NCBI GenBank assembly: GCA_040223695.1
Contig: JAVKFU010000018.1
Location: 62,001 to 126,000 of the forward strand
DNA from: Deltaproteobacteria bacterium
GTDB lineage: Bacteria; Desulfobacterota_D; UBA1144; Nemesobacterales; UBA2774
Reading direction: 5' to 3'
DNA: 64,000 nucleotides
The position numbers and the translations under genes were made by a program. Positions 1 to 64,000 of this stretch are shown piece after piece. Below the pieces are notes generated by a model. The model was not told the origin of the DNA and searched no databases. It saw nothing but the letters and a program-made list of their open reading frames with translations. The stretch's first letter is position 1. Every line of letters starts with the position of its first letter.

Positions 1-471
1 CTTCCTTACAGATTTTGAGTCCTCGAGCTTATCAAGTAGCTGTGAGAGAGGCACATCGAGCGCGGGGTGTATGAAATCCGGGCTTATCTCCGACAGGGGC
101 TCCAGCACGAAACGCCTCAGGTGAGAGCCGGGGTGCGGTATATTCAGCTCATCGCTATCGATCACGAGATTGTCGTAAAAGATTATATCGATGTCTATCG
201 TCCTGGGTCCCCATTTCTCTTTGCGTACCCTTCCCAGTTTGTCTTCCACAGCTTTGAGTTCTGCCAGGAGTTTTCGGGGCGGGAGCGAAGTTTTAATCTC
301 CACGGCGCAGTTTAAAAAATCAGGCTGCTCCTCATTTCCCACGGGCTCCGTCTCGTAAGCTGAGGAAACCATTACAATTTCCGTAAAGGCCGACATCATT
401 TGAACCGCTTCTCTCAGGTTTTCCTTCCTGTTTCCGAGATTAGAGCCCAGTCCTAGAAATACGCGCGCCAT
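1..471 (-). CDS. folK: 2-amino-4-hydroxy-6-hydroxymethyldihydropteridine pyrophosphokinase (HPPK), 3' end beyond window
   Basis: HPPK transfers pyrophosphate from ATP to 6-hydroxymethyl-7,8-dihydropterin in cytoplasmic folate synthesis. The minus strand is open from ATG at 471 to the window edge, giving 157 residues without a stop. The start reads MARVFLGLGSNLGNR, the family's N-terminal signature. The family motif GPRTIDIDII, which carries metal-binding aspartates, follows near residue 90, and the segment HPGSHLRRFVLEPL is also typical. HPPKs are usually about 160-180 residues, so only the last few are missing. There is no SD before the ATG; a promoter-like -10 box lies only 6 bases upstream. 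It diverges from the pterin gene phhB across 74 bases, a sensible pairing of pterin functions. Identification is secure. Confidence 0.93.
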   Translation of the reverse strand, partial: MARVFLGLGSNLGNRKENLREAVQMMSAFTEIVMVSSAYETEPVGNEEQPDFLNCAVEIKTSLPPRKLLAELKAVEDKLGRVRKEKWGPRTIDIDIIFYDNLVIDSDELNIPHPGSHLRRFVLEPLSEISPDFIHPALDVPLSQLLDKLEDSKSVRK

Positions 472-477
472 GAACTT

Positions 478-507
478 ATATTAAATCACAAAATTTTGAC
501 TATCCAA
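478..507 (-). promoter_or_regulatory. Possible promoter of folK (leaderless)
   Basis: On the minus strand TTGGAT (507-502) is followed after 18 bases by TAATAT (483-478), and the folK ATG begins 6 bases further on. If used, transcription would start at or next to the ATG. The -10 box is imperfect, so this is tentative. Confidence 0.4.
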
Positions 508-545
508 CCGCATTTTATAAACTTAAATAAGCGAGGTGAAATTAT

Positions 546-824
546 ATGGCTTTATTATCGGAAGAAAAAATCAGGGAAGAACTCGAGGATTTGGAGGGAT
601 GGGAGCAAAAGGGGAATGAAATTGCTAAGCAATTTAAATTCAAGAATTTCGTGGAATCCGTCGGTTTTGTGAATAAGACGGCCATTTTAGCCGAGAAAGC
701 CGACCATCATCCCGATATTCTAATCCAGTACAACAAGGTAAATTTAACTCTTTCGACGCACAGTGAGGGAGGGCTGACCGAAAAGGATTTCAATCTGGCT
801 CACGAGATCGAGAAAGTATCCTGA
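546..824 (+). CDS. phhB: Pterin-4a-carbinolamine dehydratase (PCD/DCoH family)
   Basis: A 92-residue protein of usual PCD length. It dehydrates 4a-hydroxytetrahydropterin formed by aromatic amino acid hydroxylases; in bacteria without such a hydroxylase, related proteins are linked to molybdopterin or folate metabolism. The family signature is clear: KADHHPDILIQYNKVNLTLS followed by THSEGGLT, with the paired histidines near residues 53-54 and the third near 71. The ATG at 546 has an SD (gaggtga) 7 bases upstream. It diverges from folK and converges with the small membrane-protein gene, whose stop is 12 bases away. No phenylalanine hydroxylase is seen in the window, so the in vivo substrate is uncertain. 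Confidence 0.88.
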   Translation: MALLSEEKIREELEDLEGWEQKGNEIAKQFKFKNFVESVGFVNKTAILAEKADHHPDILIQYNKVNLTLSTHSEGGLTEKDFNLAHEIEKVS

Positions 825-836
825 CCCCGCGGATCA

Positions 837-1115
837 TCAGTTCTTTTTATTTTCGATTACTTCGAAATCCTCTTTATCGAGAATAACCGTGGTTCTGCCG
901 TTTTCCTCAATGGTTTTTCTTGGCTTCTTTTTGTTAAAGGACGAGAACAGCTTTAAAACGCCGAATACAAGGGCTGCCGCGCCGATGACGATACCGAGAA
1001 AGAAGCCGAATACGGCCAGAATAGCTAATATCACGATACCGAGCAGCAAAACAAGCGGCAACATATATACCGGCGGTTTTCCCTGGTAAAAAAAGATTTT
1101 TCTATTTGGATTCAT
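837..1115 (-). CDS. Small two-helix membrane protein of unknown function
   Basis: Unrecognised. The chosen start is ATG at 1115, preceded by a run of G (gggggaaaaa) that can act as SD; the frame is open upstream to 1172 but lacks a better site. The 92 residues begin with a short basic segment (MNPNRKIFFYQGKPP). Two hydrophobic stretches follow, about residues 18-36 and 38-56, separated by a glycine-containing turn. A lysine-rich cytoplasmic tail ends with KEDFEVIENKKN. Downstream of moxR by 81 bases on the same strand, it is probably the last gene of the secA-moxR unit. MoxR ATPases often act with membrane partners, but nothing here shows that this is one. Confidence 0.55.
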   Translation of the reverse strand: MNPNRKIFFYQGKPPVYMLPLVLLLGIVILAILAVFGFFLGIVIGAAALVFGVLKLFSSFNKKKPRKTIEENGRTTVILDKEDFEVIENKKN

Positions 1116-1196
1116 TTTTTCCCCCGTTCGTGATCTCTCGATCACCCGGTAAACATATGGATAGTTTACCATGTAGTGTTTCCCGACGCCTGTTTT

Positions 1197-2138
1197 TTAG
1201 ATAGGCACCTTTACCCTTTGAAGAACTTCCCTAAGCGCCTCTTCATTCCCTTCCTGACCCATCATGTGCTCGTTTCGCACCACAACCCTGTGAGCAAGCA
1301 CCGCGACTGCCATTTCCTTAACGTCGTCCGGAATGCAATAGTTCCTTCTGTCGGTGAGGGCCCGGGCTTGGGCGACGCTTTTGAGCGCAATCGCTCCTCT
1401 CGGACTCACACCGAGTTCGAAAAACTTCGGATTCCGGGTTTCTTTTATTATTTCCAGAATATAGTCGAGTATCGATTCGTCAATTTTCACTCTTTCGGAC
1501 ATTTTTTGAAGATAGATTACTTCATCCGCGGATATAACGGGTTTTATGCTGTCCCAGGAGTTCACCGGGCTGAAAGTCGAAAGTATCTCCTTCTCGCTTT
1601 CACGGTCGGGGTAGCCGATGCTTATTCTTATTGAGAACCGGTCGAGCTGGTTTTCCGGAAGGGGAAAAGTCCCCTTGTATTCGAAAGGGTTTTGCGTGGC
1701 GATGACCATAAAGGGCTTCGGTATATCGTGAATATTGCCGTCCACAGTGGTTCTGGCCTCGTTCATTGCCTCAAGCAGCGCGCTCTGGGTCTTTGGTGTA
1801 GCTCTGTTTATTTCATCCGCCAGTACGATGTTTGCGAAAATTGGGCCCGGCTTGAACTTAAACTCCCCTGTGGACTGATCCAGCACGGATACTCCAAGTA
1901 TGTCGGAGGGCAGGAGGTCGCTTGTAAACTGAATTCTTTTAAAGGAGAGATCGGTCGAGCTGGCAAGCGCGTGGGCCAGTGTGGTCTTCCCCACCCCCGG
2001 CACGTCCTCTATCAGCATATGAGAGCGGGAAAGGAGCGCCACAACTGCTGTTTTAACAATCTCTGGTTTTCCTTTTATTACTCCGCCTATGTTGTTTTCG
2101 AGGCTTTGAATTTTAGAAGTAAAATCTGACGAGTCCAA
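1197..2138 (-). CDS. MoxR-family AAA+ ATPase
   Basis: MoxR ATPases are AAA+ chaperones that help mature or activate metalloproteins and envelope complexes, usually with a von Willebrand factor A partner; none is seen here. Walker A is EDVPGVGKTTLA, Walker B IVLADEINRATPKTQ, sensor 1 VIATQNPFEYKGTFPLPE, and the arginine-finger region LDRFSIRI. The C-terminal lid contains GVSPRGAIALKSVAQA. About 313 residues from TTG at 2138, which has a well-placed SD (gagggacccc). The frame also opens at GTG 2168, inside the end of secA, giving 323 residues but a poorer SD. It follows secA with either 11 bases between or 19 bases of overlap, so translation is probably coupled. Confidence 0.85.
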   Translation of the reverse strand: MDSSDFTSKIQSLENNIGGVIKGKPEIVKTAVVALLSRSHMLIEDVPGVGKTTLAHALASSTDLSFKRIQFTSDLLPSDILGVSVLDQSTGEFKFKPGPIFANIVLADEINRATPKTQSALLEAMNEARTTVDGNIHDIPKPFMVIATQNPFEYKGTFPLPENQLDRFSIRISIGYPDRESEKEILSTFSPVNSWDSIKPVISADEVIYLQKMSERVKIDESILDYILEIIKETRNPKFFELGVSPRGAIALKSVAQARALTDRRNYCIPDDVKEMAVAVLAHRVVVRNEHMMGQEGNEEALREVLQRVKVPI

Positions 2139-2149
2139 TCGGGGTCCCT

Positions 2150-5008
2150 CTATGTTTTGCCGCAGCACTTTTTATATTTCTTCCCGCTTCCGCAAGGGCA
2201 AGGGTCGTTTCTTCCCACCTTTTTCTCACTTCTCTTTACGGGTTTCTTCTTCTCTTCCTCTTCCCCTCTGCTAAGTGTCATACGCTGCTGCTCGGCTCTC
2301 CTTCTCCTCTCGAGGCGCTCCATGTCCGTCTCGCTCACCGGCTGCACCCTGAAAAGCTTCTCGCATACATCATACGAAAGCCTGTCTATGAGTCCGGTAA
2401 ACATTTCGAATCCCTCCCTCTTGTACTCATGCAGCGGGTCTCTCTGAGCATAGCCCCTGAGCCCAATTCCCTCCCTGAGGTGGTCCATATTGAGAAGATG
2501 GTCTTTCCATAAAAAGTCGAGCGTCTGAAGCATCACATATCTTTCTATCTGCCTCATTGTCTCGGAACCTATCTCCTCCTCCTTCCGCTCGTAGAATTCG
2601 TGGACTTTGCCGCGCATGAATTCCGCTACGGCCTCTCTCTCTGTCCCGTTTTCGGTTAAACCGGTAAAATCTATCTCAAAATTGAATGTATTCTGTACAG
2701 CCTCTTTAAGATCGGTTAAATCCAGTTCGTCTGAGTTGGCTTTTTCGGGAACCATGGCTGAGGCGAGATCGTCTATCACCTCGTCCGACATCTCATAAAG
2801 GTTTTCCTTGAGATTCTCTCCGCCGGCCAGAAAATCCCTTCTTTTTTTGTATATCACCTCTCTTTGTTTATTCAGCACGTCGTCGTAGTCGAGAAGGTGT
2901 TTTCTAATATCGAAATTTCTGCCCTCCACCTTTTTCTGTGCGTTTTCAATCGAGCGGCTGATCATCTTGTGCTCTATCGGCTCACCTTCTTCCCACCCGA
3001 GCTTGTCCATGATTTTGGTTATGGTCTCCGAAGCGAATATCCTCATCAGGTCGTCTTCAAGAGAAACGTAAAACCTTGAGGAGCCGGGGTCTCCCTGTCT
3101 GCCGGCTCTACCTCTCAGCTGATTGTCGATTCTCCTGGATTCGTGTCTTTCGGTTCCTATGATGTGAAGGCCGCCCAGTTCCAGAACCTTTTTCTTTTCG
3201 CTCTCACATACGGATTTGGCTTCGAGCATTGCCTCTTCGAAGTGCTCCGGCAGGGCTTCGGCGGGATCAACTTTGAACTTTGTTTTAAGTATATTCATTG
3301 CCAGATACTCGTGGTTGCCGCCCAGAATAATGTCGGTTCCGCGGCCGGCCATATTAGTCGCTATGGTAACCGCGCCGATTCTTCCCGCCTGCGCTACTAC
3401 CTCGGCCTCGTTTTCATGCTGCTTGGCGTTCAACACCTGATGCTTAATCTGGAGCTTCTTCAGCAGGTTGCTCAGTTTCTCGGATTTTTCAATCGATGTC
3501 GTTCCTACGAGTGCGGGGCGCCCCTGGGAGTGAAACTCCTTTATCTCCTCCGCAACGGCGTTGAATTTTTCCGTCTCCGATTTGTATACGGAGTCGTTCC
3601 TGTCGTCCCTTATCATAGGTTTGTTTGTCGGAATCACATTCACGTCAAGTTTATAGATGTTCTTGAACTCGAATGCCTCCGTATCGGCCGTACCCGTCAT
3701 ACCGGCGAGCTTTCGGTACATTCTGAAATAATTCTGAATCGTGATCGTGGCAAGGGTCTGGTTCTCGTTCTCTATCTCTACACCTTCTTTTGCCTCAACC
3801 GCCTGATGAAGCCCGTCGCTCCATCTCCTGCCCGGCATAAGCCTCCCCGTGAATTCATCCACAATGATAACCTTTCCGTCCTTGAGCATGTAGTCGACGT
3901 CTTTGTGAAAGAGGTTGTGAGCCCTGAGTCCCTGAATGACATGGTGAAGTATTTCCAGGTTCACAGGGTCGTAAACGTTGTTAATGCCGAGCGCCTTTTC
4001 CACCCTTGTCGAGCCTTCTTCAGTCGGCGTTACCTGCTTTGTTTTTTCGTCCACGGTGAAATCGACGTCTGGTTTAAGCCTTTTCACCACGTTGTTGATA
4101 TCGTAATAGAGCTGTGTGGAGTCTTCCGAAGGGCCTGATATTATGAGAGGCGTTCTGGCCTCATCGATCAAAATGCTGTCAACTTCGTCAACTATAGCAA
4201 AATTGTGCTCCCTCTGGACGTAATCCTTCAGGGAGAATTTCATATTATCTCTCAGATAATCAAAACCGAATTCGTTATTGGTCCCGTAAGTCGCATGAGC
4301 CTGATAGGCCTCTTTTCTCGAACATTCGACGAGTTTTGTCTTGAAAGCCGCGAGCACGTCGAGGTTTCTCTCGGGCGGTATCTCCATATCGGAATATTCC
4401 GCGGGCCATACGCTCAAATTATTTTCTATCGCGTTCCGGGCCCTGTCCGGGTCTTCCCACTCGACGAGATATGAAATTTCATGGTTAACGACTCCCAGAT
4501 CCAGGCCGAGAAGCTTGTAAATGGGTCCCATCCACGTAGCGTCACGTCTTGCCAGATAGTCATTTACGGTTATGAGATGCGCGCCGTAGCCCGTGACGCC
4601 GTTTAAGTAGAGGGGCAGGGCCGCGACAAGGGTTTTACCTTCTCCTGTCTTCATTTCTGCGATTCTTCCCAAATGCAGTACCAGGCCGCCTACGAGCTGC
4701 ACGTCGAAAGGCCTCATTCCGAGAGTCCTTCGCGAAGCTTCTCTTACCAGGGCAAACGCTTCAGGAAGCAATTCTTCCAGGGTTCCTTCAAGTTTTGCGA
4801 AATGGGCTTCGTCCGTTGCTTCACCATTGCCGTTCAGGTTATTTTTGATTGCTTGTCTGAATTCCTCTGTTTTTTCCGTAAGCGCTCCGTTCGGGAGCTT
4901 TAACATCTCGCTCTCGTAATTATTTACATCCTCGACAATGGATCCCAGTCTCTTGATTTCCCTTTCGTTCTGGGAACCTATAATTTTTTTCATTATGTAG
5001 GAAAGCAT
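2150..5008 (-). CDS. secA: Preprotein translocase ATPase SecA
   Basis: SecA drives preproteins through SecYEG by ATP hydrolysis at the inner membrane. The 952 residues carry Walker A (MKTGEGKT, about 119-126), the DEAD-like box [16 protein letters not shown], and helicase-type motifs such as [14 protein letters not shown] and [13 protein letters not shown]. The C-terminal zinc-binding SecB/ribosome-contact motif is [16 protein letters not shown]. It is longer than E. coli SecA (901). Part of the excess is about 45-55 extra residues near 175-232, between the LGLDLGVV strand and [16 protein letters not shown]. The ATG at 5008 lies 11 bases after GGAGG; a second ATG at 4993 is possible. A promoter sits at 5042-5070. 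moxR follows immediately. Confidence 0.97.
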
Positions 5009-5041
5009 AAGTTAATGAACCTCCGATTGTAAAACCATAAA

Positions 5042-5070
5042 AGTATAAGTGTAAAAACCTGGTATCACAA
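5042..5070 (-). promoter_or_regulatory. Sigma70-type promoter for secA
   Basis: Minus strand: TTGTGA (5070-5065), 17-base spacer, TATACT (5047-5042). The predicted start of transcription is near 5035, giving a short leader that contains the GGAGG of secA. Confidence 0.6.
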
Positions 5071-5154
5071 ATAACAGGTCTCTATTTCCCTTTTGATTGA
5101 AACGTGATGTTTAAGCGGCGGTGCGGTATGGTGCTGGCTCTCTCGGACGGGTAT

Positions 5155-8100
5155 TTAATTGAGGTCAACCGAAACTACGGTCGATGTCCCGGATTTGTTG
5201 GAAGTTATGCCTATGAGGGAGTTTACTTCCTGCATGGTTTTTTTGTTGTGCGTAATGATAATGACCTGCGATCTGTTGTCGATTTCCTTTACCAGCTCTA
5301 GGAAATAGGATGTGTTCCTGTCGTCGAGCGGCGCGTCGATCTCATCAAAAAGGAGAAACGGGGCCGGTTTAATAAGGCATGCGGATATGATAAGCGCTAT
5401 TGCCGAGAGGGCTTTCTCTCCCCCCGAGAGTAGATTTATAGATTGAAATTTCTTCCCCCTCGGTCTTACCATAACCTCGACCCCCGACTCGAGCAGGTTA
5501 TCAGGCTCCGTCAGCACCAATTTCCCCTCCCCCCCGCGGAAAAGCCTGCTGAATATCTCCTGAAATTTCTGGTCCATAATCTCAAAGGTTTCTTTGAATC
5601 TTTTTTCCGACTCCTTGTCGATTTTATTGATTGCCTTGCCCAGCGACGAGAGAGCCTGCAGGAGGTCCTCCATCTGCTCATTAAGGAAATTGTGTCTTTC
5701 CTCAAGCTTATTGTATTCTTCAGGCGCAAGCAGGTTCACGGGGCCGAATTTTTCAATCCTCGCCTGAAGCCTCCTGAGTTTCGGCTCCTCTTCTTCCAGG
5801 TTTATGTCTGTGAAGTCCCCTGCTTCCGGGGAGGGTATTTTCGCTCCTTCTACCGCCGGTACGGACAGGTTGTTTCTCCGCATATTCTCATGTATGTTCT
5901 CGATCTCTATTTGTAAACTGTTGAGGTCGAGCTCAAGTGAATTATTCTTCATTCTGAGTTCTGATAAACGCAAATTCAAGCTCTCCTTGTTTTCATTGAT
6001 TATTCTTATTTCATCGAGAAGACGGCTTCTTTCGTTTTTCATAAGTGAGAGCTTCTCTTCATTTTCGGCAATATTTTTGTTGATTGCGCTTATTCCCTCG
6101 ACTGTGTCCCTGTCCTTTTCGATGAAATCGAGTTTCTCTCTTTTCTTATCCTCGATATTCCTGGCCTCAAGCTGCATGCGGTCATTTATAGAATTTATTC
6201 TTTTCTCCAGTTCCGACAGGTCCTCAAGCAGTCCGTTCTGTTTTTCGATTAAAGAGGCGCAGGTAACATTCTTGTCGGAGATCTCCCTTTCGATGGATTT
6301 CTCTTCTTCCTCCGCTTTTTGAATTTTTTCCTCAACCTCACCGAATTTGTGCTCCAGCACCGATTTTTCGCCGTCAAGTTTCTCAATAGCCTTTTTGATC
6401 TCGTCTATCTGAAGGATTTTCTCGCCGGTTTCAGCGCTGGTCTCTCTTAGGGTTTCGTTCATTATCTCGATACGTCTGTTTATTTTGTCCAGGTTAGTAT
6501 TAAGGTTGAATATGTCTTTTTTGGTCTCGGCTTCTTTAATGCCGAGCTCTATCAATTCCCGCTCATGTTCCTTTATTTTGGAGTTCAGGTCCCTGATTTC
6601 GTTTTCAATTACTTGCACTTGGCTATCTATATCCTCAATTTCCGTCTCTAGTGTGCCGACGTCGTTTTTCAGGTTTTCTATTTCTCTTTTTCTCGTGAGG
6701 ACCCCCGGTTGCGCCGTTCCTCCTGAAATTGCGCCGTTTGAGTGAAGGTAATCCCCGTCTGTCGTAACGAAAGAGGCGCTTTCCGCCGCACTTGAGCGAA
6801 GTCTAAGCCCCTCCTCAAGTGAGGGCACCAGAAAAACACTGCCCAGTATATTTTCTATAGCTCCAAGACTTACGTTCTCTATGCTTACGATTTCCGAGAG
6901 AGACCTCGCATCAACGCCGTTATCGTCCTGTTTCCCCTGATATTGGCCGCCCGCCGGGACGAACGTCCCCCTGCCCAGATCCCGCTCCCTCAAGGAATTT
7001 ATCGCGTTTAAGGCTTCTGAGCCTTCTTTGACGAGAATCCATTTTATTTTTTCACCCAGCGCCGCTTCAACCGCCTTCTCATAGCCTTCAGGGACCGAGA
7101 TGAAGTCCGAGACCGTGCCGAGCACTCCGTTTCCTTTGTTTTCCAGTATAAAGTTTCTTATCCCCTCGGGGAGCCATTCGTAGTTAGTCTCAATTTGCTC
7201 AAGGGCGTTCAGCCTCGACGCGCTTTCCTTGAGTCTTTCCTTTAAAGAATCGCCCTCGCTCGCCTTAAGTCTCCGGGTTTGCTCGAGCTCGGATAGTGAA
7301 TTCCTCAGTTCATCTTTTAGTTCCGAGATATTGTTCTTTCTTATATCGTTTTCTTCCAGAATTCGCTCGAGCTTTGAAACTTCATCGGAGGTATTCTTTT
7401 TTTCCTGCCCTAGCTCGGATATTTCTTTTTCGATCCTTTCTTTTTTGGAATATAGCTCTTTCAATTCATTCTCATGCCCCAGAGCTGCTCCCTTTAGCGA
7501 GCTGTATTCGTCAAGTGTTCTGAACAATGAGCCTCTGATTTCCTGATGTTCCGTACGAATCCGGGTAAATCCGGTCCTGTGAGCCGCGAGCTTTTCCTCG
7601 ATCGCCGAAATTTGTTCGCGCGCTACCTGCAGGTCCGCCTTAGCTTCCTCCAGCGCTTCTTTTTTATTATCCAGCTGCTGCTTGAGCTTTTCCCTTTCCG
7701 TGCCGAGTAAAACGGATTCGCTTTGGATTTTCTCTATGAATCTGTCGATATTCGAGATTTCGCTTTTTATTAATTGCTGAGATGATATTCTTGAGTTGAG
7801 TTCGGTTTTCGTCCTGTAGAGATCGCTCTCAAGCCCCCGGATGCTCTCTTCCGATACGGAAGCCCGGTCGTTTAAGGCCTTTTGATTGTTTACAATTTGG
7901 ATTATCTCTTCTTCGGATTTGGCAACCCTGTCGTCGATACCCGCTTTTTCCTGGTTGATTTTGCTCTTTTTGCTCTCGATCCTCCAAAGCTTCGCTCTCA
8001 GTATGGTTGATTCCAGCTTTCTTGCCTCATCCGATAATTCCCTGAACTCTTTAGCATGCTTTGCCTGCAGGCTGAGTGTGTCCATCTGACGCTTTACTTC

Positions 8101-8679
8101 ATTGTTCATGTCCTTTATTCGGCTGAGGTTCTCTCTCGTTGTTTTGATTCTGGTCTCGGTCTCACGACGTCTGAGCTTATATTTTCTGATGCCCGCGACT
8201 TCTTCGATAAGAGTTCTCTTTTCTTCGGGCTTGGCGGTTATCATCTGATCCACTCTGCCCTGTCCGATGACCGAATACGCTCTCGCGCCGGATCCGGTAT
8301 CGATGAAAATGTCGGTTATATCCTTAAGTCTGCAGTTAACTTTGTTCAGGTAATATTCGGTCTCTCCCGAACGGAACACGCGGCGCTTGATCTCGACTTC
8401 CTCAAAATTGTAATTGGGGACGTTCTCCATGACGAGCGAGACTTCCGCCATGCCTAGCGGTTTGAGAAATTCGCTGCCGTTGGAAATTATCTCTTCCATT
8501 ACGTTTGCCCTGAGCTGTCTCGGGTTCTGCTCGCCCAGTATCCATCTTATGGCATCAAGGATGTTTGATTTTCCGCACCCGTTCGGACCCACGATGGCGT
8601 TTAACTCTTTGTCGAAACGGATGAGCGTCTTGTCGTAGAATGATTTAAAGCCTTTAATTTCCAGGGATTTGATTTTCAT
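5155..8679 (-). CDS. smc: Chromosome segregation SMC protein
   Basis: SMC forms the long-armed ATPase dimer of bacterial condensin and works with ScpA and ScpB, which are not in the window. The 1174 residues match full-length SMC. The N-terminal ATPase half has Walker A (VGPNGCGKSN, about residues 32-41) and the Q-loop region. Two long coiled coils flank the hinge (about 500-660, with NGVLGTVSDF and GAISGGTAQPG). The C-terminal half has the signature LLSGGEKALSAIAL and Walker B LLFDEIDAPLDDRN. The start MKIKSLEIKGFKSFYDK is typical, with a weak AAGAG upstream. It lies 146 bases from secA, which has its own promoter, and 99 bases after the J-domain gene. Confidence 0.97.
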   Translation of the reverse strand: MKIKSLEIKGFKSFYDKTLIRFDKELNAIVGPNGCGKSNILDAIRWILGEQNPRQLRANVMEEIISNGSEFLKPLGMAEVSLVMENVPNYNFEEVEIKRRVFRSGETEYYLNKVNCRLKDITDIFIDTGSGARAYSVIGQGRVDQMITAKPEEKRTLIEEVAGIRKYKLRRRETETRIKTTRENLSRIKDMNNEVKRQMDTLSLQAKHAKEFRELSDEARKLESTILRAKLWRIESKKSKINQEKAGIDDRVAKSEEEIIQIVNNQKALNDRASVSEESIRGLESDLYRTKTELNSRISSQQLIKSEISNIDRFIEKIQSESVLLGTEREKLKQQLDNKKEALEEAKADLQVAREQISAIEEKLAAHRTGFTRIRTEHQEIRGSLFRTLDEYSSLKGAALGHENELKELYSKKERIEKEISELGQEKKNTSDEVSKLERILEENDIRKNNISELKDELRNSLSELEQTRRLKASEGDSLKERLKESASRLNALEQIETNYEWLPEGIRNFILENKGNGVLGTVSDFISVPEGYEKAVEAALGEKIKWILVKEGSEALNAINSLRERDLGRGTFVPAGGQYQGKQDDNGVDARSLSEIVSIENVSLGAIENILGSVFLVPSLEEGLRLRSSAAESASFVTTDGDYLHSNGAISGGTAQPGVLTRKREIENLKNDVGTLETEIEDIDSQVQVIENEIRDLNSKIKEHERELIELGIKEAETKKDIFNLNTNLDKINRRIEIMNETLRETSAETGEKILQIDEIKKAIEKLDGEKSVLEHKFGEVEEKIQKAEEEEKSIEREISDKNVTCASLIEKQNGLLEDLSELEKRINSINDRMQLEARNIEDKKREKLDFIEKDRDTVEGISAINKNIAENEEKLSLMKNERSRLLDEIRIINENKESLNLRLSELRMKNNSLELDLNSLQIEIENIHENMRRNNLSVPAVEGAKIPSPEAGDFTDINLEEEEPKLRRLQARIEKFGPVNLLAPEEYNKLEERHNFLNEQMEDLLQALSSLGKAINKIDKESEKRFKETFEIMDQKFQEIFSRLFRGGEGKLVLTEPDNLLESGVEVMVRPRGKKFQSINLLSGGEKALSAIALIISACLIKPAPFLLFDEIDAPLDDRNTSYFLELVKEIDNRSQVIIITHNKKTMQEVNSLIGITSNKSGTSTVVSVDLN

Positions 8680-8778
8680 CTCTTAAAGTTATTGAGTGAA
8701 GATAATCAAAAGTTTAAAAAATGTAAATAACCGGCGCAAGGTTAATGCTGCAAGTTTTTTTAATCGAGAACGATTCGG

Positions 8779-11532
8779 TTATTTCTTAAACAGGTTCGAC
8801 CAAAATTTTTTCTCCACCCTTTTCTGGTTCACTTTGCCGGTCTTGCGGGTATTGAGGAGCCTGATTTCTCTTTTTGCCTCGATATAATCCGGATCCAGCT
8901 CAAGGGCCTTTTTGTAATAATCCTCGGCTTTCCTCAGGTCTTCGTTATATTTGTGTATAGAGCCGAGATAATAGTAGTTTTCAGGTACTTTGTCGTTTAA
9001 CGCTATTGCTTTCTCGATTGATTTTCTTACCTCGTCAAGCACCTTGGATTTATCATCCGCGGCCAGGAACATCGTCCATGCGTGAGTTCCTATGTAGGCG
9101 GCTTCCTCGGGGTTCATGTTGAGGGCTTCCCTGGTTTTCTTTTCCGCTCCGACATAATCTCTTTGAACCAGTAACGCGACCCCCTTATTGAAAGCAATTT
9201 CAGCCTCGTATATATATTTGGCCTGACTTTTAAGCTCTGCAAGCTCTTCGCCGGAGTCGTACTGTTCTCTTTTATAGGGATCGTGGAGGGTTTCGTAAGC
9301 GGAGGTGAGTTTAGTAAATATTCCTTCCGCCTTTTCCCGCACGGCTTTTTCCGCGTTAGGCTTGACGTCAGGATGATATTGTTTAACAAGACTGTAGTAG
9401 GCGTTCTTTATTTCTTCACCTGAAACATCCCGTCCGAGTCCGAGAACTTCATAATAATCCTTTTCTTCCATTGCCGCATGAAACTCGTTCACCCTTGTGA
9501 CAAATTCTTCTGACTGCTGTGTTTCCGGAATATCGTGCTCGACATTTAATTCATTCACCGCAAGCGCGGCCTCTTCGTCGGAGGCGTATTCTGCATCTTT
9601 AAAATCCCCCCACTGTCCGTCTGCCGCGTTTCCAGGTTCAGCCTCATTGTTCCCGGGCGGGGTTGTAGAGCCGCCTGATGAAGCTTCCTCGCCGTCTGGT
9701 TGTTCCTGAGAGTCAAGCTCCAGTTCCATACCCCCTTCATAAGGGAGGGAATAATCTTGTTCGGGTGGTCTTGCCTCAAGACCCTCGGGCGCGTTTATAT
9801 CGTTTTCGGCTTGACGGGTTTCAGGCCCCGATTCATCTGCCGTTTCGGTTTTTTCTTCGCCAAGACCCATATGCCTGAGAGAGTCGTCCTGCTCCGGTTC
9901 GGGAGAAATATCTTTTTCGTCGGTATTTTCTCCCCATGTGTCCTCCGGGAGCTCAATCGCTATGTCTTTATTCTCTTGATCTTCTCCCGAATTAGAATGA
10001 AAATCATCTTTACTGGGTCCGGGTTCCTGCTTTATCGGGTCTTCACCGGGGATTTCGTTTTTTGCCTTTTCCTCAAAGAGCTCGGAGAAGTAATCGCTTC
10101 CGATTCCGATGTCATCCGGGTCTTTTTCAAGGGTTTCGTAAGTTAAGCCGGCCTCTTCCACGCCCTGTTCCTCTTCACTCTGGCTCTCACTTCCCTCGGG
10201 AAAGTTATATTGTTGATTATCTGTTTCTTCGAGGCCTTCCGGCGGTACTCGTGTTTCCGTATCGGGTATTCCGCTTGCTATATTGTTATCAATGGCCGGG
10301 GATTCTTCTTCCGTTTCGACCGGAGGATTCTCCGGCGCCGCGACGGGGCCCGTTTCAGCCGTGAAAAATCCCTCTTCGTCGAGCTTAAGGCCTTCAATCC
10401 GTCCGCCGTCCTGCAGCGTATCTTTTTCTTTGATATGCTTTTCCATCGACATTCTTCCTATCTCGTCTATGGAAATGTCGGTAATGCTGACTAATCCGAA
10501 GAGTGTCAAAAAGTATAGCAGCTCAAGAGCGTCACTCTTCTCCAGATTAGCTGTTTTTAGGGTCTGTTTTAGGCTCGCCTTGTTTTTGAGCAGCTGTACA
10601 AACCTTGACTCCGCCGGCTTCAGTCCCAGTTTGTTGATTTCTTTTTCCAGGTCGGGACTAGTTTCTATAAACGGGTCTTTTGCTTCGATGATTTCCGCGC
10701 TTATGTATCTTTTTACTCCAGCATAGATTACTTTCGGTAAATCAATACGGTACGAAACTATTTTATCCGTGAAGTCGCTGCCGCCTGCAAATTCGTAACT
10801 ACCCTTTATGTAGTAAAATCCGCTTAGTATTTTCTCTTCGATCTGAAGTTCTAAAAAACTATTCAATTCGTGCGGTGAGGTGATTCCCATCTCGAAAAGG
10901 GTTTCCCCGAATTTTAGTTTTTTTTCCGAAGACATCTCGATTGCTTTTTCATACGTTTCCCGGTCTATCTGCCCCCTGTCCAGCAGAATTCTCCCGATAG
11001 CCGTTTCAATATCTCCTCCCTCTGCAAACACAGGCGCGCCGTTTGTGAAATAGATATGAAGGTTTGTACTCGAACTAAGCGACAGCACTCCGCTCCGCTT
11101 CTTCTGGTAAATGTCTACGAGTAATTCGGGGTAAAATATCGAGCCAAGATTTCCTTTGTCCCCAGACACGGGAGACGGTTCATTTGCTTCTTGATCTGAA
11201 AAATTGATCTTCAGGAAATCGAATAAGGAGTTAATGTGGGTTTTATCTTCAAAGATCAATACCGGTTTGGTCTGATTATTTATTTTCCGAGTGTTGGTAA
11301 AATCGACAACTTCGAATTCTTTTGAGGAACTTATTGAGCCGATGCGTGCGGAGCTTAACCCCTCCTCCAGAAGCTCGAGCACCGTTAAGTCGGGTTTCTC
11401 GTAAAAAATCCTCTCAAGCCCGTCCTTATGGTTTAAAACTACAGTTACCGATAAACCTCTGAGCTCCAGAAACTCCTTGATTACATAACAGTAATCCCTG
11501 TCTGTTCCTATTACGAGAGCTCTTTTCAACAA
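8779..11532 (-). CDS. Pseudo-receiver / PATAN (DUF4388) / J-domain / TPR fusion protein
   Basis: A 917-residue multidomain protein. Residues 1-60 resemble a CheY-type receiver (acidic D11/D13, then PDLTVLELLEEG), but the phospho-acceptor position appears to be Glu53. Residues 130-250 look like a PATAN/DUF4388 domain (YPELLVDIYQKKRSGVLSLS, then FTNGAPVFAEGGD), followed by a helical segment at 300-350. Residues 360-690 are an acidic, Pro/Gly/Ser/Glu-rich, probably disordered linker. Residues 692-760 are a J domain with YHPDVKP (HPD at 720-722), the motif that stimulates Hsp70 ATPase, and TPR-like helices fill 775-900. No signal peptide. The TTG start has AAAGG five bases upstream. It could recruit DnaK to a signalling or gliding/motility-type complex; this is inference. 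Confidence 0.8.
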   Translation of the reverse strand: MLKRALVIGTDRDYCYVIKEFLELRGLSVTVVLNHKDGLERIFYEKPDLTVLELLEEGLSSARIGSISSSKEFEVVDFTNTRKINNQTKPVLIFEDKTHINSLFDFLKINFSDQEANEPSPVSGDKGNLGSIFYPELLVDIYQKKRSGVLSLSSSTNLHIYFTNGAPVFAEGGDIETAIGRILLDRGQIDRETYEKAIEMSSEKKLKFGETLFEMGITSPHELNSFLELQIEEKILSGFYYIKGSYEFAGGSDFTDKIVSYRIDLPKVIYAGVKRYISAEIIEAKDPFIETSPDLEKEINKLGLKPAESRFVQLLKNKASLKQTLKTANLEKSDALELLYFLTLFGLVSITDISIDEIGRMSMEKHIKEKDTLQDGGRIEGLKLDEEGFFTAETGPVAAPENPPVETEEESPAIDNNIASGIPDTETRVPPEGLEETDNQQYNFPEGSESQSEEEQGVEEAGLTYETLEKDPDDIGIGSDYFSELFEEKAKNEIPGEDPIKQEPGPSKDDFHSNSGEDQENKDIAIELPEDTWGENTDEKDISPEPEQDDSLRHMGLGEEKTETADESGPETRQAENDINAPEGLEARPPEQDYSLPYEGGMELELDSQEQPDGEEASSGGSTTPPGNNEAEPGNAADGQWGDFKDAEYASDEEAALAVNELNVEHDIPETQQSEEFVTRVNEFHAAMEEKDYYEVLGLGRDVSGEEIKNAYYSLVKQYHPDVKPNAEKAVREKAEGIFTKLTSAYETLHDPYKREQYDSGEELAELKSQAKYIYEAEIAFNKGVALLVQRDYVGAEKKTREALNMNPEEAAYIGTHAWTMFLAADDKSKVLDEVRKSIEKAIALNDKVPENYYYLGSIHKYNEDLRKAEDYYKKALELDPDYIEAKREIRLLNTRKTGKVNQKRVEKKFWSNLFKK

Positions 11533-11561
11533 TTTTACCTTTCGCTCCTCAATTCAAACGT

Positions 11562-13166
11562 TTATCCCTGGGCCGGAAATAGATCGGAATTAGGTATTAT
11601 TTCCGCCTGCCGTCTCATATCCTGCAGCCAATTCCGTATAATCTCCGAGCGCTGTTTAGCTAATTCGAGTTCCCTTAATTCTTCTCTTTTGAGTTCGAAT
11701 TCCTCGGACTTCGCGTCTTGCTTTTCCTTAAGTGCCACAATATAGAATTTATCCCTGTTTGCGTGGATTTTATCGGAAACGCCGGATCCTTCATCCAGCT
11801 CGAATGCTTCTTCCCTTAATTCATTCACGTTTATATCGGGAATCGTTTCCACGCGTGAAAAATAACCGGTTTCTTTGACCTCAAGCCCGAGCTTCTCCGC
11901 TTCAGCTTTTATTCTATCGCTTTTTACGGTCTTTAGCTTCTCAAGAGTTTCGTTTGCCTTACTGCGCGCAAGCTCTTTTGACTTCTCACTCTTGAGCGCA
12001 GCTGTAATGTCTTCTCTGGCCTCCTCGAGTGTTTTCTCGCGTGGTGGAATGACTTCCTTTAATTCCGTCACCCACAGAGCTGTCCCCACGGGAATAATAG
12101 TCGTTCTGCCCTTTTCCATACTGAAAATTTGACGCGCTACAGCGGGCGGGACTAGGTTCAGACTTTCTCTGGCGGAAACCGGTTCGCTTTCGTTTATAGT
12201 TACAGAGAATTCTTCTGCAATGGAATCTATCGTCTTCCCTTCCTCTTCGGGATTTTCCAGACTCGCCAGAAATTCCTGACGAAGAGCTTCTCCACGCCCG
12301 TTCTTGAGATTTGCTTCGATTTCCCCTTTTACATCCTCGAAGGGCAAAGGCTCTCCCTCCTCCGATAAAAACTCTTCGGAGTAGGCCTCATAATAAGACG
12401 CTATCTCTTCATCCGTAACATTCAGGTTTTGTCCGAAGTTTTCGGCTCCTAATACGATGTGCCGTATTTCTCTGAGCTCAGGTGTTTTGAGTTGGCCCTT
12501 ATTATTCTCGTAGTATTCAGCAATTTCTTCTTCCGTCGGAGAATACTCGTCCCCAAAATCCTCTGCCGGGAAGGCTATGTAATAGAGATTTACCTTATCG
12601 TTCTCTTTCTTGAATACATTGTATATCTCGTCATCCGTGACCACGGCGGTTTCTTCGATAAAGTTCGAAAGCTTCCTTGCGAGAATTTCATCCCTGTACG
12701 CGTTTTCAAACTCCCCGACATCCTGATTGAAATATTTTCTGATGATTTGTTCGTATTGCTCCTTGCCGACGAATCTGCCCTCGGACTGAAACGCCGGGTC
12801 CGAGTGTATGGCATCGCTGAGATCATCATCGGTAACGTTGAATCCCAGGTCCCTGGCCTTTTGGGACATTAGTTTTAAGTTTATCAACTGACTGAGGGCT
12901 ATGCCGTCGATCTGAGTGGCGTATTGCTCAGGCAGTTCCCCTCCCTCCTGGTTCAACTGCCTTTTGAGGCCCTCCCTGTACATATTAAAGCTGATAAGAC
13001 TTATCGGCTCCCCATTCACCTCCGCCGCGGTTTGGCTTGGCACATGGGTTATCGCGCCCCAGTCCGCTAAATTGTATCCTATGCCCAGGACAAAGGTTAC
13101 CGCTATGACAATCAATACACCTTTGGTAAACCAGCTGTGCTTGTTCCTGATTAGATCGAGACTCAT
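11562..13166 (-). CDS. PpiD/SurA-like periplasmic chaperone, apparently lacking the parvulin domain
   Basis: PpiD-type proteins are anchored in the inner membrane and help newly exported proteins fold. The N terminus has one membrane helix (about 14-33, GVLIVIAVTFVLGIGYNLA) with a basic cytoplasmic side, then the SurA/PpiD N-terminal chaperone fold (AAEVNGEPISLISFNMYREG, QLINLKLMSQKARDLGF). In PpiD a parvulin domain with a GGDLG-type motif should follow ELREIRHIVLGA. Here the sequence runs straight into VTDEEIASYYEAYSEEFL and LPFEDVKGEIEANL, and no such motif is visible. So prolyl isomerase activity is doubtful. 534 residues against about 620 in E. coli PpiD. SD aagggg lies 12 bases before ATG 13166. 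The J-domain gene follows 29 bases downstream. Confidence 0.78.
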   Translation of the reverse strand: MSLDLIRNKHSWFTKGVLIVIAVTFVLGIGYNLADWGAITHVPSQTAAEVNGEPISLISFNMYREGLKRQLNQEGGELPEQYATQIDGIALSQLINLKLMSQKARDLGFNVTDDDLSDAIHSDPAFQSEGRFVGKEQYEQIIRKYFNQDVGEFENAYRDEILARKLSNFIEETAVVTDDEIYNVFKKENDKVNLYYIAFPAEDFGDEYSPTEEEIAEYYENNKGQLKTPELREIRHIVLGAENFGQNLNVTDEEIASYYEAYSEEFLSEEGEPLPFEDVKGEIEANLKNGRGEALRQEFLASLENPEEEGKTIDSIAEEFSVTINESEPVSARESLNLVPPAVARQIFSMEKGRTTIIPVGTALWVTELKEVIPPREKTLEEAREDITAALKSEKSKELARSKANETLEKLKTVKSDRIKAEAEKLGLEVKETGYFSRVETIPDINVNELREEAFELDEGSGVSDKIHANRDKFYIVALKEKQDAKSEEFELKREELRELELAKQRSEIIRNWLQDMRRQAEIIPNSDLFPAQG

Positions 13167-13340
13167 AATATGGAATTCCCCTTATATTTGTAATTTCTAA
13201 TAAAAATTTATATCACTTCCGGTTTAGTTTCAACAAATGCCCCAATTTGACATCGGTGCGGGGGACAGTGTCGCGAGCTGTATTTAAGCATTCCGACGCC
13301 ACTTGTAATTCAAGCTTGTGAATACTGCCGCTTCTTATTC

Positions 13341-13369
13341 TTGACAGTCTATCCGCGCTCAAATATTCT
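13341..13369 (+). promoter_or_regulatory. Sigma70-type promoter for cofD
   Basis: TTGACA (13341-13346), exactly 17 bases, then TATTCT (13364-13369). Predicted transcription start near 13376, leaving a leader of about 70 bases with AAAGGA before the cofD ATG at 13446. Confidence 0.7.
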
Positions 13370-13445
13370 TAACCCCTCTTAGGCATTAACATAAGTATTT
13401 AAGAAGGATTCATTCTATTTTCTTTATATTTAAAGGAATCTCCCT

Positions 13446-14372
13446 ATGATAACTGCCCTGGGCGGTGGGGTCGGAGCCGCTAAATTCCTGGAGGGTCTAT
13501 CTTCCGTAATCGGCGACGAATCACTTAACGTGATTGTAAACACTGGCGACGACATAAACTTGTACGGCCTTAATATTTCACCGGATGTGGATACGGTTAT
13601 CTACAGACTCTCGGGCAGCATAGATAAAACGAAGGGGTGGGGTATTGGCGACGATACCTTCCACACACTTAAGACGCTCGAAAGATTCGGCGAGGAGACA
13701 TGGTTTAATATAGGGGATAAGGATTTCGCCACGCATCTGTACAGGACTTATCTAAAAAAGTCCGGCCTTTCCCCGACCGATATAACGTCGAGGATAGCCG
13801 GGGCTTACGGCGTGAAAGGAAATATCAAAATACTGCCCATGACGGATCAGGATGTAGAGACCTGGATAGTCACGGATGAAGGGGAGATGCATTTCCAGGA
13901 GTATCTCGTAAAGAGGAGAATGAGGCCCGAGGTGATAAAGGTCATTGTCAAAAACATAGAACGGGCAGAGCCCGCCCCCGGAGTAATAAGCTCGATTGAG
14001 AACTCGCGGGGGATTATTCTCTGTCCGAGCAACCCAATTATAAGTATCGGCCCCATACTTAATATAGACGGAATAAAAAAAGCACTTAAGACAACTCATG
14101 CCAAAATCGTAGCTATAAGTCCGCTTATAAAGGGCGCGCCTCTTAAAGGGCCCGCGGACAAGCTAATGAAGGGAATCGGGCTTGAGGTTTCATCCGTGCA
14201 GGTCGCCAGGCTCTACAGGGACTTTCTCGATATAATGGTAATAGACACGAAAGACTCGCCGGAAGCCGGACAAATATTGGACATGGGCGTAGAGCCCCTT
14301 GTAGTCGACACTCTTATGTCGGACCCCGATAAGGCGGCGTCCCTCGCCTCATCCGTGCTTGGACAGCTCTAG
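13446..14372 (+). CDS. cofD: 2-phospho-L-lactate transferase CofD/FbiA (F420 biosynthesis)
   Basis: CofD transfers the phospholactyl (or phosphoenolpyruvyl) group from its GDP-activated form to FO, giving F420-0 or its dehydro form. The 308 residues start with the family signature MITALGGGVGAAKFLEGL and continue with VNTGDDINLYGLNISPDVDT, both typical of CofD. GWGIGDDTF and the later NPIISIGPIL and SPLIKGAPLKGPADKLM segments also fit. SD AAAGGA lies upstream and a good promoter is at 13341-13369. cofG-cofH follow on the same strand behind their own promoter. CofC/FbiD and CofE/FbiB, needed for the activated donor and the glutamate tail, are not seen here. Identification is confident; the donor substrate cannot be read from sequence. 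Confidence 0.93.
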   Translation: MITALGGGVGAAKFLEGLSSVIGDESLNVIVNTGDDINLYGLNISPDVDTVIYRLSGSIDKTKGWGIGDDTFHTLKTLERFGEETWFNIGDKDFATHLYRTYLKKSGLSPTDITSRIAGAYGVKGNIKILPMTDQDVETWIVTDEGEMHFQEYLVKRRMRPEVIKVIVKNIERAEPAPGVISSIENSRGIILCPSNPIISIGPILNIDGIKKALKTTHAKIVAISPLIKGAPLKGPADKLMKGIGLEVSSVQVARLYRDFLDIMVIDTKDSPEAGQILDMGVEPLVVDTLMSDPDKAASLASSVLGQL

Positions 14373-14442
14373 CCGACTTAATAATTCAGCTTGACAAGAT
14401 AAACCTGTTTGTGCAAATATACATAGGGCAATTGGGGGCGAT

Positions 14443-14471
14443 TTGAGCTTGAAATACCCGTCCTGTATAAT
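14443..14471 (+). promoter_or_regulatory. Promoter for cofG-cofH
   Basis: TTGAGC (14443-14448), 17 bases, TATAAT (14466-14471). Predicted start near 14478, with a leader of about 95 bases to the cofG ATG at 14575. Confidence 0.6.
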
Positions 14472-14574
14472 TTTTAGTTAGTGCTTGAACTATTAATTAG
14501 TTGTATTGGGTCCGGAGCCTAATTCATACAACGATTAACGATATTTGAGTTTCTCCGATATGAGGCATGAACAT

Positions 14575-15825
14575 ATGAGACTGGAAAGTTCGCAAAGTTG
14601 GTTGTCGGCTTTTCTGAAGGGTGAGACAAAGCCCTCGAAAAAACCTTCGCCCGAACTCGAGAAAACAGTTGAAAAGGCTCTCTCGAATGAAACTTTGGGA
14701 CGCGAAGATATGCTGTCCATAGTAAATTCGAGCGTTGATGAGATACCTTGCGTGCTTCTGGCGGCATCGGAACTGAGAGACAGGGGCAGGGGAAGGACCC
14801 TTACGTTTTCAAAAAATGTTTTTGTGCCCCTTACACAGCTCTGCCGAAATCACTGCGGTTACTGTACTTTCAAGTATGAGCCCGGAGAAGGGCCTCTTTT
14901 TATGACGCCTGAAGAAGTTGTTGATATGGCGAAAAAAGGCGCGAGCCTTGGCTGCACGGAGCTCCTCTTTGTTACGGGAGACAAGCCTGAGCTCTTATAT
15001 CCCGAGTACCGTAAAGCCCTCGGGAACCTCGGTTATGAAACTACTGCCGACTATTTGATCGCTATGGGAGAGTCCGGGCTCAGCGAAAATATATTTCCTC
15101 ATACCAATCTCGGCCTCGCGACCCTGGGGGAGCTGGAGGCTTTCAGAGAAACCAATCCGAGCATGGGACTCATGCTGGAGAATATCAGCCCGAGGCTGCT
15201 GAAGAAGGGGCAGGCGCACTACAGGTGTCCGGACAAGGTCCCCAAGCAAAGGATCAAGACTATGGAGCTTGCCGGGGAGCTCGGTATTCCCTGGACTACG
15301 GGTCTCCTGGTCGGAATAGGGGAGACCTGGGAGGAGAGGATAGACTCGCTCCTGGCGCTTAAAGAGCTCTCGGACAGGTACGGCAATATCCAGGAGATTA
15401 TAATTCAGAATTTCAGCCCGAAACCGGGAATCCTTATGGAAAAATACCCGCCTCCCGATTTCATCGAGATGTTAAAAATTGTCGCAATTTCAAGGCTTCT
15501 TTTCGGCGGGAGCATGAATATTCAGATACCGCCCAATCTCAATCCCGAGACTTATCCGTTGTTTGTCCATGCGGGTGTTAACGATCTGGGTGGGGTGTCG
15601 CCGATTACCATCGACTATGTAAACCCGGAGGCCCCGTGGCCCAAGCTTGAAAAGATGACGGCTCTCGTTCAGGAGATGGACTTCGAGCTGCGTGAGAGGC
15701 TGCCTGTTTATCCCGAGTACATAGACGATAAATATATTAAAAAGGAACTGCTGGAAGTTGTGAGAGGTTTTGTTGACGAGCGGGGCTATGTGCCGCTTGA
15801 GGAGGTGTCCAATGGACCAAATTAA
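14575..15825 (+). CDS. cofG: FO synthase subunit 1, radical SAM 7,8-didemethyl-8-hydroxy-5-deazariboflavin synthase CofG
   Basis: CofG catalyses the second radical SAM step of deazaflavin (FO) formation, closing the ring of the CofH product. The radical SAM cluster motif CRNHCGYC is at residues 90-97 (CX3CX2C), followed by FKYEPGEGP. Later segments CTELLFVTGDKPE, GLMLENISPRL and IPPNLNPE are typical of CofG. The chosen ATG at 14575 has GAGG 9 bases upstream; the frame is open back to TTG 14545, but no SD supports that start. This gives 416 residues. Its last 14 bases overlap cofH, whose SD lies inside cofG. The split CofG/CofH form resembles archaea and cyanobacteria; actinobacteria have a fused FbiC. 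Confidence 0.93.
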   Translation: MRLESSQSWLSAFLKGETKPSKKPSPELEKTVEKALSNETLGREDMLSIVNSSVDEIPCVLLAASELRDRGRGRTLTFSKNVFVPLTQLCRNHCGYCTFKYEPGEGPLFMTPEEVVDMAKKGASLGCTELLFVTGDKPELLYPEYRKALGNLGYETTADYLIAMGESGLSENIFPHTNLGLATLGELEAFRETNPSMGLMLENISPRLLKKGQAHYRCPDKVPKQRIKTMELAGELGIPWTTGLLVGIGETWEERIDSLLALKELSDRYGNIQEIIIQNFSPKPGILMEKYPPPDFIEMLKIVAISRLLFGGSMNIQIPPNLNPETYPLFVHAGVNDLGGVSPITIDYVNPEAPWPKLEKMTALVQEMDFELRERLPVYPEYIDDKYIKKELLEVVRGFVDERGYVPLEEVSNGPN

Positions 15826-17014
15826 AGAAGCGATCGAACGTATAGAAGAAAACAGAGTTCTCGGCCTTGACGGTATCCTGGGAAAGGTAAACGGCACGAC
15901 TGGCCGGATTCTCGATAAGGCTCTTACGGGCGGAGAAATAACGGTAAAGGAAGCCGAAGAGCTTTTTAGCATAGATGATATGGACGAGATTTCCGCTCTG
16001 GCTATTTGCGCCGATGAGATAAGGAAGGTTGACGTCGGAGACGTAGTCACCTACGTAGTTAACAGGAATATTAACTTTACTAATATATGTAATACGTACT
16101 GCGGGTTCTGCAATTTTATGGCCCCTGAAGGGGATGAAAGAGCGTATTTTCTCTCCATGGACGAGATTGCGGACCGAACTAGGGAAGCGTGGGAAATAGG
16201 GGCTACGGAAGTATGCATGCAGGGGGGAATGCATCCCGATATAGACGGAAATTTCTATGTCGAGCTTATAAAAGCTGTCAAGAAAGCGGTACCCGATATG
16301 CATACTCACGCGTTTTCCCCGTTTGAGATATATTACGGGGCCGAGACGCTCGGCATAAGCGAAGAAGAGTTTATCGACAAGCTCAAGGACGTGGGTCACA
16401 ATACTTTTCCGGGTACTGCGGCCGAGATACTCGTAGAGGAAGTGCGGAAGATAATAGCCCCGAGGAAGATGCCCACGGAGGCCTGGATAAGGATAGTTAA
16501 AAAGGCTCACAAGTCAGGAATGAGGACAACCTCGACAATTATGTACGGGCATGTGGACAGGCCGCGTCATTGGGCGGAGCACATAGGAATACTCAGGGAT
16601 ATACAGAAAGAAACGGGCGGGTTTACGGAGTTCGTGCCGCTCAGGTTTATCCCTTGGAACACGAGGCTTTTCAAACACTCCAAAGGGAAGGTTATGGAAG
16701 GCCCTACCGACCTTGACCAGTTAAAGATGTACGGTGTCTCCAGGCTCATGTTAAGGGGGCATATTAACAACATTCAGGTCTCCTGGGTAAAACAGGGGCC
16801 GGAATTCGCACAGTTCTCCCTTACGGCAGGCGCGAATGACTTTGGCGGGACGCTTATGGAAGAGCAGATATCCCGTTCCGCGGGAGCAAGCTACGGACAG
16901 TATTTCCCGCCCGAGGAATTCAGACGCCTGACCCGGGAAATAGGACGCATCCCCGCTGAGAGAACTACCACCTACGGAATACGTCAGATGTTTGATGGAA
17001 ACGGGTCTAATTAA
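15812..17014 (+). CDS. cofH: FO synthase subunit 2, radical SAM 5-amino-6-(D-ribitylamino)uracil--tyrosine transferase CofH
   Basis: CofH joins tyrosine to 5-amino-6-ribitylaminouracil by radical chemistry, giving the intermediate used by CofG. The start is ATG 15812, preceded by GAGGAGG inside cofG; the frame opens further upstream at 15770 but without support. In the 400-residue protein the radical SAM motif is CNTYCGFC at 93-100 (CX3CX2C). EVCMQGGMHPDIDG, HAFSPFEIYYGAETLG and the C-terminal NDFGGTLMEEQISRSAGA are diagnostic for the CofH/MqnC-like group, and the partner next door makes CofH rather than MqnC the call. Its stop is 23 bases from the convergent rimO stop. Confidence 0.93.
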   Translation: MDQIKEAIERIEENRVLGLDGILGKVNGTTGRILDKALTGGEITVKEAEELFSIDDMDEISALAICADEIRKVDVGDVVTYVVNRNINFTNICNTYCGFCNFMAPEGDERAYFLSMDEIADRTREAWEIGATEVCMQGGMHPDIDGNFYVELIKAVKKAVPDMHTHAFSPFEIYYGAETLGISEEEFIDKLKDVGHNTFPGTAAEILVEEVRKIIAPRKMPTEAWIRIVKKAHKSGMRTTSTIMYGHVDRPRHWAEHIGILRDIQKETGGFTEFVPLRFIPWNTRLFKHSKGKVMEGPTDLDQLKMYGVSRLMLRGHINNIQVSWVKQGPEFAQFSLTAGANDFGGTLMEEQISRSAGASYGQYFPPEEFRRLTREIGRIPAERTTTYGIRQMFDGNGSN

Positions 17015-17037
17015 GGGTTTATACTGATTTGATTTAG

Positions 17038-18342
17038 TTAGTCTGTTATTTCCCCGTAAAGATCGTAGATATCGGTACCGGTAATCCTGATACTTACCGG
17101 GTCCCCGATTTTTAATTCTTTTGTGCGTGTGATATGCGTATAGCCGTCCACCTCGGGGGCCTGTGAGGGGATTCGCGCTATATAGCTGCCGTTTTCCCTC
17201 CCCTCGATGAAGCCCTCGTGAGTCGTGCCGATGAGGGACTCGTTCTTCCTTAAAGAAACCTCTGACTGCGTCTCCATAAGCCGCTCGTATCTCTCGTCTT
17301 TCACCTCTTCGGGTAGCTGGCCTTCCATAGTGCCCGCGGGCGTGCCTTCCTCCCGGGAGTATTTAAACGCTCCCGCCCTGTCAAATTCCGTCTCCTGAAC
17401 GAAATCGAGAAGCTCCTCGAATTCCCGGTCGCTCTCACCGGGGAATCCCACTATGAAAGTCGTGCGCAGAGTAGGGTTGTCAATCCGCTCTTTTAGCTTG
17501 CGGATAATATCCCGTATCCTTTTGGAAGGAGTTTTCCTGTCCATTAATTTCAAAATTCTGTCGTTTATATGCTGAAGGGGCATATCGATGTATGGGAGGA
17601 TTTTTTCTTCCCGAGCGATAAGGTCTACCAGGGAGTCCGTAAGTCCCCAGGGATAGCAGTAGTGAATTCTTATCCATTTTACATCCTCGACTTTCACAAT
17701 CTCTCTCAGCATATTCTCGAGGCTTGTGCCAATGTCCCTGCCGTAGCTCGTCATATCCTGAGCGATCAGGTTTATTTCCTTTACTCCGCTGTTCGCCAGG
17801 TTGAATACTTCGCCCGTTATAGACTCGACAGTCCTGCTTTTCATGATGCCCCTCATTTTGGGTATAATGCAGAACGAGCAAGTCCTTGAGCAGCCCTCGG
17901 ATACCTTTACGAACGCATAATGCGGCGGAGTGAGCTGAATCCTCGGTGTGTCGGGGTCGTAAATCGTCCCCGGCGGATTTCTGTGAACCGTGCACGCAGT
18001 GTTTCTTTCAAAGACCCGGGCGATATTTTGAAGGTTCCCCGTGCCCCAGAAAGCGTCCACTTCCGGGAGCTCCCGACCGAGTTCTTCCGAGTATCTCTCT
18101 ACGAGGCAGCCGGTTACTATCAATTTCCTGCAGTTGCCGTTTAGCTTGTGTTCGGACAGCTCGAGTATGGTGTCGATCGACTCTTTTTTCGCGTCCCCTA
18201 TGAATCCGCAGGTATTCACGATTATTACCTCGGCATCCTCTTCGGATGATATTTCATGTCCCGATTTTTTTAATGTCCCCGAAATTATCTCACTGTCCAC
18301 GAGATTTTTTGAGCAGCCGAGGCTGACAACCGATATCTTCAT
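17038..18342 (-). CDS. rimO: Ribosomal protein S12 methylthiotransferase RimO
   Basis: RimO methylthiolates an aspartate of ribosomal protein S12 (Asp89 in E. coli) using two iron-sulfur clusters. The N-terminal cluster cysteines are C10 (SLGCSKNLVDSE), C45 (NTCGFI) and C79 (TGCLVERY). The radical SAM motif CSRTCSFC is at 151-158, followed by IIPKMRG. A TRAM domain ends the 434-residue protein (KELKIGDPVSIRITGTDIYDLYGEI). LVDSE and the TRAM sequence favour RimO over MiaB. The ATG overlaps the stop of the ClpX-like gene as ATGA, so the two are translationally coupled. Confidence 0.94.
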   Translation of the reverse strand: MKISVVSLGCSKNLVDSEIISGTLKKSGHEISSEEDAEVIIVNTCGFIGDAKKESIDTILELSEHKLNGNCRKLIVTGCLVERYSEELGRELPEVDAFWGTGNLQNIARVFERNTACTVHRNPPGTIYDPDTPRIQLTPPHYAFVKVSEGCSRTCSFCIIPKMRGIMKSRTVESITGEVFNLANSGVKEINLIAQDMTSYGRDIGTSLENMLREIVKVEDVKWIRIHYCYPWGLTDSLVDLIAREEKILPYIDMPLQHINDRILKLMDRKTPSKRIRDIIRKLKERIDNPTLRTTFIVGFPGESDREFEELLDFVQETEFDRAGAFKYSREEGTPAGTMEGQLPEEVKDERYERLMETQSEVSLRKNESLIGTTHEGFIEGRENGSYIARIPSQAPEVDGYTHITRTKELKIGDPVSIRITGTDIYDLYGEITD

Positions 18343-19457
18343 GCGCGTCTCTTCACGATATGACTAACCCCGCCCGAGTCAAGCGTTAGCACTATCTCTC
18401 CCTTTTCGCTCTTTCCGAAAGTTTCGAAAGCCACCTCTTCGAGATATTTCGAAATAATGACATCGAGCCCCCTGGCCCCGGTCTGTCTCTTTATGGCTTC
18501 GTTAACGATGAAATCTACCACAACCGGCTCTATCTCGAGCTTAAAGCCCTCTTCCTCGAATTCCCTCTTGTAATTCTGAACCTTTATCTGGATTATCTCC
18601 TTGAGCGTCTCTTTATGCAGAGGAGAGAAGGGGACGATTCTGTTGAACCTCGAAATAAGCTCGGGAAGAAAGCCGAAAAGATGAAACTTCGTTATATCGT
18701 CTGCTTCCTCTTCGCTCATATTATAGGCTATGGATTCTTCATCTCCTCTGAATTCCTCGAGTATCTGCATAAATCCTACCCCGCGTCTCTCCATCAGGTT
18801 TCTTATGCCTGAAAAAGCTCCTACCGAAAAAAACGTTATGTCCCGTGTGGAGATGAGCGCTCTCGGGCCTCTGCTGGAAAAACCGAAATCAAGGGGTATC
18901 TGCACGTCCGTGCCTTCGAGTATTTTGAGCAGCTCCCTCTGTACTCCGTACCCGGAGACGTCTTTCGTGGTTCCCTGGCCTGCGAACCTGGCGCTGCTGT
19001 AGGCGCCCGCAATCTTGTCGAATTCATCGAGCACTATTACTCCGCACTCGGCGATGTCTATGCTCTCGTTCGCCGCGTAAACGAGCTGTACGAGTATATT
19101 CACCACGTCATCCCCCACATAGCCCGATTCGGTGAACTTCGTCATATCGATTATTACAAAAGGGAGCTTGAATATCTCCCCGAACAGAAGCTCGATGAGG
19201 TAGGTTTTACCGCATCCCGTCGGTCCCATAAGAATAGAGTTCGGTCTCGGAGGAAGGCTGGACCTGGGGGTGTTTTTGGTGTGCAGAAGCTTTAATCTCT
19301 TTACGTGCCGGTAAGCCGCAAGTGAGACTGCCCTTCTCGCCCCCGGCTGGCCTCTGTAGCCCAGCTTCTCAAGGTCACTGAAAATTTTCCTGGGCGACGG
19401 AAGAGGAACCGTCTGAATGAAGTCCTTCACGTAATAAACTTTTTCTCCTCTTCTCAT
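18339..19457 (-). CDS. ClpX-like AAA+ unfoldase without the zinc-binding domain
   Basis: A 372-residue AAA+ ATPase of the ClpX/HslU group. It lacks the N-terminal Cys4 zinc domain of ClpX, beginning instead with a short linker-like region. Walker A is GPTGCGKT (78-85), the pore loop GYVGDD (YVG 113-115), Walker B VIVLDEFDKIA, then DVSGYGVQRELLKILEGT as in ClpX, and sensor 2 TGARGLDVI. A VGF tripeptide (227-229) sits where ClpX has its IGF loop that docks to ClpP. So it probably unfolds proteins for ClpP, with different adaptor needs from ClpX; this is inference. It is coupled to rimO by ATGA. A canonical clpX is not in the window. Confidence 0.82.
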   Translation of the reverse strand: MRRGEKVYYVKDFIQTVPLPSPRKIFSDLEKLGYRGQPGARRAVSLAAYRHVKRLKLLHTKNTPRSSLPPRPNSILMGPTGCGKTYLIELLFGEIFKLPFVIIDMTKFTESGYVGDDVVNILVQLVYAANESIDIAECGVIVLDEFDKIAGAYSSARFAGQGTTKDVSGYGVQRELLKILEGTDVQIPLDFGFSSRGPRALISTRDITFFSVGAFSGIRNLMERRGVGFMQILEEFRGDEESIAYNMSEEEADDITKFHLFGFLPELISRFNRIVPFSPLHKETLKEIIQIKVQNYKREFEEEGFKLEIEPVVVDFIVNEAIKRQTGARGLDVIISKYLEEVAFETFGKSEKGEIVLTLDSGGVSHIVKRRA

Positions 19458-19645
19458 CTGCTATCTGACCCCTGAGAGTACTATTCTATAAATTTTGTTT
19501 TTCATTTGCAAGCCAACCCTGATATTATACCACCCTTGGTATCGGATATTGAATTCCCGGGTTCGCTCGATTCAAACGGGGGCTCATTGTTAATTCCAGG
19601 CTTTAACTATGCGTTTTAACCGTTTGCTATGTTATAGCGAGCCCG

Positions 19646-19674
19646 TTGACTAAATAGACCACTATCATTATAAT
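19646..19674 (+). promoter_or_regulatory. Near-consensus sigma70 promoter
   Basis: TTGACT (19646-19651), 17 bases, TATAAT (19669-19674): eleven of twelve consensus positions. Transcription should start near 19681, giving a leader of about 38 bases that contains AAGGAG. It drives the small secreted protein at 19719. Confidence 0.8.
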
Positions 19675-19718
19675 TTGGATGAAGAAGTTGATAGTTTACT
19701 TTAGAAAAGGAGATGGAC

Positions 19719-19982
19719 ATGAAATATATTACGGGATTGATTTTGGGAGTTTTATTGTTTGGATCCTCGGCTATGGCGGGAAATCCTCAAATAACCAATT
19801 ACAGCTACAACCCCGGTGACGCTCTTCATCCTTTCAAGCTCCTTAGCCTCGCTATCAGGCCCCCGATCGCAATAACCAACGTTTTCGTAAAGGGCGGATA
19901 CTGGGTGCTCGATTCGGATCCTATCAGAAGGGGATTTAATATCGAATACAGTCCCACCATCAATATAGACGAGGACTATTAA
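19719..19982 (+). CDS. Small exported protein of unknown function
   Basis: Unrecognised. The ATG at 19719 is six bases after AAGGAG; an in-frame ATG at 19713 directly abuts the SD and is less likely. The 87 residues begin with a clear signal peptide (MKYITGLILGVLLFGSSAMA, then a probable cut before GNPQ). The mature part is about 67 residues without cysteine and rich in Asn, Ile, Pro and Tyr. It contains ALHPFKLLSLAIRPPIAI and ends IEYSPTINIDEDY. It stands alone between divergent ClpX-like and convergent arg genes behind one of the best promoters in the window, so it may be abundant. Nothing in the sequence indicates a role. Confidence 0.65.
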   Translation: MKYITGLILGVLLFGSSAMAGNPQITNYSYNPGDALHPFKLLSLAIRPPIAITNVFVKGGYWVLDSDPIRRGFNIEYSPTINIDEDY

Positions 19983-20033
19983 TCGTAGATATTAATCCGT
20001 CGGGTTGTATCTGAACGCCTGTTGGACGGAAGC

Positions 20034-20960
20034 TCAGTCTTTCATGAACATTTCAAGTACGGCCTTTCCGACGTGTAATTTATTTTCGGCCTGATTGAAT
20101 ATAATCGAGTTAGGTCCGTCGGCCACATCGGAAGTGATTTCTTCCCCTCTGTGCGCTGGAAGACAGTGCATTACAAGTACGTCAGATTTTGCGTGTGAGA
20201 GAAGCCCTTTATTTACCTGATACGGCTTCAGGGTTTTTTTTCGCTTCGCTGTTTCATTTTCCTGACCCATGCTTACCCAGACATCCGTGTACAATACGTC
20301 TGCTCCCACGGCTGCCTTTTGAGGGTCATTCAAAATTTCGACATTGGGACATTCGGCTTTTCCTCGGTCGCTCAGCGCTTTGAAATCGGGTTCGTATTCT
20401 TTAGGGGCCGCTATGGACAATTTAAACCCGAGAATTGCCGAAGCGCCAATAAAGGAGTTTACGATGTTGTTTCCGTCGCCTATATAGGCCATTTTCATAT
20501 TCTCTAGGTCAATTCCTTTCTCCACGATGGTAAAAAGGTCCGAGACAATTTGTGTGGGGTGCTCGAGGTCGGTAAGAGCGTTTATAACAGGCACGCTTGA
20601 GTATTCGGCGAATTCCTCGATTCTCTCCTGCTCGTAAGTTCTTAGAATTATACCGTGCAGATATGACGAAAGGATTTTTGCCGTATCCCCTATAGTCTCT
20701 CCCCTTCCAAGCTGCATGTCGCCGGGGTTCATATATAGAGAGTTCGCGCCCAGATCGTATATAGCCACTTCGAATGAGACCCTCGTTCTGGTGGAAGACT
20801 TTTCGAAGACGAGTCCTATGGATTTACCTTCGAGCGTGCTCCGCTGCTTGCCCGATTTCTTCTCGGTCTTAAGCTCGGAAGCGTTCTTGAAAATGTCATA
20901 GAACTCTTTTTTTGTTAAGTCTTTTATTTTGAGAAAATGTCTTGGCAACTCAAACCTCAC
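20034..20960 (-). CDS. argF: Ornithine carbamoyltransferase
   Basis: ArgF makes citrulline from ornithine and carbamoyl phosphate in arginine synthesis. The carbamoyl-phosphate motif is FEKSSTRTRVSFEVA. HPTQIVSDL, the ornithine-loop MGQENE and the HCLPAHRGEEI motif near the C terminus are all present. 308 residues, the usual length. The frame starts at GTG 20960, inside the end of argD; a TTG at 20948 with GAGG six bases before is an alternative start just beyond the argD stop. Last gene of the argB-argD-argF unit. Its stop is 51 bases from the convergent small-protein gene. Confidence 0.95.
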   Translation of the reverse strand: MRFELPRHFLKIKDLTKKEFYDIFKNASELKTEKKSGKQRSTLEGKSIGLVFEKSSTRTRVSFEVAIYDLGANSLYMNPGDMQLGRGETIGDTAKILSSYLHGIILRTYEQERIEEFAEYSSVPVINALTDLEHPTQIVSDLFTIVEKGIDLENMKMAYIGDGNNIVNSFIGASAILGFKLSIAAPKEYEPDFKALSDRGKAECPNVEILNDPQKAAVGADVLYTDVWVSMGQENETAKRKKTLKPYQVNKGLLSHAKSDVLVMHCLPAHRGEEITSDVADGPNSIIFNQAENKLHVGKAVLEMFMKD

Positions 20961-22143
20961 CGAGCGTTTCGCGTATAATTTTGACAGCGTAGTCTATTTC
21001 CTTTTCACTCACAATAAGAGGAGGGAGGATTCTCATTACTCTCTGTTCCGTAAGAATTGTAAGCAGTCCCTTCTCCATGCATTTCGTGACTATTTCCTTT
21101 GCTTTTTCCTTTTTCCTGAACTCGATCCCCAGAATAAGCCCCCGGCCCCTCACGTCCTTGATCAGCTTTCCGTATGTATCCTTGAGCGAATCAAGCTCCT
21201 GTAGAAAATATTCCCCTTTACTCGCCGTATTGTCGAGAAGGCCTTCTTCCGCGATAGTATTCAGGACCGCAATACCCGCGCTCATAGCGAGAGGGTTCCC
21301 CCCGAGAGTCGTTCCGTGTACTCCGGGCGTAAAGTGCTTCGCGACTTTATCTGTCGCCAGAAACGCGCCGCACGGTATTCCGCCCCCGAGCGCTTTGGCC
21401 AGGGTCATTATGTCGGGTTTAATGCCGGAGTGCTCGTACGCGAACAGCTTCCCCGTTCTGCCGATCCCGACCTGTATTTCATCGAGGATGAGCAGCGCGT
21501 TATTCTTCCTGCAGAGTTTCCTTACTTCTTTCAGGTAATTTCTGTATGGAATGATAACGCCGTTTTCCCCCTGCATAGGCTCTAATATCACAGCGCATAT
21601 TTTTTTATCCCGAAGGGCCTTCTCGAGAGGCTCTATTTTAGCGTAGGGGACTGGCTTGAATCCGGCTAGAAGCGGCTTGAACCCCTGTTGATACTTCTTG
21701 TTCGTAGCGCTCAGCGCTCCGAGCGTTCGTCCGTGAAAGGAATCGCGCGCGTGCACTATTTTATACCTGCCGCCGTTTGCCTCTCCCCATTTCCTCGCCA
21801 GTTTTATAGCGCCTTCATTGGCCTCCGCCCCGCTGTTGCAGAAAAACACCTTGTCGGCAAAAGAGTTTTGCACAAGTATTCTTGCGAACTCGGCCTGCTG
21901 ATCTATATGAAAAAGATTACAGACCTGCATGAGTATTTTTGACTGATCCCGGACGGCCTTTACCACTTTCGGATGGCAGTGTCCAAGATTGTTAACCGCT
22001 ATGCCGGTAACAAAATCGAGATATTTTTTGCCGTCCGCGTCCCATACCCAGCACCCCTTTCCCCTGGTCATCGCTATGGGGTACCGCCCGTAAGTATTCA
22101 TAAGATACTTGCCGGTGGCTGAAATTATCTCCGCCGTCGTCAA
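20950..22143 (-). CDS. argD: Acetylornithine aminotransferase (class III, PLP)
   Basis: ArgD transaminates N-acetylglutamate semialdehyde to N-acetylornithine; some homologues also serve lysine synthesis. The class III fold is clear: FVTGIAVNNLGHCHP, FFCNSGAEANEGAIKLAR, LILDEIQVGIGRTG and the PLP lysine segment IMTLAKALGGGIPCGAF. HGTTLGGNPLA and GRGLILGIEF complete the family pattern. 397 residues. The start is TTG at 22143, sharing TTGA with the argB stop, so translation is coupled; the argF start overlaps its own end. The argB-argD-argF order and promoter support the assignment over other omega-amino transaminases. Confidence 0.93.
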   Translation of the reverse strand: MTTAEIISATGKYLMNTYGRYPIAMTRGKGCWVWDADGKKYLDFVTGIAVNNLGHCHPKVVKAVRDQSKILMQVCNLFHIDQQAEFARILVQNSFADKVFFCNSGAEANEGAIKLARKWGEANGGRYKIVHARDSFHGRTLGALSATNKKYQQGFKPLLAGFKPVPYAKIEPLEKALRDKKICAVILEPMQGENGVIIPYRNYLKEVRKLCRKNNALLILDEIQVGIGRTGKLFAYEHSGIKPDIMTLAKALGGGIPCGAFLATDKVAKHFTPGVHGTTLGGNPLAMSAGIAVLNTIAEEGLLDNTASKGEYFLQELDSLKDTYGKLIKDVRGRGLILGIEFRKKEKAKEIVTKCMEKGLLTILTEQRVMRILPPLIVSEKEIDYAVKIIRETLGEV

Positions 22144-23021
22144 ATCAGTATCTCCGTTCCGATTCCCGAATGAGTGAAAATTTCCAGTATGAGCGCGTGC
22201 TCTATCGTTCCGTCTATGACGTGCACTTTTCTCACCCCTTCATGAAGCGCGTCTATCGCGCACATTACTTTGGGTATCATGCCGCTCGATATTACTTCGC
22301 TTTTTATCAGTTGCTTCGCCTCTTTCTCCGTAAGGCTTGGAAGCAGGTTATTTTCCCTGTCGAGTATTCCGGGAACGTTCGTCAACAGGATCAGCTTGAC
22401 GGCGTTTAGCGCGCCCGCGATTTTTCCCGCGACATGGTCCGCGTTAATGTTAAACGTTTCCCCCCCTTCGCCAAAGCCGATCGGGGCTATAACAGGTATG
22501 AAGCCTGAGTTTTCGAGTACCTTGATAAGCTGCGGGTTTACCGATTCCACCTCTCCGACCATGCCGAGGTCCGCGCCTTTGGGGATTTGCACGCCGTGGT
22601 CCCTTGCGAATTTCTTAACGTCGAGCTTCTTGGCGAGGATCATTTTCCCTTCTTTGCCGGATGTGCCTACGGCTTTCCCCCCCATCGAGTGAATCGCCTC
22701 TATTATCTTCTGGTTTATCTTTCCGACAAGCACCATTTCGGCTACTTCCATTGTCTCTTCGTCCGTCACCCTGAGCCCCGCTATGAATTCCGATTCTATG
22801 CCCAGCTTCTTCAGATGGTTCCCGATCTGCGGCCCCCCCCCGTGAACTACCACCGGGTGTATGCCCACATATTTCATGAGCACTATATCGCGGGCGAAAT
22901 TCTGGAGGTCGTCGTCCCCTACGCTCCCGCCGTATTTAATGACTATCGTTTCCCCGTAGAACTCTTTTATGTAGGGCAGGGCTTCGACTAGAGTTTTGGC
23001 CTTCTGGATCAAGTCTTTCAT
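22140..23021 (-). CDS. argB: Acetylglutamate kinase
   Basis: ArgB phosphorylates N-acetylglutamate, the step that is arginine-feedback-controlled in many bacteria. The 293 residues show VIKYGGSVGDD (phosphate-binding lysine), VVVHGGGPQIGNHLKKLG, and INADHVAGKIAGAL with LTNVPGILD for nucleotide binding. The N-terminal helix before the first strand (MKDLIQKAKTLVEALPYIKEF) is the kind found in arginine-inhibited hexameric enzymes, so feedback inhibition is likely (inference). First gene of the operon. A good promoter lies at 23067-23095, and the leader is only about 40 bases, too short for an obvious arginine attenuator. Confidence 0.95.
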   Translation of the reverse strand: MKDLIQKAKTLVEALPYIKEFYGETIVIKYGGSVGDDDLQNFARDIVLMKYVGIHPVVVHGGGPQIGNHLKKLGIESEFIAGLRVTDEETMEVAEMVLVGKINQKIIEAIHSMGGKAVGTSGKEGKMILAKKLDVKKFARDHGVQIPKGADLGMVGEVESVNPQLIKVLENSGFIPVIAPIGFGEGGETFNINADHVAGKIAGALNAVKLILLTNVPGILDRENNLLPSLTEKEAKQLIKSEVISSGMIPKVMCAIDALHEGVRKVHVIDGTIEHALILEIFTHSGIGTEILI

Positions 23022-23066
23022 CTGATTTTATTCCGTGTTTTATTCTATAAGAAAAATAAGCTGATT

Positions 23067-23095
23067 ATTATAAAATAAATATGGTTCTATGCCAA
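23067..23095 (-). promoter_or_regulatory. Sigma70 promoter of argB-argD-argF
   Basis: Minus strand: TTGGCA (23095-23090), 17 bases, TATAAT (23072-23067). Predicted start near 23060. No clear ARG-box-type palindrome was recognised around it. Confidence 0.72.
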
Positions 23096-23249
23096 TTAAT
23101 TCTTTTTTTCGACGAGCCTGAAAAGTCTGACGAGCTCATCCCGGCTACCATGTTCAATTTAGGACGCTATGCTGCTTCCCGTTAAGAACCTGTTAGAAAT
23201 AAGATGGTAAAATGTGTTGGAGAAACGTATAAGGAAAGGGAGCAATGGA

Positions 23250-23399
23250 ATGAAGAAAATGGATTTCAAAGTTAAAACAAAGATAGTGCTCGAAGTTTGC
23301 CGGGGGTAGCTATTTCAGAGCTATGAGACGAGCTTGCTTGATGAGTTTTTATCCGAAACTTATAGAGCGCCTGAATTTGGAGAGGCGGCGGAAAAGTAA
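23250..23399 (+). pseudogene. Possible remnant of an IS3-type transposase OrfA
   Basis: One reading frame gives MKKMDFKVKTKIVLEVCRG, then TAG at 23307, then 29 more codons (containing LFQSYETSLLDEFLSETYR) to TAA at 23397. The first part resembles the start of IS3-family OrfA (K-x-K-x-K-I/V-V-L-E-x-x-R-G). The second resembles its later W-K-x-x-L-L-x-x-x-x-x-x-F segment, with about 20 residues between them lost. An SD-like aaggaaaggg precedes the ATG. There is no orfB and no inverted ends are visible. Similarity is judged by eye only, so this is tentative. Confidence 0.35.
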
Positions 23400-23614
23400 A
23401 CCGCCTCCGTAAAAAGAATCAAGCGCTAAAATAAATAATCGGCTCATTTGCCGTTGAATTAAAAAAACAAAGGTTATTTTTGGCGCGAGTTTTTCAGGCT
23501 TAAGCCTGGGTGAGTTTTTAACGAGTAATTAAGCTTCTGTATCTTGACTGTAATGTGACGATTTATTTCAAGGGATGAGCCCCGAGTACTGTTTCCTTTA
23601 ATCTTGAATGCAAA

Positions 23615-23645
23615 AAGAAGCCCCGTAGTAAAAACGGGGCTTCTT
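23615..23645 (-). terminator. Intrinsic terminator of the TPR gene
   Basis: A perfect 12-bp stem (23615-23626 with 23634-23645, sequence aagaagccccgt and complement) closes a 7-base loop. Read on the minus strand it ends in a run of five T, 52 bases after the stop of the TPR gene at 23698. There is no T-run on the plus side. Confidence 0.88.
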
Positions 23646-23697
23646 AAAATAACAGGCCTTTTTTGAAGAACTAATACGCAAACTGTTTTCCCCTTTC

Positions 23698-25329
23698 TCA
23701 GCCGCTGTCTTTTGACAAATACTCCCTCGCCTTATCAATTCTGGGTCTGGGGCTATCCGCCTTGGCCGTAACCGTTATGAGTTTCTCATAGTACATTTGA
23801 GCCTTCTGACTATCTCCCGCAAGCTCTGCTGCATGACCGGCGCCGTATAGGCTGTAAAAGCGGTTAGGGGATATTTTAAGACTTGTCTCATATGCCGTAA
23901 GCGCCTCTTCAGGCTTACCCATATCGATCAGCATGTCGCCCAAAAGGTCGCGGGCCGGGAGTACCGCCCCCGGCGTAACCGGGTGCTTATCGACGGAGTC
24001 CTCAATATCGGCCGCTTCCCGCATCATTGTAAGAGCTTCTTTCTTATTGCCTTTTGCGTACTCAATCCAGGCGGCAACGGACTTACGCTCCGCATCTACG
24101 ATAACAGACCAGTATTGATCCCCGCTTTTTACGGTCGCGTCGTAGAGGGCGTTTAGTTTCTCAAGCGCTTCCTCGGCCCCTTCTACGTTGCCGCTCCTCG
24201 CAGCTCCTATGCCCCGCCCGAAATAGGTAATCGATTCATATGCGGGGTAATTGTCCCACGGGAAATTTTTATGTGTACGCGCTTCAAGCGAAGCCGCGTC
24301 CTCCCACTGCATCCTCTCCAGCGGGTAGCGCGCCTGAGCCCCCGCAATACCGTAAGCCGATGCGAAACTGTCCTGATAATTAACCACGTTGTTTACTTCG
24401 GACAGGAGTTCCATCGCCTTCTTGTCCTGCCCCTCCTGGAGGTAGGAATAAATCAGGTAATCTGCCGCGTGGATATAGTGGAGCGACATTGTATCCTCCG
24501 TTGACTGACTCTTTGCGGCATCTGCGGAGCGCACATTCCAGTCAATTACTTCGGGCCACATGCCGAGCCTTACGAATATGTGGCTGGGCATGTGCAGGGC
24601 GTGCGGCACATTGGGTGCAAGCTTGTCGTAGCCTCTCGCTGTGGGTACTGCGCGCTCGGCCAGCGCCGGGTTGTCATAAGCATGAATCGTGTAATGGAAA
24701 ACCCCTGGATGCTCGGGAGCCTCCTTGTGTAGTTCTTCAAGTAATGCGCCTGACTCTTTTTGATGAGTGAACGTTTTATCAGCTTTTGGCGCGGTGGCCA
24801 GATGAGAGAGCGCGTAGAACGCCCCGGCGTCAATGTCATCCGGATTGGCTTCTTTTACTTTTTTCTGACCCGCTTCCCACAAAGCTATGCGGGTAGGGTG
24901 GTCTTTGACATCATAGCCCTCGTAAAAAGCCTCGACAGCCGTGATATATCCCTGCTCCCGCTCTGTCGGAGGGTTCATTGCTTTTGCCTTTTTGGCGGCA
25001 TCAAGTCCCTTTGCAAGCTCTTCTTTGCTGGGAGGCGCCCAAAGGGGGTGCAGCTGAGTCATTGCAATGCCCCAGTATGCCATCGCGCACTCAGGGTCTT
25101 TTTCGGTAATAGTCACAAACACCTGCTCGGCCTGCTGGTACATCATATGGTGAAGGAGCGCAACGGCCCGGTTAAAATCCCCTGACACCGATTCGCTGCA
25201 AGAGGTCTGAAAATTCACCTTGCCGAGTGAGCCTTCAGCCATCTTTGAATCCTTGCCGCTTTCGGCGATCCCCGTATTTACGGAAAGTATTAGAACTCCG
25301 ATAAACAAAACCATTCTGAATATATACAT
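23698..25329 (-). CDS. Exported TPR-repeat protein
   Basis: A 543-residue protein with a signal peptide (MYIFRMVLFIGVLILSVNTG, cut probably near IAES). TPR-like helical pairs follow along most of the length. The first part has FNRAVALLHHMMYQQAEQVF and AMAYWGIAMTQLHPLW; the middle has HYTIHAYDNPALAERAV, PHALHMPSHIFVRLGMW and SLHYIHAADYLIY. These histidine-rich stretches mark a widespread but uncharacterised family of periplasmic TPR proteins. The last 100 residues are classical TPRs (KPEEALTAYETSLKISPNRF). No enzyme domain is visible. SD GGGAGG is 8 bases before ATG 25329. It is a single-gene unit with promoter at 25419-25448 and terminator at 23615-23645. Confidence 0.8.
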   Translation of the reverse strand: MYIFRMVLFIGVLILSVNTGIAESGKDSKMAEGSLGKVNFQTSCSESVSGDFNRAVALLHHMMYQQAEQVFVTITEKDPECAMAYWGIAMTQLHPLWAPPSKEELAKGLDAAKKAKAMNPPTEREQGYITAVEAFYEGYDVKDHPTRIALWEAGQKKVKEANPDDIDAGAFYALSHLATAPKADKTFTHQKESGALLEELHKEAPEHPGVFHYTIHAYDNPALAERAVPTARGYDKLAPNVPHALHMPSHIFVRLGMWPEVIDWNVRSADAAKSQSTEDTMSLHYIHAADYLIYSYLQEGQDKKAMELLSEVNNVVNYQDSFASAYGIAGAQARYPLERMQWEDAASLEARTHKNFPWDNYPAYESITYFGRGIGAARSGNVEGAEEALEKLNALYDATVKSGDQYWSVIVDAERKSVAAWIEYAKGNKKEALTMMREAADIEDSVDKHPVTPGAVLPARDLLGDMLIDMGKPEEALTAYETSLKISPNRFYSLYGAGHAAELAGDSQKAQMYYEKLITVTAKADSPRPRIDKAREYLSKDSG

Positions 25330-25745
25330 GACAAAAACCTCCCATTAGTTTTTAAATACATGTTAAATAAGGCTCATTTATAATTAACCGGAGAATAGCA
25401 CCGCTTACCCCATTACCCATTATAATATAAACAATAAACGATTGTAAACAGTAAGGTGTCAACACACCAAAAGGGCATGGATACTCAAGGTATATTTTTA
25501 TAACACCACACTATATAGGAAGTTTTAGCCGGTTGGAATTTCTAGTTTATTCTTACTTATACCAGATAATAGATTCTGAGTAAGACTGATCGAATAAATT
25601 TCTATCATGCGGATAATATAAACCTTTACACTCCCTATATATCAGTTTCGTACTTGCGCTACTGCTCTTTGCCATATTGAACATGAGCCGAGTCGCCAAT
25701 GCCGGCATTACCTGTTATATTTTCAGAGTTCAGGAGGAATCTCTA
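25330..25745. other. 416-base divergent intergenic region
   Basis: It lies between the starts of the exported TPR gene (minus) and the chlorite-dismutase-family gene (plus). It contains the minus promoter at 25419-25448 and a second TTGACA on that strand at 25461-25456. A GGTGT/ACACC dyad lies at 25455-25468. The rest is AT-rich; no convincing plus-strand promoter was found. The reading frame of the plus gene extends back to 25677, but the SD favours 25746. Confidence 0.5.
25419..25448 (-). promoter_or_regulatory. Promoter of the exported TPR gene
   Basis: Minus strand: TTTACA (25448-25443), 18 bases, TATAAT (25424-25419), giving a leader of about 85 bases. The region upstream also has TTGACA at 25461-25456, badly spaced for this -10. 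Confidence 0.5.
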
Positions 25746-26474
25746 ATGTCTGCCGATAAGGAATCCGCGCATCTTGATTTAAGTGAGAAGGGAAGGGCCA
25801 AGGACGGCACTGCGCTGTCCTCGAACCGTCGTTTGTTCATGCAGCTTCTCGCGTTCGGCGGCTGCATGGACACAAAAAAGCTCGTTGAGAAGTTAGAACG
25901 GACGGAAATGGACGCCGCTCTCTACGCCGATATCAATGACCCTTACGGAGTTGGCCTCATCGCTATGAGCGAAGACCCCGATTTCTTTGTGAGCGAGCTA
26001 AGGAGCTTTCTCACGCAGAAGCCGTTTACGGACCTCACTCCCAAGCCGGAATACACCATGCTCGGCAGGACCTATTCATTCGGCTATGAGCCCGACCTCG
26101 ACAGGGTGCTTGTCGAGGGGCCGCGGGAACGGGTGCTTGACCCGGGTCTCCCCTGGGTAATATGGTATCCGTTAAGAAGAAACAAACAGTTCGAGACACT
26201 GCCCGAAGACGAGCAAAGGGCGGTGCTGGGCGAGCACGGAAAGCTCGGTTTTAAATTCGGAAGCGCGGGCTACGCAAAGGATATACGCCTTGCCTGTCAC
26301 GGCCTCGACAAGAACGACAACGATTTTGTAATAGGGATTCTCGGCAAGGAACTCCCCTCCATGTCCATACTCATTCAGACCATGCGCAAGACGAAACAGA
26401 CATCGATGTATCTTGAAAGCCTCGGGCCTTTTTTTGTCGGCAAGGTTTTATGGCAGGGTGAGTCCCGGGGTTAG
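25746..26474 (+). CDS. Chlorite dismutase-family (Cld/HemQ-like) heme protein
   Basis: The family includes coproheme decarboxylase (HemQ/ChdC), chlorite dismutase and uncharacterised heme proteins. AGGAGG 8 bases before ATG 25746 sets the start, giving 242 residues. Two ferredoxin-like halves are suggested. The C-terminal half has the pattern WVIWYPLRRNKQFETLPEDE, then GEHGKLG, then LACHGLDKNDNDFVIGIL and SLGPFFVGKVLW, as in Cld proteins. His185 in ACHGLD is the best candidate for the proximal heme ligand. No signal peptide, so cytoplasmic. No heme-synthesis gene is adjacent; it converges on hslU. Which activity it has cannot be decided from sequence alone. Confidence 0.72.
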   Translation: MSADKESAHLDLSEKGRAKDGTALSSNRRLFMQLLAFGGCMDTKKLVEKLERTEMDAALYADINDPYGVGLIAMSEDPDFFVSELRSFLTQKPFTDLTPKPEYTMLGRTYSFGYEPDLDRVLVEGPRERVLDPGLPWVIWYPLRRNKQFETLPEDEQRAVLGEHGKLGFKFGSAGYAKDIRLACHGLDKNDNDFVIGILGKELPSMSILIQTMRKTKQTSMYLESLGPFFVGKVLWQGESRG

Positions 26475-26512
26475 GGCCTTTACCCGGTTTAGTCTTTCAG
26501 GCGTAACGCTTT

Positions 26513-27853
26513 CTATAATATGTATCTGCTGAGGTCCCTGTCCTTTACTATATCGGCTATCTTTTCCCTCACGTATTTAGCGTCGATAACGATTTTCTCG
26601 TCCCCCATATCGGGCGCGTTAAAGGATATGTCGTCGAGCATCCTCTCCATGATAGTATGAAGCCTTCTCGCCCCTATGTTCTCCGTCGACTCGTTTACGT
26701 TCTGCGCTGTCTCGGCTATTTCCTGTATGGAGTCGTCCGAGAACTCAAGCTCTATGTTCTCTGTATTCAGCAGTTCCACGTACTGCTTGATGAGCGCGTT
26801 TTTGGGCTGAGTCAGGATATTTACAAAGTCCTCCGTCGTCAGGGGTTCGAGTTCCACCCTGATGGGGAACCTCCCCTGAAGCTCCGGTATCAGGTCTGAC
26901 GGTTTCGATACGTGGAAAGCTCCAGCGCCGATAAAAAGTATGTGGTCGGTTCTGACCATCCCGTGCTTCGTGTTAACTGTACATCCCTCTATTATAGGCA
27001 GCAGGTCCCTCTGAACACCTTCCCTCGATACGTCTGGCCCGGCAGAGCTTTCGCGTCCGGCGACCTTGTCGATTTCGTCTATGAATATAATCCCCGACTG
27101 CTCGACCCTTTCGATCGCGAGCTTTACCACGTTGTCCATGTCGATTAACTTCTGCGCCTCTTCCTGCATGAGCACTTCCATGGCTTCGGGTACTTTAACC
27201 TTTCTCTTTTTAGTCTTTTTCGGAAACAAATTCCCGAGCATGTCGGATATGTTTACGTCCATTTCCTCAAGCCCTGTAGGCGAGAAAACCTGTATAGGGA
27301 AGTTTCTCGATGTAACTTCTATGTCGACGAATCTATCGTCCAGCTTTCCCTCTCTGAGCAGCTTTCTCAGTTTCTCTCTTGTGTCGGTAGGGGTCTCGGC
27401 AGAAGGAGTCTCCCCCGGTGCAACCGGCGTAGACGGAAAGAGCAGGTCAAGCATTCTTTCTTCCGCGAGTTCCTCGGCTTTCGCTTTGACCGTCTCTTTT
27501 TCTTCATCAGTTATCATTTTAATGGCTATATCCGTAATATCCCGGATCATTGACTCGACGTCCCTCCCCACGTATCCGACCTCCGTGAATTTCGATGCCT
27601 CCACCTTGAGGAACGGCGCCTGCGCGAGTTTGGCGAGCCTCCGGGCTATCTCCGTTTTCCCGACGCCCGTAGGACCTATCATCAGGATGTTTTTAGGGGC
27701 TATTTCATCTTTGAGTTCGGGGGAAACGCGCTGGCGTCTCCAGCGGTTCCTCAGCGCAATGGAAACCGCCCTCTTAGCTTTATTCTGCCCGATAATATAT
27801 CTGTCGAGCTCCGATACTATCTCTCTTGGCGTAAAAAATGTCTCACTGCTCAT
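26513..27853 (-). CDS. hslU: HslU (ClpY) ATPase subunit of the HslVU protease
   Basis: HslU unfolds substrates and feeds them into Hsl[21 protein letters not shown] opens the protein. Walker A is [15 protein letters not shown], the pore loop [11 protein letters not shown], Walker [12 protein letters not shown], followed by [19 protein letters not shown]. The I-domain (roughly 110-240) and sensor 2 ([15 protein letters not shown]) are present, and the protein ends DLSRYIL as HslU does for docking into HslV. ATG 27853 overlaps the hslV stop by 11 bases with GAGGA upstream; TTG at 27862 is a weaker alternative. About 446 residues. Third gene of xerC-hslV-hslU. Confidence 0.97.
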
Positions 27854-28391
27854 TGGATTCAAGTTCCTCTACTGTAATTTTGTCATTAGTATAAATGCAA
27901 ATTTCCGACGCGATTTTTAGAGATTCCTCAGCAATTTCCCGGGCGCCCAACTGGGAATGATTTGAAAGCGCTTTTGCGGCCGCCTGTGCGTACGCGCCGC
28001 CTGATCCCACGGCTATCACGTTGTCGTCCGGCTCCAGCACGTCCCCGCTTCCGGAGATAAGAAACATGCTCTCCTTATCCGCTACCGCGAGCAGCGCTTC
28101 GAGTCTTCTCAGTATCCTGTCTGTCCTCCAGTCCCTCGCAAGCTCCACGGCGGCTCTTCTCAGATTGCCCCTGAACTCCTCCAGCTTTGCTTCGAACTTG
28201 TCAAACAGCGTCATGGCGTCGGCTGTGGCGCCAGCGAATCCCACCAGCACCTGGCCTTCGAAGATCTTTCTCACCTTTTTAGCGGAATGTTTTACAGCCG
28301 CGTTTCCGAGTGTAACCTGACCGTCCCCCGCCATAGCGACCTTTCCCCTGGCTTTGACGCATACTATTGTTGTTCCGTGAAAGTTTTCCAT
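27843..28391 (-). CDS. hslV: HslV (ClpQ) peptidase subunit
   Basis: HslV is the proteasome-like N-terminal-threonine peptidase of HslVU. The sequence [18 protein letters not shown] shows the catalytic threonine at residue 7 after a six-residue propeptide that must be removed. [40 protein letters not shown] and [18 protein letters not shown] are typical. 182 residues against about 176 in E. coli. Two bases separate it from xerC and its end overlaps hslU. Confidence 0.97.
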
Positions 28392-28393
28392 AT

Positions 28394-29290
28394 CTATGCT
28401 CTCGGATGAGTTTTGTCGTATATCTCCATTAATTTTTCGATAGAGGTATGAGTGTACCTCTGAGTCGTGGAGAGGCTTTTGTGGCCCAGCATCTCCTGTA
28501 TAGCTCTCAGGTCGGCCCCTCCCCCCAGCAGGTGTGTCGCGAACGTATGCCGAAGCACGTGAGGGCTCACGTTCTTGGGTATTCCCGCCTTCTTGGCGTA
28601 CTTCTTTATTATCCTGTCTATGCTCCTCACCGTAAGTCTGCCACCCCTTGCATTCACGAAAAGCCAGTCTCCCTTCGGATTCAGATCGAGCCTTCCCCGG
28701 AGGTATTTTTTCAGGGCATCAGCGGCTCTTGACCCCACGGGAACCATTCTCTCTTTATTCCCTTTGCCTAACACCTTTACCGTGAGGTTGTCCAAGTCCA
28801 GATTGTTTAAATCTACGCCGACAAGCTCGCTTACCCTGAGCCCACTCGAGTAGAGTAATTCGAGTATTGCGCTGTCCCGGTCTTCGAGCACCCCGCCGCC
28901 GCCCGGCTTTTCAAGGAGTTTTATCACTTCATCTACCGTGAGAAAGGTCGGAAGCCTTTTTTCCCCCCGGGGCGTCGGAACGAGCTTCGCAAGGTTATTT
29001 TTTATAACTCCGTTCTTCATTAAGAACTCGAAAAACGTCCTTACGGAAGCCAGCTTCCGTGAAATAGAGGTCTTGTGATTTCTTGTATAGAGGCTGCCTA
29101 TAAACGCCCTCACGTGGCTCTCGTCCAGGAGCGCCATGTCAGGGGTTCCCTCATCTTCCGGTATTAGTTGTTTTACCCTTATTACGCCGAAGAACTCTTT
29201 GATGTCGGTAAGGTAGGCCTTCACGGTGTGATTCGAATAGTTTCTCTCGGAAGTTAAGTAATCCTTGAAGCTTTGAATGTATCGGTCCAT
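28394..29290 (-). CDS. xerC: Tyrosine recombinase XerC
   Basis: XerC, with XerD, resolves chromosome dimers at dif. The SAM-like N-terminal core-binding domain (about 1-95, [20 protein letters not shown]) precedes the catalytic domain. The catalytic residues are Arg in [11 protein letters not shown], Lys in [39 protein letters not shown] and its tyrosine. 298 residues. The order xerC-hslV-hslU is a known conserved neighbourhood, which favours the housekeeping enzyme over a phage or integron integrase. A dif site was not recognised in the window. A possible promoter lies at 29306-29333. Confidence 0.92.
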
Positions 29291-29305
29291 GACTTTATTC
29301 TTATT

Positions 29306-29333
29306 AATATAAACACCGCTCTGTGTCTTTCAA
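29306..29333 (-). promoter_or_regulatory. Possible promoter of xerC-hslV-hslU
   Basis: Minus strand: TTGAAA (29333-29328), 16 bases, TATATT (29311-29306). The xerC ATG starts 15 bases beyond the -10, so the leader would be about 8 bases and has no SD. Confidence 0.35.
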
Positions 29334-29443
29334 TGGATTAAAATTATTATCCCAGGAATAAGGAAAATCTGTTTAAGTCGGTAAGATTCCGAATGAGCCG
29401 GTCAATATTAATATGTCAGGGCAGCCGGGCCGATATTCGAATT

Positions 29444-31882
29444 TTAATTCTTTGAATTTTCAAAGCCTCTGTAATCTTCGGTTAATTCATCGTAAAAGAG
29501 GCCCGAGAGCTGAACTCTTTTTGCGCCTATGTATCTGCTTCTATAATAACGCTTGTTGATATTATCTATTGTGACCATCTTAGACGCGGAAGAGGCGTGG
29601 ATGAATTCTTCGTTTCCCAGATAGATGCCGACATGCGACGGGTATTTCGCATACGTCTGGAAAAATACCAGATCTCCGGAATCGAGCTGGCTCCTTTCCA
29701 CTCTGGCCCCAGCCCTGTAGTAAATATCCCTTGCGGTTCTGGGCAGTTCGACATTGAACCGGCTGAATATTTTCTTCACATAGCCGGAACAGTCTATACC
29801 GGTCGTGAAGTCATAACCGCCGAATTTATAAGGCGCGCCCAGATATTTCTTGGCTACCTGTATTATGCTTTCCTTTGAGAATCTGCCGTTTTTAACCCCC
29901 GAATCATCTACCTTGTGATGTCCGTTGGTATTGTTGAGAGCCTTTTCCGATACGGCTACATACTTTGTCGCCTGTTTGTTGTGTCCGGGTATGTAGAGCA
30001 CCTGATTTACTCTGATTATATTGCCTTTAATATTATTTTCTCTCTTAAGCTCTTTCACGGATACACCGTGCCGTTTTGCTATGGCCCCCAGCGTGTCACC
30101 CCTCTTGACCACGTACTCACTTTTTACGGCAGGCGTTTTAGCTATAACGGTGTTTGTTGCCGCACCGCCGGAATCGGTTGAATAGATTCCGGGGATGTTC
30201 AGTTTCATGCCGACCCATACTTTATCGCTAGTGAGACCGTTTGCCGATTTCAGCTCTTTTACCGAGACGCCGAATCTGCTCCCGATTTTACCCAGAGTGT
30301 CTCCCGCAGCAACAGTATATTTGGAGGTTGTGACCTTTTCCTGCGGGACCGGTATGAGAAGTACGTCGCCCGCGTTGATCGTATCGTTTTTTAAAGCGCT
30401 TGTCTTTTTTAATTCGCTGACAGTCACGCCGAATCCGCTTGCTATTCCGCTCAGTGTATCTCCACTCTTCACCACATATCTCTTTTTGATGTATATATCG
30501 CTAACCTGAGAAGGGTCTTTTTCCCGGACTACAATCGCTATCTTTTCTTCAGAACCGGGGACTCTCAAAACCTGCCCAATTCTGAGTGTGCTGTTCTGTA
30601 GTCCGTTCAGGTTTTTCAGCTCCCTCTGGGATATCCCGAATTTAATAGCCAGGTGCCCCAGCGTATCGCCTTTCTTAACAGTGTACTTGTCTGTAAGTTG
30701 TGAGTTTGATACGGTCTCTACTTTCTCTTCCGCTCCAGCCGTTACGGTCCGAGCGGTTCCGGAGGTATTTAGAATCAGCTTTTGACCGATTCTTATATTG
30801 TTTGTTTTCAGGTTATTTCTATTTTTTATCTCATTTACCGAAACTCCGAACTTCCGTGATAAATCATGGAGATTATCGCCCCTTTTTACGGTGTATTCGG
30901 CGGGAATGGATGATACGGGTATTTTCGGGGTTTTTGCTGATTTCCCCTCATCGGTTTTTGTTTTTTGATCTTCCCTGTCGGCAAGCGCGCTCTCCGGGGT
31001 TACGTCCCGGGATACGGCGCCGGGTACGGCAAGTTTCTGTCCGATCTGAAGCACCTTGCCGTCGAGGTTATTAAGCTTTATCAATTCTTTAGTGCTGACG
31101 CCCAGTTTTTCGGCAATCTCGCCCGGGGTGTCGCCCTTGCGTACGGTATATACGGCGGGCACTGAACGAGTTTCTACCGACCTTTCAGTAGGCTCGGACT
31201 GTTTTTTGTCCTTGGTTGACGGTTTACCGGACGCGACTCCCGGGTCCGGGATTTTTTTATCTTCGGGGCTGAGACCCGGAACCCTGAGTACCTGCCCTAT
31301 CCGCAGGTTTCTGCTTTCGATCCCGTTTAACTTTATTAATTCTCTGGTGCTGACGCCCAGTTTCTCGGCAATCTCGCCCGGTGTATCCCCTTTACGGACA
31401 GTGTATCTGCCGTTAGGCGCGTTTGTTTCAGGCGTACCGGATTTTGCCGTGCTTTCGTTTGACTGAGCAGGCTTTCCCTCTTTGGCAAGGGATTTGATTT
31501 TGAGGACCTGACCGATCTGTAAACTATCGCTTTTCAAGCCGTTTAATTTTTTTATTTCACGGCTTGTAGTGCTGAACTTTACCGCGATATGCCCGAGCGT
31601 ATCGCCCTTCTTGACCACGTATTCATTATTATTGCTTATACTGCCTGTATTAGTAGTTTTACTGCCTGGACCTTTTGCTTCGGGAATTTCTAATACGTTA
31701 CCGATGTCTAATCTATTGCTTGTTAAGTGGTTTGACTTTTTTAAATCTTCGACTGATACTCCGAATTTTCTGGATAAATCGTAAAGGTTATCTCCTTTTT
31801 GCACGACATATTTTGTTGCCGCCAGAGCTGTTGCCGGAAGGAGAATTGCAATGAGTATTACAAGGGAACGCCTAATTACCAT
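29444..31882 (-). CDS. Nine-LysM NlpC/P60 cell-wall hydrolase
   Basis: An exported peptidoglycan endopeptidase of 812 residues. A signal peptide (MVIRRSLVILIAILLPATAL) is followed by nine LysM repeats of about 45 residues, each beginning like YVVKKGDTL and ending like IGQVLRVPG. They are joined by Ser/Thr/Lys-rich linkers of variable length. The C-terminal NlpC/P60 domain (last 145 residues or so) has catalytic Cys in TGIDCSGYV, His in SHVGIYLG and a third polar residue in EFIHASS. LysM binds glycan chains; NlpC/P60 enzymes cut D-Glu-diaminopimelate bonds. Nine repeats is many for this architecture. SD AGGAGGT is well placed before ATG 31882. Promoter at 32008-32037. Confidence 0.92.
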   Translation of the reverse strand: MVIRRSLVILIAILLPATALAATKYVVQKGDNLYDLSRKFGVSVEDLKKSNHLTSNRLDIGNVLEIPEAKGPGSKTTNTGSISNNNEYVVKKGDTLGHIAVKFSTTSREIKKLNGLKSDSLQIGQVLKIKSLAKEGKPAQSNESTAKSGTPETNAPNGRYTVRKGDTPGEIAEKLGVSTRELIKLNGIESRNLRIGQVLRVPGLSPEDKKIPDPGVASGKPSTKDKKQSEPTERSVETRSVPAVYTVRKGDTPGEIAEKLGVSTKELIKLNNLDGKVLQIGQKLAVPGAVSRDVTPESALADREDQKTKTDEGKSAKTPKIPVSSIPAEYTVKRGDNLHDLSRKFGVSVNEIKNRNNLKTNNIRIGQKLILNTSGTARTVTAGAEEKVETVSNSQLTDKYTVKKGDTLGHLAIKFGISQRELKNLNGLQNSTLRIGQVLRVPGSEEKIAIVVREKDPSQVSDIYIKKRYVVKSGDTLSGIASGFGVTVSELKKTSALKNDTINAGDVLLIPVPQEKVTTSKYTVAAGDTLGKIGSRFGVSVKELKSANGLTSDKVWVGMKLNIPGIYSTDSGGAATNTVIAKTPAVKSEYVVKRGDTLGAIAKRHGVSVKELKRENNIKGNIIRVNQVLYIPGHNKQATKYVAVSEKALNNTNGHHKVDDSGVKNGRFSKESIIQVAKKYLGAPYKFGGYDFTTGIDCSGYVKKIFSRFNVELPRTARDIYYRAGARVERSQLDSGDLVFFQTYAKYPSHVGIYLGNEEFIHASSASKMVTIDNINKRYYRSRYIGAKRVQLSGLFYDELTEDYRGFENSKN

Positions 31883-32007
31883 ACCTATACCTCCTGCAGA
31901 GACAAATTCTGTAATTATTCCTTTGCCGGATTAACTCCGGATACTCGGGCAAGCCTCTTAAATCGGATTTTCAAAGAACTAAGTAAATTACTTAAATATT
32001 GGGACAG

Positions 32008-32037
32008 ATTATACACGATAAATTTCGGATATGTAAA
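32008..32037 (-). promoter_or_regulatory. Promoter of the LysM-NlpC/P60 gene
   Basis: Minus strand: TTTACA (32037-32032), 18 bases, TATAAT (32013-32008). Predicted leader of about 120 bases ending in AGGAGGT. Confidence 0.58.
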
Positions 32038-32114
32038 TGGAATTATACAAAATCGGCTAATTTTCCGGCGGGGCTTCAAAAACAATTTTTGCCTTTAATT
32101 CTTAAGCAAATTTC

Positions 32115-32441
32115 CTATTGGTTGAGGATCGGATTATTTTTAATCAGCCATTCACGGAGCGGGAGCCCCAGGAAGTGCATAATATTTATCGAGCCGTCCT
32201 CGTCCCTTTCCCTTATCAATATCTGTCTAATCAGACGTGAAGCTATTTTTTCCAAATCCTCCGGGTTCAAGCCACCCGTGTCGATAATTTCCGTAAACCT
32301 CAAAGTAATAACCCCCATTTTCGGCACGCTGAACTCCGCATCCCCGGAGTACTCGATGTTGAATGTAACATCGGAATTTCCGGAGTTGTCAGCGGGAATA
32401 TCTGTTATTCCAACTATTCGGATGTAGTCGAGTGTAGGCAA
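32115..32441 (-). CDS. Hypothetical protein
   Basis: Unrecognised. 108 residues from TTG 32441, which has CGGAG about six bases upstream. No signal peptide, membrane helix or cysteine is visible. The first half alternates hydrophobic and polar residues as in beta strands (DVTFNIEYSGDAEFSVPKMG, VITLRFTEI). The second half is helical (NPEDLEKIASRLIRQILIRE) and ends with PLREWLIKNNPILNQ. It lies between the LysM gene promoter and another small unknown gene on the same strand (82 bases away); the two may be cotranscribed. Codon use and SD suggest a real gene, but no function can be given. Confidence 0.55.
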   Translation of the reverse strand: MPTLDYIRIVGITDIPADNSGNSDVTFNIEYSGDAEFSVPKMGVITLRFTEIIDTGGLNPEDLEKIASRLIRQILIRERDEDGSINIMHFLGLPLREWLIKNNPILNQ

Positions 32442-32523
32442 ATCCCGCTCCGTTTATCAAGTTATTTATCGCCTGAAGTGGCCGCTTGACTGACATACCG
32501 GGCCGACTGCTTCAATCAGCAAG

Positions 32524-32769
32524 TTAATCGATAATGTTCGTGCATACGTAGAGAAACTCTTCCCCAAGCTCCCAGTTGAGCGTCATTATCTGGATTTCGC
32601 CCCTGTCGGATAGCTCGCGCAGCGATTCCACGACCTCGATTTTGGTTTGATCGTGGTTGAGATCCGGATTGGATTCCATGATCGCCCGTGTCAGTTTGTC
32701 GGTGTTTGAGTTGCCCTGACCGGCGCCCCCGCATAGAATTTTGAGAATCTTTTCTCCAAGATCATTCAT
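32524..32769 (-). CDS. Small hypothetical protein
   Basis: Unrecognised. The frame is open to 32970, but the upstream part has no SD and runs across a promoter and the start of the divergent glycosyltransferase gene. ATG 32769, with AAGG ten bases before, is preferred and gives 81 residues. The protein looks like a small winged-helix or helical fold: GEKILKILCGGAGQG, KLTRAIMESNPDL, KIEVVESLRELSDRGEIQIM. The helix-turn-helix-wing pattern is only an impression. A promoter is suggested at 32865-32893. It stands between the cell-wall hydrolase region and the glycan cluster. Confidence 0.5.
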   Translation of the reverse strand: MNDLGEKILKILCGGAGQGNSNTDKLTRAIMESNPDLNHDQTKIEVVESLRELSDRGEIQIMTLNWELGEEFLYVCTNIID

Positions 32770-32864
32770 CGAATTGCAGCCTTGATTGTACAGTTTAACG
32801 GACAAGCTCGTTTCATACTTTCCCAACCCGGTTTCCCGGTATCTTATCTTAAAATCTATTACGA

Positions 32865-32893
32865 AATATAGTGTATTATAGAGTAAAGCGCAA
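32865..32893 (-). promoter_or_regulatory. Possible promoter of the small gene at 32524-32769
   Basis: Minus strand: TTGCGC (32893-32888), 17 bases, TATATT (32870-32865). Predicted leader about 90 bases. Confidence 0.42.
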
Positions 32894-32950
32894 TACTGCC
32901 TGTCTCGGATTCTGACGTGCCCGATCGTTTGGCGGTGAATAATACGGCTG

Positions 32951-34144
32951 ATGAAAGTCTTAATATACACTCATGAATTTCCGCCCTTTCTGGGAGGGCT
33001 CGCGACGACAAGCTATAAGCTTGCAAAGGGAATTTCCGTGTCCGGCGCCGATGTCGCCGTGCTCGCGCCCGGCTACGGTGCGGGCGACAGACTTGCGGAT
33101 GCTGAGCTTGAGCGCAGGGTCATCAGGATACCCGGACTTGGCGGGAAATGGGTGAAGGCGCTGCCGCTCTTCGATATCATCCTGGGCTGGCTCTATCTCT
33201 GTGTAACAATACTCCGCGGGAAACCGGATATAGTCCTTTTTATAACCGAGGAGGCTGAAGCGGCGGGCGGGCTATTGCCTTATTTTCCCTTTAAGCCGGT
33301 CGTCCGCGTTGCGGGTTCGGGTATTACAACATGTTTTTACGGAAACAGGTTCTTTAAAAAAATCATGCGTTTTCCTATGAAGAGGCTTTACGACCGTTCC
33401 CGGCTGATTATCGCGGTGAGTAAAAATACCGGTGAGCTTCTCGAAAGCGTTGGGGTGCCGGGCGGGAGAATAAAGGTCATCTACAACGGGGTGGAAGAGG
33501 AAATGCTCACCAGAAAGCCCCACAGGGAAAAGCTCTCCGGAATGAGAAAGAGATACGGCATACATGACGACACAAAAGTTCTTCTCACGGTGGCGAGGGT
33601 GCTTCCCAGAAAGGGCCAGGACACTGTCATAAGAGCTCTGCCCACGGTCCTCGAGGAGTTTCCGAATACGGTATATATAATCGTTGGCGAGGGCAGGTAC
33701 AGGGAACAATTCAGGGAGCTTGCGATTGACACCGGGGTTGGTGGCAGGGTTATTTTCACCGGCGGGGTGAGGCATGAGGAGATTATGGATTACATCGATC
33801 TATGCGACATCTTTGTCATGCCCAACAGGTACTGGAACAATAAAATCGAAGGGCTTCCCAATGCCCTCATAGAGGCGAGCGCAAGGGGGAAGCCGGTAAT
33901 AGCCGGAAGTCACGGGGGCTCGGTCGAGGCCGTTCGGAGCGGCGTGACGGGATTGCTCGCGGACCCGGAAAGCGCAAGCAATGTCGCCGAAGCGGTGCTC
34001 GCTCTACTAAGAGACCCGGAGAAAGCCCGCCTCATGGGCGAGAACGGAAGGCAATCGGTCGAGGAATTTCATACAGTGACAGGGATGATAAATAATTATC
34101 TCAGCGCTATAAAAACTGTCTATAATAACGACGGAAATGCTTGA
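32951..34144 (+). CDS. Glycosyltransferase family 4 (GT-B fold)
   Basis: A cytoplasmic retaining glycosyltransferase of 397 residues that probably adds a sugar to a lipid-linked surface glycan. The N-terminal GT-B domain has the nucleotide-sugar loop EFPPFLGGLATTSYKLAKG. The C-terminal domain has LLTVARVLPRKGQDTVIRAL, VYIIVGEGRYREQF, and the E-x7-E region EGLPNALIEASARGKPVIAG with GVTGLLADP. These are hallmarks of GT4. The donor and acceptor cannot be deduced. The flippase gene starts 16 bases downstream, so the two form an operon. The ATG has only a weak GGTGA-type SD. Confidence 0.88.
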   Translation: MKVLIYTHEFPPFLGGLATTSYKLAKGISVSGADVAVLAPGYGAGDRLADAELERRVIRIPGLGGKWVKALPLFDIILGWLYLCVTILRGKPDIVLFITEEAEAAGGLLPYFPFKPVVRVAGSGITTCFYGNRFFKKIMRFPMKRLYDRSRLIIAVSKNTGELLESVGVPGGRIKVIYNGVEEEMLTRKPHREKLSGMRKRYGIHDDTKVLLTVARVLPRKGQDTVIRALPTVLEEFPNTVYIIVGEGRYREQFRELAIDTGVGGRVIFTGGVRHEEIMDYIDLCDIFVMPNRYWNNKIEGLPNALIEASARGKPVIAGSHGGSVEAVRSGVTGLLADPESASNVAEAVLALLRDPEKARLMGENGRQSVEEFHTVTGMINNYLSAIKTVYNNDGNA

Positions 34145-34160
34145 GTTGTGACGGAATCAC

Positions 34161-35477
34161 ATGCCCGATTCGAATAATCTCCAGAGAAAACTTTTTTTAA
34201 ACGCCTCCTGGCTCTTTAGCGGTAAGTTCGTATCAGGGGTTTCGGGCGCGCTTCAGACGGTGCTCCTGGCAAGGATTCTCGGGGTCACCGATTACGGGCT
34301 CTTTCAGCTGGTTATCGCCTATATCGCGATTATGAATCAGTTCTTCGACGTCAGAGTTTGGGAAACGGCGATCAAGTACATCGGTACTTACTGGGGAAAT
34401 AATGAAATAGATAAAACCCTGTCCATGATAAAACTGTCCTATCTTCTCGATGTGGCGAGCGGCGCGTTTTCATTCGTAATCGCCATAGTTACGGCAAAAC
34501 TCATCAGCACGTATATAATTCATTCTCCCGATGCGTACATATACATCTGGATTTATGCTCTGAGCCTCTTCATCGAGACCGCGAAACTCACATCAGACGC
34601 CATATTGAGAGTGTTCGACAAGTTCAAAAAGATAGCTTTATTAAATACCGTAGAGAGCATTATAAAACTTCTTTTAGTAGCCGTTTTTCTATTTGCGGGA
34701 TATGGAATAAAGGGGGCGCTGTACGCTTTTGTACTTTCTAATTTTATAGCGTTTGCGCTAAGAATGTGGGTCGTGATCAGGACTCTTTACGAGAAGAATC
34801 TCGGGAACTGGCTGGGGGCGGATATATTTTTAATAAAGGGTCAGTGGAAAGAGATTGCCTGGTTTCTCGGAAACACGAGCTTTATGGCGACGCTCAAAAC
34901 CGGTAATGACAAGTATCTGGGAATGATGATTCTCGGATTTTTTGCCGGAAAGGAAGCGGTCGCTTTTTACAGAATAGCGAATTCGGTCGCGACGATTGTG
35001 AACCGCGTGGTCGATACCCTCTATGAGGCTATTTTCCCCGAGTTGATTAAATTTACGAGCTCAAGCTCCTTAGGTCAGTTCAGGAAATTTATAAAAGAGT
35101 CCACAAAAAACCTCCTGAAGCTAATAATCCCTGTGACGGTAATAATTATAGCGCTTGCCGAACCTATAGTGAGATACGCGTTCGGGTCTGATTACCTTCC
35201 GGCGGTAAACGCCCTCAGAATACTCGCTCTGGGAGTGCTGATCGCAAGATATACGTACTGGATCAACCCGGCGCTCCTTGCGTTGGGGAGACCCGGCGTC
35301 AGAACCCTGTTCTACGTGGTTACAACCGCCGCTTATCTTGCGCTTATGCTGATTCTGGTTCCCCCGTACTCGTATATCGGCGCGGCTTTCGCCTTTCTCG
35401 GGTTTGCCGTAATCAAATCGGGGCTCTCTTTTGCCGTATTCGGGAAATTGATGAGAAAGGCTGAAAAAGGGGGCTAG
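34161..35477 (+). CDS. Wzx-type polysaccharide flippase (MOP superfamily)
   Basis: A 438-residue integral membrane protein of the oligosaccharidyl-lipid flippase group, which moves lipid-linked glycans across the inner membrane. Eleven to twelve hydrophobic segments are visible. The N-terminal signature reads NASWLFSGKFVSGVSGALQT, then LARILGVTDYGLFQLVIAYI, as in Polysacc_synt proteins; the second half repeats a similar layout after GNDKYLGMMILGFFAG. The SD-like CGGA is six bases before the ATG. It follows the GT4 gene and is convergent with a SGNH hydrolase gene, so a small surface-glycan cluster is likely. No Wzy polymerase is seen here. Confidence 0.87.
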   Translation: MPDSNNLQRKLFLNASWLFSGKFVSGVSGALQTVLLARILGVTDYGLFQLVIAYIAIMNQFFDVRVWETAIKYIGTYWGNNEIDKTLSMIKLSYLLDVASGAFSFVIAIVTAKLISTYIIHSPDAYIYIWIYALSLFIETAKLTSDAILRVFDKFKKIALLNTVESIIKLLLVAVFLFAGYGIKGALYAFVLSNFIAFALRMWVVIRTLYEKNLGNWLGADIFLIKGQWKEIAWFLGNTSFMATLKTGNDKYLGMMILGFFAGKEAVAFYRIANSVATIVNRVVDTLYEAIFPELIKFTSSSSLGQFRKFIKESTKNLLKLIIPVTVIIIALAEPIVRYAFGSDYLPAVNALRILALGVLIARYTYWINPALLALGRPGVRTLFYVVTTAAYLALMLILVPPYSYIGAAFAFLGFAVIKSGLSFAVFGKLMRKAEKGG

Positions 35478-35525
35478 GAGACCTGCGCCTCTCACGCTTA
35501 TAGCCCAAAAGCCTGCTGGCTTCGT

Positions 35526-36626
35526 CTATTCCGAAATTAATCCGTTTTTATGGATAAAGTCGGCAAACAGCTCTGCCTTCTTCTCGGCGCCCAGCTCGTT
35601 TACGTGTCGCCCGTCCGCCCAGTATTTTTTGTCTTTGGGCATGACGGAGGCGAAGTCGAATAACGGGGCTCCGTTGCTCGCTGCAACTTCTTTTACAACC
35701 TCGTTATTTTCGGCGAAACCCTTTTGGTAAAAATCCATGGAGGCGTAATCGTCGAAGTAAGGCGAATACGCCCAGGTAGAAAGCATTATATCCGCGTCGT
35801 TCGCCCTGGATACCGCAATCATATTGTTAAGGTTCCTTCTGAAATAGACGGGCGGGTTCTTTTCAAGAAGCTCACCGGGGTTGTGGTCTTTTACCGAATA
35901 CGGGCCGTAGCCGGTATCCGCGTTTACGAAATTCCCGATACCCACCTGGGTCGTAATCCCCGACTTCCTGAGGAGCACCCTGAACAGCGCGCTGTGCTCG
36001 AGTAGCGGGACCGAAGGGGATTCCCACTGCTTTCTTCTGCCTGAATTATCTCCCCTGTACGATTCGGGGTCTACCAATCTGGTATGGACGTCGTTCGTAC
36101 CGTGATAGACGATTATTAGATCGGGCTCTATATCCAGCACACGGAATTCGAGGTTGATCAGGGATTCCCAGGAATTGTATCCTCCTACGCCCGCATTTAT
36201 TACCTCCACTTTCTCGTAGCCGTATCTGTCCCTTAGTATTTTTTGCAGTTGAGCCGTAAATGTCTTTTCGTTGTCTTTGACCTCAATGGTGTATGTGCTG
36301 GAGCCGCCCAGAGCGACAATCCTGAACACGCCGTCAGGCTTTTTGGCCGGGAATTCCCTGTCCCTGTACCCGAGAGAGTTATGGCTCGTTTTTCCTCTTC
36401 TGTATTCCGGGTTCGGATAGTAGTTCAAATAGTGGTGGCGTATGTATCTCTGGTTGTCCGGGCTCAGGTAGGAGTACAGGGAGTACTCCAGCTTCACCTC
36501 CTCCGGCGCGATGAGCTCAAGCCAGATACGTGTTCCAATCTCGAGCGCCAGAAACGTAAAAAGGATACTGAGCAAAATCAGGATAAACTTGTTTTTAAAG
36601 GGGGTGCCGCTTGGCGCGTCGTTCAT
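35526..36626 (-). CDS. Membrane-anchored SGNH/GDSL hydrolase
   Basis: 366 residues with one N-terminal membrane helix (about 14-30, FILILLSILFTFLALEIGT), so the catalytic part faces the periplasm. SGNH blocks are clear: IVALGGSSTYTIEV (nucleophile Ser109), glycine in NAGVGGYNSWESL, IVYHGTNDVHTRL (the N block), and ADGRHVNELGAEK (catalytic Asp/His). Such enzymes deacylate, or transfer acetyl groups onto, surface polysaccharides. The adjacent glycosyltransferase and flippase support a role in O-acyl modification (inference). It converges on the flippase gene and diverges from a second SGNH gene 220 bases away. Confidence 0.82.
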   Translation of the reverse strand: MNDAPSGTPFKNKFILILLSILFTFLALEIGTRIWLELIAPEEVKLEYSLYSYLSPDNQRYIRHHYLNYYPNPEYRRGKTSHNSLGYRDREFPAKKPDGVFRIVALGGSSTYTIEVKDNEKTFTAQLQKILRDRYGYEKVEVINAGVGGYNSWESLINLEFRVLDIEPDLIIVYHGTNDVHTRLVDPESYRGDNSGRRKQWESPSVPLLEHSALFRVLLRKSGITTQVGIGNFVNADTGYGPYSVKDHNPGELLEKNPPVYFRRNLNNMIAVSRANDADIMLSTWAYSPYFDDYASMDFYQKGFAENNEVVKEVAASNGAPLFDFASVMPKDKKYWADGRHVNELGAEKKAELFADFIHKNGLISE

Positions 36627-36846
36627 ATTATGTTTCTCAGTTTATGAATAATTCCAGGGGAATTTTAAAGGTTCCGGTTTGTGTGCCGCCTGATTTTATT
36701 GATATATATTATATCACATGCATTTTAACAGTTTTTCTTTTACAAGGATCATGGATATTTATGTTTTGCGCAATATATTAACCGAGGAAAAGATTAACTT
36801 ATTTCCGGAATTTTCCGGCAATCCGGAAGACCGGGTAATAGACTAG

Positions 36847-37956
36847 ATGAATAAAATCCTTAGAAACCTTGTTTTGATATTGTTTTCAATAATCGCCGCG
36901 CTTCTCGTAGCCGAGGGTATTTCGAGGGTCCTTTTCGATCCGATCGATTTCCTCAAGCCCAAGCGGGTCTCAGACCGCATACTCAGGTACAGGATTGAGC
37001 CCGGCACCGGTGCGCATGACTCGTTGGGTTTCAGAAACAGTCTCGTGCCGGAGACAGCGGATGTAGTCGCAATCGGCGACTCCCACACCTACGGTATAAG
37101 CGCCACTGCGACCGACTCATGGCCGTCTCAGCTTGAAAGGCTTACCGGATACAAGGTCTACAACCTGTCCCTCGGCGGCTACGGCCCGGCGGAATACTTG
37201 TATCTGATGGAGGAATACGCAGTCCGGTTTCATCCGAAGATCATTATCGCCGGGTTTTATCTCGGTAACGATTTAGTCGACTCTGTAAGAGCGGTATATA
37301 ATGTCCCTGTCTGGAAAGACTTCAGGAGGCCCGGGTCGGTTTTATCAGAGGAGGGTGTGACGGCGGCTGATGAGAAATTCTCATACACAATAGGCGACTG
37401 GCTTCCGGGGCACAGCGTTCTATACAGGCTCGTAAGCTCGTCCTTCGTCGGAGATAGCTTGAGGCAGAGGAGGAGGCTCAAGCGGGGGGAAGAGATAGTT
37501 ATGTATGAGAATGAGGATATCGGTATCAACACGGGGTTTACGCCTGACGAAAGGCTCGAAGGCCTTGATTTAGGCAGACCTGAAGTCAGGGAAGGTCTCG
37601 AATTAAGCCTGGAGTTTTTCAGGCGTATGAGTGAGCTTGCCGTGAGGAACAATATTGAATTTCTCGTGGTGATGATTCCAACCAAAGAGAGTGTGTTTAA
37701 AGATTACATCGAGGGAAACAAGGGCTTGCCTTCATCACGAGAAATTGACGAGCTCATAGAAAATGAACACGAGGTAAATAAAATCGTAAAGAGTTTCTTT
37801 CATACAAACGGCATCGATTACGTAGATACGCTTGAACCGCTTTCGAATCGGGCGGGCAAGGAGCAGCTGTATCCCAACAACTTCGGCGGCCATACGAATA
37901 AAAACGGCTACAGGATAATAGCCGAGTCCGTTAAAAATAATCTGGGGAATAATTAG
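36847..37956 (+). CDS. Second membrane-anchored SGNH/GDSL hydrolase
   Basis: 369 residues with an N-terminal membrane helix (LVLILFSIIAALLVAEGI). SGNH blocks are VVAIGDSHTYGISATATDSW (nucleophile Ser79), NLSLGGYGPAEYLYL, AGFYLGNDLVDSV and the C-terminal GGHTNKNGYRIIAES with the catalytic histidine. It is only distantly like the neighbour at 35526-36626 (GDSHTYG rather than GGSSTYT), so it is not a recent duplicate. The long middle section (about 170-280) is family-typical for alginate-O-acetylation-like surface hydrolases. The SD is weak. trpF begins 70 bases downstream from its own promoter. Confidence 0.8.
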   Translation: MNKILRNLVLILFSIIAALLVAEGISRVLFDPIDFLKPKRVSDRILRYRIEPGTGAHDSLGFRNSLVPETADVVAIGDSHTYGISATATDSWPSQLERLTGYKVYNLSLGGYGPAEYLYLMEEYAVRFHPKIIIAGFYLGNDLVDSVRAVYNVPVWKDFRRPGSVLSEEGVTAADEKFSYTIGDWLPGHSVLYRLVSSSFVGDSLRQRRRLKRGEEIVMYENEDIGINTGFTPDERLEGLDLGRPEVREGLELSLEFFRRMSELAVRNNIEFLVVMIPTKESVFKDYIEGNKGLPSSREIDELIENEHEVNKIVKSFFHTNGIDYVDTLEPLSNRAGKEQLYPNNFGGHTNKNGYRIIAESVKNNLGNN

Positions 37957-37986
37957 AATGGTTATTACGTTTCCCGGGCGGCCCGG

Positions 37987-38015
37987 TTTACATGTCGTGA
38001 TCGGGCTTTTATAAT
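37987..38015 (+). promoter_or_regulatory. Promoter of trpF-trpB, with almost no leader
   Basis: TTTACA (37987-37992), 17 bases, TATAAT (38010-38015). The trpF ATG is at 38027, only 11 bases after the -10, so the mRNA leader would be about 5 bases and cannot hold an SD or a trp attenuator. Confidence 0.68.
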
Positions 38016-38026
38016 TTTCCTTCTCT

Positions 38027-38641
38027 ATGACGAGAATAAAGATATGCGGAATTACTAATCGGGAAGACGCGATGAGGGCGGCTAAGCTGGGCGCCGACGC
38101 GCTGGGATTCATCTTCTACAGGGGAAGCAGGAGATATATTGACCCCGGTATCGCCGCGCGGATAGTCGGTTCTCTCCCCCCTTTCATTACCACTGTGGGT
38201 GTCTTTGTAAATCAGAGCCTGGATGAGATAGCTTCGCTGAAAGAGAAGACGGGTATTGACGCTGTTCAGCTGCACGGGGACGAAAGCCCGGAGTTTTGTA
38301 ACGCAGTTCCATACAAGCTAATTAAGGCCCTCAGGATTAAAGACAATATCGACAGAGAAGAAGTTGAACTTTATTCCGTACAGGCTATCCTCTTTGATAA
38401 GCACTCGGAGGATAGTTACGGCGGGACGGGCAGGAGTTTTAACTGGGATATTTTAAGGAATCTCGATATATCTAAAGAAATTATTCTCTCCGGCGGACTC
38501 ACTCCCGAAAACGTCTGTCAGGCCATGGAAACGGTAAAACCTTACGGGGTCGATGTGAGCAGCGGTGTGGAAGACTCTCCGGGCAAAAAAAATCACGTGA
38601 AACTTAGAAAATTTATTGAGGCGGTGAGAAATGGCTACTAA
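38027..38641 (+). CDS. trpF: Phosphoribosylanthranilate isomerase
   Basis: TrpF converts phosphoribosylanthranilate to the carboxyphenylamino-deoxyribulose phosphate in tryptophan synthesis. It is a TIM barrel of 204 residues. [20 protein letters not shown] carries the catalytic cysteine, [12 protein letters not shown] follows, [12 protein letters not shown] and the phosphate-binding SGGLTPENV and [17 protein letters not shown] regions complete the family pattern; catalytic Asp lies in ILFDKHSE. No SD precedes the ATG. It overlaps trpB by 11 bases. Confidence 0.95.
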
Positions 38642-39842
38642 ACAGGTGCTGCCGGATGAATTGGGGCATTACGGAATATTCGGTGGCAGATACGTGTCCG
38701 AAACACTTATGCCCGCAATATTGCAGCTTGAGAAGGCGTATGAGGAAATAAAGGATGCCCCCGAATTCAATAGGGAGTTCGAATACTATTTAACGCAATA
38801 TGTAGGACGCCCCACCCCTCTTTATTTCGCCGAGAGGATGACGAATGAGCTCGGCGGGGCTAAGATTTACCTCAAACGCGAAGACCTCGCCCACACGGGG
38901 GCTCACAAGATCAACAACACAATAGGTCAGGCTCTTCTCGCCTCCCGTATGGGGAAAAAGAGGATAATAGCCGAGACGGGGGCCGGGCAGCACGGAGTCG
39001 CAACGGCCACAGTAGCCGCGCTCCTCGATATGGAGTGTGAAATATTCATGGGGCTTGAGGATACCAGGCGCCAGGCCCTCAACGTTATACGGATGAAGCT
39101 TCTGGGCGCCGGGGTGAGAGAGGTTTCTCAGGGGACGCAAACCTTGAAAGACGCCATGAACGAAGCCATGAGGGACTGGATAACGAATGTAAGGGATACA
39201 TTCTACATAATAGGAAGCGTCGCGGGACCTCATCCCTACCCGATGATGGTGAGGGATTTTCAGTCTGTGATCGGAAAGGAGGCGAGGGAGCAAATACTTG
39301 AGAAGGAAGACAGGCTTCCGGATCTTCTTGTGGCATGCGTCGGCGGCGGTTCAAACGCAATGGGTCTTTTCTACCCGTTTTTGGGGGATGAGAGCGTCGG
39401 GATGGCCGGTGTTGAGGCTGCGGGAGGAGGGATAGAGACGGGGCGCCATGCCGCGAGCATCTCGGACGGGACCGTGGGTGTTCTGCACGGCAGCAAGACC
39501 TATCTTCTCCAGGATGAAAACGGGCAGGTGAGGGGTACGCATTCTATAGCGCCGGGGCTTGATTATCCTGGCGTAGGGCCCGAGCATTCGTATTTAAGCG
39601 ATTTGGGGCGCGTAAATTATACAAATGTTACGGACGGAGAGGCACTTGAAGGGTTCAGGTTCATCTCACAGGTCGAGGGTATAATCCCGGCGCTTGAATC
39701 CGCGCACGCGGTAGCCTATGCTATGAAAAGAGCGCCTGAAATGCCGAGGGACTCGATTCTCATGATCTGTCTTTCGGGACGCGGGGACAAGGACATAAAT
39801 GCCGTAGCGGATATTCTCGCGGAGGACTCCGGTAAACAGTGA
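38631..39842 (+). CDS. trpB: Tryptophan synthase beta chain
   Basis: TrpB joins indole and serine with PLP. The 403 residues show [27 protein letters not shown], the PLP lysine in [34 protein letters not shown], and the phosphate loop [11 protein letters not shown]. The C-terminal SGRGDKD is typical of TrpB1, the form that pairs with TrpA. The start overlaps trpF by 11 bases, with GGTGAG upstream. trpA follows after 252 bases rather than directly, which is slightly unusual. Confidence 0.97.
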
Positions 39843-40094
39843 CGGCAAAGTAATTAATAGCTGAGAGTCCGGGTATTTGAGCTGATAACTCCGCCCCCGT
39901 TCGGTCCCCGAAATCTCTTGACTTTAGTTCTGCAGGTGTTAGAGTTTGTCCGAGAAAATATTATTAACGGGTCGGGTTTCCTGAATAATATTTAGTAAAA
40001 AGTATCCTTATGAATGCCCATACCATAACGCTTGCGGTTAGAAGCAAACGGCTGTCAAACGTTTACGCCCTGTTTAGATCAAAATCAAAAACAC

Positions 40095-40928
40095 ATGAAC
40101 AGAATAGACCATAAGTTCAAGGAACTTAAAGAAAAGGGCAGAATAGCGCTCGTTACATATATTACCGCGGGTGATCCGTCGCTGGAAATGACGGCTGACC
40201 TCGTTTTTAAGCTGGAAGAAAGCGGCGCGGATATAATCGAGCTCGGCGTTCCGTTTTCCGACCCCATGGCGGACGGGCCGGCTATACAGCTGGCTTCCGA
40301 AAGAGCGCTGAAAAACGGCACGACTCTCGGAAACGTCCTCGAGCTCATAAAGCGGATAAGGGAAAAATCGGAAATACCCATAATTATTTTCGGGTATTAC
40401 AACCCGTTTTTTAAATACGGTCTCGAGAAATTCTCAATGGATGCGGCGGGCGCGGGCGCGGACGGGGTTCTTGTCGTTGATTTGCCGCCTGAGGAAGCGG
40501 CCGAGCTCAAAATGCACACTGACGGCCCCGGGCTCGATCTGGTCTTTCTTCTCGCCCCGACAAGCACATCCGATCGAATCAGTCTTGTGGCCGAGAGGGC
40601 TAGCGGCTTCGTGTATCTCGTTTCCGTAACCGGGGTAACGGGCGTACGACCCGATATGGACTATTCCCTCGATGAGCTTGCGGATGAAATTCAAAAAGCC
40701 ACTAATCTGCCTGTGGGCGTGGGATTCGGTATTTCTACCGCAGAACAGGTAAGTAAGATAGCCCGGTATGCGGACGCGGTTATAGTCGGGAGCGCGATCG
40801 TGCGCATAATAGAAGAGCACGGCGATCAAAAGGAAAAGCTTCTCGATGAGCTTTCTGCGTTCGTGAGCAATTTGAGCGCTGTCTGCGTCACCCCGGATGA
40901 TAAAACCAGGACAAGGGCTAGTATATAA
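40095..40928 (+). CDS. trpA: Tryptophan synthase alpha chain
   Basis: TrpA cleaves indole-3-glycerol phosphate and channels indole to TrpB. The chosen ATG 40095 gives 277 residues starting MNRIDHKFKELKEKGRIALV; the open frame back to 40032 has no family similarity and no SD is evident at either start. Family signatures are ALVTYITAGDPS, the catalytic Glu in ADIIELGVPFSDPMADGPAI, catalytic Asp in GVLVVDLPPEEAAELK, VYLVSVTGVTG and PVGVGFGISTAEQV. The tail ends with about 20 polar residues. The stop is directly followed by the DHH phosphoesterase ATG (TAAATG), so they are cotranscribed. Confidence 0.95.
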   Translation: MNRIDHKFKELKEKGRIALVTYITAGDPSLEMTADLVFKLEESGADIIELGVPFSDPMADGPAIQLASERALKNGTTLGNVLELIKRIREKSEIPIIIFGYYNPFFKYGLEKFSMDAAGAGADGVLVVDLPPEEAAELKMHTDGPGLDLVFLLAPTSTSDRISLVAERASGFVYLVSVTGVTGVRPDMDYSLDELADEIQKATNLPVGVGFGISTAEQVSKIARYADAVIVGSAIVRIIEEHGDQKEKLLDELSAFVSNLSAVCVTPDDKTRTRASI

Positions 40929-42254
40929 ATGCAGAAAGAACTCAGAAGATACCTCTTCATAGGGGATTTCGATTCCTTCCTCCTCGGCCTTTTCTCAAAA
41001 AGGGGAGAGGTAATATGGGTCAGCTCGCTCGAAGAGGCCCTTAATCAAACCGGTAATTTCTCGATAATAATGATAGAGAGCAAATGTTTTACGACAGATC
41101 TTACCAAGGAACTTACTGTACATTATCCGCAAACCCCTCTGATCGTGAGCAATGGAGAACGTACTGAAGAGCCTCCTCCCTCCGTCAGATTTGTCGCTTT
41201 TCACAAGATACTGTCCGATGAAATCGCGAGGGAAGAAAGGCTGGCAAGAACGGAGCTTCGCGTAGAGGAGCTGAGAAAGGTCCATGCGAATGCCAAAAAA
41301 ATGCTGATACTCCTGCATGATCATCCTGACCCCGATTCAATAGCGAGCGCCCTCGCTCTGAGGACGCTCCTCAAAAGAAACAAGCAAACCGCTTTTATAG
41401 GTCACCTCGGCGAGAAAATCTCACGGCCCGAGAATGTGGCGATGATAGAGCTGCTCGAAATCGATCTGCTTGAGCTTACTCTCAAAGACCTGAAGGATTT
41501 TGATTCGATAGCCCTGGTAGATGTGCAGCCGCCGTTCTTCGGCGACCAGCTGCCCCCTGTCGATACGGTAATCGATCACCACCCTCTGGTGGATAACTAT
41601 GAAGTTCCTTTTAAAGAAATCAGGGCCGAAGAGGGAGCGACCTCTACAATTTTCACCAAGTATCTCAGGGCTTCTCAGGTAGATATATCCGAGCGGCTCG
41701 CCACTGCGCTCCTTTACGGCATTAAGACTGATACGATAACCCTTAACCGCGATGCCAATCCCGATGATATAGAGGCTTTTACTTTCCTTTATCCCCATGC
41801 CAATCTGGGCTTGTTGAGACGAATTGAGCGCGCCGAGGTCCCGCCTTCTGAAATTAAATCCCTCGGACAGGCGCTCGCCGACCACTGGATTTCAGACGGC
41901 ATATTCTTTGTAAACGTCGGCAGGGTGGACAGGGAGTACCTGATCCCGAAAATGGCTGATTTCGGAATTCAGGTCAAGGGCATCGACTGGTCGGTGGCTT
42001 TCGGGATACTCGGGAAATCCCACCTCACTATTTCTGTCCGTAACGTGGGGTATGTTAAGAGCGCGGGCCGTCTTGTGAGGGAGATGTTTAAGGATATCGG
42101 CAGCGCAGGCGGTCACAGATCAGCCGCCAAGGCCGTAATTTCATTGAGCAAGGTCCGCAAGACAATTGGCAAGGGGTCTCAGGAAAGCATTAAAAAATGG
42201 CTTACGGAGGAGTTTACAAAGGCCGTTACGGAAAAGCCCGAGGAAGAGAATTAA
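40929..42254 (+). CDS. DHH-DHHA1 phosphoesterase with an extra N-terminal domain
   Basis: The DHH family includes NrnA-type nano-RNases/pAp phosphatases and exopolyphosphatase-like enzymes. The catalytic core starts near residue 125 with LHDHPDPDSIASALAL and LVDVQPPF, then the DHH motif in VIDHHPLVDNY. The DHHA1 domain ends with GSAGGHRSAAKAV. Residues 1-115 form a separate domain (YLFIGDFDSFLLGLFSKRG, then NFSIIMIESKCF) of alternating strands and helices like a Rossmann or TrkA-N fold. NrnA of B. subtilis (about 313 residues) lacks this part; here there are 441. ATG directly follows the trpA stop. Nano-RNA or cyclic-dinucleotide breakdown is the likeliest role (inference). Confidence 0.82.
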   Translation: MQKELRRYLFIGDFDSFLLGLFSKRGEVIWVSSLEEALNQTGNFSIIMIESKCFTTDLTKELTVHYPQTPLIVSNGERTEEPPPSVRFVAFHKILSDEIAREERLARTELRVEELRKVHANAKKMLILLHDHPDPDSIASALALRTLLKRNKQTAFIGHLGEKISRPENVAMIELLEIDLLELTLKDLKDFDSIALVDVQPPFFGDQLPPVDTVIDHHPLVDNYEVPFKEIRAEEGATSTIFTKYLRASQVDISERLATALLYGIKTDTITLNRDANPDDIEAFTFLYPHANLGLLRRIERAEVPPSEIKSLGQALADHWISDGIFFVNVGRVDREYLIPKMADFGIQVKGIDWSVAFGILGKSHLTISVRNVGYVKSAGRLVREMFKDIGSAGGHRSAAKAVISLSKVRKTIGKGSQESIKKWLTEEFTKAVTEKPEEEN

Positions 42255-42357
42255 CGTATTTCGCCTTACCAGCTTTTTGTTTTTGCCCTTATCATTTTTA
42301 CCTTTATAAAATTAAGCTCCGGATCGGGTAAATTGATCTCATAAATAGCTGCTCGGT

Positions 42358-42386
42358 TTGATTACGCTGAGGCGCGGTAATATAAT
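42358..42386 (+). promoter_or_regulatory. Promoter of fmt, predicted leaderless
   Basis: TTGATT (42358-42363), 17 bases, TATAAT (42381-42386). The fmt ATG at 42395 starts 8 bases after the -10, which is where transcription itself should begin. No SD is present. Confidence 0.7.
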
Positions 42387-42394
42387 CCTTCGCT

Positions 42395-43321
42395 ATGAGA
42401 ATAATTTTCATGGGTACGCCAGATTTCGCCGTTCCGTCCCTTGAAGCTCTGATACGTTCGGAAGACGATGTAGTCGCGGTTGTCTCTCAGCCGGACAAAC
42501 CCAGGGGGAGGGGGCGTAAGCTTGCTCCGCCGCCGACAAAGCTTGTCGCTGCAAAATATGACATCCCCGTGCTTCAGCCTTCCAAAATTCGAACCGCAGA
42601 ATTTCTCGACGAGCTTCGGAAACTAAGTCCGGATCTTATCTGTGTCGCCGCTTACGGGAAAATACTTCCCAAGGCTATACTCGAGCTGCCGCGTTACGGC
42701 TGCATAAATGTTCACGCGTCGCTCCTGCCCGAATACCGCGGCGCGGCTCCGGTTAACTGGGCAATAGTGCGGGGTGAAAGGGTCACGGGCGTAACCACGA
42801 TGCTCATGGACGAGGGCATGGACACCGGGGATATACTCCTTCAGCTCGAAATTCCAATTGACGACGAAGACACAGGGGAGAGCTTGTCTCGGAGACTTGC
42901 CACAGCAGGGGCGGAGCTCCTCATCGAAACGATCGGCAAGCTCGGGGGAAACAGCCTGACGCCTAAAAAGCAGGATGAGTCCAGGGCCACTTACGCGCCT
43001 ATGCTTAAAAAGGAAGACGGGAGGATTGACTGGAGCCGGTCTCCCGGGGAGGTGAGGAATCTTGTACGGGGCATGCTTCCCTGGCCCGGGGCGTTTACAT
43101 ATCTCGGCGGAAGGCTGCTCAAGATTTACAGAGTTCGCGTAACGGAGGGCAGTGGAAATCCGGGAGAAGTAATAGAGTCCAAGTCCGGGATTCTCCGGGT
43201 ATGCGCGGGAGATGGGGCCGTCGATGTGCTTGAGCTTCAGCTCGAAGGCGGCAGAAGGATGGATGCCGGGGCCTTTCTTGCCGGGAGAAAGATCGAGCCA
43301 GGCACAGTTCTGAGCCGATAG
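42395..43321 (+). CDS. fmt: Methionyl-tRNA formyltransferase
   Basis: Fmt formylates initiator Met-tRNA using 10-formyltetrahydrofolate. The 308 residues start MRIIFMGTPDFAVPSLEALI. The loop PDKPRGRGRKLAPPPTK contacts the tRNA. The catalytic Asn-His-Asp set lies in YGCINVHASLLPEYRGAAPV and MDEGMDTGDILL. The C-terminal OB-fold domain has GAFTYLGGRLLKIYR. Usually fmt is next to def (peptide deformylase); def is not nearby. It ends 9 bases from the convergent TPR lipoprotein gene. Promoter at 42358-42386. Confidence 0.96.
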   Translation: MRIIFMGTPDFAVPSLEALIRSEDDVVAVVSQPDKPRGRGRKLAPPPTKLVAAKYDIPVLQPSKIRTAEFLDELRKLSPDLICVAAYGKILPKAILELPRYGCINVHASLLPEYRGAAPVNWAIVRGERVTGVTTMLMDEGMDTGDILLQLEIPIDDEDTGESLSRRLATAGAELLIETIGKLGGNSLTPKKQDESRATYAPMLKKEDGRIDWSRSPGEVRNLVRGMLPWPGAFTYLGGRLLKIYRVRVTEGSGNPGEVIESKSGILRVCAGDGAVDVLELQLEGGRRMDAGAFLAGRKIEPGTVLSR

Positions 43322-43330
43322 TTAAATAAT

Positions 43331-43927
43331 TTATTTTTCAGATTCGCATCCTTCGTATTCACCCAATTCTGCAAGATGAGATTTTATCTCCTCTTTCAGC
43401 TCCTCGCTTCCCGAAGCGGATTTGCAGGCTTCCGTCAGATATTTACGCGCTTTACCCCTGTCGCCGGTCTTCAAATAGAGAACCCCTACCGTGTCGAGGG
43501 CGTATGCGGGGACAGGTTCTTGTAACTTGGTAGCGGCGAGCAGATAGCTCAATCCCTCCTCAAGGTTTTCCCCTGTCTCTATATATGCTGATGCTAGGTT
43601 ATTTGCCGCCTCGATGTTGGCCGGGTCTTTTTTCAGCGCTTTCTTGTAGTACTTTACAGCTTTTTTATATTTGCCCAGTTTTAAATAAACGTTTCCCGTG
43701 TTTACGATTGGAGTGACAAGCTCTCCGTCTATAGCGGAGGCCCTCTTGTATTCCCTGAGCGCGAGCTCGTGCTTGCCCTCTCTTTCGTATATGACTCCCA
43801 GGTTATTGTGCTCTTCAGCGGTGAGCGGGTCTTTCATGAAATAGGACCCGTAAAGCGAAGCGCATCCCGGCAAAGTTATGCTGAGAGCAATAAAAAGTAT
43901 AAAAAGTAAAATCCGGGATTTTTTCAC
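43331..43927 (-). CDS. TPR lipoprotein, partner of the C39 peptidase gene
   Basis: Start GTG 43927 shares GTGA with the stop of the C39 gene and gives MKKSRILLFILFIALSITLP followed by GC. That is a signal peptide with lipobox cysteine at 22; starting at 43966 would spoil it. The 198-residue protein has three to four TPR motifs, such as AEEHNNLGVIYEREGKHELALREYKR, whose first part is the clearest. Another is NTGNVYLKLGKYKKAVKYYK, and a third is AANNLASAYIETGENLEEG. In Pseudomonas PA2778-type proteins the C39 peptidase and TPR parts are, as I recall, one polypeptide; here they are two lipoproteins made from coupled genes. It likely sits in the outer membrane as an interaction scaffold. Confidence 0.8.
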   Translation of the reverse strand: MKKSRILLFILFIALSITLPGCASLYGSYFMKDPLTAEEHNNLGVIYEREGKHELALREYKRASAIDGELVTPIVNTGNVYLKLGKYKKAVKYYKKALKKDPANIEAANNLASAYIETGENLEEGLSYLLAATKLQEPVPAYALDTVGVLYLKTGDRGKARKYLTEACKSASGSEELKEEIKSHLAELGEYEGCESEK

Positions 43928-44481
43928 TTTGAGATGACCAGCATCAGGCGGTTCATTTTTTCCCACTGCCTGTCGAGCTTATCGAAGCCCATTTCCCTTC
44001 CGCCTTCGTCCCCGGTGTGTAGAATGACCGTTTCCCCGTTTTCACTGTAGCCGTAGGCGACATAGTAATGAGGGACGCTCACCTTCCACATGCCCCTGTC
44101 AACTAGCATAATTACGGGCTTGCCGCTGTCTATGGCCGATTTAATCCCCTCTATGCTTCCGTTTACGGCTTTAACCTTGTAGCCCCGGTCGCGGGCGTAA
44201 TTCTCCATATCGGAAATGAGGGCTCCTTCGAGCTTGGGTATATAAATCTCCTCTGAGACTTCTTCCTGGCTCACGTCGTCGCCGTAAAACTGTATCACTG
44301 ATGCCATCGACGCAGGACCGCAGAAATTATCTTTTTGCTTTACGAAGGGCACGCCCTCAATAACCGTTATGTCTCTTTCCGGGCGGAATTCATCCTGCCC
44401 CTGCTGTTTTTGAGTGCATCCCGCCCATAGAAGAGCGGTAAGCATGAAAATTATAAACTTGATGTAATTACCACCGTACAT
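43924..44481 (-). CDS. PA2778-like C39-family cysteine peptidase, lipoprotein
   Basis: 185 residues with signal peptide and lipobox LLWAGC (Cys22). The peptidase domain shows the Cys motif KQKDNFCGPASMASVIQFYG (Cys54), His in VSVPHYYVAYGYS (His138) and a following ILHTGDE, the Cys-His-Asp order of C39/papain-like enzymes. Unlike bacteriocin-processing C39 domains it is not attached to an ABC transporter. It sits between a PA2779-like membrane protein gene (7 bases upstream) and the TPR lipoprotein (GTGA overlap). That matches the PA2778/PA2779 pair of pseudomonads, whose function is unknown. Substrate unknown. Confidence 0.8.
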   Translation of the reverse strand: MYGGNYIKFIIFMLTALLWAGCTQKQQGQDEFRPERDITVIEGVPFVKQKDNFCGPASMASVIQFYGDDVSQEEVSEEIYIPKLEGALISDMENYARDRGYKVKAVNGSIEGIKSAIDSGKPVIMLVDRGMWKVSVPHYYVAYGYSENGETVILHTGDEGGREMGFDKLDRQWEKMNRLMLVISK

Positions 44482-44488
44482 AAATCAT

Positions 44489-44890
44489 CTATACTCTCTT
44501 GTAAAGGAATATTATTAAGAGAACGAGCGCCACGACCACAAGAATCGTTATCAGGATTCCGATGCCCGCGTCACCACCAGCCGGCATTCGGTCCGCGAGT
44601 GAGGCCATTTGATGCACCTGCTCGTCACTCATTTGATTGAGCTTCTGGGAAACCTCTTCCGGAGTGAGGCCGTGACTCGACAATTTTTCAGCGACGATCT
44701 TGTTTTCAAGGGCTCTTCTAACCTTGATTTCGTCTATTTCCCTCTTGGTTGAGGCGTTGTGTTCCGGTGAGATCATTTGAGAATCGACTGTAGCCGCATT
44801 CACGCTTGCGGTTATGAGCGATACCGGCGTGAATGTTATCAGTATCAACACTACAATCGGAATATGGATTTTTCCTGAGTAAAAATTCAT
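44489..44890 (-). CDS. PA2779-family membrane protein
   Basis: 133 residues. An N-terminal signal or anchor (HIPIVVLILITFTPVSLIT) is followed by a helical extracytoplasmic part (REIDEIKVRRALENKIVAEKL). Next come LSSHGLTPEEVSQKLNQMSD and EQVHQMASLADRMPAGGDAG. A C-terminal membrane helix (IGILITILVVVALVLLIIFL) ends in YKRV. The LTPEEV-x-x-KLNQMSDEQVHQMA pattern and the C-terminal helix after a glycine-rich turn match the PA2779 family as I know it. GAGGAGG precedes the ATG. First gene of the three-gene set; the family pairing with a C39 peptidase is conserved, suggesting a peptidase-membrane-substrate or anchor relationship (inference). Confidence 0.78.
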   Translation of the reverse strand: MNFYSGKIHIPIVVLILITFTPVSLITASVNAATVDSQMISPEHNASTKREIDEIKVRRALENKIVAEKLSSHGLTPEEVSQKLNQMSDEQVHQMASLADRMPAGGDAGIGILITILVVVALVLLIIFLYKRV

Positions 44891-45078
44891 TAATTATCCT
44901 CCTCGATCATTGGTTTGAATAACTCAGCAACTATTTTATCCAATATAATCGGTAAACAAAGCGTTTTTTAATACAAATAGTGTTAAATGATCTATTTGCG
45001 TCACCGGTCTTGCGGCTTTAATGTGATTTAATCAAAGCGCTTTATAAGCGAAAACGGACATCCTGACCGGCCCCGTAT

Positions 45079-45121
45079 CGAGATACGGATCAGGGTTTCT
45101 AATCCGCATCTCGATTTTTTT
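45079..45121 (+). terminator. Plus-strand terminator with a competing hairpin, no plus gene upstream
   Basis: Stem 45079-45090 (cgagatacggat) pairs with 45102-45113 (11 of 12 pairs, one A-C mismatch), loop 11 bases, followed by A and seven T (45115-45121). The left arm can instead fold back on 45073-45088 as CCGTATC-GA-GATACGG, which would prevent the terminator. Both flanking genes are on the minus strand and no T-run follows on that side, so the expected transcript is a plus-strand RNA from within about 44900-45070, or antisense to the genes at the left. Confidence 0.6.
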
Positions 45122-45136
45122 AATTATTAGCTTGAA

Positions 45137-46132
45137 TCAGGGTTCTGGCGAAGGCTCTGGAGACGGTGATGGCTCAGGTGACGGAAACGGAGATGGGGGT
45201 AAGCTTTCTATAATTTCCTCGCACCCGCCGGTGTCGATTAACGCATTTCCGTTTACATCAAACGTGTCTTCACCCGAATCAAAAATACAGGCATCGGCAA
45301 AGAATGAGATGCTTGAATTACCCTCCGCACGCGCTCCGTTCTCAAAGGCCGATACATTTAAATCACCGTTTGCCTCCACTACGACATCGGCGTTGCCGCG
45401 GGTTCTGATGCCGTCCTCGGTGGCGTCGCAGGTTATGTCACCGTCAACCGTAAGTAGTGTCACCTGCGACGTTCCTCTCGCGTCGATGCACCTATTGCAA
45501 TTGGTCAGTACGATGTCCTCGGGGTCTATTATCAAGTTGCAGTTGCCTGCCGTTCTGATACAGTCCTCTCCCCCTCCGTCAATGATGATATCCTCGTTCA
45601 CATTCTTGGTAATCTCGAGGGTCCCGTTTTCACAGCGGATCGGACCTTCCACTTCGGAGATTTCGACAATATCGACTTCATCTCCGGGAGGTGAATTGAG
45701 ATCTATAGCGACTACTATTTCTAGGATGGAGCCTTCCTCGACCAGAATGCTCACAGAAACCGTAGTTCCGTCTACGTCGAAGATTAGGGTCACATTTTCA
45801 GCCGAATCCAGTAAAAAGCTGAGCGAGAAACTTCCGTCAGCGTCTGTTATGTCCGTATCCACCGTGACTCCGTCTATAATTGCCGTAACCGTGATACCGT
45901 CCTGAGCTTTTGCCTCTTTTATCAGACTCAGAAGCTTCATCAGCTTTGCGAACCTTACTGAGTTCGCGTTTCCTTCGGTCATGGCGACCACAGTTGAAAC
46001 CCTTCCGTTAACAACCGTTGTCTGGCCGGTCCGGTTCTCGCCGTTGTCCCCTCCTCCGTCACAAGCGAGGTGAGTAATCGACGGCACTAGTGCCAGGGCC
46101 AGGATTATTAAAATATTTCTTGCCTTCTTCAT
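45137..46132 (-). CDS. Putative lipoprotein with beta-helix-like repeats and a Pro-Ser-Glu tail
   Basis: 331 residues. Signal peptide with lipobox-like THLAC (Cys24), then a Gly/Asn/Asp spacer. Residues about 40-150 resemble a carboxypeptidase-regulatory/Ig-like domain (TDITDADGSFSLSFLLDSAE). Residues about 160-300 are short repeated strands with recurrent D-G/N-A-D turns: EDCIRTAGNCNLIID, CIDARGTSQVTLLTVDGDIT, DGIRTRGNADVVVEANGDLN, DTFDVNGNALID. This is like the carbohydrate-binding DUF4353 beta-helix proteins. The end is a PSPEP repeat of about 20 residues. Strong SD AAGGAGGAG. Function unknown; surface binding of a glycan is possible. Cysteines in the repeat region may pair as disulfides. 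Confidence 0.68.
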   Translation of the reverse strand: MKKARNILIILALALVPSITHLACDGGGDNGENRTGQTTVVNGRVSTVVAMTEGNANSVRFAKLMKLLSLIKEAKAQDGITVTAIIDGVTVDTDITDADGSFSLSFLLDSAENVTLIFDVDGTTVSVSILVEEGSILEIVVAIDLNSPPGDEVDIVEISEVEGPIRCENGTLEITKNVNEDIIIDGGGEDCIRTAGNCNLIIDPEDIVLTNCNRCIDARGTSQVTLLTVDGDITCDATEDGIRTRGNADVVVEANGDLNVSAFENGARAEGNSSISFFADACIFDSGEDTFDVNGNALIDTGGCEEIIESLPPSPFPSPEPSPSPEPSPEP

Positions 46133-46344
46133 ATCTTTACTCCTCCTTTATTTTTTTATGCTGTATATCCAACATAGTTGCATACAGTACTGAAAGTTAT
46201 TTTGGGCAATATTCAGGCCAGTGTTCTTTTAGCCTAAATTTCCAGTAATGTAAGAGGATTAGATTCTCAATCGTGGCTTTACACGTAAGATGTGTGTCAA
46301 AACACGCAATATTAATTGTACAATACTGTACAGAAATCAGGCGG

Positions 46345-46386
46345 CAGGGACTCCCTTACTCGGGATTTTGCCAAAAAAAGTCCCTG
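46345..46386 (+). promoter_or_regulatory. Inverted repeat in the rsmD leader
   Basis: CAGGGACT (46345-46352) and AGTCCCTG (46379-46386) form an 8-bp stem around 26 bases, ending 19 bases before the rsmD ATG. It could be a leader structure or a weak terminator for antisense transcripts; no T-run follows on the plus strand. Confidence 0.3.
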
Positions 46387-46405
46387 TGGTACTATATCAA
46401 ACTTT

Positions 46406-46954
46406 ATGTTGCATGTGCTAACAGGTACACACAAGGGGAGAAAACTTAAAGTCCCCAAGGGACAGAAGATACGCCCTACTACAAGCAGGGTAAAGAAATC
46501 TATATTCGACAGATTAGGAGATATCTCGGGCCTGAGGGTTCTTGATGTATTCGCCGGTTCGGGGGGGTTGGGAATCGAGTCCCTGAGCCGGGGCTCGTCA
46601 CACGTGACATTTGTCGAAAAGGACTCATCCGTCTTCAAGATACTCCTTCAGAATTTAGCCGTCTGCGGATTTGCGGACCGGTCAACTCTCATATGCTCTG
46701 ATTACGAGGAGGCGCTTAAAGGTCTCGGCGGGGATAACCGGACTTTCGACCTCATATTTATCGACCCCCCCTATAAGCTTTACGAGAATAAAGAGGTGAG
46801 TGATTTTATTTCGCCTGCCTCGAATTTGCTTGTAGCGGGCGGGATTATAGTGATAGAGCATGACCATAAAACAGACTATACGCCGCCCGGTTTTGAGAGA
46901 TTGACAAAGCCTTTCGGGGGAACTCATGTCAGTTATTTCACCAGGAGCTCTTAA
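46406..46954 (+). CDS. rsmD: 16S rRNA (guanine966-N2)-methyltransferase RsmD
   Basis: RsmD methylates G966 of 16S rRNA in the assembling 30S subunit. The start at ATG 46406 gives MLHVLTGTHKGRKLKVPKG, matching the usual RsmD opening, and 182 residues; the frame is open back to 46316 without similarity. The SAM-binding motif is VLDVFAGSGGLGIESLSRG, the acidic motif FVEKDSSV, and the catalytic D-P-P-Y motif FIDPPYKLYEN. RPTTSRVKKSIFDRL is diagnostic. The stop and the coaD start share TAATG, a widespread rsmD-coaD pairing. Confidence 0.93.
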   Translation: MLHVLTGTHKGRKLKVPKGQKIRPTTSRVKKSIFDRLGDISGLRVLDVFAGSGGLGIESLSRGSSHVTFVEKDSSVFKILLQNLAVCGFADRSTLICSDYEEALKGLGGDNRTFDLIFIDPPYKLYENKEVSDFISPASNLLVAGGIIVIEHDHKTDYTPPGFERLTKPFGGTHVSYFTRSS

Positions 46955-47439
46955 TGCGTAAAATAGCCATATATCCGGGTTCGTTCGATCCCTTTACGAA
47001 GGGGCATCAGAATGTGATTGAGCGGGGAGTCAAGGTGTTCGATCAGGTTGTGGTGGCGGTAGCTCATAATACCTCTAAAAAGACAGTCTTTACGCTTGAG
47101 GAAAGGGTCGAAATATTAAATGAGATATTCCAGGGCCGGGACGATGTAAAGGTGGATTACTTCGAAGGTCTTCTCGTTCAGTATGCTAATAAAATGGGCA
47201 CCAATGTCGTCCTCAGGGGAATGAGGACGGTGTCTGATTTCGAATACGAGCTTCAGATGGCTCTGGCTAATAAAATGCTGAGTCCGGAGCTTGAAACGGT
47301 CTTTATGGTTACCGACAGCGAGTTTTCTCACGTAAGCTCGTCTGTCATCAAAGAGGTAATTGCGTTAGGCGGTCCTGCCACACATATGGTGCCGGAGATT
47401 GTGGAAAAAAGACTGAGGAAAAAACTTAAAAGAAGTTAG
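46954..47439 (+). CDS. coaD: Phosphopantetheine adenylyltransferase
   Basis: CoaD makes dephospho-CoA from 4'-phosphopantetheine and ATP. The 161 residues start MRKIAIYPGSFDPFTKGHQN, with the nucleotidyltransferase T/H-x-G-H motif. VVLRGMRTVSDFEYELQMAL is the phosphopantetheine-binding segment, and SEFSHVSSSVIKEVIALGG the second nucleotide motif. Coupled to rsmD through TAATG and followed 15 bases later by an aminotransferase gene. Confidence 0.97.
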   Translation: MRKIAIYPGSFDPFTKGHQNVIERGVKVFDQVVVAVAHNTSKKTVFTLEERVEILNEIFQGRDDVKVDYFEGLLVQYANKMGTNVVLRGMRTVSDFEYELQMALANKMLSPELETVFMVTDSEFSHVSSSVIKEVIALGGPATHMVPEIVEKRLRKKLKRS

Positions 47440-47454
47440 GAGGAATTGTATTTT

Positions 47455-48648
47455 ATGGAACTCTCTTCACGTGCGAAAAGATTAAAGCCCTCCGCTACTA
47501 TGGCGATTACGGCTAAGGAAAAGGCTCTCAAGTCACAGGGTGTGGATGTGATCGGTTTCGGTGCGGGGGAGCCCGATTTCGACAGTCCCGAACACGTGAA
47601 AGAAGAAGCCATTAAGGCAATCAGGGCGGGACTTACCAAATACACGGCGGTCGGCGGAATCGATGAGCTCAAGGAAGCGATAATTCACAGAATAAAAGAA
47701 GACTATGGTCTCGAATACGAAAAATCGGAAATACTTACCTCTATAGGGGCCAAGCATACTCTTTACAATCTGACCCAGGTGCTCTTCGATACAGGCGACG
47801 AAGTGATAATACCCTCTCCTTACTGGGTATCTTATCCCGAACAGATAAAGCTAGCGGAGGCCACGCCCGTAATACTCGAGACCAGCGAGGACGATGGTTT
47901 TAAACTGAAGCCCGGCGCGCTCAGGGAGGCTATAACTTCAAATACGAAGGCCCTTATACTTAACTATCCTTCAAACCCCACCGGGGCTACTTACAGCGAG
48001 GAAGAGTTGAGAAAAATTGTGGATGTGGCAATGGATGCGGGGCTGATCATAATCTCGGACGAGATCTATGACAAAATTATTTATGACGGTCTTACGCATA
48101 CACCTGTTGCGGCGCTCGGAGAGGACGTAAAAAAATCCACCATTCTCGTAAACGGTGTTTCCAAGACCTATTCCATGACAGGATGGAGGATAGGCTACGC
48201 CGCAGGGGACAGGGAAGTAATAAGCGCTATGAGCAAGCTTCAGGGGCAATCTACATCGAATCCGGCATCGATTTCCCAGTGGGCAGCCATAGGGGCATTC
48301 AAAGGTCCGCACGACGAGATCGAAGCGCGGACCCGGGAGTTTGAGAAGAGAAAGAACTACATCGTGGAGCGTTTAAACTCCATGCCTGGAATTGAATGCT
48401 TCAGTCCTCAGGGGGCTTTTTACGTTTTCCCGAATGTATCGGGATTTTTCGGGAAAGGATATGACGGGAAAGAGATCACTGGTTCGATGGATTTTACCGG
48501 GTTCCTTCTCGATGAGGCCAAGGTCGCCGTCGTCCCGGGCAACTCGTTCGGATCGGACGACCATGTGAGAATTTCCTACGCTACTTCGATGGAAAACATC
48601 GTGAAGGGAATGGACAGGATGGAAGAAGCCGTGAAAAAACTGGGCTGA
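47455..48648 (+). CDS. Class I aspartate aminotransferase (fold type I PLP enzyme)
   Basis: 397 residues from ATG 47455, with GGAGG 11 bases upstream. The family is subgroup I-gamma aspartate (or aspartate/prephenate) aminotransferase: IGFGAGEPDFDSPEHVKEEA, KYTAVGGIDELKEAI, NYPSNPTGATYS, ISDEIYDKIIYDG and the PLP lysine in NGVSKTYSMTGWRIGYAAG. The GEPDFD and KYT-x-x-G motifs are typical of thermophile/Rhizobium-like AspC enzymes, some of which also act on prephenate. In an operon with rsmD and coaD. Substrate range cannot be fixed from sequence. Confidence 0.92.
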   Translation: MELSSRAKRLKPSATMAITAKEKALKSQGVDVIGFGAGEPDFDSPEHVKEEAIKAIRAGLTKYTAVGGIDELKEAIIHRIKEDYGLEYEKSEILTSIGAKHTLYNLTQVLFDTGDEVIIPSPYWVSYPEQIKLAEATPVILETSEDDGFKLKPGALREAITSNTKALILNYPSNPTGATYSEEELRKIVDVAMDAGLIIISDEIYDKIIYDGLTHTPVAALGEDVKKSTILVNGVSKTYSMTGWRIGYAAGDREVISAMSKLQGQSTSNPASISQWAAIGAFKGPHDEIEARTREFEKRKNYIVERLNSMPGIECFSPQGAFYVFPNVSGFFGKGYDGKEITGSMDFTGFLLDEAKVAVVPGNSFGSDDHVRISYATSMENIVKGMDRMEEAVKKLG

Positions 48649-48681
48649 TCCGGAGTATCCCGCACTTCGCCTGATTACCGA

Positions 48682-48711
48682 TTAACACCTTCCGGTGTAA
48701 ATGCATATAAT
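48682..48711 (+). promoter_or_regulatory. Promoter with overlapping dyad before the solute-binding-like gene
   Basis: TTAACA (48682-48687), 18 bases, TATAAT (48706-48711). A dyad ACACC-TTCC-GGTGT (48685-48698) overlaps the -35 and spacer and could be an operator. Predicted start near 48718, about 40 bases before ATG 48759. Confidence 0.55.
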
Positions 48712-48758
48712 ATGTATGTGTCCGTATCCGTTTGTTCACGGGTACACGCGTTACAAAT

Positions 48759-49892
48759 ATGCGTACGGTCAAAATAGGATTACCTGTATCGCTGACAGGC
48801 GATTATTCAGTCCAGGGCAGAGAGAGCCTCAGGGGCGTCACGCTCTGGGTCTCGGATGTTAACAGCCGCGGCGGGATATTCGTAAAAGATTACGGGAAAA
48901 ATATCCCGATCGAGCTCATCCATTACGATGACCGGAGCTCGGCTGAAAGATGCGGAGATTTAACCGCAAGACTGATATCGAGAGATAAAGTCGATCTTCT
49001 CCTGGGCCCTTATTCGAGCTCTCTTGCGCTTGCTTCAGCCGAGGTCGCGGAGGAGCACGGGAAAACACTGTGGAACCACGGCGGCTCGACGGATGAGGTT
49101 GAGGCGAGGGCGTTTAACTTCGTGGTAAGCGCAATCACACCTGCCAGCAAATACTCGGCGGGAATTATAGAGGCTGTAAGAAAATCGGATAGAAATGCGG
49201 ATAAAATAGCTATCTTCAGCGCCGTGAATAGCGGCTTCTCCCGGAACATCGCGCGCGGCGCCCAACGTTACGGGCTGGAAAACGGCTTTCTTGTAGAGGA
49301 ATTCAGCTTCATGTCCGGGGAGCAGGATTTATCTCGCTTGTTAGAGAAGGTGAGTGACTTCGGGCCCGATCTGATAATGGGAATGGGCCGGGCCCATGAC
49401 GACCTGTTGTTAGCGCGGCAATTGATAGAGCGGAAGGTGAAAGCAAAATCCATAGCGCTTGTGGTCGCTTCGATCAGGCTGTTTAAAGATACGATCAATG
49501 AATACGCGGAAGGTTTTCTCTCCGCAAGCCAGTGGGAGAGCGGCGCGGCGCTTAAGCCGGATACCGGGCCGACTCCGGAGGAGTTTCAAAAGGGCTTTGT
49601 AGCCGCTTACGGAGAGGAGCCCGATTACGTGGCGGCTCAGGGGTATAACATAGGTGTCATAATTCAAAAATGCATACGGGACGCGGGCACTATTGAGGAC
49701 AGGGTGCTGAGGGAAGCAGCTTTAAGGCTGGATTTAAATACTTTTTACGGGAATTTCAAAACCGATTCCCGGGGAAATCAAACCGGGCATGAAATGTTTG
49801 TAGTCCAGTGGCTAGAGGGTAAAAAGGTGATTGTTCATCCCGAATCCTCATCACAGGCCGAATTGGTTTACCCGGCCCCATTCAAATATTAG
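48759..49892 (+). CDS. Leu/Ile/Val-type periplasmic-binding-fold protein without a signal peptide
   Basis: 377 residues from ATG 48759; the frame is open to TTG 48732, which adds only nine polar residues. The Peripla_BP_6 pattern is clear: VKIGLPVSLTGDYSVQGRES, LLGPYSSSLALASAEVAEEH, FNFVVSAITPASKYSAGII, and late AAQGYNIGVIIQKCIRDAG. ABC-transporter binding proteins of this kind need export, yet no hydrophobic signal precedes the first strand here. No permease or ATPase gene is near. It might be a cytoplasmic ligand sensor like AmiC, or its signal has been lost or misjudged. No clear SD. The promoter at 48682-48711 makes it a separate unit. Confidence 0.78.
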   Translation: MRTVKIGLPVSLTGDYSVQGRESLRGVTLWVSDVNSRGGIFVKDYGKNIPIELIHYDDRSSAERCGDLTARLISRDKVDLLLGPYSSSLALASAEVAEEHGKTLWNHGGSTDEVEARAFNFVVSAITPASKYSAGIIEAVRKSDRNADKIAIFSAVNSGFSRNIARGAQRYGLENGFLVEEFSFMSGEQDLSRLLEKVSDFGPDLIMGMGRAHDDLLLARQLIERKVKAKSIALVVASIRLFKDTINEYAEGFLSASQWESGAALKPDTGPTPEEFQKGFVAAYGEEPDYVAAQGYNIGVIIQKCIRDAGTIEDRVLREAALRLDLNTFYGNFKTDSRGNQTGHEMFVVQWLEGKKVIVHPESSSQAELVYPAPFKY

Positions 49893-50012
49893 TCTCGATT
49901 TACGGTAAAAATAATAAAGATAGATTGCTGAAATCCGTTCTTTCATGCTTAGAATCCCGGGGTGCAGAAAAAATGCCGTGGGTATTCATATTATGTGCTG
50001 TAGAATTATTAT

Positions 50013-50765
50013 ATGAGTGAAAATGAAGAAAAGATAGATGAAGCTAGGAGTATAATAGAGAGTTCTGAATCCGTAGTAATGCTTACCGGGGCGGGAATAT
50101 CTGCCGAGAGCGGAGTTCCCACTTTCAGGGGCAAGGAGGGGCTCTGGCGCAACTTCAGATCGGAGCAACTGGCTACGCCCGAGGCCTTCTGGAATAACCC
50201 GAAGCTTGTCTGGGAATGGTATGACTGGAGAAGGAACGCGGTAAAGGACGCAAGACCCAACCCCGGACATTTTGCGCTGGCCGAGCTCGAAAATCAAAAA
50301 AAGAGCTTCACGCTTATAACGCAGAACATCGACGGCCTGCACCAGATGGCGGGCAGCAGAAACATCATAGAGATGCACGGGAATCTCTGGCAGATAAGAT
50401 GCACGAAGTGCGGGGATATAAAACAAAACCATCAGGTTCCGTTAGATGAAATCCCTCCCAGATGCGCCCTTTGCGGTGAAATCGGAAGGCCGAACGTCGT
50501 ATGGTTCGGTGAGATAATCCCGATGGAAACGATAGACAAGTCCCTGAGAGCAATCGAGGAGTGCGATGTAATGCTTATCATCGGCACATCAGGCGTGGTG
50601 GAGCCCGCGGCGTCTATGGGACTCGTCGCTAAACAGGCCGGTAAATCCGTAGTTGAAATAAACCTTGAGAAAACCCCCAATTCAGCGCTGTTTGATTTAA
50701 CCCTGCTCGGGAAATCAGGGGAAATACTCCCCCTCCTATATAAGTCCCAAAAGATGTACAGTTGA
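50013..50765 (+). CDS. cobB: Class III-like sirtuin, NAD-dependent deacylase
   Basis: 250 residues. NAD-binding motifs are TGAGISAESGVPTFRG and TQNIDGLHQMAG; the catalytic histidine is in IEMHGNLWQ. Structural zinc is held by CTKC and CALC pairs about 20 residues apart. A Y-x-x-R motif (Tyr70, Arg73 in WEWYDWRR) corresponds to Tyr92/Arg95 of E. coli CobB and to SIRT5, which favour succinyl- and malonyl-lysine. So desuccinylase activity is predicted beside deacetylation. VNLEKTP-like NAD end motif is seen as EINLEKTPNS. No SD is evident at ATG 50013. It converges on pdxA with 15 bases between stops. Confidence 0.9.
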   Translation: MSENEEKIDEARSIIESSESVVMLTGAGISAESGVPTFRGKEGLWRNFRSEQLATPEAFWNNPKLVWEWYDWRRNAVKDARPNPGHFALAELENQKKSFTLITQNIDGLHQMAGSRNIIEMHGNLWQIRCTKCGDIKQNHQVPLDEIPPRCALCGEIGRPNVVWFGEIIPMETIDKSLRAIEECDVMLIIGTSGVVEPAASMGLVAKQAGKSVVEINLEKTPNSALFDLTLLGKSGEILPLLYKSQKMYS

Positions 50766-50780
50766 GCGGTATGCGGGGTT

Positions 50781-51746
50781 TCAGCCGTTCTGCGACTTCC
50801 TGTTCTCCGCAATCCTGACGGCGACGTCGATGGCAGCGATCATGCTCGACGGGCTGGCCTTCCCTTTCCACGCTATATCGAAAGCCGTGCCGTGGTCGGG
50901 GGATGTCCTTATGATCGGGAGACCGATTGTCACGTTAACACCTTTATCGAAGGAGACCATTTTAAATGGAATCAGCCCCTGATCGTGATACATTGCGACG
51001 ACGGCGTCCCATTTCCCCTGATTTGCGTGATAGAAAAGGGTGTCGGCGGGCAGGGGGCCCGTGACATCTATTCCGGCTTTGACAGCTTCACCGACCGCGG
51101 GTGTGATGTGAACGATCTCCTCGTTCCCGAATGCCCCCGATTCGCCTGCATGCGGATTCAGACCGCAGACGACGATTTTTGGCTCGGCAATTTTGAAGTC
51201 GTCTTTCAGGGACCGGCAGGTAATTTCTATGGTCGATAACACCCTTTCCTCTGTTATCAATTCAGGGACCTTTGCGAGAGCTTCGTGAATCGTTACAAGT
51301 ACGACCCTGAACCTTCCGCCCTCGAACATCATTACCGCTTTCTCGGCTCCGGTGAGATTTTTAAGCATTTCCGTATGACCCGGGAAGCCCGACCCCGCCA
51401 GATGGGTGGACTCTTTGCTGATAGGGGCCGTGACGATTGCGTCTATCTCCCCTTTGAGCGCGGCTCCGGCGGCTATTTGTATATATGAAATACTCGCCTC
51501 GCCCGCTTTTTTGCTCACCTCTCCCGGTTTTAAATCCTCACTCTTGATATCCCCGGAGTTGATGATCTCATATTCGCAGTCGATCCCCGTAAGCCTTTTT
51601 GCAGCTTCCATAATTTCTTCAGAGCCGATTACCACGGGGCTGCATAATGCCCGGATTTCCTTCGAGCCGAGAGCCTTTGCTATAATCTCGGGACCTATTC
51701 CGTTTGGGTCACCCATTGTAATGCCGATTTTAGGTTTCATGCTCAT
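50781..51746 (-). CDS. pdxA: 4-hydroxythreonine-4-phosphate dehydrogenase PdxA
   Basis: PdxA oxidises 4-phosphohydroxythreonine in the DXP-dependent pyridoxal phosphate route. The 321 residues start MSMKPKIGITMGDPNGIGPE. VTAPISKEST, FPGHTEMLKNLTG, the metal-binding histidines in YHANQGKWDAVVAMYHDQGL and the tail GTAFDIAWKGKASPSSM are diagnostic. A second ATG at 51740 is equally possible. It follows tatD by 61 bases on the same strand, so it may belong to the glyA-nrdR-tatD unit; glyA is also PLP-dependent. Confidence 0.95.
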   Translation of the reverse strand: MSMKPKIGITMGDPNGIGPEIIAKALGSKEIRALCSPVVIGSEEIMEAAKRLTGIDCEYEIINSGDIKSEDLKPGEVSKKAGEASISYIQIAAGAALKGEIDAIVTAPISKESTHLAGSGFPGHTEMLKNLTGAEKAVMMFEGGRFRVVLVTIHEALAKVPELITEERVLSTIEITCRSLKDDFKIAEPKIVVCGLNPHAGESGAFGNEEIVHITPAVGEAVKAGIDVTGPLPADTLFYHANQGKWDAVVAMYHDQGLIPFKMVSFDKGVNVTIGLPIIRTSPDHGTAFDIAWKGKASPSSMIAAIDVAVRIAENRKSQNG

Positions 51747-51807
51747 TGTTATTTCGTTTCCGCCGCCTGAATTTTATTGATAATCTGAGAGAAACTGCGA
51801 GTTGTCT

Positions 51808-52572
51808 TTATTGATCTTTGAATTGAAATAATGCCTGTGCGTTTTCTGTCGTGATTTCCGCTATCTTTTCGACCGAAACGCCCCTCACACGGGCTATCGT
51901 TTCCGCGACGAATTTTACATACGCCGGTTCGTTTTTCCTTCCTCTGAAAGGGACCGGAGCCAAGTAGGGTGAATCCGTTTCGATCAATATCCTGTCGGCG
52001 GGGATTTTTTTAGCCGCGTCTCTTATCTCTTCCGATTTTTTAAAGGTCGCGATCCCGGAAAAAGAAATGTAAAATCCGAGATCGAGGTAGTTACATGCAG
52101 TCTCGTAATCGCCCGTAAAACAATGAATTACCCCTGTTCTCTCGGAAATCCGCTCTTTTCCGAGTATCTCCATGAGGTCCCGGTCGGCATCCCTGACATG
52201 GATTACGAGAGGTAGCTCGGATCTCCGAGCCAGATTTATATGCTCGATCAGGGAGTCGATCTGCACATCTTTCTCCGAGTTCATGTAATAATAGTCAAGG
52301 CCCGTCTCACCGATGGCAACCGTTTTAGACTCCTTTGAAAGTTTCTCTATGCCTCGGATAACGTCGTCGTTTAAGGTTTCTGCTGCGTGGGGATGAACGC
52401 CTACAGCCGCAAATACGTTGTCAAGGGAGTCGGATATGGATGTCGTCGATTCCGAGGAAGGGAGGTCTGAGGAAATCGCTACTATTTTTTCTATGCCGTT
52501 TTCGCGTGCCCTTTCCAAAGCGCCCGAGAGGTCTTCCAGCGATGTCAGGTGTGCGTGCGTGTCGATAAACAT
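51808..52572 (-). CDS. tatD: TatD-family metal-dependent hydrolase (DNase)
   Basis: TatD proteins are TIM-barrel metal hydrolases; E. coli TatD is a 3'-5' exonuclease and related YcfH/YabD-type proteins also act on DNA. Metal ligands are visible in [40 protein letters not shown] and ILIETDSPYLAPVPFRGRKN. 254 residues. The start shares TAATG with the nrdR stop. The sequence is closest in pattern to the YcfH/YabD branch, which is usually near metG or holB; here it follows nrdR. Confidence 0.9.
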   Translation of the reverse strand: MFIDTHAHLTSLEDLSGALERARENGIEKIVAISSDLPSSESTTSISDSLDNVFAAVGVHPHAAETLNDDVIRGIEKLSKESKTVAIGETGLDYYYMNSEKDVQIDSLIEHINLARRSELPLVIHVRDADRDLMEILGKERISERTGVIHCFTGDYETACNYLDLGFYISFSGIATFKKSEEIRDAAKKIPADRILIETDSPYLAPVPFRGRKNEPAYVKFVAETIARVRGVSVEKIAEITTENAQALFQFKDQ

Positions 52573-53105
52573 TATTTATCGTTCTTATTCTGTATGAGGG
52601 TTAAAGTCTGGCTCGCCGAATCGGATTCGCCGCCTAATTTCTTCTCTCCGCCTTTTTCCTTTAGCAGATCCTTGAGTTCATTTAAAAATTGATTTACGTC
52701 CTTAAAGGACCTGTAAACAGACGCAAATCTTACATACGCCACTTCGTCAATCTCGTAAAGCTTATTTATCACCCTTTCTCCGATTTCGGTGCTGTCCACC
52801 TCGCGTTCCCCCCTTTCCTGTAGCTCGCGTTCAAAATCGGATACGAAATTTTCAATGACCTCCATGCTGATGGGCCTTTTCTCGCAGGCCTTTATCATGC
52901 CTGCGATTATTTTGCTCCGGTCGAAGGGCTCCCTTACGCCGCCTTTCTTGACAACCAGCAGCTCCACTTCTTCCACTCTTTCATATGTGGTAAAGCGGCT
53001 CTTGCAGTCGAGGCATTCCCTTCGTCTTCGTATGGATGTTTCTTCCTTGGCGAGACGTGAGTCGACTACCTTGCTTTCCAGGCTAGAACAAAATGGACAT
53101 TTCAT
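52572..53105 (-). CDS. nrdR: Transcriptional repressor NrdR
   Basis: NrdR represses ribonucleotide reductase genes when dATP is high. The N-terminal zinc ribbon is [17 protein letters not shown] followed by [17 protein letters not shown]; the ATP-cone domain covers about 48-140 ([20 protein letters not shown], then [18 protein letters not shown]). Most NrdR are about 150-160 residues; this has 177 with a charged, disordered-looking tail ([20 protein letters not shown]). The ATG directly follows the glyA stop (TAAATG). No NrdR box was recognised nearby. The glyA-nrdR link is conserved in several phyla. Confidence 0.95.
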
Positions 53106-54353
53106 TTAAACGAGTCTATGTCGGTAAATCGGAAATTGATTGCAGAGCTCCCGGACATCGTCCTTTATTCCTGAAAGTATTTTTTCATTTCCCGGATTGT
53201 TCATGGCTTTAATGATGAATTCCGCAATCGATTCCATTTCCGTTTCTTTCATTCCCCTTGTCGTGACGGCAGGGGTTCCAATCCTTATTCCGCTGGTTAC
53301 GGCAGGGGGATGCGGGTCAAACGGAATAGCGTTTTTATTCACGGTTATGCCCGCCCGCTCGAGGGTTTCCTCGGCTATCTTACCGTTAAGCTCCGTTTCC
53401 CTCAGGTCTACCAGCACGAGGTGTGTGTCCGTTCCCCCGGACACGAGTTTAAGCCCGGTATCTGAAAGACATTCTCCGAGCCGTCTGGCGTTTTTCAATA
53501 TCTGCTTCTGATATTCGTTGAATTCGGGCTGAAGAGCTTCCTTGAACGCGACCGCTTTCGCGGCGATTACGTGCATCAGGGGTCCTCCCTGCGTGCCGGG
53601 AAACACCCTGCTGTTCACCTTCTTCGCGTGCTCTTGCTTCATCATGGCCATCCCGCCTCTAGGGCCCCTGAGAGTCTTGTGTGTGGTTGTCGTAACGAAA
53701 TCGCAGTGCGGCACGGGGTTTGAGTAAAGCCCCGCTACTACCAGGCCCGCCGGATGAGCTATATCGGCCATTAGAAGAGCGCCGCATTCGTCGGCTATTT
53801 CCCTGAATTTTGCAAAATCGATGTCTCTCGGGTACGCGCTCCAACCCGCGATTATCAGTTTGGGACTGTGCTCCAGGGCAAGCCTTCTCACCTCATCGTA
53901 GTCTATGAGATTTGTATCTTCGGTAACCCCGTAGGGGACCGTGTTATAGAGTCTTCCTGAAAAGTTCACCGGGCTACCGTGGGTCAGGTGTCCCCCGTGA
54001 GCGAGATTCATGCCGAGTATTGTGTCCCCCGGCTCAAGAGCCGCGAAGAAAACCGCCATATTCGCCTGGGCGCCTGAATGGGGCTGTACGTTCACCGCGT
54101 CACATCCGAAGAGCTGCCTGGCTCTGTCTCTCGCCAGGTCCTCGACTATGTCCACGAATTCGCACCCGCCGTAATATCTCTTTCCCGGCAGTCCCTCGGC
54201 GTATTTATTTGTGAGGACGGACCCAAGCGCTTCGAGTACCGGTTCGCTGACATAATTTTCGGATGCTATGAGTTCAAGCTTGTATTCCTGACGCTCGGTT
54301 TCGGATCTGATAGCACGCGCGACTTCGGGATCGACTTTTTCGAGATTCGACAT
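53106..54353 (-). CDS. glyA: Serine hydroxymethyltransferase
   Basis: GlyA interconverts serine and glycine with tetrahydrofolate, feeding one-carbon metabolism. The 415 residues show [68 protein letters not shown] and the PLP lysine in [30 protein letters not shown] and [10 protein letters not shown] complete the family. GGGGG lies about eight bases before the ATG. First gene of glyA-nrdR-tatD. Confidence 0.97.
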
Positions 54354-54908
54354 CTTTTATACCCCCTGATAGCATGAAAAGCCTATCAAAGATTACCCGA
54401 GTTGGCAAGCTGTGAGCGGGTCGTGCGGCTCTATGGGGCCGACCTTCCGATCCTGAACGGGATTTGATCCGGTTTTAACATCTTAACTGCCTGTATATAA
54501 ATAAAATTTGAGAAATGTAACTGGACAATTGAGCTTTCAGATACAAATTTTATGAGACAGTAGTTTTTCATCTCTGATAATCTATTTTGATCCACGACAC
54601 TTATTTCCGGAAACGTAATTTAAGAGCAGGGCAGGTTTAGCGCTTGCAGCATATTGTCTGTAAGTAATAAAAATGCTCTCACCCCGTTACAGAAATGAGA
54701 GGTTTCGTTTGGCCTTTTACTTTGCAGATAGAGTTTTGCATATATAGCGGTCCAGGTTCTGAAGCTTCCTGAAAGGATTGCAAGTATCTAAAATTTTTAT
54801 TAAAATAAGCCGTGGCGCGCTATTTTTTAGATTCGTTAATTAGAAATAAATTTCGGTCCGTTAAACGAGGCTCCATTACAAGTCGGACGGGGGCCTGGTG
54901 GTGATTAA
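54354..54908. other. 555-base divergent intergenic region
   Basis: Between the starts of glyA (minus) and the sensor kinase (plus). AT-rich in the middle. No gene, tRNA or strong hairpin was recognised. No -35/-10 pair here was convincing enough to call for either gene, though two control regions must be present. Confidence 0.4.
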
Positions 54909-56945
54909 GTGAAAAGTAAAGGAATTAGCATAACTGAGCTCTTGAATGATAGCTGGCATGAAACCATAGATATGGGACAACCTGCCGCTTCGCCAGGCTT
55001 CGATAATGCTATCTCGCCGTTTTTGAAAGAAGAGGTTAAAGATAACGAGGGTTTTTTCCGCGACCTGGTTGAGACTGTTCCGGAAATGATTTTCAGTCTT
55101 TCTCCTGAAGGCCAAATTACTTTCCTCAACTCGGCATTTGAGAAACTCACGGGATGGAGGCGGCTCGAGTGGATAGGAAGACCCTTTGCGGAACTCGTAT
55201 GTTTCGAGCAGAGGGGAAAATTTAGAGAGGCCTTTTACCTGCTCGAAAATGAGCGGCTTCATCAGCTTATGGAAATTTCGATTAATTTAAAGAACGGTGG
55301 ATATTTAACCGCCGAGGTGATTGCCAGGCCTCGGATGAGGGATGGCAAGGTTATAAGGATACTCGGCACTGCGAGGGACATAACCGAGCGCAAGCAAGCG
55401 GAAGAAATGCTGGCCCTGCAGAATAAACGCATCAGATCTCTCTATGAAATCTCCTCCGAGCCGGGGGTTGGAATCGAAGGGCAGCTCGTCGAGACTCTCA
55501 AGACCGGAACGGAGATGCTTGGTCTCGAAATAGCGATTATCGGACACATCGTGGACAGAAACTATACGGTCGGATATTGCTACGATAAGCTCGGTAAGGT
55601 TACGCAGGGGGCCCGGTTTGATTTCGACAAAACCTACTGCAGGCTCACTCTTCAGGCGGATGATCTTATAGCCCTCGATCATGTGGGCAAGTCGGCATAC
55701 AACCGGGAAAACTTCTACCTTGAATTGGGTCTCGAATCCTATATTGCCGTGCCGCTTCGCATAAACGGCGTCGTTTTCGGCACTCTCAATTTTTCAAGCC
55801 CCGAGCCGAGGCAAAAACCGTTCACAAAGGCGGATAAGGATTTTGTAAGACTGATGGGCCGCTGGATAAGCACAATGATCGAACGCAAGCATGCAGAGGA
55901 TATGCTTATAGAGAAGGAAGAGCTTTACAGAACCCTTGTTGAAAATGCCCATGACCTGATAGTTGAAACCACCTCGGACGGCCGTTTTTTATATGCCAGC
56001 TCTAATCACCATGAGATACTCGGCTACAGGCCGGAAGAGCTTCTGGGACAGAATGTATTTGATAAGATGCACCCGGATGACCGCCCCCAGGTACTGGAGA
56101 AATTTATACAGGGTGTCGGCGCTCTTTCCACAGGACGGGCTGTCTTCAGATATATGCACAAGGACGGCAGCTGGCGCTGGTTTGAGAGTACCGGAAAACC
56201 GTTTATGACCGCTGCCGGCGAAATACGCGCAATAATCGACTCGCGCGAAATTACGGAGCGCAAGAAGACGGAGGAGCAGATTCAGGAATCACTGGAAGAA
56301 AAAGAATTTCTGCTCAAGGAAATACATCACAGAGTAAAAAATAATCTGCAAATAATCTCGAGCCTCCTGAGTCTCCAGTCCGATTATGTGAAGGACAAGA
56401 ACTCTCTCAGTCTGATTAACGAGAGCCAGAACAGGATTTCCACAATAGCGCTTGTTCATGAGCAGTTGTATCAGTCAAGGGATATCGCCGAAATCAAGAT
56501 GGCGGATTATGTGAATACATTAACAACCAACCTGCTCAGTATTTTTGATAACGATGGAAGCTCGATCGATGTCAGGGTTAAAACCAATGATATTTCCGTT
56601 GACATCGATACCGCGATATCCTGCGGGCTCATTATAAACGAGCTGTTTTCGAATTGTCTCAAGCACGCTTTCAGGACAGACGGGACAACTCAGGGGAAAG
56701 AGACAAAAAGCGGCACCGTATCGATTGAAATTCGGACCGACGGCTATCAAAACCTGATACTCTCGATAATGGATGACGGGATCGGATTCCCCGGAAGGCT
56801 CAATTTCAGAAAAACCAAAACACTTGGACTTCAGCTTGTATGCACTCTTGCCGAACAGTTGAACGGGACAATAGAGCTCCGGAAGCAAAGAGGAACGGCA
56901 TTCAATATAAAGTTCCCGGTGACGAGGAATACAGGAGTGGTATGA
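54909..56945 (+). CDS. PAS-GAF-PAS sensor histidine kinase (HisKA_2 type)
   Basis: 678 residues, no membrane helix, so a soluble sensor. PAS 1 is at about 45-165 (LVETVPEMIFSLSPEGQITF, ending TARDITERKQAEE), GAF about 170-310 (SYIAVPLRINGVVFGTLNFS), PAS 2 about 325-450 (LVENAHDLIVETTSDGRFLY, with PAC RAVFRYMHKDGSWRWF). The HisKA_2 phosphorylation site is KEIHHRVKNNLQIISSLLSL (the second His is the usual acceptor). The ATPase domain has LIINELFSNCLKHAF (N box), MDDGIGFP (G1) and KTLGLQLVCTLAEQLNG (G2). No response regulator is adjacent, so it is an orphan. Starts at GTG 54909; SD weak. Confidence 0.9.
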   Translation: MKSKGISITELLNDSWHETIDMGQPAASPGFDNAISPFLKEEVKDNEGFFRDLVETVPEMIFSLSPEGQITFLNSAFEKLTGWRRLEWIGRPFAELVCFEQRGKFREAFYLLENERLHQLMEISINLKNGGYLTAEVIARPRMRDGKVIRILGTARDITERKQAEEMLALQNKRIRSLYEISSEPGVGIEGQLVETLKTGTEMLGLEIAIIGHIVDRNYTVGYCYDKLGKVTQGARFDFDKTYCRLTLQADDLIALDHVGKSAYNRENFYLELGLESYIAVPLRINGVVFGTLNFSSPEPRQKPFTKADKDFVRLMGRWISTMIERKHAEDMLIEKEELYRTLVENAHDLIVETTSDGRFLYASSNHHEILGYRPEELLGQNVFDKMHPDDRPQVLEKFIQGVGALSTGRAVFRYMHKDGSWRWFESTGKPFMTAAGEIRAIIDSREITERKKTEEQIQESLEEKEFLLKEIHHRVKNNLQIISSLLSLQSDYVKDKNSLSLINESQNRISTIALVHEQLYQSRDIAEIKMADYVNTLTTNLLSIFDNDGSSIDVRVKTNDISVDIDTAISCGLIINELFSNCLKHAFRTDGTTQGKETKSGTVSIEIRTDGYQNLILSIMDDGIGFPGRLNFRKTKTLGLQLVCTLAEQLNGTIELRKQRGTAFNIKFPVTRNTGVV

Positions 56946-56966
56946 GAAATTTGAAGCGCAGGTTCT

Positions 56967-57335
56967 TCAAATGTTCAACATTACTTCGAAGTTGCCGATA
57001 TTGACTTTGGCCGCGAGACCGTTTTTCCAGCATATGTCCCTTGCGTCTCCCTGAAACTCCCTGGGCACAAGGAGAGAAAATTTTACTCCCAGTCCGGATA
57101 ATTCCTTCCACTTCGCGACCCTGTCGGCGTTTATAGTTTCACGTGTTTCGACCTCCACTATCTGGACAACCTGGCCATAGTTAATAATGATAGCGTCGGG
57201 ATACATTTCTTTATACGCGAAATTTCTTTCCTCCCCGGGGTTAACCTGTACTTCACTGAAAAGTCTTGAGTATTTTTCATGAACTTTTCTTATTACCCAG
57301 TCATGCAAGAACTGTTCATCCGTTGATCTTGCCAT
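56967..57335 (-). CDS. Small protein with a PD-(D/E)xK nuclease-like core
   Basis: Unrecognised at family level. 122 residues, overlapping the end of nadK by 20 bases. The central part reads YPDAIIINYGQVVQIVEVET: Pro46-Asp47, a short loop, then strand with Glu61 and Glu63. That is the order of a PD-(D/E)xK core (with E-x-E instead of E-x-K), followed by a helix with Lys75 and Lys77 (ADRVAKWKELSGLG) and a strand KFSLLVP. The same layout is seen in many small restriction-like and VRR-NUC-like proteins. Whether it cuts DNA is unknown. It converges on the histidine kinase gene. Confidence 0.6.
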   Translation of the reverse strand: MARSTDEQFLHDWVIRKVHEKYSRLFSEVQVNPGEERNFAYKEMYPDAIIINYGQVVQIVEVETRETINADRVAKWKELSGLGVKFSLLVPREFQGDARDICWKNGLAAKVNIGNFEVMLNI

Positions 57336-58185
57336 ATCTTTCCCCCCACATGAGCTTTGTTTTGAGAATGGTAAAGAAGTCTCTGAACGGGGACTTTATC
57401 AACTTAACGAAAGTGTCGGATTCAATCACCTCGACGACATCCTCAGTTTTGAGCCTGATTCCTATTTGTCCGTCGAGTGTGAGATAGGTGTCGGGCTGCC
57501 GAGTGGCAATCCTTATTTCCACCTTCATTTCGCTTGAAACCACAAGCGGCCTGTTGGTGAGTGTATGGGGACAGATCGGAGTAATGATAGTCACCGGAAT
57601 CGTGGGGTGTACTATCGGTCCCCCGGCCGAAAGAGAGTACGCCGTGGAGCCTGTCGGCGTAGAGAGTATTATACCGTCGGCCTTGTAGGTGGTGACATGC
57701 GAGCCTTGTATGTAAATTTCCAGATCTATTATTCTGGCGACCGCCTCCTTGTTAATTACGACCTCATTTAATACCTCGTAACTGCCTATCAGCTCTTTCC
57801 CTCTTCTTATGGTTGTGCGGAGCATCCTCCGGTCTTCAATCTCGTAATCCCCGCTCATTATCCTTTCCATCATAGGGTAAATTTCATCTACCGTTATCTC
57901 GGTGAGAAAACCCAGCCCCCCCAGATTAATTCCCAGAATCGGAGTTCCGTGACCGCATGCGAGTCTCGCCACTCCGAGGAATGTCCCGTCGCCCCCGAAT
58001 ACGAGGATTATGTCGACCAGATGAGGTATCTCGGAGCTCGGGAAAGAGTTTTTATGCCTGGTTTTTTCGCCCAGCTCTTTTTCGAGATAGACCTCAATTC
58101 CCTTTTTGCCGAACCATTCGCAAAGCTCCTTTGTCAATTCGAGCGTTTTTTCAATGTCCGTTTTACCTATAATCCCTACTTTCAA
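57316..58185 (-). CDS. nadK: NAD kinase
   Basis: NadK makes NADP from NAD. The family motifs are LVFGGDGTFLGVARLA in the form IILVFGGDGTFLG, the NE motif in YEVLNEVVINK, and ADGIILSTPTGSTAYSLSAG; LTNRPLVVS follows. TTG at 58185 has GGAGG nine bases upstream and gives MKVGIIGKTDIEKTLEL, the usual start; the frame also opens at ATG 58218, giving eleven extra residues including that SD. 289 residues by the preferred start. It follows prfB by 139 bases and overlaps the nuclease-like gene. Confidence 0.94.
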   Translation of the reverse strand: MKVGIIGKTDIEKTLELTKELCEWFGKKGIEVYLEKELGEKTRHKNSFPSSEIPHLVDIILVFGGDGTFLGVARLACGHGTPILGINLGGLGFLTEITVDEIYPMMERIMSGDYEIEDRRMLRTTIRRGKELIGSYEVLNEVVINKEAVARIIDLEIYIQGSHVTTYKADGIILSTPTGSTAYSLSAGGPIVHPTIPVTIITPICPHTLTNRPLVVSSEMKVEIRIATRQPDTYLTLDGQIGIRLKTEDVVEVIESDTFVKLIKSPFRDFFTILKTKLMWGERYGKING

Positions 58186-58324
58186 TGTGCCGGACCTCCG
58201 GTTTGATAGAGCTTGCAAGACTCTGCAGCCAAGGTTTATGATTTTCGGGATAAATATACCACTATGGCTAAGGAATCAAAGAAATCAAGCCCATGACGGT
58301 ATGCTTATGAACGGAGGTGCGGAT

Positions 58325-59435
58325 TTAATTCCCTTTCTGGCCCGACTTCATAATCAGATAGCTTTTAATAAACTCGTTGAGGTCGCCGTCAAGCACGGGG
58401 TCTATATTGCCCGTCTCGTAATCGGTTCTGTGATCTTTTATCATTCTGTACGGATGCAGCACGTAGGAGCGGATTTGACTGCCCCAGCCGATATCTTTTT
58501 TGGTGGATTGAAGCTCTTCTGCCTTTTCCTGCTGTTTTTCTTTTTCAAGCTCGTATAATCTCGCCCTCAGGATCTTCATTGCCGTAGCCCGGTTCTGGTG
58601 CTGGGAGCGCTCGTTCTGGCAGCTGACCACTATTCCGGTCGGGATGTGCGTTATTCTTATCGCCGAATCTGTCTTGTTTACGTGCTGCCCCCCGGCCCCG
58701 CTTGCACGGTAGGTATCCACTCTAAGGTCTTTCTCGTCGACTTCAACTTCGATGGTGTCGTCAATTTCCGGTGAGACGAAAACGGACGCAAACGAGGTAT
58801 GCCTTCTTTTATTCGAATCGAAAGGGGATATTCTGACGAGACGATGTACGCCGCTCTCACCTTTTAGATATCCGAACGCGTAATCGCCCTTTACGAGGAA
58901 TGTTGCGCTTTTCAGCCCTGCTTCGTCACCTTCCTGATATTCAACCATTTCGGTTTCGTAATCGTTTATTTCTGCGTATCTGAGGTACATCCTGAGAAGC
59001 ATGTCGGCCCAATCCTGGGCTTCGGTGCCCCCGGCCCCCGCGTTAATTGATACGATTGCGTTATTCCGGTCGTCCGGCTCCCCGAGTATTCGCTTGAACT
59101 CCAGGTTCTCTATGCGGTTCTCTATTTCGGATAGTTTTACCCTGGCTTCCGCGGCGGTCTCTTCGTCTTCTTCGGCGAGAGAGAGCTCATCCAGCACTTC
59201 CGCGTCTTCAAGATCACCGGACAGCTTCTGCCAGTCTTCGATTACGCTTTTAATCTGGGCTTGTTCCTTGAGAATTATCTGGGCTTTCTCGGCATTGTCC
59301 CAAAACCCTTCCCTGCCGGTAATATCCTCAAGCTCGCTCAGGCGGGACTCCTTTCCGGGCAGGTCAAAGAAAGTCTCCGAGCGCTGATAATCTCTTTTTA
59401 AGGTCTTGTATTTGTTCTTTATTTTCTCCGATCAT
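58325..59435 (-). CDS. prfB: Peptide chain release factor 2, with programmed +1 frameshift
   Basis: RF2 releases peptides at UAA and UGA. The gene starts at ATG 59435 with SD AGAGGA and reads 23 codons (MIGENKEQIQDLKKRLSALG, then DFL) to an in-frame TGA at 59366-59364. A +1 slip at CTTTGAC continues as DLPGKESRLSELEDITG into the main frame. The joined protein is about 369 residues (E. coli 365). The codon-recognition tripeptide SPF is in RISPFDSNKRRHTSF, and the catalytic GGQ in ASGAGGQHVNKTDSAIRI. Reading only from the internal ATG at 59197 would miss about 79 residues. This is the classical autoregulation of prfB. Confidence 0.96.
59363..59377 (-). promoter_or_regulatory. prfB programmed +1 frameshift site
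   Basis: Minus strand CTTTGAC (59369-59363) is the universal prfB slippery sequence. A GGAG (59378-59375) lies 5 bases before the CTT, a little weaker and further away than the AGGGGG-3-base arrangement of E. coli. Low RF2 slows termination at the TGA and raises the slip. Confidence 0.9.
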
Positions 59436-59695
59436 GTTATATTCCTCTCGTTTTTAACCTATTAATATAAGGGTTCATGTCTCAAAAGCAAGAACGGTTG
59501 AATTATCCGCAATTTTGGGTAAAGTCATATGGTTTTCGGGGGGATACATTCACAACTGTTCGCTATTAAAGAAAAAAATCAATATTTAGACCCTGTATCC
59601 GGTCTCAGGACAGGTGGAAAAACCCCGTAGGAACGAGATCATGGCGGATTTGAATTCACGTATTACCAAACATTTACTGAGAGGAGATTGAAAAA

Positions 59696-60832
59696 GTGAA
59701 ACAATATATTTTTACTCCCGGGCCGGTATCCGTACCCAGCGAAGTTCTGATAGAGATGGCCAAGCCTATAATCCATCACCGGACAGAAGAATTCGAAACG
59801 ATTTTTTCAGAGGTGAGAGAGGGGCTCAAATACATTTACGAGACCGAACAGGAAGTATTCGTACTGGCCGCGTCAGGCACGGGGGCCATGGAGGCTTCCG
59901 TAGCGAATACACTCTCACGCGGGGATAAAGTCCTCGTCGTAAACGGGGGCAAATTCGGAGAGAGGTGGGGCAAGATATGCCGCGCTTACGGGCTCGACGT
60001 GGAGGAATTGATGGTCGAATGGGGGCACGCCGTTGATCCGGCGGACATTAAAAAGGCATTGGAAAACGACCCCTCCGTACGCGCCGTGCTGGTACAGGCG
60101 AGTGAAACTTCTACAGGCGTAATGCACCCGACCGAGGAAATAGCGAACATAACAAAAGACCGTGATGACGTAATCTTAATAGTTGACGCGATAACCGGCG
60201 TAGGCGTGTTCCCGCTTCCTTTCGACAAGCTCGGTATAGATGTTATGGTAGGCGGCTCCCAGAAAGCCTTCATGCTTCCTCCGGGTCTGTCTTTTGCCGC
60301 GATGAGCGGAAAGGCATGGAAGTTTAATGAAACATCCGACCTCCCTAAATTTTATTTCGACTTTAAAGCCGCCCTTAAGAACGCTGAAAAAAACACGACG
60401 CCCTACACGCCCGCAGTAACCCTTGTCATAGGCCTCGCCGCTGTGCTCAGAAGGTTCAGAGAAGAGGGTAGGGAGAACATGCACAAGCGCCACGCGAAGC
60501 TGTCTCTGGCCGTGAGGGAGGGCATGAAAGCGATAGGGCTTGATCTCTACGTAAAGGACACCCCCAGCACGGCGCTCACCACGATTGTCGCCCCCTCTGA
60601 AATAGGCTCGGGCAAGGTAATAAAGGCGCTCAGCGAGGAATTCGGAATTACCGTCGCCAACGGACAGGATCAGGCTAAGGGAAAAATTTTCCGCGTCTCC
60701 CATATAGGTGATATTAGTAAGACCGATACCCTGACGATGGTGGCGGCTATAGAAAGCGTCCTTGACGCACTCGGCTACAAATTTGATTTCGGCGCCGGAA
60801 CGAGAAAGGCAGCCGAAATTCTGAATACCTAG
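59696..60832 (+). CDS. Class V aminotransferase (alanine-glyoxylate / serine-pyruvate type)
   Basis: 378 residues of the class V PLP family that includes alanine-glyoxylate aminotransferase, serine-pyruvate transaminase and the so-called soluble-hydrogenase 42 kDa subunit. TPGPVSVPSEVLIEMAKPII opens the protein; ASGTGAMEASVANTL binds the cofactor, LIVDAITGVGVFPLPF has the PLP aspartate, and the lysine is in GGSQKAFMLPPG. GTG start with AGGAG 8-9 bases before. In bacteria it is usually part of glyoxylate/serine metabolism; glyA in the window may be functionally linked. Exact substrates are not decidable. Confidence 0.88.
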   Translation: MKQYIFTPGPVSVPSEVLIEMAKPIIHHRTEEFETIFSEVREGLKYIYETEQEVFVLAASGTGAMEASVANTLSRGDKVLVVNGGKFGERWGKICRAYGLDVEELMVEWGHAVDPADIKKALENDPSVRAVLVQASETSTGVMHPTEEIANITKDRDDVILIVDAITGVGVFPLPFDKLGIDVMVGGSQKAFMLPPGLSFAAMSGKAWKFNETSDLPKFYFDFKAALKNAEKNTTPYTPAVTLVIGLAAVLRRFREEGRENMHKRHAKLSLAVREGMKAIGLDLYVKDTPSTALTTIVAPSEIGSGKVIKALSEEFGITVANGQDQAKGKIFRVSHIGDISKTDTLTMVAAIESVLDALGYKFDFGAGTRKAAEILNT

Positions 60833-60860
60833 TAGAGATATCTGCTTGCAATAATGGGGT

Positions 60861-62117
60861 GTGTCTCGGGATAACCCGCTTTTGAAAAAAATAAGATTTA
60901 TCCACCTTTCCGATATCCATATCGGTCTCCTCGCGCACGGCAAAATAAATCCGTCTACGGGTTTAAACACGCGGCTCGAGGACGTGCTGGGCTGCCTCGA
61001 CTATGTTTTTCATACCGCTCGAAAGGAATCCGTCGATCTGGTATTAATCGCCGGGGACGTGTTTCACAGGGGAAATCCGCATCCGGCAGAGGAAATAGAG
61101 TTCGCGAGAAGGATAAGGGGGGTGTCGGGGGAGGGCGGAGCGCGGGTCCTTATAGTACTCGGAAATCATGATTATCCCTCCTCTGGGAGCAGCGCTTCCG
61201 CGGTCGAGATTTTCCCTGCACTCGAAATCGACGGAGTAACGATTGTAAGAAAACCTGAGCTAGTCCGTGTAAACACCAAAAACGGAGTCGTTCAGGTTGC
61301 GTGCCTGCCCTGGGCGGGCCCGGCGGCTTTGGTCGCGAGAGAAGAGTACAAATCGCTCTCCCGGCAGGAACTGCAGATTGAAATTGAAAAAAGGTTTATA
61401 GCTATAATCCGCGATTTGACTAAAAAAGTCGATTCATCCGACCCCGCTTTGTTTCTGGGCCATCTCGCGGTAAGGGACGCCAGGCTTTCGGGAACGGAAA
61501 TTGATACGCTTGCGACCTCGGACCCGGTTGTCCCCGTGGGCGAGCTCGCCGTCAGGCCGTTTGGTTATGTGGGGCTCGGTCACATACACCGTTTTCAGAA
61601 CCTGAACCCGGGCCATGCTCCCCCTGTTGTGTACTCGGGCTCTATTGAGAGAATAGATTTTACGGAGGAGAAGGAAAAGAAAGGTTTCGTCCTGGGCGAG
61701 CTCTCAAGCTCGGACGGCGGATGGAAATGTGAATTCGATTTTATCGAGACGCCGGCGAGGAGGTTCGTTACAATTGAAATCGGTGAAAATGATAAAGACG
61801 GGGCCGGCGCGGTCAATCCCGGGCGGTTTTTGCCGGAAAATACGGACGATGCGATTGTCCGGGTTAGATATGAGGTTTCCGGTCCCGGAGACGAGATCGA
61901 CGAGAAATCCATAAAGGAGATTTTTAAGAACGCCCACTCGCTCAAGATCGAGAGGGTTTTCACAAAGCCCGGAAAGGTCCTCAGGCAGGCTGAGCTTTCA
62001 AGCTCCATGAATGTGCTGGACGCACTTGAAAAATATATACAAACCAAGCCCGGACTAAAGAAGATAGGGAAGGATATGAAGACCTACGCGGAAAAGCTTA
62101 TTCGCGAAAACGAATAA
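60861..62117 (+). CDS. sbcD: SbcD/Mre11-type DNA repair exonuclease subunit
   Basis: SbcD is the nuclease of the SbcCD complex, which trims hairpins and broken ends. Metallophosphoesterase motifs are FIHLSDIHIGL, LIAGDVFHRGNPHP, VLIVLGNHDYPS, FLGHLAVRDARL and YVGLGHIHRFQNL, with YSGSIERIDFTEE as in SbcD. The 418 residues are SbcD-like in length. The partner sbcC normally follows directly; here the next gene is a convergent CDF transporter, so sbcC must be elsewhere or absent. The start is uncertain: GTG 60861 or TTG 60882, neither with a good SD. The stop abuts the CDF stop with no base between. Confidence 0.88.
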   Translation: MSRDNPLLKKIRFIHLSDIHIGLLAHGKINPSTGLNTRLEDVLGCLDYVFHTARKESVDLVLIAGDVFHRGNPHPAEEIEFARRIRGVSGEGGARVLIVLGNHDYPSSGSSASAVEIFPALEIDGVTIVRKPELVRVNTKNGVVQVACLPWAGPAALVAREEYKSLSRQELQIEIEKRFIAIIRDLTKKVDSSDPALFLGHLAVRDARLSGTEIDTLATSDPVVPVGELAVRPFGYVGLGHIHRFQNLNPGHAPPVVYSGSIERIDFTEEKEKKGFVLGELSSSDGGWKCEFDFIETPARRFVTIEIGENDKDGAGAVNPGRFLPENTDDAIVRVRYEVSGPGDEIDEKSIKEIFKNAHSLKIERVFTKPGKVLRQAELSSSMNVLDALEKYIQTKPGLKKIGKDMKTYAEKLIRENE

Positions 62118-63047
62118 TTAGTTTTTATCACTACCGTAGGCGCCGTCTTCATAGCAGGTGTCGTTTGCGGTTTCACACTCCTCTGTCTCCAGCTGCAATG
62201 TTACGTGGTTAATATGAAATGTCCCCGAGAGCAGTATCTTTATTTCGTCAATTAGCTTCTCGCTTTTAGACATATTATCTACTACCAGATGTGCGCTCAG
62301 GGCCTCGAATCCCTGAGTAAGTGTCCACGCGTGAAGGTCGTGAACACTGATTACCCGTTCGTGGGAGCATATTGAGCTTTGCACCGCCTTCAGGTCGATG
62401 CCCCTCGGGGTTCCCTCTAGCAGAATATGAACTGATTCCCTCAAAAGCACCCAGGCTCCCCTTATTATCAAAATCGCTACCAGGACGCTAATAATGCTGT
62501 CCGCATAGTACCAGCCCGTCGTAAGCATAATGACACCCGCCGTTATAGCGCCTACGGAGCCTACGGCATCGCTCAGGACATGATACAGGGCACCACGGAT
62601 ATTCAGATTCCCGCTTTGATATTTGTACAGAATATAGGCCGCTAAAATATTGATGAACAGGCCTGTTACGGCGACTATTGTCATCTCCAGGCTTTTTATC
62701 TCATGGGGGATTTGTATCCTTTTATACGCCTCCACTAAGATTCCGAGCGATATTGCGAAGAGCAGTATTCCGTTTATGAACGCCGCCAGTATTTCCGCTC
62801 TGTAAAATCCGAACGTGTTGGTGTGCGTGGCGGGTCTCATGGAAAACCAGAGCGCGAAGAATGCAATCGAAAGTGCGAAAACATCCGTCAGCATATGAGC
62901 GGCGTCCGAGAGAAGCGCGAGACTTCCGGTGTAGAAGCCCGCCGCGGCCTCTATAACCATGAAAGACGAGGTCAGCGCGAGAACTATAATAAGCGCCTTT
63001 TTCTCTTTCGTGTTTTTCAGGTCGTGACCGTGATCGTGAGGTTCCAT
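62118..63047 (-). CDS. Cation diffusion facilitator (CzcD/ZitB-like metal/H+ antiporter)
   Basis: A zinc-type CDF exporter of the inner membrane. ATG 63047 gives 309 residues beginning MEPHDHGHDLKNTKEKKALI; the frame continues to a TTG at 63065. Six membrane helices are visible. The transport-site residues H-x3-D appear in helix 2 (SDAAHMLTDVFALS) and helix 5 (ALYHVLSDAVGSVGA), the His/Asp pattern of zinc and cadmium transporters. The cytoplasmic domain has ISVHDLHAWTLTQGFEALSA and HINHVTLQLE. A histidine-rich N terminus is typical of metal sensing. Promoter at 63056-63084 with the -10 only 8 bases from ATG, and no SD. Confidence 0.92.
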   Translation of the reverse strand: MEPHDHGHDLKNTKEKKALIIVLALTSSFMVIEAAAGFYTGSLALLSDAAHMLTDVFALSIAFFALWFSMRPATHTNTFGFYRAEILAAFINGILLFAISLGILVEAYKRIQIPHEIKSLEMTIVAVTGLFINILAAYILYKYQSGNLNIRGALYHVLSDAVGSVGAITAGVIMLTTGWYYADSIISVLVAILIIRGAWVLLRESVHILLEGTPRGIDLKAVQSSICSHERVISVHDLHAWTLTQGFEALSAHLVVDNMSKSEKLIDEIKILLSGTFHINHVTLQLETEECETANDTCYEDGAYGSDKN

Positions 63048-63055
63048 CTGAAATA

Positions 63056-63084
63056 AAAATACCAAGAGCCCGAATACCAGTCAA
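63056..63084 (-). promoter_or_regulatory. Promoter of the CDF gene, predicted leaderless
   Basis: Minus strand: TTGACT (63084-63079), 17 bases, TATTTT (63061-63056), then 8 bases to ATG 63047. Transcription should begin at or next to the start codon. Confidence 0.5.
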
Positions 63085-63125
63085 AGAGTAATCGGTGATC
63101 GGGGGTTTTGATTTATAACTTTGTG

Positions 63126-63416
63126 TTAGCCGGTTTCCTTGAAGTGTTTCTCTCTCAGGGGGTCATGATCGATTTCGGAAATCAGGTACGCGATGTGGTA
63201 TTGGTCGCCCGGGTAAAAGTACAATCTGATACCCTGGGGCGTGACAAAGTATAATCCGTCCTTTTTTGTATCATCCGGCAGTTCCACTTCATACACCGGA
63301 TATCCTACTGTGCCGGATCCCAAATTAACCGGTTTTCTGTCCTTCCTTAATTCCCTTACGTTATCTGCAATTTCCCATACCTTGGGAAAAATCTGTCCTT
63401 TTACTGTAAGCTTCAT
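63126..63416 (-). CDS. Hypothetical protein
   Basis: Unrecognised. 96 residues, no signal peptide or membrane helix. MKLTVKGQIFPKVWEIADNV is followed by LRKDRKPVNLGSGTVGYPVY and TPQGIRLYFYPGDQYHIAYL: alternating strands and one helix, perhaps a small beta-rich fold. The ending IDHDPLREKHFKETG is charged. It sits 58 bases after the zinc-ribbon gene on the same strand and 78 bases before the CDF gene. A weak GAGAG precedes the ATG. Probably part of the response-regulator/zinc-ribbon unit; nothing shows its role. Confidence 0.5.
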   Translation of the reverse strand: MKLTVKGQIFPKVWEIADNVRELRKDRKPVNLGSGTVGYPVYEVELPDDTKKDGLYFVTPQGIRLYFYPGDQYHIAYLISEIDHDPLREKHFKETG

Positions 63417-63474
63417 TTTTCAGTCTCTCAGCAGTCGGAGTTGGGATGAGTAAAAGGGTTAACGTCGACTTGTA

Positions 63475-63846
63475 TCAATCTTCCGACACCTGAACCCTGG
63501 TAATCATTCCGATACAGGTGATTATCATATCCAATTTGCTGTTTCGTTCATAGAGGTAGCGCTGAGAGAGTTTTTCTCCGCAGTCCCCGCATTCCGCCCC
63601 GCCTTCGAGGTTAACCGATTTTTCGCAGTTCTCGCAGTAAGTCTCTTTGTCCTCGTACCACGCAAGATGCGAGTATATGAGCTCGTTTAATCCCCTTTTC
63701 CCCAGCGAGTTCGCCCATTCGGACAGATCGCGTTTTATTGTGTTTCTGAATTTAGGGGGAACCTCGTTCAGATCACCTGAATATATCTCGTCTTCATTCA
63801 CATAAATTTTGCAGGTAAAGGGGGTTGGTTCTTCTGTTCCCGCCAT
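63475..63846 (-). CDS. Hypothetical protein with a C-terminal zinc ribbon
   Basis: Unrecognised. 123 residues. The N-terminal half has PFTCKIYVNEDEIYSGDLNE, PPKFRNTIKRDLSEWANSLG and LNELIYSHLAWYEDKETYCE. A zinc ribbon follows: CENC, 12 residues, CGDC, with EKLSQRYLYERNSKLDMI behind. Such ribbons bind structural zinc and often nucleic acid or protein partners. It begins 9 bases after the stop of a response-regulator gene, so the two are likely cotranscribed. The function is unknown. Confidence 0.55.
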   Translation of the reverse strand: MAGTEEPTPFTCKIYVNEDEIYSGDLNEVPPKFRNTIKRDLSEWANSLGKRGLNELIYSHLAWYEDKETYCENCEKSVNLEGGAECGDCGEKLSQRYLYERNSKLDMIITCIGMITRVQVSED

Positions 63847-63855
63847 AACAATGGG

Positions 63856-64000
63856 TTATCTGCTGACTGCCTCTGCGCCAAGCACCCTGGAAACCGCGTT
63901 TTGTATCTGATCGACTGAGAAGGGCTTTTTAATGATGTTATAAGCCCCTTCGTCCGACAGTTCGTCCGGGAGCTGTTCTTCCGGCCTTGCGCTTATAATC
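63856..64000 (-). CDS. C-terminal end of a response-regulator receiver protein (5' part beyond window)
   Basis: Read from the window edge the minus strand gives IISARPEEQLPDELSDEGAY followed by NIIKKPFSVDQIQNAVSRVL and a TAA stop at 63858-63856. The I-x-S-A strand and the conserved lysine in KKPF are the end of a CheY-like receiver domain. There is no room for an output domain after it, so it is either a stand-alone receiver or a protein with the receiver at its C terminus. The next gene is the zinc-ribbon protein, 9 bases on. Confidence 0.7.
   Translation of the reverse strand, partial: IISARPEEQLPDELSDEGAYNIIKKPFSVDQIQNAVSRVLGAEAVSR

What the first reader, a model, noticed from the sequence alone, without database searches (positions are those of the whole stretch)
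43331..44890. PA2779/PA2778-type system with the peptidase and TPR parts split into two lipoproteins
The PA2779-like membrane protein, C39-type peptidase lipoprotein and TPR lipoprotein lie in one operon with a GTGA overlap. In pseudomonads, as I recall, the peptidase and TPR are one protein. The split, with a lipobox gained by each half, shows the two domains can act as separate outer-membrane-anchored subunits. The function of this conserved set is unknown.
Basis: partly seen in the sequence, partly recalled or inferred. Interest (0 to 1): 0.5.

Follow-up and report, generated by a model that had tools for sequence, protein, structure and literature searches.

The report
Split C39-like peptidase and partner operon
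A small three-gene set that many diderm bacteria carry, with a membrane-anchored protein, a protease and a protein-binding repeat protein, is here made with the last two as separate proteins instead of one, and its protease looks built to cut the anchored protein loose from the membrane at a glycine pair, which remains to be tested.

Summary
On the minus strand, 44890-43331 encodes a PA2779-family protein, a C39-type peptidase lipoprotein and a TPR lipoprotein, the last two overlapping by GTGA. The fused form exists: 38 of 39 gammaproteobacterial genomes with the peptidase have it as one frame, the 39th in two contig pieces. The split is not peculiar to this genome: among 60 genomes (this one included) 17 have the peptidase, the same 17 have PA2779, all 17 split. 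"A lipobox gained by each half" is not supported: the peptidase's lipobox Cys aligns in 83 of 85 members, fused ones included. Fission or fusion is open. My reading: a periplasmic double-glycine-type peptidase with its dedicated target. PA2779 carries G-[G/A/S] in 116 of 123 members just before a C-terminal membrane helix; the nearest solved folds include ComA and PCAT peptidases; the genes co-occur; four unlinked PA2779 copies keep the motif. Against it: the triad Asp is Ser/Thr, leader positions -4 and -7 differ, no cleavage is shown.

The parts
44489..44890 (-). PA2779-family protein (DUF6627), 133 aa: signal peptide, helical periplasmic domain, A-G-G motif, C-terminal membrane helix, KRV end
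   Evidence: conservation
44573..44581 (-). codons of Ala104-Gly105-Gly106, the proposed cleavage motif
   Evidence: position; G in 82 of 83 and A in 80 of 83 aligned members; G-[G/A/S] in 116 of 123
44501..44566 (-). C-terminal hydrophobic segment (about residues 109-130)
   Evidence: sequence; in the family the best 17-residue segment begins a median of 2 residues after the motif; helix 76-100 of the mature protein in the model
43924..44481 (-). C39-type cysteine peptidase lipoprotein, 185 aa; Cys54, His138, Gln49 present, triad Asp replaced by Thr156
   Evidence: fold of a relative's domain
44416..44418 (-). codon of the lipobox Cys22 of the peptidase
   Evidence: Cys aligned in 83 of 85 members
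43331..43927 (-). TPR lipoprotein, 198 aa from the GTG start in the GTGA overlap
43862..43864 (-). codon of the lipobox Cys22 of the TPR lipoprotein
43924..43927 (-). GTGA overlap of peptidase stop and TPR start

Best explanation
The three genes encode one envelope module. The PA2779-like protein is exported by its signal peptide and stays held by a C-terminal membrane helix, its helical domain in the periplasm. The C39-type lipoprotein is a periplasmic cysteine peptidase that works like a double-glycine peptidase and is dedicated to it: it docks on the helical domain and cuts after Ala-Gly-(Gly/Ala/Ser), about two residues before the membrane helix, freeing the domain from its anchor. The TPR lipoprotein is the peptidase's scaffold or adaptor; in most relatives a TPR part is fused to the peptidase, here it is a coupled separate subunit with its own lipid anchor. 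Shown: the genes, families, conserved Cys/His, conserved motif, linkage and co-occurrence; predicted: the fold. Inferred: docking, cleavage, the site, the TPR role and the membrane in which each part sits. What the released domain does is unknown.
For: Peptidase domain and PA2779 occur in the same 17 of 60 genomes (one search lists matches down to about E 5.6e-6, and below that nothing was seen). In 140 gammaproteobacterial genomes all 39 with the peptidase also have PA2779; of the 2 others with a PA2779 match one is cut off at a contig end and one is under the cut-off. In 80 loci found by the peptidase alone, 76 have PA2779 upstream on the same strand; 3 of the 4 misses begin within 90 bases of a contig start, and in the fourth genome PA2779 lies elsewhere. 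G-[G/A/S] in 116 of 123 members, a median of 2 residues before the hydrophobic segment; by one common measure 114 of 123 against 20 of 204 other hydrophobic segments in the same loci (members are related, so this is no probability). Cys54 and His138 in 85 of 85, Gln49 in 84 of 85. The nearest solved folds include double-glycine peptidases: ComA Z 19.3, PCAT1 Z 19.0, LahT with its leader Z 18.9, tied with the C39-like 3erv (Z 19.1) and PeiR (Z 18.6); by profile ComA is the best solved match, E 2.7e-10. In 6 of 39 gammaproteobacterial genomes there are more PA2779 places than peptidase places, and the 4 unlinked extra copies read keep AG[GA]. PA2779 helices have block means of 73-90 pLDDT when read in one chain with the peptidase and 51-63 alone. 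FapD is a precedent for an active periplasmic C39-type peptidase (PMC5557850, passages).
Against: The catalytic Asp is Ser or Thr in 84 of 85 members (aligned to Asp of ComA), so activity may be altered or lost. In C39 leaders of known structure positions -4, -7 and -12 are hydrophobic (PMC6959990 and PMC6363468, passages); in PA2779 -12 is hydrophobic in 85 of 85, but -7 is Asp or Glu in 59 of 83 and -4 is Pro in 71 of 83. Seven of 123 members lack G-[G/A/S]. A Pro-Ala-Gly-Gly turn before a membrane helix could be a plain helix break. The pLDDT comparison uses different query sequences, the membrane helix scores lower in the joint chain than alone, and no coordinates or contact scores could be read. 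An outer-membrane peptidase would have to reach the inner membrane.
Confidence: 0.5

Rival explanations
1. PA2779 is not cut but is a partner: an anchor or substrate-like inhibitor that places its Ala-Gly-Gly turn in the peptidase's cleft and holds it inactive or localised, as staphostatins do with a Gly in staphopain (recalled, from no call).
For: The same linkage, co-occurrence and motif conservation. The family's loss of the triad Asp fits a slow or held enzyme.
Against: Extra and unlinked PA2779 copies that keep the motif fit several targets of one enzyme better than several inhibitors, though they do not exclude it.
Confidence: 0.2
2. The peptidase acts on another target, such as cell-wall peptides or a secreted protein, and PA2779 and the TPR protein only hold or guide it. 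The conserved glycine motif is a helix break before the membrane.
For: Similar folds include pseudomurein endoisopeptidase PeiR (Z 18.6, tied with the top rows). Beyond the module no gene was seen to recur widely beside it, so a target may be encoded elsewhere.
Against: The G-[G/A/S] pattern at exactly that place, and the near-perfect pairing with PA2779.
Confidence: 0.2
3. The domain is a pseudo-peptidase that only binds glycine-turn segments, like the C39-like domains without catalytic activity of some type 1 secretion systems (mentioned in PMC5557850, passages).
For: Triad Asp replaced by Ser/Thr in 84 of 85.
Against: Cys and His in 85 of 85 and Gln in 84 of 85. Serine in the third place is described for another papain-like amidase effector (printed as Tea3 in PMC10318531, passages).
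Confidence: 0.1

Closest known systems
PA2778/PA2779 pair of Pseudomonas and other diderms (NF033920, NF033919/DUF6627)
   Same: Same neighbour pair, same peptidase domain and signature, same AG[G/A/S]-membrane-helix protein
   Different: Here peptidase and TPR are two genes, each with a lipobox; the peptidase scores under the NF033920 cut-off. No Pseudomonas locus itself was read here; the fused form was read in other Pseudomonadota
C39 peptidase domains of PCAT/bacteriocin ABC transporters (ComA, PCAT1, LahT)
   Same: Fold, Cys, His and Gln; a Gly-[Gly/Ala/Ser] motif in the partner
   Different: Signal peptide and lipobox instead of a transporter; triad Asp is Ser/Thr; the motif lies before a C-terminal membrane helix, not at the end of an N-terminal leader; positions -4 and -7 differ
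FapD of the Pseudomonas amyloid system
   Same: Free-standing C39-type peptidase active in the periplasm, essential Cys, target unclear with GG/GA motifs suspected (PMC5557850, passages)
   Different: Encoded in the fap operon with amyloid genes; no PA2779 or TPR partner appears in the passages seen; sequences were not compared here
GlyGly-CTERM and rhombosortase
   Same: Glycine motif, hydrophobic helix and (in this clade) basic end at the C-terminus; one enzyme with one or more targets (titles and starts of abstracts of PMC3237569 and PMC6219818 in the listing)
   Different: Enzyme is a C39-type lipoprotein, not an intramembrane rhomboid; no rhombosortase over the cut-off in this genome; GlyGly-CTERM not among the window protein's matches

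Membership tests
PA2779 family (NF033919) | Score over the curated cut-off | tested here: met
   87.9 bits against 40
PA2779 family (NF033919) | Encoded beside a PA2778-type peptidase | tested here: met
PA2778 family (NF033920) | Score over the curated cut-off | tested here: not met
   Peptidase 111.8 bits, TPR protein 31.4, cut-off 150; 0 of 60 genomes over it
PA2778 family (NF033920) | C39 domain and TPR tail in one chain | tested here: not met
   Two genes; 10 of 10 fused relatives scanned match the model over positions 1-2 to 239-255 in one stretch
PA2778 family (NF033920) | Same peptidase lineage: [H/R/Q]-[S/T]-G in place of the Asp, with Cys and His | tested here: met
   84 of 85; split, solo and fused rows lie on one side of a branch from 4 outgroup C39 rows, support 92
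Peptidase family C39 | Fold and profile match | tested here: met
   Pfam over gathering for the window protein; model of relative L029: ComA 3k8u Z 19.3, rmsd 1.7, 131 residues
Peptidase family C39 | Cys-His-Asp triad with Gln | tested here: not met
   Cys, His and Gln present, Asp replaced by Thr156
Peptidase family C39 | Cleaves after a double-glycine-type motif | not testable with these tools
   Needs an assay; a candidate motif is present
Double-glycine leader | Gly at -2 and Gly/Ala/Ser at -1 | tested here: met
   Window AGG; 116 of 123 members
Double-glycine leader | Hydrophobic -4, -7 and -12 | tested here: not met
   -12 met in 85 of 85; strictly hydrophobic at -7 and at -4 in 0 of 83
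GlyGly-CTERM/rhombosortase | Rhombosortase in the genome | tested here: not met
   One rhomboid match of 33.2 bits, cut-off 84; the assembly is 95.57% complete

The most novel reading that the evidence does not exclude
A sorting or release system of its own kind: a periplasmic C39-type peptidase lipoprotein with a TPR subunit recognises a C-terminal tag (helix, Ala-Gly-[Gly/Ala/Ser], membrane helix) and cuts proteins loose from the inner membrane, a counterpart of rhombosortase and exosortase built from a bacteriocin-leader peptidase. In this lineage enzyme and adaptor are still, or again, separate subunits.
Probability: 0.25. Interest if true: 0.75.

Novelty: new variant of a known kind. Interest (0 to 1): 0.5.

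Why it matters
The peptidase/PA2779 pair was found here in several diderm phyla, including Pseudomonadota, Thermodesulfobacteriota, Nitrospirota and Bdellovibrionota, and the searches of the held open-access library showed no functional study of it. A concrete site, enzyme and partner make its function directly testable, and the split form gives a natural way to purify peptidase and TPR subunit apart.

Tried and rejected
Lipobox gained by each half: rejected for the peptidase. Fission as the clear direction: the outgroup-rooted quick tree put the split forms at the base and the 64 fused rows on one side of a branch (support 99), but holding the 18 split rows together gave a better likelihood (p-AU 0.665), and holding fused plus outgroup together also did (p-AU 0.646). 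Outgroups are four and on long branches. Open.

Origin of the TPR protein from the fused tail: not shown. In this genome the NF033920 tail matches another protein (contig C15, 5.2e-9) better than the operon's TPR protein (9.4e-7).

PA2779 as a Nif11- or NHLP-type leader: no such family among the 25 listed of 66 (NCBIfam) and 25 listed of 73 (Pfam) for 70 members scanned; the unlisted ones were not seen. A conserved further neighbour: in 82 loci the two widest gene clusters are the peptidase (59 loci) and PA2779 (48); the other wide ones stay within this clade (14 loci with TPR, 13 of them of this clade; 11 or fewer for neighbours that look by eye like coaD, rsmD, fmt and an aminotransferase) or are small; one cluster in 11 other loci, whose printed example overlaps the module on the opposite strand, was not resolved. 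Canonical spacing of leader residues: does not fit. Structure of PA2779 alone: mean pLDDT 60.4, not searched further.

Not done: a fair control of the one-chain model with the same query alone (both fold jobs used); contacts in the model (coordinates not given).

Rows dropped before counts: 2 of 85 PA2779 rows end at contig edges, leaving 83, 2 of 125, and matches under 40 bits were not added. Deinococcus L024 was left out of the 85 peptidases. L096 is counted as fused in the tree although a contig end cuts its tail. Three Nitrospirota loci (L040, L041, L051) show no TPR by the split-TPR profile; L051 ends at the contig edge.

Full report
What is there. The minus strand from 44890 to 43331 holds three genes in a row: a 133-aa PA2779-family protein (44890-44489), a 185-aa C39-type peptidase lipoprotein (44481-43924) and a 198-aa TPR lipoprotein (43927-43331) that begins with the GTG of a GTGA overlap. 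Family scans agree: NF033919 87.9 bits (cut-off 40) and DUF6627 for the first; Peptidase_C39_2 and Peptidase_C39 over gathering for the second; many TPR models for the third. Against the fused PA2778 model NF033920 (255 positions) the peptidase covers 2-144 (111.8 bits) and the TPR protein 166-240 (31.4 bits), both under the cut-off of 150. A search of the window's own genome gave one place for the peptidase and one for PA2779.

Where the split occurs. Of 60 genomes (this one and its relatives), 17 have PA2779. The peptidase part of NF033920 is found in the same 17; in the others the listed matches, down to about E 5.6e-6, cover only the TPR part. The 57 genomes of the phylum give the same 17 for PA2779. 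In all 17 the peptidase and the TPR protein are two genes. One of the 17 genomes (G034) has its PA2779 broken over contig ends. Named relatives are metagenome assemblies called Candidatus Dadabacteria, Thermodesulfobacteriota or Deltaproteobacteria. One further locus, L038, is split too, with two PA2779 copies. Three Nitrospirota loci have the peptidase without a TPR part; one of them ends at the contig edge. The other 62 of 80 loci kept from the collection scan (which found 543 relatives) carry a longer chain, one of them cut by a contig end. Ten of these were scanned: 10 of 10 match NF033920 from position 1-2 to 239-255 in one stretch, and 9 of 10 have Pfam TPR matches. In 140 gammaproteobacterial genomes 39 have the peptidase over the cut-off; 38 have C39 and TPR parts in one frame, and in G142 the gene lies in two pieces on two contigs. 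Two plasmids carry PA2779 followed by one long annotated PA2778 gene. So the fused form is widespread and the split form is a stable property of this clade. No Pseudomonas locus itself was read.

Lipoboxes and coupling. The lipobox Cys of the peptidase aligns in 83 of 85 unique members; 76 of 85 pass a strict pattern (the window's own fails it because of Trp at -3). The residue after the Cys is in no case Asp, which by the E. coli rule (recalled) points to the outer membrane; this is weak in such a distant lineage. Two of 18 split peptidases, L017 and L002, have no such Cys, while all 17 split TPR proteins, and L038, have one by eye. The NTGA overlap with the TPR frame in phase is present in 13 of 15 named split loci and in the window (counted). 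Hence the claim that each half gained a lipobox fails for the peptidase, and the anchor kept in every split case is on the TPR protein.

History. In a tree of 89 peptidase domains (143 columns) the 64 fused rows are one side of a branch (support 99) and, rooted on four distant C39 rows, the split rows form the base. The AU tests do not reject a single split clade (p 0.665) nor fused plus outgroup together (p 0.646), and both constrained trees were more likely than the free quick tree. The direction of change is open. Nor is it shown that the split TPR protein and the fused tail are the same domain: the match is generic.

The enzyme. Cys54 and His138 are in 85 of 85, Gln49 in 84 of 85, while the place of the catalytic Asp holds Ser or Thr in 84 of 85, in the motif [H/R/Q]-[S/T]-G; a profile alignment to ComA puts Asp there. 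The predicted domain of the relative L029 (pLDDT 92-98 per block of ten) is closest to ComA (3k8u, Z 19.3, rmsd 1.7 over 131 residues), the C39-like 3erv (Z 19.1), PCAT1 (Z 19.0), LahT with leader (6mpz, Z 18.9) and pseudomurein endoisopeptidase (Z 18.6), ahead of staphopain (16.7). Rows within one Z unit are tied.

The partner. Among the aligned PA2779 proteins the most conserved places are Gly74 (84 of 85), Gly105 (82 of 83) and Ala104 (80 of 83). The motif reads G-G in 54, G-A in 24, G-S in 1 and other in 4 of 83, and with 40 more members G-G 73, G-A 34, G-S 9, other 7 of 123. The hydrophobic segment begins a median of 2 residues later, and 121 of 122 have a best 17-residue mean hydropathy of 1.6 or more. 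In 204 hydrophobic segments of other proteins in the same loci, G-[GAS] stands at the edge in 20 and [AS]G[GAS] in 4, against 114 and 95 of 123 PA2779 proteins. The members are related, so this is an illustration and not a test. [quoted passage not shown] PA2779 has hydrophobic -12, -15 and -20 in 85 of 85 (-15 counting Ala), but -7 is Asp, Glu or another small or polar residue and -4 is mostly Pro. The motif fits; the docking pattern is not the same.

Pairing. In the 80 loci found through the peptidase alone, 76 have PA2779 upstream on the same strand. Three misses lie at contig starts; in the fourth (L088) the genome carries PA2779 elsewhere. In gammaproteobacteria 41 of 140 genomes match PA2779 (40 over the cut-off); the 39 with peptidase are all among them. 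In 6 of the 39 (G089, G099, G135, G168, G169, G200) PA2779 places outnumber peptidase places. Four unlinked copies, in fetched stretches of 4.3-5.0 kb without a peptidase (L159, L161, L162, L164), keep AGG or AGA; one of them (G195) has a stop inside the matched stretch. No other gene was seen to recur widely beside the module, with one unresolved cluster. Two Nitrospirota genomes also have distant PA2779-like proteins under the cut-off, two of which carry an AGGG further along and one of which has no such motif.

Docking hint. In the one-chain model (L029, stop read as Ser) the PA2779 helices have block means of 73-90 pLDDT, whole chain 84.4 and pTM 0.65. The window's PA2779 alone has 51-63 over the same helices and pTM 0.28. 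This fits docking on the peptidase, but the queries and alignments differ, the membrane helix goes the other way, and no contacts could be read. I give it little weight.

Mechanism and verdict. I think it most likely (0.5) that the peptidase cuts PA2779 at the motif and frees its helical domain, with the TPR protein as scaffold. FapD shows that a free C39-type peptidase can work in the periplasm and that its Cys matters, while its target was left open (PMC5557850, passages).

Literature. The held library has little on this pair: BswR was found through an insertion between PA2779 and PA2780 (PMC3985676, passage); a PA2779 family gene is in a table of 26 genes chosen from 39 that are in the top 3% of expression in P. 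stutzeri DSM4166 under all conditions tested (PMC10155442, passages); PA2778 is listed with a lost start codon in clone CHA (PMC3697988, passage). These are the 3 of 9 papers that I opened; the other 6 are clinical or epidemiological by title. Of 10 papers I saw passages of 3 (the third being PMC10155442 again), none about this pair's function. One search listed 2, of which I saw passages of one. NCBI's own family descriptions could not be read, so the cleavage idea may already stand there.

Noticed in passing
45137-46132 (minus strand): A 331-aa lipoprotein-like gene with a Pro/Ser/Glu-rich C-terminal tail lies upstream of the operon on the same strand; a cluster of 4 named loci of this clade (L027, L029, L032, L034) holds a protein that begins alike, and it has no match over a cut-off.
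   Followed up: partly
L036:6380-6500: In Bacterium HR37 peptidase and TPR lie in one frame with a single TGA between them, the nearest thing seen to a fusion intermediate.
   Followed up: partly
L122, L123, L124: Nitrospirota genomes carry distant PA2779-like proteins without a peptidase in the fetched stretch; two of the three have a long linker and an AGGG nearer the membrane helix.
   Followed up: partly
L121: A Nitrospinaceae genome has a second, diverged PA2779 plus fused PA2778 operon.
   Followed up: no
L018-L021 (G034): One relative has PA2779 broken at contig ends at about the same point in two copies, which suggests a duplicated stretch that the assembly could not resolve.
   Followed up: no
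PA2779 C-termini, e.g. L058, L060, L109: In many Pseudomonadota and Thermodesulfobacteriota the membrane helix is followed by a conserved stretch like TD-x-x-G-x-T-x-[VI]-[FY]-x-F that is absent from this clade.
   Followed up: no
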